Assembly: GCF_000218625.1 (NCBI RefSeq)
Contig: NC_015672.1
Coordinates: 620,001-684,000, forward strand
Origin: Flexistipes sinusarabici DSM 4947
Lineage (GTDB): Bacteria > Chrysiogenota > Deferribacteres > Deferribacterales > Flexistipitaceae
Direction: 5' to 3'
Length of the DNA: 64,000 nucleotides
Part shown: positions 1 through 64,000 of the stretch, one piece after another
How the letters are laid out: the number at the start of each line of letters is the position of its first letter
Position numbering within the stretch: the stretch's first letter is position 1
The notes under the pieces: generated by a model
What the model saw: only the letters and a program-made list of their open reading frames with translations
Told to the model about the DNA's origin: nothing
The model's database searches: none
Translations under genes and position numbers: made by a program

Positions 1-1212
1 TTTTTGATTAAAAAAGCTGAAAGGGAGTTCCTTTATCTTTATGACAACACATCGCTTATTGATGGAATGTCATCATGGTGGTCCGTAATTCATGGTTATA
101 ATAATACATTTATAAATAATGCTTTAAAAGAGCAGATTGATAAAGTTTCTCATGTTATGTTCGGAGGTCTCACCCACGAGCCGGCAATTAATCTGGGAGT
201 AAACCTTAATAACATTCTTTCAGGGAATTTTGATAGATTCTTTTATTGTGATTCCGGCTCTGTTGCCGTTGAAGTAGCAGTTAAAATGGCATTCCAGTAT
301 TATATGGGAAAAGGGCTCAATAATAAAAACAAAATACTTTCTTTTGAAGGTGCATACCACGGAGATACTTTTATGGCAATGTCTCTCTGCGATCCTGTGA
401 ACAGTATGCATAAAGATTTTGGAAATATCCTGCATACCAATATTTTTGCACCAAAACCAAAATCGGGCTTTTTCGAGAGTTATGAGGATGATCATCTTGA
501 TATAGCTTATCTTTTGGAAAAATATGCCGAAGACATTGCAGCTATAATAATTGAGCCTGTCGTACAGGGCGCAGGCGGTATGTGGTTTTATCATCCTGAA
601 TTTTTAAATAAACTCAAAAATATGTGTGCTTATTACGATATCCTCCTGATATTTGACGAAATTGCTACAGGTTTTGGAAGAACAGGTAAAATGTTTGCAT
701 TTGAGTATTCGGACATTGCTCCGGACATTATATGCCTCGGGAAAGCTATAACAGGAGGTTATATGAGCTTTGCTGCGGTAGGTACTACCAAAAATATAAT
801 GGACGTAATATGCAATTCCAAGAGTGTGGGTGCATTTATGCATGGCCCCACATTTATGGCTAATCCATTGGCTTGCGAATGTGCCAATGCCTCCATTAAC
901 CTGCTTCAAAAGACTGATCTTACTAAAACATTGATCGGCATTCAAAAAATAATTTCAGATTATTTTGCAGAGGCGGCCGAATTTCCTTTTGTAAAAGATG
1001 TGCGTGTGTTAGGCGGAATAGGAGTAATTGAAACCTTCAATAATGTAGATTCAAACTCTTTAACCGATAAATTTGTTAAAAAAGGTGTCTGGGTTCGTCC
1101 GTTTAAAAACCTGATATATATTATGCCTCCCTATATTATTTCAGAAGAATCGTTAAGAAAGCTTTGCAAGGCTGTTTTGGAAGGATTATGGGAAGAATTG
1201 TCGAAAAAATAA
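1..1212 (+). CDS. bioA: Adenosylmethionine-8-amino-7-oxononanoate aminotransferase, 5' end outside window
   Basis: This PLP aminotransferase makes 7,8-diaminopelargonate from KAPA, with S-adenosylmethionine as amino donor, in biotin synthesis. The reading frame is open from the first base. It starts inside the family's N-terminus (DGMSSWWSVIHGYN follows about 20 residues in), so roughly 30 residues probably lie before the window; the TTG at position 4 is not the real start. Family motifs are SHVMFGG, CDSGSVAVEVAVKMA, EGAYHGDT, the cofactor-binding FDEIATGFGRTGK, and the Schiff-base lysine in CLGKAITGG (about residue 247 of the visible part). It heads the visible biotin operon, and the next gene starts inside its 3' end. 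Identification is secure. Confidence 0.96.
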   Translation, partial: FLIKKAEREFLYLYDNTSLIDGMSSWWSVIHGYNNTFINNALKEQIDKVSHVMFGGLTHEPAINLGVNLNNILSGNFDRFFYCDSGSVAVEVAVKMAFQYYMGKGLNNKNKILSFEGAYHGDTFMAMSLCDPVNSMHKDFGNILHTNIFAPKPKSGFFESYEDDHLDIAYLLEKYAEDIAAIIIEPVVQGAGGMWFYHPEFLNKLKNMCAYYDILLIFDEIATGFGRTGKMFAFEYSDIAPDIICLGKAITGGYMSFAAVGTTKNIMDVICNSKSVGAFMHGPTFMANPLACECANASINLLQKTDLTKTLIGIQKIISDYFAEAAEFPFVKDVRVLGGIGVIETFNNVDSNSLTDKFVKKGVWVRPFKNLIYIMPPYIISEESLRKLCKAVLEGLWEELSKK

Positions 1213-1826
1213 TAAATTCTTCAGGCGGGTTTTTTATAACAGGTACAGGTACAGATGTAGGCAAAACCTATGTCTCTGCAATACTTTTGAAATATACTGA
1301 AGGATTATATTTCAAACCGATACAAACAGGGAGAGGTGATATTGCCGCAGTAAAAGAGATGACAAAATTAGGCGAAAATCATTTTTCAAATAAGTTCTAC
1401 CATTTTAAGGAGCCTGTATCACCTAATATAGCTGCAGAAATGGAAAACAGGGCAATAGAAATCGATAAAATTAATTTACCGCATTCCAGAAATCATAGGT
1501 TCTTGATAGTGGAAGGAGCCGGTGGTGTGTATACGCCGTTATCCAATAAACATTTTATGCTCGATCTTATACAAAAGCTTTCATTGCCTGTGGTGATAGT
1601 AGCAGAAGACGTTCTCGGAACATTGAATCATACCCTCCTCACATATAAAACTTTAGTTGAAAAAGGGTGTGAAATTGCCTTCATCGTACTCAATAAATAT
1701 AAACCAGCGGGATACAATGTTAGATGTCTCCATGAAATCGTAAATAAACCTATTTTAAGGCTTCCTTATTATAGCAATTTTCCAAATACAAATAGAATAA
1801 AAGGGGTAATAAATGAATCAATTTGA
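1188..1826 (+). CDS. bioD: Dethiobiotin synthetase
   Basis: This ATP-dependent enzyme closes the ureido ring, turning diaminopelargonate plus CO2 into dethiobiotin. The P-loop GTDVGKT sits near the N-terminus and VEGAGGVYTPLS is the second family motif. The ATG at 1188 was chosen because GGAAGG lies just upstream and the protein (212 aa) then starts close to the family's usual N-terminus; a TTG at 1164 would add eight unconserved residues. It overlaps bioA by 25 bases and runs 14 bases into bioB, so translation is probably coupled. Only the exact start is uncertain. Confidence 0.95.
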   Translation: MGRIVEKIINSSGGFFITGTGTDVGKTYVSAILLKYTEGLYFKPIQTGRGDIAAVKEMTKLGENHFSNKFYHFKEPVSPNIAAEMENRAIEIDKINLPHSRNHRFLIVEGAGGVYTPLSNKHFMLDLIQKLSLPVVIVAEDVLGTLNHTLLTYKTLVEKGCEIAFIVLNKYKPAGYNVRCLHEIVNKPILRLPYYSNFPNTNRIKGVINESI

Positions 1827-2772
1827 AATATTGGCTGATAATATATTAAATAACAAAATGCCTGATGAAGAAGAGTTTTTATCAATTTTAAGAACCGAGG
1901 ATTTAGAGGATTTGTTGAAAGCTTCTTGTGAACTAAGAAAACATTTTTTTGATAATACAGTGCATCTCTGCGGTATTTTAAATACGAAATCCGGTATGTG
2001 CAGTGAAGATTGCAAATTTTGTGCACAATCCAAATATTACAATGTTGATATTGAAAGATACCCTTTTGTCCGGGAAACGAAAATCAAGGACTTTATTAAA
2101 AACAACGAAGATAATGATTTGCACAGACTATGTTTTGTTTCCTCTGGCAAAAAATTAGTGAACGGGGAAATAAAAAAACTTGCTGAATTGGTAAACAATA
2201 ATTCTACCAGTAAAAATTTATGTTGTTCTTTAGGTGTTCTCTCTGAAGAGGATCTGAAAACTTTAAAGGATGCAGGTATTTCACGATATCATCATAATTT
2301 GGAAACTTCCAGAAACTTCTATGATAAAATTTGCACAACACATAATTATGATGAACGAGTAAAAACAGTCAAAAAAGCAAAAGAAATGGGCTTCAGCGTT
2401 TGCTGTGCTGGAATTTTCGGGATGGGGGAATCTGATAAAGATATTCTGGATTTTGCATATGAACTTAAAATGCTTGATGTTGACTCAATCCCCATTAATT
2501 TTCTAAACCCCATTAAAGGCACACCTTTTGAAAACTACAATTTACTCAGTCCGGAAAAATGCTTAAAAATTATAGCCTTTTTCAGATTTTATTTTCCGGA
2601 TAAAGATATACTCGTTTGTGCCGGAAGAATTGAGAGTATAAAATATTTGCACGAAAAAGTTTTTGATGCTGGAGCAAGTGGGATTATGACAGGAGATTAT
2701 CTTACAAGAAAAGGAAGGAGTTATGCTGAAGATATACAAATGATAAAAAAGAGAGGTTATAGGGTATTATGA
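1813..2772 (+). CDS. bioB: Biotin synthase, radical SAM
   Basis: This enzyme inserts sulfur into dethiobiotin to form biotin. The radical-SAM cluster cysteines are C63, C67 and C70 (motif CSEDCKFC), preceded by HLCGILNTKSG. Further family stretches are YHHNLETS, the GIFGMGES turn and the IPINFLNPIKGTP segment that lines the active site. Length is 319 aa, normal for BioB. AAGGGG precedes the ATG. It overlaps bioD by 14 bases, and bioF starts on its stop codon (ATGA). Confidence 0.97.
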   Translation: MNQFEILADNILNNKMPDEEEFLSILRTEDLEDLLKASCELRKHFFDNTVHLCGILNTKSGMCSEDCKFCAQSKYYNVDIERYPFVRETKIKDFIKNNEDNDLHRLCFVSSGKKLVNGEIKKLAELVNNNSTSKNLCCSLGVLSEEDLKTLKDAGISRYHHNLETSRNFYDKICTTHNYDERVKTVKKAKEMGFSVCCAGIFGMGESDKDILDFAYELKMLDVDSIPINFLNPIKGTPFENYNLLSPEKCLKIIAFFRFYFPDKDILVCAGRIESIKYLHEKVFDAGASGIMTGDYLTRKGRSYAEDIQMIKKRGYRVL

Positions 2773-3914
2773 TAGCCTCTATTAAAGATAATTTGGAAGA
2801 TATAAAATCAAAAGGGCTCTACAGAAATTTACCACCCATTGCAAAATCGCACACTAAATATACCATCTTTAATGGTGAAGAAAAACTAAATTGCGCCAGT
2901 AATGATTATCTGGGGCTCTCACACAACGACCAAGTAAAAGAAGCTGCAGCAGAAGCTCTGAGAATGTATGGTAATTCTTCCGGAAGTTCGAGAATAGTAG
3001 CTGGTAACTATGACTTATATGATAAACTGGAATATGAGACAGCAAAGTTTAAAAATTATGAATCATGTCTGACTGTTAATACCGGATACACCGCCAACTT
3101 ACTTATAATAAGTACTCTTGCAGATTCCCGCAGTATTGTTTTTACAGATAAATTAAATCATGCCAGCATATATGACGGTATTAAATTATGTGGTGCCAAA
3201 ATGGTAAGGTACAAACATAACGATATGAATCATTTGGAAACGCTGCTCAAAAAGTACGATAAATATCCGAATAAGATATTAATAACTGACACAATATTCA
3301 GTATGGACGGGGATAAAGCAAGACTTAAAGAGATAAGAAAATTAAAATACAAATATAATTTTTTATTTGTAATCGATGAAGCTCATGCTACAGGAATTTT
3401 CGGTGAAGGGCGGGGAATAGCTCATGAGGAAGGTGTTGAAAAGGATATTGATATAAATATGGGAACGTTCAGCAAGGCATTGGGAGGATTTGGCGCTTAT
3501 ATATGTGCAGATAAAAATATTATTAAATATCTTATAAATAAAGGCAGAAGTTTTATTTTTACAACATCGCTACCTCCTTCTGTAATCGGTGGAAATGTAA
3601 AATCGGTGGAAATTGTAAGTAAGGAACATGAAAAATACGGGGGGAGATTGTTAGATAACTGCAGAATCTTTACAAATCTTCTTGCAACGCTGAATATTGA
3701 CCATGAGAAAAGTAACAGTCAGATATTTCCTTTCTTTTTTAAAGATAATAATTCAGCTTTGGAAGTACAAAAGAAACTGTTGGATTCAGGTGTATATGCA
3801 CTTCTCGCCAGGAGACCTTCAGTGACCACTCCACGATTGAGAATCAGTTTAAGAGCAGATTTTACAAATGAGGATATTGTTAAAATTGTCAAATGTCTGA
3901 AGAAAATAATTTAA
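2769..3914 (+). CDS. bioF: 8-amino-7-oxononanoate synthase
   Basis: This PLP-dependent alpha-oxoamine synthase condenses pimeloyl-ACP with alanine to give KAPA. Visible motifs are ASNDYLGLS, the glycine-rich YGNSSGSSR, DEAHATGIFG, and the cofactor lysine K236 in GTFSKALGGFG. Length is 381 aa, typical. The start ATG overlaps the bioB stop as ATGA and the next gene begins 22 bases before its end, continuing the chain of overlaps. A related enzyme (kbl) is less likely because the whole neighbourhood is biotin synthesis. Confidence 0.96.
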   Translation: MIASIKDNLEDIKSKGLYRNLPPIAKSHTKYTIFNGEEKLNCASNDYLGLSHNDQVKEAAAEALRMYGNSSGSSRIVAGNYDLYDKLEYETAKFKNYESCLTVNTGYTANLLIISTLADSRSIVFTDKLNHASIYDGIKLCGAKMVRYKHNDMNHLETLLKKYDKYPNKILITDTIFSMDGDKARLKEIRKLKYKYNFLFVIDEAHATGIFGEGRGIAHEEGVEKDIDINMGTFSKALGGFGAYICADKNIIKYLINKGRSFIFTTSLPPSVIGGNVKSVEIVSKEHEKYGGRLLDNCRIFTNLLATLNIDHEKSNSQIFPFFFKDNNSALEVQKKLLDSGVYALLARRPSVTTPRLRISLRADFTNEDIVKIVKCLKKII

Positions 3915-4495
3915 ATAATATTTTTATTTCCGGCTGGGGTGGTTATAAAGAACTTTTTCCTATTATTGCTCAAAAGACTGATTTTTATGTTCCTTTCATT
4001 GCCCCTATAGATGTAATAAAACGTAGTATAAAAAAAGGTGGAAAGACAGCTATGGGGTGGTCAACAGGCGCTCATATTCTTTTAAAATATGCACCTGAAT
4101 ATATCGATAAATGGGATAAAATAATTGTGATAGCACCTTTTTCAGATTTCACCAAGTCCTTTGGGTCAAAAATACTGGATGCAATGATTAGAGGGATTAA
4201 TCAAAATTTTTATAGTACTATGAACAACTTTTACAAAAGATGCGGGATAAAAGAGAACGTTAAGGTAGATAAGAAAGATGTTGAAAAACTAAAATCCGGA
4301 CTCAATTTTCTTAAAACGTCAATATTAGTCAAAGGTATAGATTCAAGTAAGATTACAGTTATATATGGAACTAATGATCGAATAGTAAAAAATAATGAAA
4401 TCATTCAGATACTTAAAATGTTTAACAATGCCTGTTATATCGAAGTGCAACAACAGCATTTTGTAAATGAAAAGTTTGTGGCACAATTCTTATGA
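3893..4495 (+). CDS. Alpha/beta hydrolase, probable pimeloyl-ACP methyl ester esterase (BioH/BioG type)
   Basis: This small serine hydrolase (200 aa) lies between bioF and bioC. The nucleophile elbow is GWSTG (S57), a candidate acid residue is in VIYGTNDRIV, and a candidate histidine is in QQQHFVNEKF near the C-terminus; an oxyanion-type GWGG follows the start. In known biotin operons this slot holds BioH or BioG, which removes the methyl group that BioC adds and so releases pimeloyl-ACP to BioF. That role is inferred from position and the Ser-Asp-His arrangement. It looks more like BioH (GWSLGG) than BioG, but it is shorter than BioH and has no obvious lid insert. Overlaps with both neighbours show operon membership. 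Confidence 0.8.
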   Translation: MSEENNLNNIFISGWGGYKELFPIIAQKTDFYVPFIAPIDVIKRSIKKGGKTAMGWSTGAHILLKYAPEYIDKWDKIIVIAPFSDFTKSFGSKILDAMIRGINQNFYSTMNNFYKRCGIKENVKVDKKDVEKLKSGLNFLKTSILVKGIDSSKITVIYGTNDRIVKNNEIIQILKMFNNACYIEVQQQHFVNEKFVAQFL

Positions 4496-5247
4496 TTATG
4501 TTTGGAAATAATTTTGATAAAGTTGCAGAATATTATAATAATAACGCTCACGCACAGAAGATAGCAGCTAAAAGGTTGATAGAAATTCTGAAAGGTATGG
4601 GAGAATCAAATTTACAAAGTATACTTGAGTTAGGTGCCGGTAACGGTATTCTTTCCAACCTCATAAAAAATAATTTTGATTATGAGAATATCATCTCTAC
4701 CGATCTGGCGTATAATTTTCTTAAATTCAACGGTGAGCCGCTGAAAGTTCAGTGTAATATATCCAAGCTACCGTTTAAAAATCAATCATTTGATAATGTG
4801 ATTTCATCATCGACTCTCCAGTGGATAGATGATTTGGATAAGCTTTTAAAAGAGATTAAACATGTTGGTAAGAAAAGTTTTAAAGGGGCTTTCAGTATCT
4901 TTTTGAAAGGAACCTTTTATGAAATGGATAAAGTAAGCAAATTGACAGGATTTGGTAACATTTTAGCAATGAAAGAAAGCAGATATTATTTGGAAAATTT
5001 TTATAAGCACGGATTCAATGTGGACTTTTGTCACGAAGAAAAACACACCATTTTTTTTGATTCTGTCAGAGAATTCTTAAACAGTCACAAGCGGACAGGT
5101 GCCACAGTCAAAGCTAAAAAACCTACAACTAAAAGCAATTATAATTCATTCTTAAAATATTATAAAAAACTTTTTTCTATAAAAAACAAAATTCCGGTTT
5201 CTTATAATATTGGCTATTATATAATCACTAAGCAGGCAGGCAAATAA
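4492..5247 (+). CDS. bioC: Malonyl-ACP O-methyltransferase
   Basis: This SAM-dependent methyltransferase masks malonyl-ACP as its methyl ester so that fatty-acid synthase can build a pimeloyl chain. The SAM-binding loop is ILELGAGNG (residues 44-52). The post-core STLQWIDDL resembles the characteristic LQW motif of BioC. Length is 251 aa. The ATG overlaps the stop of the esterase gene (ATGA); a second ATG two codons later is an equally possible start. It is the last gene of the operon. No strong intrinsic terminator was found after it. Confidence 0.92.
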   Translation: MIMFGNNFDKVAEYYNNNAHAQKIAAKRLIEILKGMGESNLQSILELGAGNGILSNLIKNNFDYENIISTDLAYNFLKFNGEPLKVQCNISKLPFKNQSFDNVISSSTLQWIDDLDKLLKEIKHVGKKSFKGAFSIFLKGTFYEMDKVSKLTGFGNILAMKESRYYLENFYKHGFNVDFCHEEKHTIFFDSVREFLNSHKRTGATVKAKKPTTKSNYNSFLKYYKKLFSIKNKIPVSYNIGYYIITKQAGK

Positions 5248-5257
5248 GCAGATACGC

Positions 5258-5287
5258 AGATATATTTGATATAGTAGAAAATACCCC
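5258..5287 (+). repeat. 30-bp dispersed repeat, copy 1 (after bioC)
   Basis: The segment AGATATATTTGATATA followed by a short A-rich run and ATACCCC recurs in inverted orientation at 15870-15900, with two or three differences. Both copies lie just after the last gene of an operon. Here it runs into ATACCCC and, 15 bases later, GGGGTAT, which could form a weak 7-bp stem. Its role is unknown. The rest of the 5248-5563 gap holds the metY promoter and leader. Confidence 0.5.
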
Positions 5288-5428
5288 CTCTCGCTCTATG
5301 ATGGGGTATATAAAAATGTTGTTTGTCAAAAATATTCCTCAGTTTATATGATAATAATTTATACGTTCAAACTTAATATACTTATGTCTCTATTAATTAA
5401 TTAAATATCATAAATATCATGTTTTTTA

Positions 5429-5456
5429 TTGACATTATGCTCATATCGTGTATCTT
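5429..5456 (+). promoter_or_regulatory. Sigma-70 promoter for metY-cysK
   Basis: A perfect -35 TTGACA (5429-5434) and a -10 TATCTT (5451-5456) are separated by 16 bases. Transcription should start near 5463, leaving a leader of about 100 bases before the metY start codon. Confidence 0.6.
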
Positions 5457-5521
5457 GCAGGTATAAAGACGGATGTTGCTTTATGTTTTTAATCATGTAT
5501 CATTAAAATAAATATGCATTT

Positions 5522-5538
5522 TTAGGGCAATGCCTTAA
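5522..5538 (+). promoter_or_regulatory. Small hairpin in the metY leader
   Basis: TTAGGGC, AAT, GCCTTAA can fold into a 7-bp stem (one G-U pair) with a three-base loop. It ends 14 bases before the ribosome-binding GGGAGG (5553-5558). It could modulate translation of metY, but no known SAM-riboswitch architecture is recognised in the leader. Confidence 0.35.
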
Positions 5539-5563
5539 ATAATCCACTTTTTGGGAGGCAAAA

Positions 5564-6850
5564 ATGAAAAATATCGAAAGTTTGCTTTTGCATCACGGAT
5601 ATGAGCCCGATTCCACAGGGGCAAGGGCGGTTCCGATTTATCAGACCACGTCTTACGTGTTTAAATCTGTTGAGCATGCTGCCAATCTTTTTGGTTTAAA
5701 AGAGTTTGGAAATATTTATTCACGTATTATGAATCCGACTCAGGATGTTCTGGAAAAAAGGCTTGCTGCGTTACACGGAGGTACGGGGGCTTTGGCGGTT
5801 TCTTCCGGGCAGGCAGCAATTACTTATAGTGTTTTGAACATCGCTTCCGCCGGGGACAACATAGTCAGCTCAACTTATCTGTATGGAGGCACTACGACAC
5901 TTTATAAATACACGCTTAAGAAAATGGGAATTGAAGTGAGGTTTGTGGATCCTTCTGATCCGGATAATTTTATAAATGCAGCCGATGAGAATACGAAAGC
6001 GTTCTATACGGAATCCATCGGTAATCCCGGCAACAATGTTGACGATATTCCCAAAATCGCCGAACATGCACATAATCTTGGTGTCCCGCTGATTATCGAC
6101 AACACAGTAACGCCGTATATTTTTAATCCGTTTGACTATGGAGCGGATATTGTTGTTTACTCTCTTACCAAGTACGCTTCCGGCAACGGGACAAGTGTGG
6201 GCGGCGCTGTTGTGGAAAAAGGTGATTTTAACTGGGACAACGGTAAGTTTCCCGATTTGACAGAGCCTGACCCTTCTTATCATGGTGTAAAATACTGGGA
6301 TACTTTTGGAAACCATGAAAGTGCCGTCGTGAGAGGAATTGCATTTGTTATTAAAATGAGACTCCAACTGCTGAGGGACATGGGTGCATGTATATCTCCT
6401 TTTAATGCGTTTATGATTATTGAGGGGCTGGAAACACTTCCTCTCAGAATTAAGCAGCACTGTGAGAATGCGTTGAAGATTGCTGAATTTCTTGAGAAAC
6501 ACCCGAAGGTTAATTGGGTGAATTATCCCGGTCTTGAATCTCACAGAAATCATGAAACGGCCAAAAAACTGCTGAAAGGCAATTACGGCGGTATAATAGG
6601 TTTCGGAGTTAAGGGCGGCTTTGAAGCCGGAGCGAAATTTATAGAATCAGTCAAGATGATATCTCACCTGGCAAACATAGGTGATGCCAGAACGCTTGTG
6701 ATTCATCCTGCAAGTACCACTCATCAGCAGCTCAGCTCTGAGGAGCGTGAAAAATCTGGAGTAAGTGATGATTTTATAAGACTTTCCGTTGGTATAGAGC
6801 ATGTTGATGATATAATGCAGGATCTTGATCAGGCTTTAAATAATATCTGA
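5564..6850 (+). CDS. metY: O-acetylhomoserine sulfhydrylase
   Basis: This PLP enzyme of the cystathionine gamma-synthase family makes homocysteine from O-acetylhomoserine and sulfide for methionine synthesis. Visible are [10 protein letters not shown], the family YSRIMNPTQ motif, SSGQAAI, the cofactor lysine K203 in [16 protein letters not shown], and the long insert after it that separates MetY (428 aa) from shorter MetB/MetC proteins. GGGAGG lies 5 bases before the ATG. It is followed after 17 bases by cysK, so the pair directs sulfide into both sulfur amino acids. Confidence 0.93.
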
Positions 6851-6867
6851 CAGCCGGGAGGCGTATT

Positions 6868-7815
6868 ATGAGAAACTATTTTAAAAGTTATTACAACAGC
6901 ATAGGTGCAACCCCAATAGTTGAGCTCTCCCATTTTAACAAAGAGCTTAAAGGCAGATTGTTTGCCAAAATGGAAAGCAGAAATCCGGCATTTTCCGTTA
7001 AAGACAGGATAGCTTACTCCATGCTTAAAGATGCTGTGGAGCGGGGCGTGTTAAAGGAAGGAATGACAATTATCGAGCCCACAAGCGGTAATACGGGGAT
7101 TGCCCTGGCGATGGTGGGAGCTTCCATGGGATTTAAGGTTTCCCTTGCAATGCCGGAATCTATGAGTGTTGAGCGAAGATCGATGATGCAGATGCTTGGT
7201 GCAGAACTTGTGCTTACACCCGCAGAAAAGGGGATGAAAGGAGCAATTGACAAGGTGGATGATATGGCAAAAGAGAACCCGGATAAGTTTTTTATACCGG
7301 GGCAGTTTGACAATCCTGCCAATCCAAAAATTCATGAAGCAACAACGGGACCGGAAATTTACAGAGATTTGAGTGGTGAAGTTGATGTTTTTGTTGCAGG
7401 CGTCGGCACCGGTGGCACCATTACGGGTGTTTCCAGATTCATGAAAAGTGTGTTATCCCGCACACTGACATCTGTGGCTGTTGAGCCGTCGGAAAGTCCT
7501 GCTATAACAAAACACATCAATAATGAAAGTTTTACGCCGGCACCGCATAAAATTCAGGGAATCGGAGCCGGATTTATTCCTAAGAACCTCGATTTGTCAG
7601 TGGTTGATAAAGTGGAAACGGTTGAAAATGAAGAGGCTATCGATTTTTCAAGGGAAATGTTTAAAAGAGAAGGAATTATTTCGGGTATTTCCAGTGGTGC
7701 AAATTTTGCCGCCGCATACAGGCTTGCGAAACTTGATGAATTCAGGGATAAAAATATTGTGTTGATCGTTTGTGATACCGGAGAGAGATATCTGAGTACA
7801 GATCTTTTTAAATAA
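6868..7815 (+). CDS. cysK: Cysteine synthase (O-acetylserine sulfhydrylase)
   Basis: This PLP enzyme forms cysteine from O-acetylserine and sulfide. Motifs are the Schiff-base lysine K45 in AFSVKDR, the substrate loop TSGNTGIALA, and the phosphate-binding GVGTGGTITGV. Length is 315 aa, usual for CysK/CysM. Its ribosome site GGGAGG is well placed before ATG 6868. It is co-transcribed with metY, and a structured repeat begins immediately after its stop. CysK and CysM cannot be told apart here with certainty. Confidence 0.93.
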   Translation: MRNYFKSYYNSIGATPIVELSHFNKELKGRLFAKMESRNPAFSVKDRIAYSMLKDAVERGVLKEGMTIIEPTSGNTGIALAMVGASMGFKVSLAMPESMSVERRSMMQMLGAELVLTPAEKGMKGAIDKVDDMAKENPDKFFIPGQFDNPANPKIHEATTGPEIYRDLSGEVDVFVAGVGTGGTITGVSRFMKSVLSRTLTSVAVEPSESPAITKHINNESFTPAPHKIQGIGAGFIPKNLDLSVVDKVETVENEEAIDFSREMFKREGIISGISSGANFAAAYRLAKLDEFRDKNIVLIVCDTGERYLSTDLFK

Positions 7816-7818
7816 CAT

Positions 7819-8005
7819 TTGAAGTTCTGCACTTGTACATATTACACGTCTTTGTTCATCCTGTTAAATATCAGCTTCGCTGATTGCCTGTGGCATTTAA
7901 CAGGGCAGGGAGTGATAACGACGAAGCAATCTCTCTTTTTATATTATTTTGGGATTGTCACTACCGAGCACATAAACTCTTATGTGCTCGGTACCTCTGG
8001 GCGGA
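7819..8005 (-). repeat. Structured intergenic repeat, copy 1 (diverged, with insertion)
   Basis: This is one of four related elements (others at 57377, 61586 and 63434). It begins with a decayed terminal repeat TTGAAGTTCTGCACTT and shares the core GTGATAACGACGAAGCAATCTC. A perfect 13-bp hairpin lies at 7963-7992, stem ACCGAGCACATAA. A nested inverted repeat is inserted at 7860-7904: CCTGTTAAAT pairs with ATTTAACAGG around an inner ATCAGC/GCTGAT stem. The far end is too decayed to place exactly. It is oriented opposite to the copies at 57377 and 63434. Confidence 0.6.
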
Positions 8006-8036
8006 GTGTGGTATATATGCCGGTTCAATTATTTAA

Positions 8037-8402
8037 TTATTTGCGGCCTCCACCGCTGCCGCTATTGCCACCAGAGCCATCTGATCCACCGGAACCATTG
8101 CCTTCCATGCCGCTACCGTTCATGCCACTGTCTGTACTTGTGCCGGATTTTCCACCGTGAGAGCTTTCTCCAAAACCTTGAGCAGCATCAGCCCCTCTTT
8201 TGCCGGAAGCAATATTTTTTGAGACCATATTAGCGTACCTGTTTGCATGCATATGTGAAAAGTTATTCATAAAAGCTTGTCTCATCTGTTTCATTTCTTG
8301 GTGTGTGAAGTGATTTCTTATTGCATTTCCCAATACATCAGTCGTTACAGCAGATTGGACTCCAAGTTTGCTCATAACTCTTGCTGTTTCTGTTACTTCC
8401 AT
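8037..8402 (-). CDS. C-terminal part of frameshifted secreted protein, Gly/Ser-rich tail
   Basis: This is the downstream half of the gene that starts at 9003, displaced into another frame. The first part is helical and polar (METARVMSKLG-like register, then HFTHQEMKQMRQAF). The last 40 residues are Gly/Ser/Asn-rich low-complexity sequence. Its nominal ATG at 8402 has no ribosome site. Upstream codons in this frame (PERDQLV) would join the upstream half smoothly if one GA pair were restored in the repeat at 8413-8421. It is probably not translated alone unless the tract shifts. No family is recognised. Confidence 0.6.
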   Translation of the reverse strand: MEVTETARVMSKLGVQSAVTTDVLGNAIRNHFTHQEMKQMRQAFMNNFSHMHANRYANMVSKNIASGKRGADAAQGFGESSHGGKSGTSTDSGMNGSGMEGNGSGGSDGSGGNSGSGGGRK

Positions 8403-16763: not shown

Positions 16764-17219
16764 CTACTTTATCTTGTATTTATTTTTCAGATCCCTGTTG
16801 ATGTCTCTTTCCATGTCCTTGCGTTTTATCGTTTCCCTCTTGTCGTGCAATTTCTTACCTCTTGCCAGAGCTATTTCCAATTTTATAAGATTATTTTTCA
16901 GATAAAATTTCAAAGGAATTACTGTCAGCCCTTTTTCATTCGTTTTGCCCATTAACTTGTTAATTTCTCTTTTATGGAGCAGTAATTTTCTTGTTCTTGT
17001 CGGGTCGTGGTTCTCAATGTTTGCCTGGGTGTATGGGGAAATATGGCAGTTTATGAAAAATGCTTCACCATCTCTGATTTTTACATGGCTGTCTTTGAGG
17101 TTAATTTTACCGTTTTTTGCCGATTTTACTTCCGTACCCAGAAGAGAAATACCGGCTTCAAACTTTTCAAAAATCTCAAAATCGTGATAAGCCTTTCTGT
17201 TTGTTGCCAAAACTTTCAT
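16764..17219 (-). CDS. smpB: SsrA-binding protein
   Basis: This small basic protein (151 aa) binds tmRNA and brings it to stalled ribosomes. Conserved stretches are [10 protein letters not shown], the [10 protein letters not shown] loop with [32 protein letters not shown], and the C-terminal basic tail [15 protein letters not shown]. Its gene is adjacent to ssrA in the same orientation, the usual pairing. The ribosome site AGAGGAAATCTG precedes the ATG. Confidence 0.96.
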
Positions 17220-17237
17220 CAGATTTCCTCTTGTTTA

Positions 17238-17425
17238 ATGTGTTTCACATATTTACCGGTCAAAGGCCGGTGATAGTAGTAAAAATTTAATTTCGTATGT
17301 TTGTAATAGTTTGTCAATAAGTAAAGCTGTGATCGGCAAATGTGTTTTCCAGCAGAAACACGAAGATATTGATGTGTTCCACATCTTTATCAGCTCTTCA
17401 AACTGATGCTAGATGTGTTCCACAT
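17238..17425. promoter_or_regulatory. Three ATGTG-N3-CACAT palindromes upstream of smpB
   Basis: Perfect copies lie at 17238-17250 (ATGTGTTTCACAT), 17372-17384 and 17413-17425 (both ATGTGTTCCACAT). The last two belong to a 41-bp direct repeat that also shares TTTATCAGCTCTTCAA. The first is 18 bases before the smpB start. They look like operator sites for a dimeric regulator or like duplicated repeats; no regulator was identified. Confidence 0.4.
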
Positions 17426-17461
17426 ATTTATCAGCTCTTCAAGCCAGTGCTGGTTGAAATA

Positions 17462-17490
17462 AAAAAGCCACCTTTAAAGGCGGCTTTAAA
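17462..17490 (-). terminator. Intrinsic terminator of the tRNA operon
   Basis: On the minus strand AAAGCCGCCTTT and AAAGGTGGCTTT form a stem just after tRNA-Asp, followed by TTTTTATTT. Confidence 0.8.
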
Positions 17491-17494
17491 AAAA

Positions 17495-17569
17495 CGGGGA
17501 CGACGAGACTCGAACTCGCGACCTCCGGCGTGACAGGCCGGCGTTCTAACCAAACTGAACTACGCCCCC
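17495..17569 (-). tRNA. tRNA-Asp (GTC)
   Basis: Seventy-five bases with acceptor GGGGGCG/CGTCCCC, anticodon loop CCTGTCACG giving anticodon GTC, T-arm GAGTTCGAGTCTC and discriminator G, as expected for tRNA-Asp. CCA is not encoded. It is the last of four tRNAs in this operon. Confidence 0.95.
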
Positions 17570-17581
17570 AGCTTGTTGAAA

Positions 17582-17654
17582 TGGGCGGTACAAGGATCGA
17601 ACTTGTGACCCCCGGCTTGTAAGGCCGGTGCTCTCCCAGCTGAGCTAACCGCCC
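17582..17654 (-). tRNA. tRNA-Val (TAC)
   Basis: Acceptor GGGCGGT/ACCGCCC with discriminator A, D-arm TAGCTCAGCTGGGAGAGC, anticodon loop CCTTACAAG giving TAC, and T-arm CAAGTTCGATCCTTG. CCA is not encoded. Confidence 0.95.
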
Positions 17655-17678
17655 ATTCTCCACCTTATGGCGGAAAAA

Positions 17679-17753
<75 letters not shown>

Positions 17754-17783
17754 ATCTTGGTTTATAAAAGATGCCATAAAAAA

Positions 17784-17856
17784 TGAGCCGTGTAGGGATC
17801 GAACCTACGACCCGCTGCTTAAAAGGCAGCTGCTCTACCAACTGAGCTAACGGCTC
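17784..17856 (-). tRNA. tRNA-Lys (TTT)
   Basis: Acceptor GAGCCGT/ACGGCTC with discriminator A, D-arm TAGCTCAGTTGGTAGAGC, anticodon loop CCTTTTAAG giving TTT, and T-arm TAGGTTCGATCCCTA. It is the first tRNA of the operon. Confidence 0.95.
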
Positions 17857-17897
17857 ATAACTGCGTCTGTCGCGTATTTCGCTGTAACAGGAAGCAA

Positions 17898-17926
17898 TTT
17901 ATAACAAAACAGCTGTGCGTTGTCAA
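17898..17926 (-). promoter_or_regulatory. Strong sigma-70 promoter for the tRNA operon
   Basis: On the minus strand TTGACA (17926-17921), a 17-base spacer and TATAAA (17903-17898) are near consensus. The start should fall near 17891, about 35 bases before tRNA-Lys. It sits directly after purA, so the four tRNAs need not depend on read-through. Confidence 0.8.
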
Positions 17927-17934
17927 TAAGTTTT

Positions 17935-19221
17935 TTAAAAAATTTCATTGATTAAAATTGTTTCTTCTCTGTCCGTTCCGACCGAAATCAGAGCGTATCT
18001 TATGTCAAGATAATCCTTAATATATTCAACGTACGCTTTTGCATTTTCAGGCAGGTCGTTATAGGTTTTAACCTTTGTTATATCTTCCTTCCACCCTTTG
18101 AATGTTTTGTAGACCGGCTTGCACTGTTCCAGGATTTTTATTTCAGGAGGGAAGGTCTCATAAACCTTTCCTTCGTATTCATAGCCGGTGCATACGCGGA
18201 TTTCATCCATGCCCGATAAAACATCAAGCTTGGTAAGAGCAATGTATCTTATACCGCTGAGAAGCTTTGAATACCTCATTGCAACAAGGTCAAGCCAGCC
18301 GCATCTTCTTGGTCTACCGGTTGTAGCTCCGTATTCACCGCCGGCTTCTCTGAGGCTTTCACCTTCTTCTCCATGAAGTTCAGTCGGGAAAGGACCGCTT
18401 CCCACACGGGTGGTATAAGCCTTCATCACACCAACTACGTTTGTGAGGTGAAGAGGAGATAAACCAGTGCCTGTAAAAGCGCCTCCTGCAGTAGGATTAC
18501 TTGAAGTTACAAAAGGATAAGTACCGTGATCCACATCCAGTAATGTTCCCTGGGCTCCTTCCAGCATAATCTTTTTATTTTCTGCTGAGAGTTCGTTAAT
18601 GAGGTAACTTGTTTCACTGACATACGGCTCCAGAATTTTTGCATAGCCTTTGAAATCATCATAAATCTTTTGAGCATCCAAAGATTCGAGTCCGTATATT
18701 TTTGTTGCAATTTCATTTACCTCAGAAACATTCTGGAAGATTTTTTCTCTGAGAACTTCATCATCGTATAAATCACACACTCTTATTCCCACTCTGTTCA
18801 TTTTATCTGCATAAGTCGGGCCTATTCCTCTGCCTGTCGTTCCGATTTTTTGAATTCCCTTTTTGGCTTCAGAATGTTTATCGAACAGTTTATGATAAGG
18901 CATAATGAGATGAGCTCTTTTACTGAGGAAAAGCCTGTTGTCAAAATTTATTCCTCTTTTTTTCAGATCGTCTATTTCCTGTATTAAAGCTTCAGGATCA
19001 ACGACAACACCGTTTCCTATAATATTCTGCTTACCTTTATGCATAATTCCCGAAGGAACAAGATGCAGAATGTATTTTTCCCCTTTTATAACAACAGTAT
19101 GTCCGGCATTATGACCGCCTGAGAATCTAACCACCACATCCGCTTGTTCGGTATAAAGGTCTACGACCTTTCCCTTTCCTTCGTCACCCCATTGTGCTCC
19201 TAAAATTAACGTAGTACTCAT
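17935..19221 (-). CDS. purA: Adenylosuccinate synthetase
   Basis: This GTP-dependent enzyme links IMP and aspartate in AMP synthesis. The N-terminal GAQWGDEGKGK P-loop, FSGGHNAGHTV, GTTGRGIGPTYADK, QGTLLDVDHGTYPFVTSSNPTAGG and TGRPRRCGWLD are all present. The ATG at 19221 was chosen (428 aa) because GAGG lies 6 bases upstream and the protein then begins MSTTLILGAQWG; a GTG four codons earlier overlaps the hisZ stop. It follows hisZ directly, so the two are probably one operon. Confidence 0.96.
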   Translation of the reverse strand: MSTTLILGAQWGDEGKGKVVDLYTEQADVVVRFSGGHNAGHTVVIKGEKYILHLVPSGIMHKGKQNIIGNGVVVDPEALIQEIDDLKKRGINFDNRLFLSKRAHLIMPYHKLFDKHSEAKKGIQKIGTTGRGIGPTYADKMNRVGIRVCDLYDDEVLREKIFQNVSEVNEIATKIYGLESLDAQKIYDDFKGYAKILEPYVSETSYLINELSAENKKIMLEGAQGTLLDVDHGTYPFVTSSNPTAGGAFTGTGLSPLHLTNVVGVMKAYTTRVGSGPFPTELHGEEGESLREAGGEYGATTGRPRRCGWLDLVAMRYSKLLSGIRYIALTKLDVLSGMDEIRVCTGYEYEGKVYETFPPEIKILEQCKPVYKTFKGWKEDITKVKTYNDLPENAKAYVEYIKDYLDIRYALISVGTDREETILINEIF

Positions 19222-19229
19222 GATTAACC

Positions 19230-20342
19230 TCACATTGTAATGTTTTTAAATTTGTAGCGCTCTTTTATTGATTCGATATTGTTTTCTTCCTCAACCCAGA
19301 ACACTTTGTAACCTTCTTTTCTGAGCTGCTCCGCTTTTACAAAATTATGTTTACCCACCAACAGGTAGTCGTATGGTTCACTTTCATAATCATGTTTATA
19401 CAGCGGCATAATCTCTTCAATGTTATATGCCAGACCGCAGGCTGTCATATTCTGTCCGAATTTACTCATAAGGGAATCGTATCTTCCTCCACCGCCCAGA
19501 ATTGAACCGCTTTTATCATTGATAATGTCCATATTTATCCCTGTATAATACCCCAGACCTCTGGTTTCTCCCATATCAACTATGAGCTTTGATGTGTCAA
19601 TACCCAGTTCGGCAAATCCTGAGAAAAGCTCTTTCAGGTAATTGACTCGTTCGTTCAGCAGGTTATTGAAAGTGCTCAGTTCGTGTATTTTATTCAGGAT
19701 TTCCGGTTTTCCAAATGCAAAGGGGAGATATTTGAGCAGTCGCGTAATATTATCCGGAATTTCCTTATTACTCAGGAATTTTTTTATTTCATCCATGTTT
19801 TTTTCTGTCAGAAGTTTCAAATAATAATCGCTGTCATCAAATTTTTCCAGCAGCAGCTTTAAAAATTTCTGGTCTCCAATAACAATTTGATAATCCTCGA
19901 TTTTTAAATTGGTCATTGTGCTGTCGGCTATACTAAGCAGCTCCAGGTCTCCGTAAAGTTCACTGCTGCCGAAATTTTCAAAGCCCACCTGATACTTTTC
20001 AGATTTTAAACCTCTGTTCATATTGACATTTCTGAAAACTCTTCCTTTATACTGAAGCCTCAGCGGAAGAGGGTAGTCTTTCATGTACGTTGAAACAACC
20101 CTGCATACCTGAGGAGTAAAGTCTGGTCTTAAGACCATTGATTTACCAGAGTTTCTGTCTATAAATCTTATAATATTTTCGTCTCTGAAATCCCAGGTGG
20201 TGTGTTTCAGTATTTCATAATACTCATACAGCGGGAGAAAAATTTCAGAATAACCGTAGCTGTTCAACGTGCTGTGAATCTCCGCAATAAGTTTATTGGT
20301 TTTTTTAGCCCTTTCAGGGATATGGCTTTTTGAAGTATTCAT
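19230..20342 (-). CDS. hisZ: ATP phosphoribosyltransferase regulatory subunit
   Basis: HisZ is a catalytically inactive histidyl-tRNA synthetase relative that joins short-form HisG to start histidine synthesis and give feedback control. Class II synthetase features are visible: VLRPDFTPQVCR (motif-2 approach), YKGRVFRN, GFENFGSS, and the later GLGYYTGINMDI with GGGGRYDSLM. The C-terminal anticodon-binding domain is short, and the total of about 370 aa fits HisZ rather than HisS. The ATG at 20342 has AGGA six bases upstream. hisG is not in the window. Confidence 0.88.
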   Translation of the reverse strand: MNTSKSHIPERAKKTNKLIAEIHSTLNSYGYSEIFLPLYEYYEILKHTTWDFRDENIIRFIDRNSGKSMVLRPDFTPQVCRVVSTYMKDYPLPLRLQYKGRVFRNVNMNRGLKSEKYQVGFENFGSSELYGDLELLSIADSTMTNLKIEDYQIVIGDQKFLKLLLEKFDDSDYYLKLLTEKNMDEIKKFLSNKEIPDNITRLLKYLPFAFGKPEILNKIHELSTFNNLLNERVNYLKELFSGFAELGIDTSKLIVDMGETRGLGYYTGINMDIINDKSGSILGGGGRYDSLMSKFGQNMTACGLAYNIEEIMPLYKHDYESEPYDYLLVGKHNFVKAEQLRKEGYKVFWVEEENNIESIKERYKFKNITM

Positions 20343-20350
20343 GAACAATC

Positions 20351-21496
20351 CTATATGTGATCAATGATAATTTTTTCAGCAGCCGCAACACCGGCACCGA
20401 GCTCTATATCCAGTCCGGCTTTTTTTACTCCCATTTCAAAGGCGCTTACAGCTATTATCGTATCCATGAAGTCGTGGTACCCAAGATGAGAGATTCTGAC
20501 AATTTTTCCCTTCATGTGATCCTGACCGCCGGCAAATGTAATGCCGCTGTCATCTCTCATTGATTTGACAAATTTCTGACCGTCAAAATCTTCCGGCATA
20601 ATAATTCCGGTGGCTGCGTTGGAAGGGATATCCTGAGCCAAAAGCCTGAATCCGAGAGCTTTCGCTGCTTCTCTGGTTGCATCAGCGCAAACCTGGTGTC
20701 TGTTGTAGATGCTTTTCAGACCTTCTTTTTCCATGAGTTCCAGAACCTTACTCAGGCCTATTACCAGGCTTACAGCCGGTGTATATGCAGTTGTGTCATT
20801 GTTTTGTGCCTTTCTCTCTTTTTTCAGGTCAAGGTAGAATCTGGGATTCTTTGAGGTTTCCACAAACTTCCATGCTTTTTCGGAGAGAGCAATGAAAGCC
20901 AGCCCCGGAGGGAGCATAAACGCTTTCTGTGAACCTGTTACCAGGATATCTATACCCCATTCGTCCATCTTGGTTTCGTATACCCCGACAGAGGTTATCC
21001 CGTCCACAACGAAAATTGTGTTTTCCCTAAGCTTTACAATCTCTGCTATTTCTTTAACGGGATGATATACTGTTGTTGAAGTTTCACTAGCCTGGACAAA
21101 TACCCCTTTAATCTCCGGATGCGAAATGAGTTTTTCCTCTATCTGGGCTGCTGTTACAGACCTGCCCCAGGCAAGCTCTATACTTTCAACCAAGACTCCG
21201 TAGCTTTGGGCAATATCAATCCATCTTTTACCGAATTTTCCTGCATTTACCACTAGTATCTTATCCCCGGGGCTCATGGTATTTACAATTGATGCCTCCA
21301 TGGCCGCAGTACCGCTGCCTGCCAGAATTAGAACGTCTTCCTTTGTCCCGAAAAGGGGTTTAAGTTTTTCTCTCACATTGCTGAAAATTTTTGAAAACTG
21401 AGGCGTCCGGTGATGAATCATCGGTTTAGCCATTTCCAGCATTACCTCTTCAGGAACAGGTGTAGGCCCAGGCGAGAGCAGGTATTTTTTGAGCAT
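20351..21496 (-). CDS. Class V aminotransferase (serine-pyruvate / alanine-glyoxylate type)
   Basis: This PLP aminotransferase of 381 aa starts LLSPGPTPVPEEV and has HHRTPQF, GSGTAAMEA, the pyridine-binding VVDGITSVG, and the Schiff-base lysine K191 in TGSQKAFMLPPG. The family includes serine-glyoxylate, alanine-glyoxylate and phosphoserine-type enzymes, long mis-called soluble hydrogenase small subunit. In several anaerobic lineages it sits next to serA and serves serine synthesis, but no serA is visible here. It ends 8 bases before hisZ, so it leads the hisZ-purA operon. Confidence 0.85.
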   Translation of the reverse strand: MLKKYLLSPGPTPVPEEVMLEMAKPMIHHRTPQFSKIFSNVREKLKPLFGTKEDVLILAGSGTAAMEASIVNTMSPGDKILVVNAGKFGKRWIDIAQSYGVLVESIELAWGRSVTAAQIEEKLISHPEIKGVFVQASETSTTVYHPVKEIAEIVKLRENTIFVVDGITSVGVYETKMDEWGIDILVTGSQKAFMLPPGLAFIALSEKAWKFVETSKNPRFYLDLKKERKAQNNDTTAYTPAVSLVIGLSKVLELMEKEGLKSIYNRHQVCADATREAAKALGFRLLAQDIPSNAATGIIMPEDFDGQKFVKSMRDDSGITFAGGQDHMKGKIVRISHLGYHDFMDTIIAVSAFEMGVKKAGLDIELGAGVAAAEKIIIDHI

Positions 21497-21583
21497 TAAT
21501 CACCCCATCATAGTAATAAAACAGACTGCAAGTATTAATACCAAGCTTGCCTGCAGGTGTCAAGAAAACGTTACGTTTGATGC

Positions 21584-21700
21584 CGTAATGCGTGATGCGT
21601 GATGCGTAATGCCGTGATGCGTGATGCCGTGATGCGTGATAGGTTATGGTTTATGGGAGAGATGGTGAGGTAGCGAAATAGGGAGATGGGGAAATTGAAG
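21584..21700. repeat. Heptad-phased satellite (GTGATGC type)
   Basis: About eight tandem units of the GTGATGC/GTAATGC kind run from 21584 to 21640. They are followed by a decayed stretch containing GAGATGGTGAGGTAGCGAAATAG, which resembles sequence at 44285, 45440, 59707 and 61402. This lies in the 403-base gap between the aminotransferase and SHOCT genes. Confidence 0.7.
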
Positions 21701-21729
21701 CAGGCAAAAGTGGAGAGGAAAAAATATTT

Positions 21730-21761
21730 TGGTGGGAAAATTGTTCACTGGCGGGAAAATT
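21730..21761 (+). promoter_or_regulatory. Two direct TGGYGGGAAAATT repeats, possible activator sites
   Basis: TGGTGGGAAAATT (21730-21742) and TGGCGGGAAAATT (21749-21761) are spaced 19 bp start to start, about two helical turns. They lie about 100 bp upstream of the candidate sigma-54 promoter, the usual distance for an NtrC-type activator. The NtrC-type regulator encoded downstream is the natural candidate to bind here; this is inference. Confidence 0.4.
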
Positions 21762-21852
21762 ATGCACAGTTAACGAATATAATGAAGGATGGGATAAATT
21801 TTAACTTGTTTATATGAAAAATGTTTTTGCTTTGGGCATTTTGTTTATATTC

Positions 21853-21868
21853 TGGACATGTTTTTGCT
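21853..21868 (+). promoter_or_regulatory. Candidate sigma-54 promoter of the SHOCT-kinase-regulator operon
   Basis: TGGACATGTTTTTGCT keeps the invariant -24 GG and -12 GC with exactly ten bases between, and matches TTGCT at -12. The middle bases differ from the consensus. The predicted start (about 21879) falls just before AGGAGG at 21889-21894. A TATAAT at 21872-21877 offers a weaker sigma-70 alternative without a good -35. Confidence 0.45.
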
Positions 21869-21899
21869 AATTATAATTTAATTGATACAGGAGGAAATT

Positions 21900-21932
21900 A
21901 TGTATAATGATTTTTGTGCAAATTTTTTTTGA
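21900..21932 (+). other. Ten-codon reading frame ending in TGA directly before the SHOCT ATG
   Basis: The operon's only strong ribosome site, AGGAGG, sits six bases before the ATG at 21900. That frame reads MYNDFCANFF, then TGA, then continues in the same frame as the SHOCT protein. It is either a short coupled leader peptide or the true N-terminus of the SHOCT gene with a TGA where TGG (Trp) might have stood. Confidence 0.45.
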
Positions 21933-22151
21933 ATGATACCTTTCGGAGGCGGATTTATCAATCTTATTATATGGGTGGTAATAATCGGGGCAGTTATTTT
22001 TCTGCTTTTTAATATCTTCAGGTCGGATCGCTCAACGGAAGACTCTGATGTAAGACCAGGCCAGAGACCTTTAGAAATTTTGAAACGAAGATATGCTTCG
22101 GGAGAGTTGAGTAAAGAAGAGTATGAACGGATGAAAAATGAACTCCGCTGA
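21933..22151 (+). CDS. Small membrane protein with SHOCT domain
   Basis: The 72-aa product has one transmembrane helix (about residues 8-26, FINLIIWVVIIGAVIFLLF). A short linker and a C-terminal SHOCT motif follow (RPLEILKRRYASGELSKEEYERMKNEL), a short helical pair found in many small bacterial membrane proteins. There is no ribosome site of its own at ATG 21933; translation probably depends on the frame starting at 21900, which ends in TGA immediately before. It precedes a sensor kinase and regulator and may be part of the same envelope-stress or metal response. The molecular role is unknown. Confidence 0.75.
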   Translation: MIPFGGGFINLIIWVVIIGAVIFLLFNIFRSDRSTEDSDVRPGQRPLEILKRRYASGELSKEEYERMKNELR

Positions 22152-22197
22152 TTTTTTTGTTTACTTGTTTATCCAAATAATACAAATTAAATAAATT

Positions 22198-23538
22198 ATG
22201 GGCAGATATTCCAGACACTTAAAAATTGTTTTGCTGATTGCCATTATTCTTACCATTACCACTGTGATTCTTAGTGTTTCTTCTTCCTTGCAGTCTTTGA
22301 AACGTTATAAAGAAAACCTTGTAAACTTTTCGGAATTTGTGATGAGGTCATTTGAGTCCGGGAATCGGGCATTTATGATGAATGAGCAGTTTTCCAGAAG
22401 AACTATTGAGCAGTTTGCCCGGGATATTTCAAAACAAGAAATAATAGAAGATATTATCGTTTACTCAGAATCGGGAAAAGTAGTTTTAAGTGTCGGCGAC
22501 AGAAAACCTTCCTCCTATCAGGGTTTGGTTGGCAGACATTCAGATAATATTGAAATGGTTGAGATGGAGGATTCGTTTTTTTTGTATAAAAGGTTTAATC
22601 CCTTTGCCGGTATGCCTATGGGCCGTATGGGCGGCAGAATGGGCGGGCATATGATGGGCGAAGGCATGATGCGTATGTGGAATGATAATAACGGTTCTTC
22701 AGGAGATTATTATATCGGTGTTTTGCTGAACAAAAAGGAGTATTCCTCAATACTTCAAAAGTCGATTGTTGATGTTTCTCAGGTGATTATCCTGGGGATT
22801 CTGCTTGTAATTATTTTCTTTTACAGTGTCAGAATTATCGGTGAATATGAACGGAAAAGCAGAAAACTGCAGCTGGCTGAAAAAGAAGCCGAAATCGGTA
22901 AATTTGCCAATGTCCTGGCGCATGAAATTAAAAATCCACTGAGCTCCATGAAAGGGCTAATAAATTATTCTGCAAAAAAAATTGAAAGTCCGGAACTTTC
23001 CGAATACCTTTTTCAGTCCCTTGAAGAAATAGACAGGCTTAATAAAATAGTGAATGACTTTTTAAGTTACGGAAGGGATATGGTATTAGAGTTTCAAAAA
23101 CTTGAACTTGAAAACCTTATTCACCATACAATTGAGCTGCTGGGATATGATATAAAAGCCAAAGGTTTGACTGTTAATGTTGAAGGCAGCTCTTTTGAAA
23201 TTTATGCAGATAAAGACAAGCTTATGCAGGCGGTTATGAATCTTATTATCAACGCGGTTCAGGGTGCCCCTGACAATTCGGATATTTATATAAAACTGGA
23301 TAAGAAAGCCAAAAAAGCCGAGATTATCAATGAGGTTAAAAGTAAGCTCAGGGTAAATTCTGAAAAACTGTTCGAGCCTTTTTATACGGAAAAATCAAAA
23401 GGTACGGGTCTGGGCTTGGCTGTAGCCAAAAAAATATTGATGTTGCATCAAGGGAAAGTTAATGTAATAAGTACCGACCCTTTTGTTGTGGAGATGGATT
23501 TTTCAGGACAGAATGAAAAGGATTTTAAAAATGGATAA
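22198..23538 (+). CDS. Membrane sensor histidine kinase with Met-rich periplasmic insert
   Basis: Domains in order: TM1 (about residues 9-28), a periplasmic sensor region with a Met/Gly/His/Arg-rich stretch at about 139-161 (MPMGRMGGRMGGHMMG and onward), TM2 (about 188-208), a HisKA dimerisation domain with phospho-accepting H242 in LAHEIKNPLSSMKG, and an ATP-binding domain with NLIINAVQ and KGTGLGLAVAKKI. It resembles the NtrB/ZraS group that pairs with sigma-54 activators. The Met/His cluster suggests binding of a soft metal such as Cu(I) or Ag(I), or oxidation sensing; that is inference. The ATG at 22198 lacks a clear ribosome site. It overlaps the regulator gene by 8 bases. Confidence 0.85.
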   Translation: MGRYSRHLKIVLLIAIILTITTVILSVSSSLQSLKRYKENLVNFSEFVMRSFESGNRAFMMNEQFSRRTIEQFARDISKQEIIEDIIVYSESGKVVLSVGDRKPSSYQGLVGRHSDNIEMVEMEDSFFLYKRFNPFAGMPMGRMGGRMGGHMMGEGMMRMWNDNNGSSGDYYIGVLLNKKEYSSILQKSIVDVSQVIILGILLVIIFFYSVRIIGEYERKSRKLQLAEKEAEIGKFANVLAHEIKNPLSSMKGLINYSAKKIESPELSEYLFQSLEEIDRLNKIVNDFLSYGRDMVLEFQKLELENLIHHTIELLGYDIKAKGLTVNVEGSSFEIYADKDKLMQAVMNLIINAVQGAPDNSDIYIKLDKKAKKAEIINEVKSKLRVNSEKLFEPFYTEKSKGTGLGLAVAKKILMLHQGKVNVISTDPFVVEMDFSGQNEKDFKNG

Positions 23539-24856
23539 AAAGATTCTTATTGTAGATGATGAGAAAAATCACAGACTTATGCTCAAAATACATCTGGCAG
23601 AAGAGGGGTTTGAAATTTTAGAGGCTGAGAATGGTGTTGAAGCTCTGCAGTTAATAGATGAAAATGATTTTGATCTGATTCTGCTGGATATAAAAATGGA
23701 TATTATGGACGGGTTCACTTTTCTTTCGCATATGAGACAGAAAGATTTGCATATTCCCGTTATTGTTATAACGGCATTTTCAAATGTCAAAACGGCTGTA
23801 CAGGCAATGAAACTTGGTGCTGTTGATTTTATATCCAAACCTGTTGATACGGATAATTTACTGGATTTGGTAAAAAACAATCTTAAGGCAAGCTCGGATG
23901 AAAGTATATCCGGAGCTGATAATGTTCTTAAAAATTATGTTTTTGAGGGTGTATATTCTGAAGAAGGGCTGGGAAAAATTATCGAAATGCTGAAAATGGT
24001 GGCACCTACCGATGCTACGGTTCTTATTACAGGAGAGTCAGGAACTGGCAAGGAATTGGTTGCCAAATCAATTCACGATAATTCCCACAGGAAAAACGGC
24101 CCTTTTCTTGCGGTGAACTGTGCTGCACTTAATGAAAATTTAATCGAAAGCGAAATGTTTGGTCATGAAAAAGGGGCATTTACCGGAGCAGTCTCCCAGA
24201 AAAAGGGGAAATTCGAACTTGCAGACAAAGGCACTCTGTTTCTGGATGAGGTTGTCGAGCTCCCTTTACCCACACAGGCAAAACTTCTCAGGGCTTTGCA
24301 GGAGAAAGTTTTTGAAAGAGTTGGCGGCGAAAAAAGTATAAGAACGGATGTGAGAATTGTTGCCGCAACCAACAGAAACATTAAAGAGATGGTTAAAGAA
24401 GGCGGTTTCAGGGAAGATTTGTTCTTTCGTCTTAATGTGTTTCCCATAAATTTGCCGCCTTTAAGGGAGCGAAAATCGGAAATCCCGCTGCTTGTCAAGT
24501 TTTTCATAGATAAGTATTCCCATTCGTTTAATAAGCTTATCAGGGGTTATACTGACAGTTATATTCAAAAGCTTATGAAGTTTGATTTTACCGGTAATAT
24601 CAGGGAATTGTCCAACCTTGTGGAGAGAAGTATTATACTGTGTACTTCTGATAAACTGGATGCATCCCATCTGCCGGAGCCTGAACATTCAGATTTTTCA
24701 GAAGACAGTGCAATGGATGTCAGAGGGAATGAAAGAAACTTAATTACAAAGGCACTGAAGCAGACTAACGGAAATAAAACGAAAGCTGCCGAAATACTGG
24801 GAATTTCCAGAAGGACACTGCATAATAAAATAAAAGAATACGAGATTGAGGTGTGA
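23531..24856 (+). CDS. Sigma-54-dependent response regulator (NtrC/ZraR type)
   Basis: The receiver domain has phospho-acceptor D53 in LILLDIKMD. The AAA+ domain has Walker A GESGTGKE, the sigma-54 contact loop GAFTGA, Walker B GTLFLDEV and the arginine fingers in FREDLFFRLNVFPINLPPLRER. The C-terminal Fis-type HTH is NKTKAAEILGISRRTLHNKI. The start at ATG 23531 gives 442 aa beginning MDKKILIVDDE; earlier in-frame codons overlap the kinase gene. It is paired with the kinase immediately upstream and probably activates the operon through the sigma-54-type promoter at 21853. Confidence 0.93.
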   Translation: MDKKILIVDDEKNHRLMLKIHLAEEGFEILEAENGVEALQLIDENDFDLILLDIKMDIMDGFTFLSHMRQKDLHIPVIVITAFSNVKTAVQAMKLGAVDFISKPVDTDNLLDLVKNNLKASSDESISGADNVLKNYVFEGVYSEEGLGKIIEMLKMVAPTDATVLITGESGTGKELVAKSIHDNSHRKNGPFLAVNCAALNENLIESEMFGHEKGAFTGAVSQKKGKFELADKGTLFLDEVVELPLPTQAKLLRALQEKVFERVGGEKSIRTDVRIVAATNRNIKEMVKEGGFREDLFFRLNVFPINLPPLRERKSEIPLLVKFFIDKYSHSFNKLIRGYTDSYIQKLMKFDFTGNIRELSNLVERSIILCTSDKLDASHLPEPEHSDFSEDSAMDVRGNERNLITKALKQTNGNKTKAAEILGISRRTLHNKIKEYEIEV

Positions 24857-24857
24857 A

Positions 24858-26234
24858 ATGGCTGAAAAGTTATGGGGTGGCAGATTTTCTTTGTCCACGC
24901 ATAAACTGGCGGAAGAATTCAATGCTTCCATCAACTTTGACAGGAAATTGTATAGATTTGACATAAAAGGTAGCATTGCTCATGTGGAAATGCTGGCAAA
25001 ACAAAGAATAATTGTCGAAGACGAAGCAAGGCAGATAAAAGATGGGCTTGAAAAGATAGAAGCGGAAATAGAAGAAGGGGATTTCGAGTTCCGCGATGAA
25101 GATGAAGACATTCATATGGCTATTGAAAAGAGGCTGCACGAATTGATCGGTCCTGTTGCAGGCAAACTTCATACAGCCCGGAGCAGAAATGATCAGGTTG
25201 CTACGGATTTCAGGATGTATTTAAGAGAGAGGGTGGATGAGATCAGTGAATGCTTAAGGGAGCTTATGCAGGTTATTGTAGATAAATCAAGGGAAAAAAT
25301 AGATGTGGTGATGCCGGGATATACGCATCTGCAGACGGCTCAGCCTGTGCTGTTTTCACAATATGCCATGGCTTATTTTCAAATGTTTAAAAGGGATTTT
25401 CTGCGTTTTAAAGATTTTCGCGAAAGAATGAATGAGTGCCCTCTGGGCGCAGGTGCTCTGGCCGGGACAACTTTTGATATCGACCGTGATTACACAGCAG
25501 AAAGGTTAGGTTTTGACAAGCCAACCTCAAACAGTCTGGATTCTGTGAGTGACAGGGATTTTGCTCTGGAATTTCTTTCAGCAGCATCAATTTGCGGAAT
25601 GCATCTGTCCCGAATATCCGAGGAGATGGTAATTTTTTCCAGCGCTGAGTTTGCTTTTCTGGATTTGCCCGATGATTTTTGCACGGGAAGCAGCATTATG
25701 CCCCAAAAAAAGAATCCCGATATGCCTGAATTGATAAGAGGTAAAACGGGAAGGCTGTACGGAAATATGATAAGTTTGTTTACAACATTAAAGGGGCTTC
25801 CCCTTGCTTATAACAAGGATATGCAGGAGGACAAGGAGCCCGTTTTTGACAGTGTGGAAACGTTAATATCTTCTTTGAGAATCTTTACGGAAATGTTTGC
25901 AAAAATGAAGCTGAACGAGAAAAAAATGGCAAAGGCTGCCGGCGGTGGATTTTCAACGGCTACGGATTTGGCTGATTATCTGGTCAGAAAAGGTATGCCT
26001 TTCAGAGAAGCTCATAATGTAGTAGGAAAAACAGTAGCATATGCACTTTCCAAAAATAAAGGTCTGGAAGATTTAGAAATGGAAGAATTCAGACAATTTT
26101 CACGTGTGATAGAGGGTGATATTTTTGAGTATGTGGTTGTTGCAAAGTCAGTAGACAGCAGGAAAGCTAAAGGGGGGACGGCTAAAAGCTCAGTTTTGCA
26201 GCAGATAAAAGAAGCTGAGGAGTTTTTAACGTGA
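24858..26234 (+). CDS. argH: Argininosuccinate lyase
   Basis: This enzyme splits argininosuccinate into arginine and fumarate. The protein starts MAEKLWGGRFS; family motifs are HTARSRNDQVATDFR, the catalytic-loop signature GSSIMPQKKNPD, and MPGYTHLQTAQPV. Length is 459 aa. GAGGTG precedes the ATG, which follows the regulator stop by one base. The last four bases overlap the start of the lipoprotein gene. Confidence 0.96.
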   Translation: MAEKLWGGRFSLSTHKLAEEFNASINFDRKLYRFDIKGSIAHVEMLAKQRIIVEDEARQIKDGLEKIEAEIEEGDFEFRDEDEDIHMAIEKRLHELIGPVAGKLHTARSRNDQVATDFRMYLRERVDEISECLRELMQVIVDKSREKIDVVMPGYTHLQTAQPVLFSQYAMAYFQMFKRDFLRFKDFRERMNECPLGAGALAGTTFDIDRDYTAERLGFDKPTSNSLDSVSDRDFALEFLSAASICGMHLSRISEEMVIFSSAEFAFLDLPDDFCTGSSIMPQKKNPDMPELIRGKTGRLYGNMISLFTTLKGLPLAYNKDMQEDKEPVFDSVETLISSLRIFTEMFAKMKLNEKKMAKAAGGGFSTATDLADYLVRKGMPFREAHNVVGKTVAYALSKNKGLEDLEMEEFRQFSRVIEGDIFEYVVVAKSVDSRKAKGGTAKSSVLQQIKEAEEFLT

Positions 26235-27100
26235 AAAGATTTGTTTTGGTTGTATTAATTGCGGTGTCAGTGTTTGCCTGCGGCAAGAAAACAAGACCTG
26301 TCTCAAAAGATTCTTTCAACCTGCCCCTGCCTGCAGAGCGTTCGGTTAAAATCACTGAGAAAGGGATGAAAATAACAAATATTTCCGATGAGTATGTGAT
26401 GTTTACCGAAAAGGCCGGGTACGATGATAAAGACTGTTTGCAAAAATTCACTTTTTTAACCCGCCTAAATCCGGAGGAATCTTTTCTGGATAAAGGTGTG
26501 AAGCAGGGGCACAAATATGTTTACCGTCTCTCTTATTATGACAGATTCTTAGATCTATATTCGGAAAAAAAGAATGTGATTGTCACGTACAGCAAGCCTA
26601 TTGAGATTAAAACGTTTGATTATAGGATAACTGATGCAGTGAAAGCTCAGCTGGAAATAGCATATCCGGATAATCTTGAGTATTACGAACTGTATGTGAA
26701 CGGCAAAAAATTATACGAAGGAAGGAAGGATAACGTAACAGCGGCATTGTTAAACGAAGAAGTCAACAACATTGAAATCATACCTTATGATATCTACGGA
26801 AACAAAGGCGATGTTTTTAAAACAAGGATTGATCTGACTGCCGGAAAGTTTATTCCTGCTCCCCGGCGTTTGCGTAGCATAGTGGGAAATACTTTTGTGA
26901 TAATATCATGGGAATCAGTGGAAAAGGCAGAAAAATACAAGTTTTATATTAATCAAGGGAACGGATTCGTAATGAAGACAGAAGTGGAAACAAATTTTTA
27001 CCGTTATGAAAATAAACCGGAAAAGTGTGTGAAGTTTGGAATAAAAGCTTCAGCCGGAAAAGCAGAATCTGAGATGTCCGTATTGAATGTCTGCCCGTGA
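26231..27100 (+). CDS. Lipoprotein with fibronectin-III-like repeats
   Basis: It starts with GTG overlapping the argH stop, preceded by GAGG. A short signal peptide ends in the lipobox SVFAC (Cys17), followed by Gly-Lys-Lys, so it is predicted to be anchored in a membrane by lipid. The rest is beta-rich. The C-terminal part (PAPRRLRSIVGNTFVIISWE, then AEKYKFYIN) looks like a fibronectin type III domain, and an earlier domain may be a second one. Similar lipoproteins often follow argH in related bacteria. Function is unknown. Confidence 0.7.
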   Translation: MKRFVLVVLIAVSVFACGKKTRPVSKDSFNLPLPAERSVKITEKGMKITNISDEYVMFTEKAGYDDKDCLQKFTFLTRLNPEESFLDKGVKQGHKYVYRLSYYDRFLDLYSEKKNVIVTYSKPIEIKTFDYRITDAVKAQLEIAYPDNLEYYELYVNGKKLYEGRKDNVTAALLNEEVNNIEIIPYDIYGNKGDVFKTRIDLTAGKFIPAPRRLRSIVGNTFVIISWESVEKAEKYKFYINQGNGFVMKTEVETNFYRYENKPEKCVKFGIKASAGKAESEMSVLNVCP

Positions 27101-27186
27101 TTGAAATTTTTCAAACAGGTTGAAAATATTATGAATATGAATATAATCATTTTCCTGCTTATAAGTAACAATTTTTGAGGTGAATA

Positions 27187-27906
27187 ATGTTAACAATTTT
27201 GATCAGTTTTATTGTTTCAGGGTTAATAAGCGTCGGTGTTTATTTCCTTTCATATAATTACTTTCTTGCTGGTCTTGTTGGTGTACTACTTCTGCTGGGT
27301 GCAAATTTTGTTGTGGGTAAACGCTTCCTCAATAAATTAACAGCACTTTTCAAGACTGTTGAAAAGGATATGAAAGCTGGTAGATATGATAAAGCCATAT
27401 CAAGGCTTAAAGACGGTTATAAATACTCCAAATGGCAGATTTTTGTCAAAGAGCAGATAAACTCGCAGATAGGTATAATTTATTACATGAAGAAGGATTT
27501 TAAAACTGCCAAAGAATATCTGGAGAAAGGCTTTTCCAAAAACTGGCTGGGCATGTGTATGCTTGCAACAATGTATTTTAAAGAAAAGAATTATGAGAAA
27601 GTGGAAAAGGTTATGGAGAAAGCTGTCAGAGGAGCCAAAAAAGAAGGTTTTGTTTACAGTGTCTATGCATATTTCTTAACGGAGATGGGAAGAAGGGACA
27701 AAGCTATACAGATTTTGCAAAAAGGCAGCAACAAAGCCCCTCTGGATGAAAAACTTGAATCCAATCTTGAAGCTCTGAAAAACCGTAAAAAGATGAAAAT
27801 GCAGAATTATGGTGCTATGTGGATGCAATTGAACATTGACAAAATGCCCCAAGGGGTAAAACCCTATCAGATGCTGTTAAACAGACAGAAAATAAAACGG
27901 AAATAG
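27187..27906 (+). CDS. Membrane-anchored TPR-repeat protein
   Basis: Two N-terminal transmembrane segments (about residues 3-20 and 25-45) are followed by tetratricopeptide-like helical repeats (AGRYDKAISRLKDGY, KDFKTAKEYLEKGF, KNYEKVEKVMEKAV, GRRDKAIQILQKGS). TGAGGTG lies before ATG 27187. It ends one base before folE2, so the two are coupled. TPR proteins act as docking platforms; no partner can be read from the sequence. Confidence 0.7.
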   Translation: MLTILISFIVSGLISVGVYFLSYNYFLAGLVGVLLLLGANFVVGKRFLNKLTALFKTVEKDMKAGRYDKAISRLKDGYKYSKWQIFVKEQINSQIGIIYYMKKDFKTAKEYLEKGFSKNWLGMCMLATMYFKEKNYEKVEKVMEKAVRGAKKEGFVYSVYAYFLTEMGRRDKAIQILQKGSNKAPLDEKLESNLEALKNRKKMKMQNYGAMWMQLNIDKMPQGVKPYQMLLNRQKIKRK

Positions 27907-27907
27907 G

Positions 27908-28690
27908 ATGCTTAAAGACGTTCAGAGTCTTAATGACGACAGAAATCTTTCCATAGATAAGGTTGGAATTAAAGATATACTTTATCCTATTGTCGTCAAA
28001 GATAAAAATAAGGGGAAACAACATACTGTTGCCCGTATAGATATGTTTGTCAAGCTGCCTCACAGCTTTAAAGGCACCCATATGTCCCGTTTTGTGGAAA
28101 TTCTTAATAACTATAAGGCAGATATAGATATCAGGTCTTTCGGGGATATTTTGGATGACATGATGGGGGTACTGGATTCCGAGGTGGCTGGTGTGGAAGT
28201 AAGGTTTCCGTATTTTATCGAAAAGAAGGCTCCGGTATCTAACCTTCCATCCATAATGGATTATGAATGCGAATACACAGGGTATGCAACAAAAAGTGAG
28301 AAAGATTTTGTCACAACTGTGAAGGTTCCCGTAGTTTCTGTTTGTCCTTGTTCCAGGGAAATTAGCAGTGCAGGGGCTCATAACCAACGGAGTTATGTGA
28401 AAATAAAGGTCAGATACAATAAAATGGTGTGGATTGAGGATCTGGTTAATATTGCAGAATGCAGTGCAAGTGCTCCGATATATTCACTGCTTAAACGTGA
28501 AGACGAAAAGTATATAACAGAAACTTCCTACGCAAATCCGGTTTTTGTTGAGGATATAGTAAGGAATATAGCTGAGATACTCCTTGAAGATGATAGAATA
28601 ACATGGTTTGAAGTATCCAGTGACAATATGGAGAGCATACACAACCATTCGGCATATGCTCTCATTTCAAGAGATAAAAGAAAAAATTAA
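27908..28690 (+). CDS. folE2: GTP cyclohydrolase I type 2 (FolE2)
   Basis: This enzyme forms dihydroneopterin triphosphate from GTP, the first step to folate and queuosine-type compounds, using the metal-flexible type IB fold instead of zinc-dependent FolE. Conserved residues lie in VSVCPCSREISSAGAHNQRS and NIAECSASAPIYSLLKREDE. The length of 260 aa is usual. It starts 2 bases after the TPR gene. FolE2 is common in bacteria that face zinc limitation or that lack FolE. Confidence 0.93.
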   Translation: MLKDVQSLNDDRNLSIDKVGIKDILYPIVVKDKNKGKQHTVARIDMFVKLPHSFKGTHMSRFVEILNNYKADIDIRSFGDILDDMMGVLDSEVAGVEVRFPYFIEKKAPVSNLPSIMDYECEYTGYATKSEKDFVTTVKVPVVSVCPCSREISSAGAHNQRSYVKIKVRYNKMVWIEDLVNIAECSASAPIYSLLKREDEKYITETSYANPVFVEDIVRNIAEILLEDDRITWFEVSSDNMESIHNHSAYALISRDKRKN

Positions 28691-28754
28691 TCTTAGCTCC
28701 CAAATCTTTTGCTCTTTTGATAGCGTTATAAAGTCAATTGTTGAGTGTACAGAC

Positions 28755-28833
28755 ACAGCATTAAACCTATCACCTATCACCCATTACCCATCACGCTTCA
28801 CGCATTACGCGTCACTCTTCACGGTGTCACTCA
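28755..28833. repeat. Heptad-phased satellite (inverse GTGATGG type)
   Basis: Units such as CCTATCA, CCCATTA, CCCATCA and CGCATTA follow one another, the complement of the GTGATGG-type units elsewhere. It lies between the convergent folE2 and mscS genes. Confidence 0.65.
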
Positions 28834-29643
28834 TCACTCTCCCTCTGTATGCTTTACATGCACATCCATTTGAGGATAAGGAATGGAAATTCCGTTTTTC
28901 TTAAAAGCTTCGTTAATCTGGGCCAGCATGCTGAATCTTAGCGGCCAGTAATCACTCGATTTCACCCATGGTCTGAATATTAATATGATACCGTTGGCAC
29001 CGAGCTCGGTTACTTCGATCTGTGGTTCAGGTTCACTCAAAACTCTGGAATCGGATTCAGCAAGCTCTTTTAAAATCTGCTTGGTTTTTTCCACATCGTC
29101 CTGATAATCTATTTCAACGGTCAAATCCAGCCTTCTGGTGTCGTAAGCTCCGTAATTTGTTATGCTGGAGCTGGTTATGCTTGAGTTTGGGATAAATATC
29201 TTTTTATTGTCCGGTGTCACCATCTCTGTCTGGAAGAGGCTGACTTTTTCGATTGTGCCGCCTATTCCTGCAGCCTCGACGTAATCCCCAACCTTGAAAG
29301 GTCTGTTGAAAAGCAACAATATACCTGAGCCAAGGTTGGCAAGATTGCTCTGGAGTGACAAACCTATGGCAAGAGTTGCGGCACCAAGAACGGCAATCAG
29401 AGAGGTGGTTTTGACACCAAGATTGTTTAATGCAATAATTATAACGATAATCATTGCAAGGATGTAGGTTAAATCACCGAGAAAATTGGAAAGTGTCTGA
29501 TCCACATTACCTTTGGCAGTCAATTTAGCTATAAGCCTCTTCAGCCATTTTGCTACAATTTTTCCGATTACAAAAATTAGTATTGCCAGTATGATTTTTA
29601 AGCCGTAAGTTGTTGCGTATTCACTAATCATCTGAATGTTCAT
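28834..29643 (-). CDS. mscS: Small-conductance mechanosensitive channel
   Basis: This inner-membrane tension-gated channel releases solutes on osmotic down-shock. Three transmembrane helices lie in the first 125 residues. The pore helix TM3 is LIAVLGAATLAIGLSLQSNLANLGSG-like, with the Ala/Gly packing pattern. The beta domain starts RPFKVGDYVEAAG and the C-terminal alpha-beta domain ends in VHVKHTEGE. Length is 269 aa. AGGAGG precedes the ATG. Its presence fits a habitat with changing salinity. Confidence 0.93.
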   Translation of the reverse strand: MNIQMISEYATTYGLKIILAILIFVIGKIVAKWLKRLIAKLTAKGNVDQTLSNFLGDLTYILAMIIVIIIALNNLGVKTTSLIAVLGAATLAIGLSLQSNLANLGSGILLLFNRPFKVGDYVEAAGIGGTIEKVSLFQTEMVTPDNKKIFIPNSSITSSSITNYGAYDTRRLDLTVEIDYQDDVEKTKQILKELAESDSRVLSEPEPQIEVTELGANGIILIFRPWVKSSDYWPLRFSMLAQINEAFKKNGISIPYPQMDVHVKHTEGE

Positions 29644-29758
29644 GTGGACCTCCTGTTAATAAATATGAATTAAGGTTCATGTTAAAGAATAATGCTTAAT
29701 TAACTTAAATACAACATTTTTCCTCGACAAGTTTTTGAAAATTATTAAAATATACCTT

Positions 29759-30061
29759 ATGAGTTTGAAATGGTGTGAAAACTGTCAGCAATACACTGAT
29801 GTGGAAAAGGTAACACAGACACCGGGAATTTTTTTGGTAATTGCTATGGTCATATTTTTCATGCCTGTTATAGGAACGTTTGTGGGGATTCCTTCCCTGA
29901 TTATCACTTTGCTGTGGTGGCTCAATACTCCTGTTAAATGCACCAAATGCGGAAGCAGAAATATAAAAAAAATAAAGGAACACGAAAAGCCTTCTGAAAA
30001 TGTACTTATTGCCAGGAAATACGAAGAAAAAATCAATAATCATAATAATGATGCAAACTAA
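29759..30061 (+). CDS. Small membrane protein with split zinc ribbon
   Basis: The 100-aa protein has a CENC pair near the N-terminus, a hydrophobic segment of about 30 residues that could form one or two membrane passes, then CTKCGS and a basic tail. The arrangement CxxC-membrane helix-CxxC resembles LITAF-like membrane zinc ribbons, where the two halves form one zinc site at the membrane surface. ATG 29759 was preferred to the longer frame at 29735 because it begins directly before the CxxC. No ribosome site is clear. Function is unknown. Confidence 0.6.
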   Translation: MSLKWCENCQQYTDVEKVTQTPGIFLVIAMVIFFMPVIGTFVGIPSLIITLLWWLNTPVKCTKCGSRNIKKIKEHEKPSENVLIARKYEEKINNHNNDAN

Positions 30062-30159
30062 ATTTTTGAAATAGTTATTGATTTTTAAGCATGGTATAAC
30101 TATTATTTTTCCTGAAAATATTTATATGCAGGGTTGGTCATCCTTTAAAGAGGTCTTAT

Positions 30160-30540
30160 ATGTTTGGTTTGGGTATGACAGAAGTAATTTTAATACTGGT
30201 TTTGGCATTGATAGTGGTGGGTCCGAAAAAACTGCCGGAAGTTGCTAAAGCACTCGGAAAAGGTTTTGCTGAGTTTAAAAAAGTGATGAACGACTTTAAG
30301 GATGCAGTGAATATAGATGATATTGACGAATCATCCTCTTCATCTTCCCGTTCGAAAAATAAAAATAGTGATATTTCAGAGGTTTATAAAAACAAATGGC
30401 AGCAGGATATACTGGAGGCCGAAGAAGAAAACAGCGATCAAAAAAGTATAAATAACGATGACGAAGGCGAGGAAAACGGAACTACGAAAAAATCTGAAGA
30501 ATCCGATGAAGATGCAAAACGTGAAAGCAGGGAAACCTAA
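30160..30540 (+). CDS. tatA: Twin-arginine translocase subunit TatA/TatB
   Basis: An N-terminal transmembrane helix (FGLGMTEVILILVLALIVVGP) with the typical GPKKLPEVAKALGKG hinge is followed by an amphipathic helix and a long acidic tail rich in Ser, Asp and Glu. Length is 126 aa, between TatA and TatB, and TatA proteins of this kind can serve both roles. AGAGG precedes the ATG. It overlaps tatC (TAATG). The Tat signal of the hydrogenase small subunit encoded at 54303-55400 is a predicted client. Confidence 0.9.
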   Translation: MFGLGMTEVILILVLALIVVGPKKLPEVAKALGKGFAEFKKVMNDFKDAVNIDDIDESSSSSSRSKNKNSDISEVYKNKWQQDILEAEEENSDQKSINNDDEGEENGTTKKSEESDEDAKRESRET

Positions 30541-31292
30541 TGGCGGGAATCGATGATAAAATACCTCTTACTGCCCATCTTGAAGAACTCCGTTCCAGAA
30601 TAATAAAAATAGTTATACTGCTGGTCATTATTTTTTCCTTCTGCTATTGGCAGAGTGAGTTTTTACTGGAATTTGTCACAAAACCTGTTGTTAAACATCT
30701 GCCACCTGATTCAAGCATGGCGATGCTCAAGCTTACCGAAGGTTTTTTTACGGAATTAAAACTGTCACTGATGGCGGCGGTTTTTTTCGGTATGCCATAT
30801 ATTCTTTATCAGCTGTGGAAGTTTGTTGCTCCCGGTTTGTATGCACACGAAAAAAAATATGTGGTTAGTTTTGTTATTGTATCATCACTCTTGTTTTTTC
30901 TGGGTGCTGCTTTTGCTTATTATATAGTTTTTCCTTTTGGTTTTAAATTTTTCCTTAACTATGCCAAAGGTGATGTTATCGCATCGCTTTCGCTGCAGTG
31001 GTATCTCTCCTTTGTAGTTCGTCTTATACTGGGATTCGGAATTATCTTTGAACTGCCTGTTTTTGTTCTGTTTTTATCAAAAATGGGCCTTATAACGGCT
31101 GATTTTATGAAAAAAAACAGACGCTATGCAATTGTTATACTGTTCATCGCTGCGGCGATTTTTACGCCGCCGGATGTTTTCACTCAGATGATGATGGCAG
31201 GACCCCTTATACTACTTTATGAAATAAGTGTTTTTGTTGCCAAAATATTCGGCAGAAAAAGCGATTTGAATGAGGAAGATATATATGAGTAA
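30540..31292 (+). CDS. tatC: Twin-arginine translocase subunit TatC
   Basis: This is the multispanning receptor for twin-arginine signal peptides. The cytosolic N-terminus has PLTAHLEELRSRI, followed by six predicted membrane helices. FVAPGLYAHEKKYV after TM2 and LGFGIIFELPVFV near TM4 are family signatures. Length is 250 aa, typical. It starts on the tatA stop and overlaps moaA by 8 bases. Confidence 0.95.
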   Translation: MAGIDDKIPLTAHLEELRSRIIKIVILLVIIFSFCYWQSEFLLEFVTKPVVKHLPPDSSMAMLKLTEGFFTELKLSLMAAVFFGMPYILYQLWKFVAPGLYAHEKKYVVSFVIVSSLLFFLGAAFAYYIVFPFGFKFFLNYAKGDVIASLSLQWYLSFVVRLILGFGIIFELPVFVLFLSKMGLITADFMKKNRRYAIVILFIAAAIFTPPDVFTQMMMAGPLILLYEISVFVAKIFGRKSDLNEEDIYE

Positions 31293-32274
31293 AGATCTTA
31301 AGGATAAGTTCGGACGGAGCTATAAATATCTACGCATATCTGTCACCGACCGATGCAATTTCAAATGCAAATACTGCATTCCTAACGACAATTTTCAGTA
31401 TCTATCACATAACAAGATACTCAGCTATGAAGAAATGCTTCTGGCTGTCGAGGCTTTCTCCCAGCTGGGAGTCAATAAGGTAAGGATAACAGGAGGGGAG
31501 CCTCTTGTCAGAAAAAACATTTCGTTCTTTCTGAAAAAAGTGAAGGATATTACCGGTATCAGGGAAGTTACTCTTACAACAAACGGTTCATTTTTGCACA
31601 AATTTGCTAAGGATATACATGAAGCTGGAATCAACCGCATTAATGTAAGTCTTGATTCTCTTCGTGAAGACAGGTACTCCTATATTACCGGGGGTTTTGA
31701 CCTTAAAACAATTATAAACGGCATTAATATTGCAAAAGAAGAAGGTATAAAGCCCATTAAAGTTAATACTGTCGTTATTCGCGGCTTTAATGATGATGAA
31801 ATAATAGATTTCTGTGATTTTGCCTCCGATAATGATATTGTTGTCCGCTTCATAGAGTTTATGCCCATCGGAAATTCAGCGGGATGGCACAAGGATAATA
31901 TTATTACAGGTAAAGAGATAATTGACATAGTATCAAAAAAATACAATCTGGAAAAGGTTCAGAAAAAAACTTTGGATGGCCCCGCTAAGAATTTCAAACT
32001 TTCCGGAGGCGGCATGATTGGGGTGATAACACCGATATCGCAGCATTTTTGTTCTGAATGTGACAAAATAAGACTCACTGCAGACGGTAAAATAAGACCC
32101 TGTCTTTTATCAGACGATGAGGTGGATGTAAGGGAAGTAATCAGAAACGGTGGTATTGAGGATATAAAAAATAAAATCAGGGAGAGTCTTAATATTAAAC
32201 AGGAAGAACATCATTTGAGCAACAGAAGCTGCAGAGATCTCTATAAAAGAACGATGTCCAAGATAGGGGGTTGA
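31285..32274 (+). CDS. moaA: GTP 3',8-cyclase (molybdenum cofactor step 1)
   Basis: This radical-SAM enzyme rearranges GTP toward cyclic pyranopterin. The N-terminal cluster motif is CNFKCKYC, ITGGEPLVR follows, and the C-terminal second-cluster cysteines are in CSECDKIRLTADGKIRPC. The protein ends in Ile-Gly-Gly, the conserved MoaA C-terminus. ATG 31285 is preceded by GAGGA; the upstream alternative lies inside tatC. Coupling with tatC makes sense because many molybdoenzymes are Tat substrates. Confidence 0.95.
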   Translation: MSKDLKDKFGRSYKYLRISVTDRCNFKCKYCIPNDNFQYLSHNKILSYEEMLLAVEAFSQLGVNKVRITGGEPLVRKNISFFLKKVKDITGIREVTLTTNGSFLHKFAKDIHEAGINRINVSLDSLREDRYSYITGGFDLKTIINGINIAKEEGIKPIKVNTVVIRGFNDDEIIDFCDFASDNDIVVRFIEFMPIGNSAGWHKDNIITGKEIIDIVSKKYNLEKVQKKTLDGPAKNFKLSGGGMIGVITPISQHFCSECDKIRLTADGKIRPCLLSDDEVDVREVIRNGGIEDIKNKIRESLNIKQEEHHLSNRSCRDLYKRTMSKIGG

Positions 32275-32332
32275 TATCAATATCAAATATGGCAAAGAAA
32301 CCATCTATTTTAACAGTGATAGTAATATTGAA

Positions 32333-33541
32333 ATGCTGGACAGAGATTTTAGTGAACCAGTCTTAAACAGCCGGGATATTTTTTATAAAATTAACTCAAG
32401 TCCACATTACAGCGAAGGAATAGATGAAATTTTACAAAAGGCATCTTCGGTTTTAATAATATTACCCGATATAACAAGAAAATCAGGAGCATGCTTTTTT
32501 CTGAAAGAGCTTATCGACAGAATTGAGTCATATGGAAAAACATTTTCTTTTATATTTGCTGTGGGTACTCACAGACCACTTACCGTTGACGAAAAAAGGG
32601 AAATTTTAACGGATGAAGTATACGAAAAATATTCACAACATATTATAGATCACGATCCGGATGATACTGAAAGTATGACATATTATGGTAAGACGAAACA
32701 CACCACCCCTGTACTTCTGAATAATGCATATTTTGATCACGATACAATAATTCCAATCGCTTCGGTAAGCTACCACTATTTTGCAGGTTTTGGAGGAGCA
32801 AGGAAGATGATTCTGCCCGGGATAGCTTCCCGCAAAAGTGCAGTGAACAACCATAAACTGGCTCTGGATGAAAGGGCAAAGAAAAGACACCCATATGCCT
32901 GTACCGGTAACTTAAAACAAAACCCTGTTCATGATGATATTGTTGAGGCAGTTATGATTGCAAGGGCGGGGAAAAACTTTTTTGCCATAAATACGATTTT
33001 GAATGAAAATGGTGAGATTGTGGATGTGGAAGGCGGTGATCTGTTTATCTCGCATATAAAAGCCTGTGAGCGTTTAAAGGAGTTAACAAAGGTTGAAGTG
33101 TCTGACAAATACGATCTTGTTATATGTTCCTGTGGAGGTTTTCCTAAAGATATAAATATGATACAGGCTCAGAAATCGATAGACAGGGTTAAAAGTATTG
33201 TACGAGATGGCGGGAAAATTATTTTCTTTGCTGAATGCAAAGACGGTTATGGTAATGAAACATTTGAAAATTTTTTTGATTATACTTCCACATCAGAAAT
33301 GGCTGAGAAGCTTTTTGATGAATACAGAATAAACCGGCAGACTGCTTTTAATCTCCGAAATATTACAGAACAATTTGACTGCTATCTGTATTCCCGTCTT
33401 GATGAAGAAGACTGTAAACGCATGGGATTCAGAAAAATAAATGACACCGGTAAAATTAATGAACTGTTAAAAGAGAGCGAAAAGGGCGCATTTGTGCCCA
33501 ATGCCTCACTGGTTTATTTTGAAAACGGAATACAACAGTGA
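32333..33541 (+). CDS. LarA-like nickel-pincer racemase family protein
   Basis: This protein belongs to the lactate racemase (LarA, DUF2088) family. Visible are DITRKSG, GTHRPLT, SYHYFAGFGGARKMILPG (with the lysine that carries the pincer cofactor in LarA), and CSCGGFPKDINMIQAQKS. Substrate cannot be read; relatives act on several 2-hydroxy acids. larB, larC and larE are not in the window. The first canonical start in frame is ATG 32333, but the frame is open back to 32267 and reads DINIKYGKETIYF, which resembles the family N-terminus; GGGGG lies five bases before an ATC at 32276. The start is therefore uncertain. Confidence 0.8.
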   Translation: MLDRDFSEPVLNSRDIFYKINSSPHYSEGIDEILQKASSVLIILPDITRKSGACFFLKELIDRIESYGKTFSFIFAVGTHRPLTVDEKREILTDEVYEKYSQHIIDHDPDDTESMTYYGKTKHTTPVLLNNAYFDHDTIIPIASVSYHYFAGFGGARKMILPGIASRKSAVNNHKLALDERAKKRHPYACTGNLKQNPVHDDIVEAVMIARAGKNFFAINTILNENGEIVDVEGGDLFISHIKACERLKELTKVEVSDKYDLVICSCGGFPKDINMIQAQKSIDRVKSIVRDGGKIIFFAECKDGYGNETFENFFDYTSTSEMAEKLFDEYRINRQTAFNLRNITEQFDCYLYSRLDEEDCKRMGFRKINDTGKINELLKESEKGAFVPNASLVYFENGIQQ

Positions 33542-33612
33542 TGCGTAATGTGTGACGGGTGATGGGTGATGGGTGATGGGTATTCATTAGTGTTAAGCGC
33601 TAAGTACTAAGG
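33540..33612. repeat. Heptad-phased satellite interrupted by IS copy 2
   Basis: Successive heptamers GTGATGG (three in a row), GTATTCA, TTAGTGT, TAAGCGC and TAAGTAC can be read up to TAAGG, where the IS has inserted. The sequence continues after the IS from the duplicated TAAGG. Confidence 0.65.
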
Positions 33613-52571: not shown

Positions 52572-54284
52572 CTACAGGACTTTCACTTTCGACTTCATGT
52601 CCCCTTTGCTGTCATAAACATGTACAGCGCAGGCGAGGCAAGGGTCAAAAGAGTGTATGGTTCTGAGAATTTCAAGAGGTTTTTCAGGGTCCGCAACAGG
52701 TGTCCCTATAAGCGATTCTTCGTATTGTCCCCTGGTTCCGTTAGCGTCACGCGGACCTGCATTCCAGGTACTCGGTACAACTGCCTGATAATTTTTTATA
52801 GCCCCATCGTTAATTACAATCCAGTGACCGAGTGCCCCTCTCGGAGCTTCATGCCAACCATAACCCTTTGCATTTGCAGGCCATGATTCAGGATCCCACT
52901 TGGTGTCATTTTGTGTTTCATAATCGCCTGTGTTGATATTTTTAACAAGCATATTGATCCATTTTGGTAATCTTTCTACAGTAATAAGTGTTTCTATACC
53001 TCTTGCAGCTGTTCGCCCGAGGGTTGAAAAGAGTACTTCCGGACCGACATTAAGTTTGTTAAGAACATAATCCACGGCAGACTTGATTTCTTTCTGTCCT
53101 TTAGCATAACCTACAATCATTCTTGCAAGCGGTCCCACTTCCATCGGTGTATCATCGTATCTTGGTGCTTTGACCCAGGAATATTTTTCATTGGTATTCA
53201 AATAATCGTAAGGCGGATTTGGGCCGGTGTAATTTGCTTCCTGTTCTCCGTTATAAGGGTGTTTGGGCTTCTCATCGCCGCCGGTGTAGGTGTACCATGA
53301 ATGAGTTACATACTCTTCGATTTTCTTTTCATCCACATTCATGACGTTTCCTATATCACCACCTTTTACTATTCCCGAAGGCATCCATAATTCATTCGGG
53401 TATCCTGCCCTTGATTCCGGATACTCTCCGTAACTTAGGTAATTTAAGTGACCTCCGCCGTATTTTGCCCATTCAAGATAAAAGGGTGCAATTGCTAAAA
53501 GATCGGGTATATATACCTGCTTAACAAATTCATCAGCCATGTTTACGTATTTTTTAATTTGGGCTATTTTATCTGCATTCAGAGCGTTTTGACTGCTGGG
53601 ATCCACAGGTATAGCCATTCCGCCTACAAGAAATGTTTGCGGATGGGGATTTTTTGAACCGAGTATCGCATGGATTTTTATGATTTCTTTCTGCAGATTA
53701 AGTGCTTCAAGATAGTGTGCAACTGCCATCAGGTTTGCTTCCGGAGGAAGTTTCATTGCCGGATGCCCCCAATATCCGTTTGTAAAAGGTCCGAGCCTGC
53801 CGGTATTGGCAAAAGCGGCTAACTTGTCTTTGACTGACTGGAAATAATCGGCACTGGAATATTTCCAGTTGGATATCGACTGCTGCAGCGAAGCAGTTTT
53901 TTTGGGATCAGCTTTCAAAGCGGAAACTATATCCACCCAGTCAAGAGCGTGAAGATGGTAAAAATGAATTATATGATCCTGAACATTCTGAATACCGATA
54001 ATAATATTACGGATCATTTCAGCATTAAAGGGAATCTTGATATCCAGTGCATCTTCCACAGCTCTTATGGATGCTATGGAGTGAACGGTAGTACAAACAC
54101 CGCAGAACCTTTGTGTGAAATACCAGGCATCTCTGGGGTCTCTGTCCTTAAGGATTTTTTCAACCCCACGGTACATTGTTGAGCTTGACCAGGCATTGAC
54201 AATTTTGCCGTTTTCAACTGTTGCTTCTATTCTTAAATGCCCTTCAATTCTTGTTATTGGATCAACAACCAATTTCTTAGCCAT
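52572..54284 (-). CDS. hyaB: Uptake [NiFe] hydrogenase large subunit
   Basis: The nickel-iron site is held by RFCGVC (C61, C64) near the N-terminus and DPCLACAVH (C549, C552) near the C-terminus. The protein continues 15 residues past H555, the tail that the maturation protease removes. VDPITRIEGHL is the opening signature of group 1 enzymes. Length is 570 aa. It oxidises H2 on the periplasmic side, with the small subunit feeding electrons to HyaC. Confidence 0.97.
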   Translation of the reverse strand: MAKKLVVDPITRIEGHLRIEATVENGKIVNAWSSSTMYRGVEKILKDRDPRDAWYFTQRFCGVCTTVHSIASIRAVEDALDIKIPFNAEMIRNIIIGIQNVQDHIIHFYHLHALDWVDIVSALKADPKKTASLQQSISNWKYSSADYFQSVKDKLAAFANTGRLGPFTNGYWGHPAMKLPPEANLMAVAHYLEALNLQKEIIKIHAILGSKNPHPQTFLVGGMAIPVDPSSQNALNADKIAQIKKYVNMADEFVKQVYIPDLLAIAPFYLEWAKYGGGHLNYLSYGEYPESRAGYPNELWMPSGIVKGGDIGNVMNVDEKKIEEYVTHSWYTYTGGDEKPKHPYNGEQEANYTGPNPPYDYLNTNEKYSWVKAPRYDDTPMEVGPLARMIVGYAKGQKEIKSAVDYVLNKLNVGPEVLFSTLGRTAARGIETLITVERLPKWINMLVKNINTGDYETQNDTKWDPESWPANAKGYGWHEAPRGALGHWIVINDGAIKNYQAVVPSTWNAGPRDANGTRGQYEESLIGTPVADPEKPLEILRTIHSFDPCLACAVHVYDSKGDMKSKVKVL

Positions 54285-54302
54285 AGTCTGAATACCTCCC
54301 GG

Positions 54303-55400
54303 TTATATTTGTTCATCATCTTCAAATTCTGAAGATTCAACATTTTTAACAAGTCCTCGGTTCCTTATAATAGAAACTATCCCGTGTACACCGAAAACAG
54401 CTGCAGAAATACCAACAACGGCCGTACCTATCTTTGTTGCAGTAGCTTCAACACCAAAACCGGGTATATTCGGCAAACGATTATAAAAAGGTGTCATTGT
54501 ATCCCAAAATCCCGGCTCACTGCAACCGGCGCATCCATGCCCTGCCTGAACAGGCCAGCTGGTGCCGCCGTTCCATCTTACGGTGGGGCAGTTGTGAAAT
54601 GTTTCCGGACCTTTGCATCCCATTTTGTATAAACACCAGCCCTGTTTGTGCCCGTAATCACCCCATGTTTCAACATATTGGCCGGCGTCAAAGTGCGCTC
54701 TGCGTTCACAATTGTCGTGGATTCTTTTACCATAGCCGAATTTCGGACGGTTAAACTGATCCATTGCCGGAGGAGCGCCGAAAAGCAGGTAATGTACTAT
54801 GGTGCCGTTAAGATTATCAACATTCATCGGGCAGCCCGGGAGATTTATTACGGTCTTGCCGGGTAGAAGTTCCTGCACGGATTTTGCATTTGTGGGATTG
54901 GGGTAAGCTGCCGGAAGACCACCGAATGTAGCACAGGTGCCAACAGCTATTATAAATGCAGCATTTCCACCGATTTCATTTAAAATATCCACGGCAGATC
55001 TGCCGCCTATAGTGCAGTATGCTCCGTCTGCTCCGGTGGGTATGGAACCCTCAACAACACAAATGTATTTGCCTTTATATTTCTCGAAAGTACTTTCTTT
55101 AGCGGATTCCGCTTGATGACCTGCCGCAGCCATAATAGTCTCATGATAATCAAGTGAAAGGTAGTCAAGAATCAACTGAGCAGCAGTTGGAGCCGACGCT
55201 CTGAGAAGCGACTCGGAATCACCGGCACAATCCTGAAATTCCAGCCATATGACCGGCGGTCGGTTGTCGCTTTCGATAGCTTCGGCTACTTTAGGCCCGA
55301 ATGCTGGGGAAAGAGCGAGTGTTCCGCTTAATGCAGTGCAATATTTAAGAAAATCCCGCCGCGAGACGTCCAAATATTTCATTTTTTCTGTTATACTCAT
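54303..55400 (-). CDS. hyaA: Uptake [NiFe] hydrogenase small subunit, Tat-exported
   Basis: A twin-arginine signal SRRDFLKYC (residues 13-21) directs export of the folded enzyme. Cysteines for three Fe-S clusters are present (EFQDCAGDSES, VGTCATFGG, LPGCPMN, HDNCERRAHF, CLYKMGCKGPETFHNCP, GHGCAGCSEP). A C-terminal membrane helix near residues 325-345 anchors it. GGAGG precedes the ATG. A possible promoter lies upstream (TTGGTA, 17 bases, TTATCT). It leads the hyaABCD operon; hyp maturation genes are not in the window. Confidence 0.96.
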   Translation of the reverse strand: MSITEKMKYLDVSRRDFLKYCTALSGTLALSPAFGPKVAEAIESDNRPPVIWLEFQDCAGDSESLLRASAPTAAQLILDYLSLDYHETIMAAAGHQAESAKESTFEKYKGKYICVVEGSIPTGADGAYCTIGGRSAVDILNEIGGNAAFIIAVGTCATFGGLPAAYPNPTNAKSVQELLPGKTVINLPGCPMNVDNLNGTIVHYLLFGAPPAMDQFNRPKFGYGKRIHDNCERRAHFDAGQYVETWGDYGHKQGWCLYKMGCKGPETFHNCPTVRWNGGTSWPVQAGHGCAGCSEPGFWDTMTPFYNRLPNIPGFGVEATATKIGTAVVGISAAVFGVHGIVSIIRNRGLVKNVESSEFEDDEQI

Positions 55401-55495
55401 TTAGAACCTCCATAAAATAATAGAGATAAAACCCTTGATACTACAATACCAAAAAAATGATTTGTTTGCAAATAAAATTGTGTTTTTTTTATATT

Positions 55496-56125
55496 TTATC
55501 TGACTAAAGGAACAAAAACACAGTTTAAGAAATGCTCTTTAATGATTTCTCCGTTTTGTTTGGTAAAACGGAAAAGCGTTTGAGGATAAGTGCCAACTGG
55601 TGCAACCATTATTCCGTTTTCCTTCAGTTGTTCGAACAATTTTACAGGAATTTGTTTTGCAGCAGCAGAAAGGATAATTCTGTCATAGGGGGACTGTTCC
55701 GAATAACCGTGAAAGCCGCTTTTGGTAATGACTTCAACGTTGTTTATACCCGATTTATTAAGATTATTTTCAGCAAATTCTGCAAGCTTTTTTATCACTT
55801 CCACAGTGTAAACTTTTTTACATAGCTGTGCTGCTATTGCGGCCTGATAGCCGGAGCCTGCTCCGATTTCAAGTACTTTGTCATTGTCTTCTATTTGAGC
55901 TGTTTCCGTTATTTTTGCAACCATATACGGCTGGGAAATTGTTTGGCCGAATCCTATCGAAAGAGGAGTATCCTCATAGGCATAATCGATGTCTTTCGGG
56001 CGCACAAAAAGATGCCTTTTTACTTTTCTAAAAACGCCAATAACCCGGGGGTCTCTGATATCCCGGTTTATCATCTGTGTTTGTATCATTCGTTCTATTT
56101 TTAAATCAGCCTCTGCACTGTTCAT
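55496..56125 (-). CDS. pcm: Protein-L-isoaspartate O-methyltransferase
   Basis: This SAM-dependent repair enzyme acts on damaged aspartyl residues. The motifs DTPLSIGFGQTISQPYMVA (substrate loop) and VLEIGAGSGYQAA (SAM loop) are clear. Length is 209 aa. Its start overlaps the end of the upstream phosphoribosyltransferase gene by 20 bases, so they are coupled. Protein repair enzymes are useful at high temperature. Confidence 0.95.
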   Translation of the reverse strand: MNSAEADLKIERMIQTQMINRDIRDPRVIGVFRKVKRHLFVRPKDIDYAYEDTPLSIGFGQTISQPYMVAKITETAQIEDNDKVLEIGAGSGYQAAIAAQLCKKVYTVEVIKKLAEFAENNLNKSGINNVEVITKSGFHGYSEQSPYDRIILSAAAKQIPVKLFEQLKENGIMVAPVGTYPQTLFRFTKQNGEIIKEHFLNCVFVPLVR

Positions 56126-57296
56126 CCCGTATTCCTTTCAGCCTGGGCAGAAGTTTAACTACACTCTCTCTTATCTGCTTAGGAGATTTTTTATCTATGA
56201 GAATTTTACCGTTTTCCATAACCTTTTTCGTAAGTTTATTCATTTTTTCGCCACATTTTTCACAATTTGACAACGGATTGTGTAAATGGCTGAATTTCTG
56301 GTGAAGACAGTTTTTGCATTGATAAAGCTCTTTAAAGCCGGAGAATTTCCCCTTTTTGCTGAAGGGCTTGCCATTTATTTCCACAATGTCCATGGAAAAA
56401 TCCATGACTTTGGCGTTTGATATACTTGTACCGATTCCGAATCCATCAATAACGTCCGAAAGTTCCGCAATGGAATTTTCATCCAGTCCGCCGCTGGCAA
56501 ACAATTTTACATGCTCATATCCTCTCAGTGCAAGTTCCCACCGGATTTCCTCAGCAATTTTTTTTAAATTTCCTCTGCGGGAGCCGGGGGTATCGATCCT
56601 GATGCCCTCTAGTTTTTCCTTTAACAGACCGGCGACATTAACGGCTTCGAAACGTTCGTCGTTAAAGGTGTCTATCAGTGCAATGCGCCCCACTTCAGGT
56701 TCGATATGAATGTCAAACAATCTCATTGTTTCAGCAGTGTCTCCGATTTGGAGAATAAGGGCATGGGGAACTGTCCCGCTAGCTTTTTTATCAAGCAGTT
56801 TTTCGGTGAATACAACGGAAAAACCGTCACATCCTCCTATATGGGCATATTTGTCTATCATACCGGAAATTGCGGGATGTGCCCGTCTTGCACCAAAGCT
56901 CAACACAGGTTTTTCACCTGCATTAAGTTTGCATTTAGCCGCTTTTGAAGTGATTCCGGATGAGTGACATAAAAAGCCGAGAATTGCCGTCTCATAGACT
57001 CCGAAATCCAGATAGTTGCCCACAACAGTCATAACAGGACTGTCTTCAAAAAATAAGCTGCCTTCGTCTATTGAATAGATGTCCACAGGTTTGTTTTCAA
57101 GCAAATCCAGTACGTTGTAAAGTCCGGTGAATATGCCGAAGTCGTACACTTCAGGAAAGCCTTTCTGTGCAACTTCCATAGCCACATTTCTGTTTATATC
57201 CTCTTTTTTGAGAATTGTTTCTGAACGTTTGAAATATACATCGGTTGTGCTGCCGTTTAGGATATCTTCCGGAAAAGCTATGTCAAAATTTTTCAT
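56106..57296 (-). CDS. Nicotinate phosphoribosyltransferase with C-terminal zinc ribbon
   Basis: This enzyme recycles nicotinate into NAD. Motifs are TDVYFKRS near the start, the phosphoribosyl site FGARRAHPA, LIDTFNDE, RIDTPGSRRGN and KLFASGGLDE. The last 80 residues carry CKNC and CEKCGEK, a zinc-ribbon tail seen in some archaeal-type and thermophile NAPRTases but not in the E. coli enzyme. Length is 396 aa. Confidence 0.9.
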   Translation of the reverse strand: MKNFDIAFPEDILNGSTTDVYFKRSETILKKEDINRNVAMEVAQKGFPEVYDFGIFTGLYNVLDLLENKPVDIYSIDEGSLFFEDSPVMTVVGNYLDFGVYETAILGFLCHSSGITSKAAKCKLNAGEKPVLSFGARRAHPAISGMIDKYAHIGGCDGFSVVFTEKLLDKKASGTVPHALILQIGDTAETMRLFDIHIEPEVGRIALIDTFNDERFEAVNVAGLLKEKLEGIRIDTPGSRRGNLKKIAEEIRWELALRGYEHVKLFASGGLDENSIAELSDVIDGFGIGTSISNAKVMDFSMDIVEINGKPFSKKGKFSGFKELYQCKNCLHQKFSHLHNPLSNCEKCGEKMNKLTKKVMENGKILIDKKSPKQIRESVVKLLPRLKGIRDEQCRG

Positions 57297-57376
57297 TTAA
57301 CACCCCTGTTTATGTTTAAGATTAGTAAATAATATTAAGTTGTCAAATATTTTTAAAGGGGTGGTTTAAGTTGGGA

Positions 57377-57532
57377 TTCAAGTTTCGCACTTCGTTTTGT
57401 CATTGCGAAACCGAGCACTTAAGAATTTAAGTGCTCGGTTGTGGCAATCTCAAAACAAGAAAAGTAGAGAGATTGCTTCGTCGTTTTCACTCCTCGCAAA
57501 GACTTGAATACAGTGTAAGTGCGAAACTTGAG
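57377..57532 (+). repeat. Structured intergenic repeat, copy 2
   Basis: Near-perfect terminal inverted repeats TTCAAGTTTCGCACTT and AAGTGCGAAACTTGAG bound a 156-bp element. The central hairpin is ACCGAGCACTTAA, GAAT, TTAAGTGCTCGGT (57410-57439). The core GAGATTGCTTCGTCGTTTTC is shared with the other copies. No clear target duplication. It lies in the 330-base gap between the phosphoribosyltransferase and gpgP genes. Confidence 0.8.
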
Positions 57533-57626
57533 TTGAGCGTTTTATTGCAAAATAATCCCGAATATTTTTAAATTGAATATATCTCTTAAGTATTGAATTT
57601 AATGCGGCAAAAGTTAATATAGTGAT

Positions 57627-58433
57627 ATGCAAAAATTTATTATTTTTACTGATTTGGACGGTACACTTCTGGATCACGAAACATATTCTTTTGCCGGGGC
57701 AGAAGAAGCGCTATCCCTGGTTAAATCAAAAAACATTCCGCTGATTGTTGTTACGAGCAAAACTTCTGCTGAAGTTCTTGATGTGCAGGAGCGATTGGGA
57801 ATATCATATCCTTTCATTGTTGAAAACGGAGGTGCTGTCTTTTTTCCTGAGCGGTTTGCTGATTTTGATTGTTCGGGCTGTGAAAAACAAAACAATTACT
57901 TTGTAAAAACAGTGGGAGTTGAGAGAGAAAAAATACTAAACTTTTTAGAACCGCTTAAATTTAATTTAAGAATACGGAGCTTTGTGGATTTCAGCGATGA
58001 TGAATTATCAAAACTGATGGATATGAATATTGAAGAGATACAGAAGAGTAAAAAGCGTGAATTCAGTGAGCCCTTTATTTTTCTGGAGAATGAAGATGAA
58101 AACTTTAATTTGCTGCAGAAAAAAGCACAGGAGGACGGGTTTAAAATTTTAAAGGGCGGGCGCTTTTACCATCTGGTCGGTTGTTTACAGGATAAGGGTG
58201 AAGCTGTTAAAATAGTAAAAGATGCTTACAGGTTAAAAAAGGGCGGTTTTGATAAAAGTATCGGAATCGGTGACAGTATGAATGATTTGGAAATGCTTAA
58301 GCAGGTGGATATTCCGGTAATAGTGGCAAAGAAAAACGGCACTTATGAAAACATTCAACTGCCGGGGTTAATAAAAGCAGGTGCTGCCGGCCCTGAAGGC
58401 TGGAACAAGGTGGTATTAAATTATATTTTATAG
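57627..58433 (+). CDS. gpgP: Glucosyl/mannosyl-3-phosphoglycerate phosphatase (HAD family)
   Basis: This HAD phosphatase of the MpgP group has the nucleophile motif FTDLDGTLLD, motif II VVTSKT, and the C-terminal IGIGDSMNDLEML. VENGGAVFFP and the GGRFYHLVG cap residues agree with mannosyl/glucosyl-3-phosphoglycerate phosphatases. It removes the phosphate made by the adjacent synthase to release the compatible solute. The sugar preference (glucose) is inferred from the neighbour. Length is 268 aa. Confidence 0.85.
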   Translation: MQKFIIFTDLDGTLLDHETYSFAGAEEALSLVKSKNIPLIVVTSKTSAEVLDVQERLGISYPFIVENGGAVFFPERFADFDCSGCEKQNNYFVKTVGVEREKILNFLEPLKFNLRIRSFVDFSDDELSKLMDMNIEEIQKSKKREFSEPFIFLENEDENFNLLQKKAQEDGFKILKGGRFYHLVGCLQDKGEAVKIVKDAYRLKKGGFDKSIGIGDSMNDLEMLKQVDIPVIVAKKNGTYENIQLPGLIKAGAAGPEGWNKVVLNYIL

Positions 58434-58463
58434 TATAATTATTTATTTTAAGGAGGATTATGT

Positions 58464-59675
58464 ATGCCAGATTTTTATCAGAATCGACTGATTACTACAT
58501 TGCAAAAGCTAAAAGACAGGCCTGTTGATGATATTGAGGATGAAATCGTCAAATTTTCCAGAAGACGTAAAATTGCCCTGTTGCTTCCGGCTTTATATTC
58601 CGAATTTGAAAAACCGGCAATGCACAAAATTATAGAGGAATTAAAAAAGATTTCTTTTATTGAAACGGTTGTGCTTTCACTTGATCAGGCAAATGAAGCT
58701 CAGTTCAGAAAGGTCAGGGAATATATGTCGGTATTGCCTCAAAATGTAAAAATACTGTGGAATCATGGCGAGCGAATACAGAATCTTTATACGGAGCTTA
58801 TTGATGAGGGATTTCCTCTTAATATTCCGGGCAAGGGGAGAGTAGTCTGGATGGGAATGGGTTATCTTTTAGCTGATTCCAAACATTATGCCATTGCTTT
58901 GCATGACTGTGATATTGTTAATTATAAAAGAGAGCTCCTTGCAAGACTTGTGTATCCTGTGGTGCACAGAGGACTTAATTTCGAATTTAACAAAGGTTAT
59001 TATGCGAGGGTTACGGACAGACTTTACGGCAGAGTTATGCGGTTGTTTTATACGCCAATTATAAGGGCACTGAAGAAAATTATAGGTTTTGATAATAAAT
59101 TTTTGGATTATATGGACGGCTTCAGATACGCTCTTTCCGGTGAGTTTGCACTTATCAGGGAGCTTGCAACAGGGATACGAATTTCGCCAACCTGGGGGCT
59201 GGAGGTGTCACTGTTAAGTGAAGTCTATCAAAATACCTCTATTAAACGTATCTCCCAGACAGAGGTCATGGAAACATATGAGCATAAACACAGTGAGCTT
59301 TCCAAAGATGACCCCAACAGCGGTCTGCTGAGGATGGCGACGGATATAGCCAAGACACTTTTTAGGATTTTGGCCCAGGACGGCATAACAATGTCCGAAG
59401 CTTTTTTCAAGACTCTGTTGGCTACATATTTTCAGGAAGCACGGGGTGCCGTTGAATCCTACAATGCTCTTGCTTTACTGAACGGCCTGCATTTTGACCG
59501 ACATAAGGAGATCAGATCTGTTGAAACGTTTGCATTGGCGATTGAGAATGCAAAAAAGGAGTATATGGAAAATCCAATCGGTGTTAGATTAATTTCTCCA
59601 TGGGCAAGGGTGGATTCTGCTCTGCCCAATTTTGCTGAAAAACTTATTGAGTGCGTGGAGGCGGATAATTCATAG
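58464..59675 (+). CDS. gpgS: Glucosyl-3-phosphoglycerate synthase (GT81)
   Basis: This retaining glycosyltransferase joins NDP-glucose to 3-phosphoglycerate. Visible family stretches are IALLLPALYSEF, RVVWMGMGYLLA, the metal-site ALHDCDIVNY, the RLVYPVVHRGLNFEFNKGYYARV region, and PTWGLEVSLLSEVY. Length is 403 aa, close to the Persephonella-type enzyme. AGGAGG precedes ATG 58464. With gpgP it makes glucosylglycerate, a solute against salt or heat stress. Confidence 0.88.
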   Translation: MPDFYQNRLITTLQKLKDRPVDDIEDEIVKFSRRRKIALLLPALYSEFEKPAMHKIIEELKKISFIETVVLSLDQANEAQFRKVREYMSVLPQNVKILWNHGERIQNLYTELIDEGFPLNIPGKGRVVWMGMGYLLADSKHYAIALHDCDIVNYKRELLARLVYPVVHRGLNFEFNKGYYARVTDRLYGRVMRLFYTPIIRALKKIIGFDNKFLDYMDGFRYALSGEFALIRELATGIRISPTWGLEVSLLSEVYQNTSIKRISQTEVMETYEHKHSELSKDDPNSGLLRMATDIAKTLFRILAQDGITMSEAFFKTLLATYFQEARGAVESYNALALLNGLHFDRHKEIRSVETFALAIENAKKEYMENPIGVRLISPWARVDSALPNFAEKLIECVEADNS

Positions 59676-59676
59676 A

Positions 59677-59745
59677 TGCCGTAATGCGTGATGAGAGATA
59701 CGTGAGAGAGTGAGATGGTGAGGTAGGGAAATAGTGACTTGTTGA
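59677..59745. repeat. Heptad-phased satellite
   Basis: ATGCCGTAATGCGTGATGAG is followed by GTGAGAT, GGTGAGG, TAGGGAA and ATAGTGA in register. It fills part of the 222-base gap between the convergent gpgS and fumC genes. Confidence 0.65.
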
Positions 59746-59897
59746 GTAGTGTATTGGTATATTTGTGTACGGCTGTTCTGCTTGCCAGTGTAATGTTAGA
59801 CTGGGACAAATGGGGAATACGTAAAACGAAACCCTGGATGACTTACCGTCAATGTTGTTTTGTCACTTTAGCATTGCACAAATTAACCAATATACTG

Positions 59898-61274
59898 TTA
59901 AACCATATTCTCCGGATTAAAAATATCATCCAGTTCTTCTTCGCTGAGAATATTTTTTCTCCTGGTTACCTCTTTTACCGTTTCCTTGCTGTTAAATGCT
60001 TCATAAGCAATTTCCGCGGCTTTGTCGTAGCCAATTTTTGCTGCCAGAGGTGTTACTATAGCCATTGACCATTCCACAAGCTCTTTGCACCTCTCTTCAT
60101 TCGCAGTAATTCCGTTAATACATTTTTCGCCGAGATGTTCCGCTGCACTGCTAAGGAGTTTGATTGAAGTAATCAGGTTGTATGCGATTACGGGCATCAT
60201 TACATTCAGATCCAGAAGTCCACTGCTTCCAGCTATGCTTATAGTCGAATGCATTCCCATAACCTGGGCTGAAACCTGAATTACCGATTCAGGTATTACA
60301 GGGTTCACTTTGCCCGGCATTATTGAGCTTCCCGGCTGAAGAGAAGGAAGTGTAATTTCCTGTATTCCACACCGGGGGCCGGAGCTCATGAGGCGCAAGT
60401 CATTTGAAATTTTCATCAGTCCGGCTGCAAAAGAGTTCAGACTGCCGCTGAAATAAACTATTGCGTCTTTAGTTGCAATCCCTTCAAAAAGATTTTCAGC
60501 CTGCCGAAAAGATATTCCTGTGAATTCTGATATTTCATTAATTGCCTTTTCAGCAAATTTCGGGTGGGTGTTTAATCCTGTTCCCAAAGCTGTTCCGCCG
60601 AGGGGCAGTTCCAAAAGCCATTTTTCTGCTTCTTTTAACCTTGCAAACGCGTTTTTTACCTGCTGTTTATACCCGGAAAATTCCTGACCGAGAGTTACAG
60701 GCACGGCATCCATCAAATGAGTTCTGCCGATTTTTATTATGTTTTTAAATTCATCCTCTTTTTTTTCAAGGGCGTTTATAAGCTTTTGCAATTTTTCCAT
60801 ATTTTCTTCAAGCGTCAGGATAGCAGAGATGTGCATAGCTGTGGGGATGACATCATTGCTGGATTGACCCTTGTTGACATCGTCGTTCGGATGGCAGAGC
60901 GATTTGTTTCCCTTTTCACCACTCATGATTTCACTCACTCTGTTGGCAATTACTTCATTGACATTCATATTTGTTGAGGTTCCGGAGCCCGTCTGAAACA
61001 CATCGACAGGAAATTCAGAATCGTGTTTCCCGTTTATAATTTCAAAAGCAGCTTTTGTTATTGCATCTGCTCTTTCATCATCGATAAGCCCAAGTTTATT
61101 GTTGGTTGATGCTGCGGCCATTTTTACAATTGCCACTGTTTTTATAAATTCCGGAGGCACCTTCCAATCACTTATTTGGAAATTAAGGTTTGCTCTTGCC
61201 GTCTGTGCTGACCAATAAGCATTTTGCGGGACATTCATTTCTCCCATATTGTCTTTTTCAATCCTGTAATTCAT
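59898..61274 (-). CDS. fumC: Fumarate hydratase class II
   Basis: This iron-free fumarase has the signature GSSIMPGKVNPVIPE, QTGSGTSTNMNVNEV, HPNDDVNKGQSSND and GRTHLMDAVPVTLGQE. Length is 458 aa. AGGAGG precedes the ATG. It is a single-gene unit of the citric acid cycle. Confidence 0.96.
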   Translation of the reverse strand: MNYRIEKDNMGEMNVPQNAYWSAQTARANLNFQISDWKVPPEFIKTVAIVKMAAASTNNKLGLIDDERADAITKAAFEIINGKHDSEFPVDVFQTGSGTSTNMNVNEVIANRVSEIMSGEKGNKSLCHPNDDVNKGQSSNDVIPTAMHISAILTLEENMEKLQKLINALEKKEDEFKNIIKIGRTHLMDAVPVTLGQEFSGYKQQVKNAFARLKEAEKWLLELPLGGTALGTGLNTHPKFAEKAINEISEFTGISFRQAENLFEGIATKDAIVYFSGSLNSFAAGLMKISNDLRLMSSGPRCGIQEITLPSLQPGSSIMPGKVNPVIPESVIQVSAQVMGMHSTISIAGSSGLLDLNVMMPVIAYNLITSIKLLSSAAEHLGEKCINGITANEERCKELVEWSMAIVTPLAAKIGYDKAAEIAYEAFNSKETVKEVTRRKNILSEEELDDIFNPENMV

Positions 61275-61399
61275 AAATCCTCCTGCAGATACAAAAAGTT
61301 TTATATACTTACTTCATCTAACGGAATTTATAAATAAATTATAACATATGAGAAAAAAATCATCGGCTAATTTTAAATCATTTTTATAAATTAAATATT

Positions 61400-61445
61400 G
61401 GGTAGTGAAGTGAAGAGGTGGTGAGGTTGAAAGTCCAGGTAAAGG
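61400..61445. repeat. Decayed heptad satellite
   Basis: GGGTAGTGAAGTGAAGAGGT then GGTGAGGTTGAAAG resembles the GAGATGGTGAGGTAGG stretches at 21656 and 59707. It lies in the 824-base gap between fumC and the PhoH gene. Confidence 0.45.
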
Positions 61446-61585
61446 ATTAGGTTTAGGTTAAGGAAGTTGATCAGGTTGAGATAGCAGTTGCCTTTACTGG
61501 ACGTGCTACCACTAATAGCCATAATACCCGTAATACCCCAATTACCTTCACTCAATGCATCGCGCATAAAAATATAATGTATTAA

Positions 61586-61755
61586 TTCAAGTTTCGCACT
61601 TGCACTGTTTTCACGTCTTTGCGAGGAGTGAAAACGACGAATTTTCTTGTTTTGAGATTGCCACAACCCTGTTTCCACAGGGTTTCGCAAGGATGCCTAT
61701 GGCATATATATTCGCTAAAAGCGAATGCTAGACAAAACGAAGTGCGAAACTTGAA
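61586..61755 (-). repeat. Structured intergenic repeat, copy 3
   Basis: The terminal repeats TTCAAGTTTCGCACTT and AAGTGCGAAACTTGAA are perfect inverted copies. The central hairpin differs from the others: AACCCTGT, TTCC, ACAGGGTT (61665-61684), followed by two extra stems (ATGCC/GGCAT at 61693-61705 and TTCGCT/AGCGAA at 61711-61725). Flanks GTATTAA (61579-61585) and ATATTAA (61756-61762) match at six of seven positions, consistent with a 7-bp target duplication. Confidence 0.85.
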
Positions 61756-61913
61756 ATATTAAGTTTAAGGAGGTTTAATAGAAAAATATTTTATTTTCAG
61801 GTTTTTTTATAAAAACATTGTTGGATGTTATTTTGAATTGTCTTTATTATAAATGAGATAAATTGAAAAATATATATAATATGTTTATTGTTTATGTTAA
61901 ATTTAATTGTTTG

Positions 61914-61941
61914 TTGACAGTATAAACAAAGGTATTATAAG
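61914..61941 (+). promoter_or_regulatory. Strong promoter of a candidate small RNA
   Basis: TTGACA (61914-61919), a 16-base spacer and TATAAG (61936-61941). The predicted start is near 61948. Confidence 0.65.
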
Positions 61942-61947
61942 TAAACT

Positions 61948-62025
61948 TACGAAATATGGCATCCTCCCAATAGCAATAGATTAACTCCCCCAAAAAGGAG
62001 ACCTTTTAAGGTCTCCTTTTTTATT
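61948..62025 (+). ncRNA. Candidate C-rich small RNA with intrinsic terminator
   Basis: A near-consensus promoter is followed about 45 bases later by a perfect terminator: AAAAAGGAGACCTT pairs with AAGGTCTCCTTTTT (61992-62021), and the T-run continues as TTTTTTATTT. The stretch between has no reading frame of note but holds ATCCTCCCAA and AACTCCCCC, unpaired C-rich segments able to pair with Shine-Dalgarno GGAGG sequences. The transcript would be about 78 nt. It could be a free regulatory RNA or an attenuated leader for the PhoH gene, which starts 74 bases after the terminator with its own AGGAGG. Confidence 0.5.
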
Positions 62026-62098
62026 TCCAGAACAACTTTAAAATTTTCTTCACACTTTTTTAAGAATCTGCTATCAATGGTTTAATTCAGGAGGAAGT

Positions 62099-63400
62099 AT
62101 GTCTGTAAACTATGTGTTAGATACCAATGTTCTTTTATATGATCCAATGGCAGTTTACGGCTTTAACGGTGATGTGGTTAATATTCCGATAACAGTTATT
62201 GAAGAGATAGATATATTTAAAAAGAACATGGACCAAACGGGGTATAATGCCCGGTATATAAGCAGATTTTTAGACGAATTAAGGCTAAAGGGTGATTTAA
62301 GCAGGGGAGTTAAAATAGAAAATGATACTGTTATCAGGGTGAACATATGTGAAGGCGAGGCTTCTCAAAAGATTTCTGAGGATCTTATTAAAGACAAAAC
62401 TGACAATTTAATACTTTCTGTTGCTAAATGGCTTCAGGAAAACGAATCTCTTGATGTTATTTTTGTGACGAAAGATGCAAATCTGCGTATTAAGTCAGAT
62501 GTTCTCGGCATAAAAACCACTGATTACGAGAAAGATAAAGTAGATACGGAATCTTACCTGGAGGGTACCAGAAAAGTTTATGTTAGTGATGAGATTATCG
62601 ACCGGATTTATAAAGAAAAGAAATATAATTTTGATGAGCAGTTTGTTCCTAATGAGTATTTCTGCGTTTTAAGTAAGACTGACGAGAAAAAATCTGTATT
62701 GATGAGATACAGCGAAAAACATTCTTCATCAGTCATTATTGATACTTATGAAAGCGGTGTTTGGGGTATTTTTGCCAGAAATATGGAACAGCGCTTTGCT
62801 TATGATGCTTTACTTAACGACGAAATAAAACTGGTTTCACTTCTTGGTATAGCCGGGACAGGCAAGACACTTCTCGCTATTGCCGCAGGTCTTTTGAAAG
62901 TAGTGGATAATCAAGCATACAGAAAACTTCTTGTATCAAGACCTATATTTCCTATGGGTAAAGATCTGGGTTATCTGCCGGGGGAAATAAAAGAAAAAAT
63001 GACACCCTGGATGCAGCCCGTTTACGATAATTTGAGCCTGATCCTGGACAGCAGAGATACAAATGAAACTTATGGAACGCTTTTTGATCAGAATATGATT
63101 GAAATTGAAGCTCTGACATATATTAGAGGCAGAAGTATCCCTTATCAGTTTTTTATTGTGGATGAGGCACAAAACCTTACTCCTCACGAGATTAAAACAA
63201 TTTTGACAAGGGCCGGGGAAGGTACGAAGATAGTGCTGACAGGGGATCCTAATCAAATTGATAATCCTTATATTGATTATCATACCAACGGTCTGACTTA
63301 TGTTATGGACAGATTTTATGGAGATCCCATAGCTGCTTCCGTAGCACTGCAAAAGGGTGAGCGCTCAGAGTTGGCTACAAAGGCAGCCCAAAAGCTTTAA
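62099..63400 (+). CDS. PIN-PhoH fusion protein (PhoH2/YlaK type)
   Basis: An N-terminal PIN nuclease domain (YVLDTNVLLYDP, later acidic residues in TDNLILSVA and FVTKDANLRIK) is fused to a PhoH ATPase domain. The latter has Walker A GIAGTGKTLLA, FPMGKDLGYLPGEI, IRGRSIPYQFFIVDEAQN and LTGDPNQID. Such proteins act as sequence-specific RNA helicase-nucleases in the mycobacterial PhoH2 case. AGGAGG precedes ATG 62099. Length is 433 aa. No small partner gene lies upstream, only the candidate RNA. Confidence 0.93.
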   Translation: MSVNYVLDTNVLLYDPMAVYGFNGDVVNIPITVIEEIDIFKKNMDQTGYNARYISRFLDELRLKGDLSRGVKIENDTVIRVNICEGEASQKISEDLIKDKTDNLILSVAKWLQENESLDVIFVTKDANLRIKSDVLGIKTTDYEKDKVDTESYLEGTRKVYVSDEIIDRIYKEKKYNFDEQFVPNEYFCVLSKTDEKKSVLMRYSEKHSSSVIIDTYESGVWGIFARNMEQRFAYDALLNDEIKLVSLLGIAGTGKTLLAIAAGLLKVVDNQAYRKLLVSRPIFPMGKDLGYLPGEIKEKMTPWMQPVYDNLSLILDSRDTNETYGTLFDQNMIEIEALTYIRGRSIPYQFFIVDEAQNLTPHEIKTILTRAGEGTKIVLTGDPNQIDNPYIDYHTNGLTYVMDRFYGDPIAASVALQKGERSELATKAAQKL

Positions 63401-63433
63401 AAATTACGGAAGGTCAGACTATATAGTTATTAA

Positions 63434-63585
63434 CTCAAGTTTTGCACTTGGTTTAGTCATTGCGGCCACGCACTTGACGCCTTAAGTGGGCGGGAGGCAA
63501 TTTCAAAAAATAAAAAAAAGTGAGATTGCTTTGCCGTTATCACTCCCTGCAAAAACTTGTAATAGGTACAAGTGCTAAATTTGGG
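63434..63585 (+). repeat. Structured intergenic repeat, copy 4, with perfect 7-bp target duplication
   Basis: Terminal repeats CTCAAGTTTTGCACTTGG and ACAAGTGCTAAATTTGGG match at 14 of 18 positions when inverted. TTATTAA flanks the element exactly on both sides (63427-63433 and 63586-63592). The central stem here is CGCACTT/AAGTGGGCG, partly decayed. Length is 152 bp. Confidence 0.85.
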
Positions 63586-63644
63586 TTATTAAAACATTGA
63601 GAAAAATGTAAGACTATATAGTTTATATTTATCCTGGAGATGGT

Positions 63645-64000
63645 ATGGAAAAGTATGTGAGTGATATTTTCGGTGAAGTAAGTGAAACTATAAATAAGTT
63701 TATTGCAGAATCATCTTATCAGCTTGTCGAAATTGCCACACATATTGCATCTTGTTTTGAATCCGGCGGCAAACTGATGATTTTTGGTAACGGCGGTTCT
63801 GCTGCCGATGCTCAGCATATTGCCGCGGAATTTGTCAACAGATTTAGAATGGAGAGACCTCCGCTGCCCGCAATTTCTTTGTCAACCGATACTTCGGTTA
63901 TAACATCTGTTGGTAACGATTACGATTTTGATGAAATATTTGAAAAACAGCTGATGGCTCTTTGTAAACCGGAGGATATTGCATGGGGGATTTCAACCAG
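63645..64000 (+). CDS. gmhA: Sedoheptulose-7-phosphate isomerase, 3' end outside window
   Basis: The frame starts at ATG 63645 (GGAGATGGT upstream) and is still open at the window end after 118 codons. It reads ...LMIFGNGGSAADAQHIAAEFVNRF..., the SIS-domain signature of GmhA, followed by ISLSTDTSVITSVGNDYDFDEIF. The enzyme starts ADP-heptose synthesis for the lipopolysaccharide core, implying a Gram-negative envelope, in line with lapAB. About 70-80 residues are missing. Confidence 0.94.
   Translation, partial: MEKYVSDIFGEVSETINKFIAESSYQLVEIATHIASCFESGGKLMIFGNGGSAADAQHIAAEFVNRFRMERPPLPAISLSTDTSVITSVGNDYDFDEIFEKQLMALCKPEDIAWGIST

Follow-up and report, generated by a model that had tools for sequence, protein, structure and literature searches.

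The 64,000 nucleotides of the Flexistipes sinusarabici DSM 4947 chromosome analysed here (the window) carry on their forward strand a candidate small RNA (sRNA) gene followed by a gene encoding a PIN-PhoH protein. The putative sRNA promoter consists of a -35 box TTGACA (61914-61919) and a -10 box TATAAG (61936-61941), the 16-base spacer being the top-scoring placement in all seven members of the family described below. From the position of the -10 box, transcription is predicted to start at about 61948 and to end at 62022, giving an RNA of about 75 nt. It contains a C-rich core of 30-32 bases, CATCCTCCCAATAGYAATAGATTAACTCCCCC (61960-61991), in which lie C-rich box 1, CATCCTCCC (61960-61968), with the motif CCTCCC at 61963-61968, then AATAGCAATAGA (61969-61980), whose four A-R-N triplets could form a site for the distal face of Hfq, and C-rich box 2, CTCCCCC (61985-61991). 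Boxes 1 and 2 are the presumed seeds 1 and 2. An intrinsic terminator, AAAAAGGAGACCT-TTTA-AGGTCTCCTTTTT plus T (61992-62022), follows the core; its hairpin (61992-62021) has a stem of 13 pairs and precedes a T/AT-rich tail.

The downstream neighbour, which lies outside the sRNA (62099-63400, + strand), encodes a PhoH2-like protein with Pfam PIN_4 and PhoH domains, whose NCBIfam PhoH2 score of 288 bits is under the cut-off of 680. Between the sRNA terminator and this gene is a separate promoter-like site, TTCACA-17-TATCAA (62049-62077, + strand), which has a counterpart, TTCACT-17-TATTAT, in the congener G002 and seems to be a promoter of phoH's own. On the other side, upstream of the sRNA promoter, a block AATATGTTTATTGTTT (61878-61893, + strand) forms a 16-base identity run with the congener and is possibly a UP element, an operator or a regulator site; it loosely resembles TTATTTGTTTGC of family f7. 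The sRNA-phoH stretch is also flanked on both sides by copies of an imperfect palindromic repeat of about 160-190 bases, of the AAGTTTCGCACTTG...CAAGTGCGAAACTTG type and MITE- or REP-like, found in the window at 61580-61765, 63425-63600, 57377-57534 and about 7819-7957.

Folding of the RNA from 61948 gave a minimum free energy of -18.6, to be compared with -9.7 +/- 2.6 for shuffled sequences (z -3.4). The centroid fold contains the terminator only and leaves both C-rich motifs unpaired. The initial annotation had placed CCTCCC and CTCCCCC in probably unpaired positions, and the folds agree: CTCCCCC is free and box 1 is essentially single-stranded in the window copy, save for a marginal 3-pair hairpin that takes the last CCC of CCTCCC. 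The C-rich motifs are also unpaired in the predicted folds of the other members, with the exception of family f8, in which a 7-pair hairpin is possible in the body, with ACAUCCUC in its loop; there, box 1 is mostly in the hairpin loop and its last Cs are in the stem. As such a hairpin is absent from the f7 copies and only weakly formed by the window copy, it does not characterise the family as a whole; in f1 and f7, most of the body lacks structure.

It should be stressed that the anatomy of one sequence is insufficient here, since promoter-like sites in this AT-rich region, counted on a single sequence, are at background (11 found for 10.4 expected). Furthermore, a generic promoter and terminator scan does not list the sRNA site, because its -10 rule wants a T at position 6 and because the T tract belongs to the stem. 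It is conservation that appears to raise the promoter and the terminator above chance.

Sixty genomes were searched with the 71-nt body, a gapped pattern, a promoter-plus-core pattern and a sequence model, and the DNA upstream of phoH orthologues was also read for copies of the RNA. All approaches agree on seven carriers, with one copy each, which belong to three families of the order: G000 (the window genome) and its congener G002 in f1, G008, G015 and G021 in f7, and G009 and G016 in f8. The core CATCCTCCCAATAGYAATAGATTAACTCCCCC was not found in the remaining 53 genomes searched; among these, neither family f5 nor genus g2, where further close PhoH orthologues occur, yielded a copy. The sequence model gave E-values from 1.6e-14 to 6.5e-8 for the seven carriers and of 0.018 or worse for all others. 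In its alignment, two bases were filled in the G016 row, for model building only, because MAFFT did not place the two gaps, of one base each, that the f8 copies require. Among the 60 genomes, the promoter-plus-core pattern matched the seven carriers only, while its reversed control matched once. Weaker BLAST or model matches in G011, G045, G051 and others were rejected as chance or coding matches; a match on a viral contig (L264) lies inside a phage gene and is not a family member, and matches on plasmids covered the terminator hairpin alone. A joint loss of phoH and the RNA in the congener G001 was likewise discarded: its contig starts within gmhA, which follows phoH, and this break makes the apparent absence of the RNA uninformative.

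The constraint on these seven loci is unevenly distributed. The core is 100% identical inside each family, whereas the flanks of members of the same family are 64-72% identical over 110 bases upstream and 58-69% over 130 bases downstream (ranges that exclude the close pair G008/G015; shuffled sequences align at about 52%). Between the window genome and its congener, the body is identical over 56 consecutive bases, within an intergenic region that is otherwise 66-69% identical and whose longest other identity run is 16 bases. In all seven members, TTGAC[A/T] is followed after exactly 16 bases by a -10-like hexamer that ends 17-19 bases before CATCCTCCC. Both C-rich boxes are invariant in the seven members and the spacer between them is conserved as A(0-1)ATAGYAATAGA, one base being missing on each side of it in f8. 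The terminator is present in all seven as well, with four different stems (GGAGACCT, AGGAGGCC, AAGGGACC and TGCCCCTT, each with its complement), in each of which all 8 loop-proximal pairs are maintained. Sequence held in a body predicted to be unpaired, and structure alone held in the terminator, is the pattern of a base-pairing or protein-binding sRNA.

These data leave little room for a promoter and a terminator that arose by chance, or for a gene encoding a small peptide, devoid of any RNA function. Such an explanation could draw on the background level of promoter counts and on the presence of a 5-codon ATG frame at 61957-61974 (MASSQ, then stop), which means that the earlier statement that no coding frame lies between promoter and terminator was not literally correct. 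It was correct in substance: this frame has no Shine-Dalgarno sequence, its start codon is missing in three members (f7) and its sequence differs in others, as a one-base difference inside the frame alters what the f8 copies encode. No reading frame is conserved across the seven members, and a leader peptide MASSQ was therefore rejected. Given also that the locus is conserved over three families despite divergent flanks, the chance or peptide explanation is scarcely credible. The initial annotation had proposed a C-rich sRNA of about 75-78 nt and had named conservation as the check; its TTGACA-16-TATAAG promoter and its terminator, whose coordinates direct reading confirms, are indeed both conserved in the seven members. 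From these comparisons, we conclude with high confidence that 61948-62022 is an sRNA gene.

The proximity of phoH raises the question of whether the RNA acts on this gene. The initial annotation had left three options: a leader attenuator, a partner of PhoH or an independent RNA. According to the first, the RNA would be the leader of phoH and premature termination would be regulated by a signal. In G000, G002 and G009, the RNA core and phoH do share a strand, and the core lies upstream at less than 150 bases from the gene. However, a leader would be expected always directly upstream of phoH and in the same direction, whereas in f7 (G008, G015 and G021) the RNA lies beside aromatic amino-acid genes, far from phoH, and the gene that follows it is on the opposite strand in G008 and G015. 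In G016, a 574-codon gene stands between the RNA and phoH. Moreover, the folds show no evident anti-terminator pairing and the conserved promoter-like site of phoH lies past the terminator. The members unlinked to phoH thus contradict this option, which we consider very improbable.

PIN domains act as RNases, and a link with toxin-antitoxin systems has been made for PhoH2 proteins. The RNA could thus be imagined as a partner or an RNA antitoxin of the PIN-PhoH protein, all the more as the two are adjacent in three genomes and a PhoH2-like protein is present in every RNA carrier. This co-occurrence is explained by shared ancestry; furthermore, genus g2 has phoH and lacks the RNA. A partnership is not needed, since one family has lost the linkage and a gene lies between the two in a further genome, and it seems highly improbable. 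The synteny with phoH that had been put forward as a check therefore holds in part, the two genes being adjacent in G000, G002 and G009, unlinked in f7 and separated by a gene in G016. By contrast, the third option, independence, is supported by the loci with different neighbourhoods, as the sRNA promoter and terminator are maintained in all seven settings. Together with the separate promoter-like site of phoH, this indicates that the RNA is its own transcription unit. The RNA thus appears to be INDEPENDENCE from phoH, their adjacency being a shared and breakable neighbourhood and not a functional leader; it would be wrong to see a leader in the PIN-PhoH neighbourhood.

Several features of the RNA and of its carriers point to Hfq. 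A canonical Hfq (Pfam Hfq) is encoded by all seven carriers. That of the window genome is an 80-aa protein whose Sm domain aligns end to end with that of E. coli-type Hfq and which keeps the Q-D-F, YKH and YL-NG-KL positions. Hfq was also found in relatives without the RNA, so the co-occurrence is merely permissive. The members of families f3 and f6 that were examined (e.g., G004, G007 and G014) all lacked an Hfq match, which suggests that Hfq was lost in these lineages. Besides the canonical protein, a 167-aa protein carrying two Hfq domains in one chain is encoded at L265:131-634 (G000:C1:322130-322633, - strand); it displays a strong Hfq match at residues 95-154 and a divergent second match in its N-terminal part, and it occurs in most of the Hfq-bearing genomes of the order. 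On the RNA side, the spacer contains four A-R-N triplets (AATAGYAATAGA) in f1 and f7 and three in f8. A-R-N repeats are the preferred ligand of the Hfq distal face (PMC7237705). The A-R-N spacer and the U tail would make the RNA a class II Hfq sRNA, though the A-R-N motif is short and could arise by chance in an A-rich RNA.

Taken as a whole, the mechanism that we favour, with moderate confidence, is that of an independent, Hfq-dependent and trans-acting sRNA that targets ribosome-binding sites. A sigma-70-type promoter, supported by its sequence and conservation, would drive the sRNA, and an intrinsic terminator with conserved pairing would end it, leaving a U-rich 3' tail. The 5' 40-45 nt contain the two invariant C-rich boxes parted by the AATAGYAATAGA spacer. 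Hfq would hold the RNA through the U tail and the A-R-N spacer and would present one or both boxes to G-rich mRNA sequences, mainly Shine-Dalgarno regions; pairing would then block ribosome entry and expose the target mRNA to decay.

Targets were sought in five to seven genomes by collecting the sites, mostly beside start codons, that match the complement of either box exactly, and the proteins encoded downstream were compared across genomes. This exact-seed search revealed no convincing conserved target. UGGGGGA or UGGGAGGA sites before ATG almost always precede different genes in different genomes, and box 1 sites do not recur on orthologous genes. For box 2, there are one cross-family pair, L208 (G009) and L231 (G008), whose proteins are 81% identical, and two further recurrent pairs inside f8, all of which are weak. 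Candidates from single genomes are purE in the window genome and, in G009, the gene of a small cytochrome-like protein with UGGGAGGAUGUC directly before its AUG (12 complementary bases). The start of a gene at L101:1480-1520 (G009:C1, around 81119-81143) carries both GGGAGGATG and TGGGGGAGTTAAC, the complements of the two boxes, in the reverse of the order that simple antisense pairing would require; it was rejected as an ideal double target, as it lies among phage-like genes and has no counterpart in the site lists of other genomes. In addition, TGGGGGACACCGCCCATATG is found six times in the window genome (G000:C1 31323, 764365, 879414, 1824707, 2028833 and 2425914), probably within a repeated mobile element. 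Lastly, the duplex energy of the RNA with 55 ribosome-binding sites in the window is not better than that of dinucleotide shuffles, 17 of 100 being at least as good; C-richness alone thus explains this affinity. The anti-Shine-Dalgarno role proposed in the initial annotation is therefore plausible and unproven: no conserved target backs it convincingly and local pairing does not exceed that of shuffled C-rich RNA.

This outcome also bears on another type of riboregulator, in which the boxes would be binding sites unrelated to Shine-Dalgarno pairing and the RNA would be a decoy for an RNA-binding protein or would have a G-rich sponge as partner. Besides the lack of a convincing conserved mRNA target in the search, the near invariance of the whole 30-32 nt core, including a spacer that is not C-rich, exceeds the needs of seed pairing with variable mRNAs. 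Known systems provide precedents, as the C-rich loops of PmaR can act away from the ribosome-binding site (PMC6234868) and RosA is a G-rich sponge of C-rich sRNAs (PMC8216469). However, neither a candidate protein nor a G-rich RNA partner was identified, and in f8 the spacing of the boxes differs by two bases, which one rigid binding site on a protein might be unable to accommodate. A decoy or a sponge partner is rather unlikely. It is improbable that the RNA is a lineage-specific global regulator whose whole core is fixed by one dedicated partner, such as the two-domain Hfq, rather than by changing mRNA seeds.

The favoured reading, a base-pairing sRNA, recalls several systems. Like RoxS/RsaE, FsrA and other C-rich sRNAs of Bacillota, among which RoxS and FsrA bind mRNAs through C-rich regions, the RNA is short, has its own promoter and terminator and carries C-rich, here presumed, seeds for G-rich mRNA sites (PMC8216469). 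It differs from RoxS/RsaE and FsrA by its phylum, its core and spacer, its presumed use of Hfq and the lack of an Rfam sequence match. In the same way, the Rhizobiales sRNAs of the SmelA075 and SmelA099 families repeat a conserved C-rich motif in one RNA, their CCUCCUCCC loops being described as anti-Shine-Dalgarno (PMC3927594). Their motif is located in repeated hairpin loops; the present RNA has a body with little structure (in f1 and f7) and two boxes that differ from one another. The promoter and terminator, which precede a helicase-like gene in three genomes, also resemble a 5' leader attenuator, except that other members are unlinked to this gene and no alternative structure was seen. 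ChiX is a class II Hfq sRNA with internal A-R-N repeats and a 3' U-rich tail. The RNA shares these features, which correspond to the two types of Hfq contact, with the class II sRNA MgrR (PMC7237705). Its sequence is unrelated to those of MgrR and ChiX, and its Hfq binding is predicted.

The Rfam search gave no match at the gathering score, permissive matches being far under the cut-offs, and literature searches found no paper describing an sRNA from Deferribacterota. The RNA is thus very probably the founder of a previously undescribed sRNA family of Deferribacterota, of a kind already known, the C-rich base-pairing sRNAs. Being conserved, present in a single copy and equipped with fixed C-rich boxes as presumed seeds, it would offer an entry point to riboregulation in this deep-branching, mostly anaerobic and often thermophilic phylum. 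It could also serve to test whether C-rich sRNAs of the anti-Shine-Dalgarno type have separate origins in Bacillota, alphaproteobacteria and Deferribacterota.
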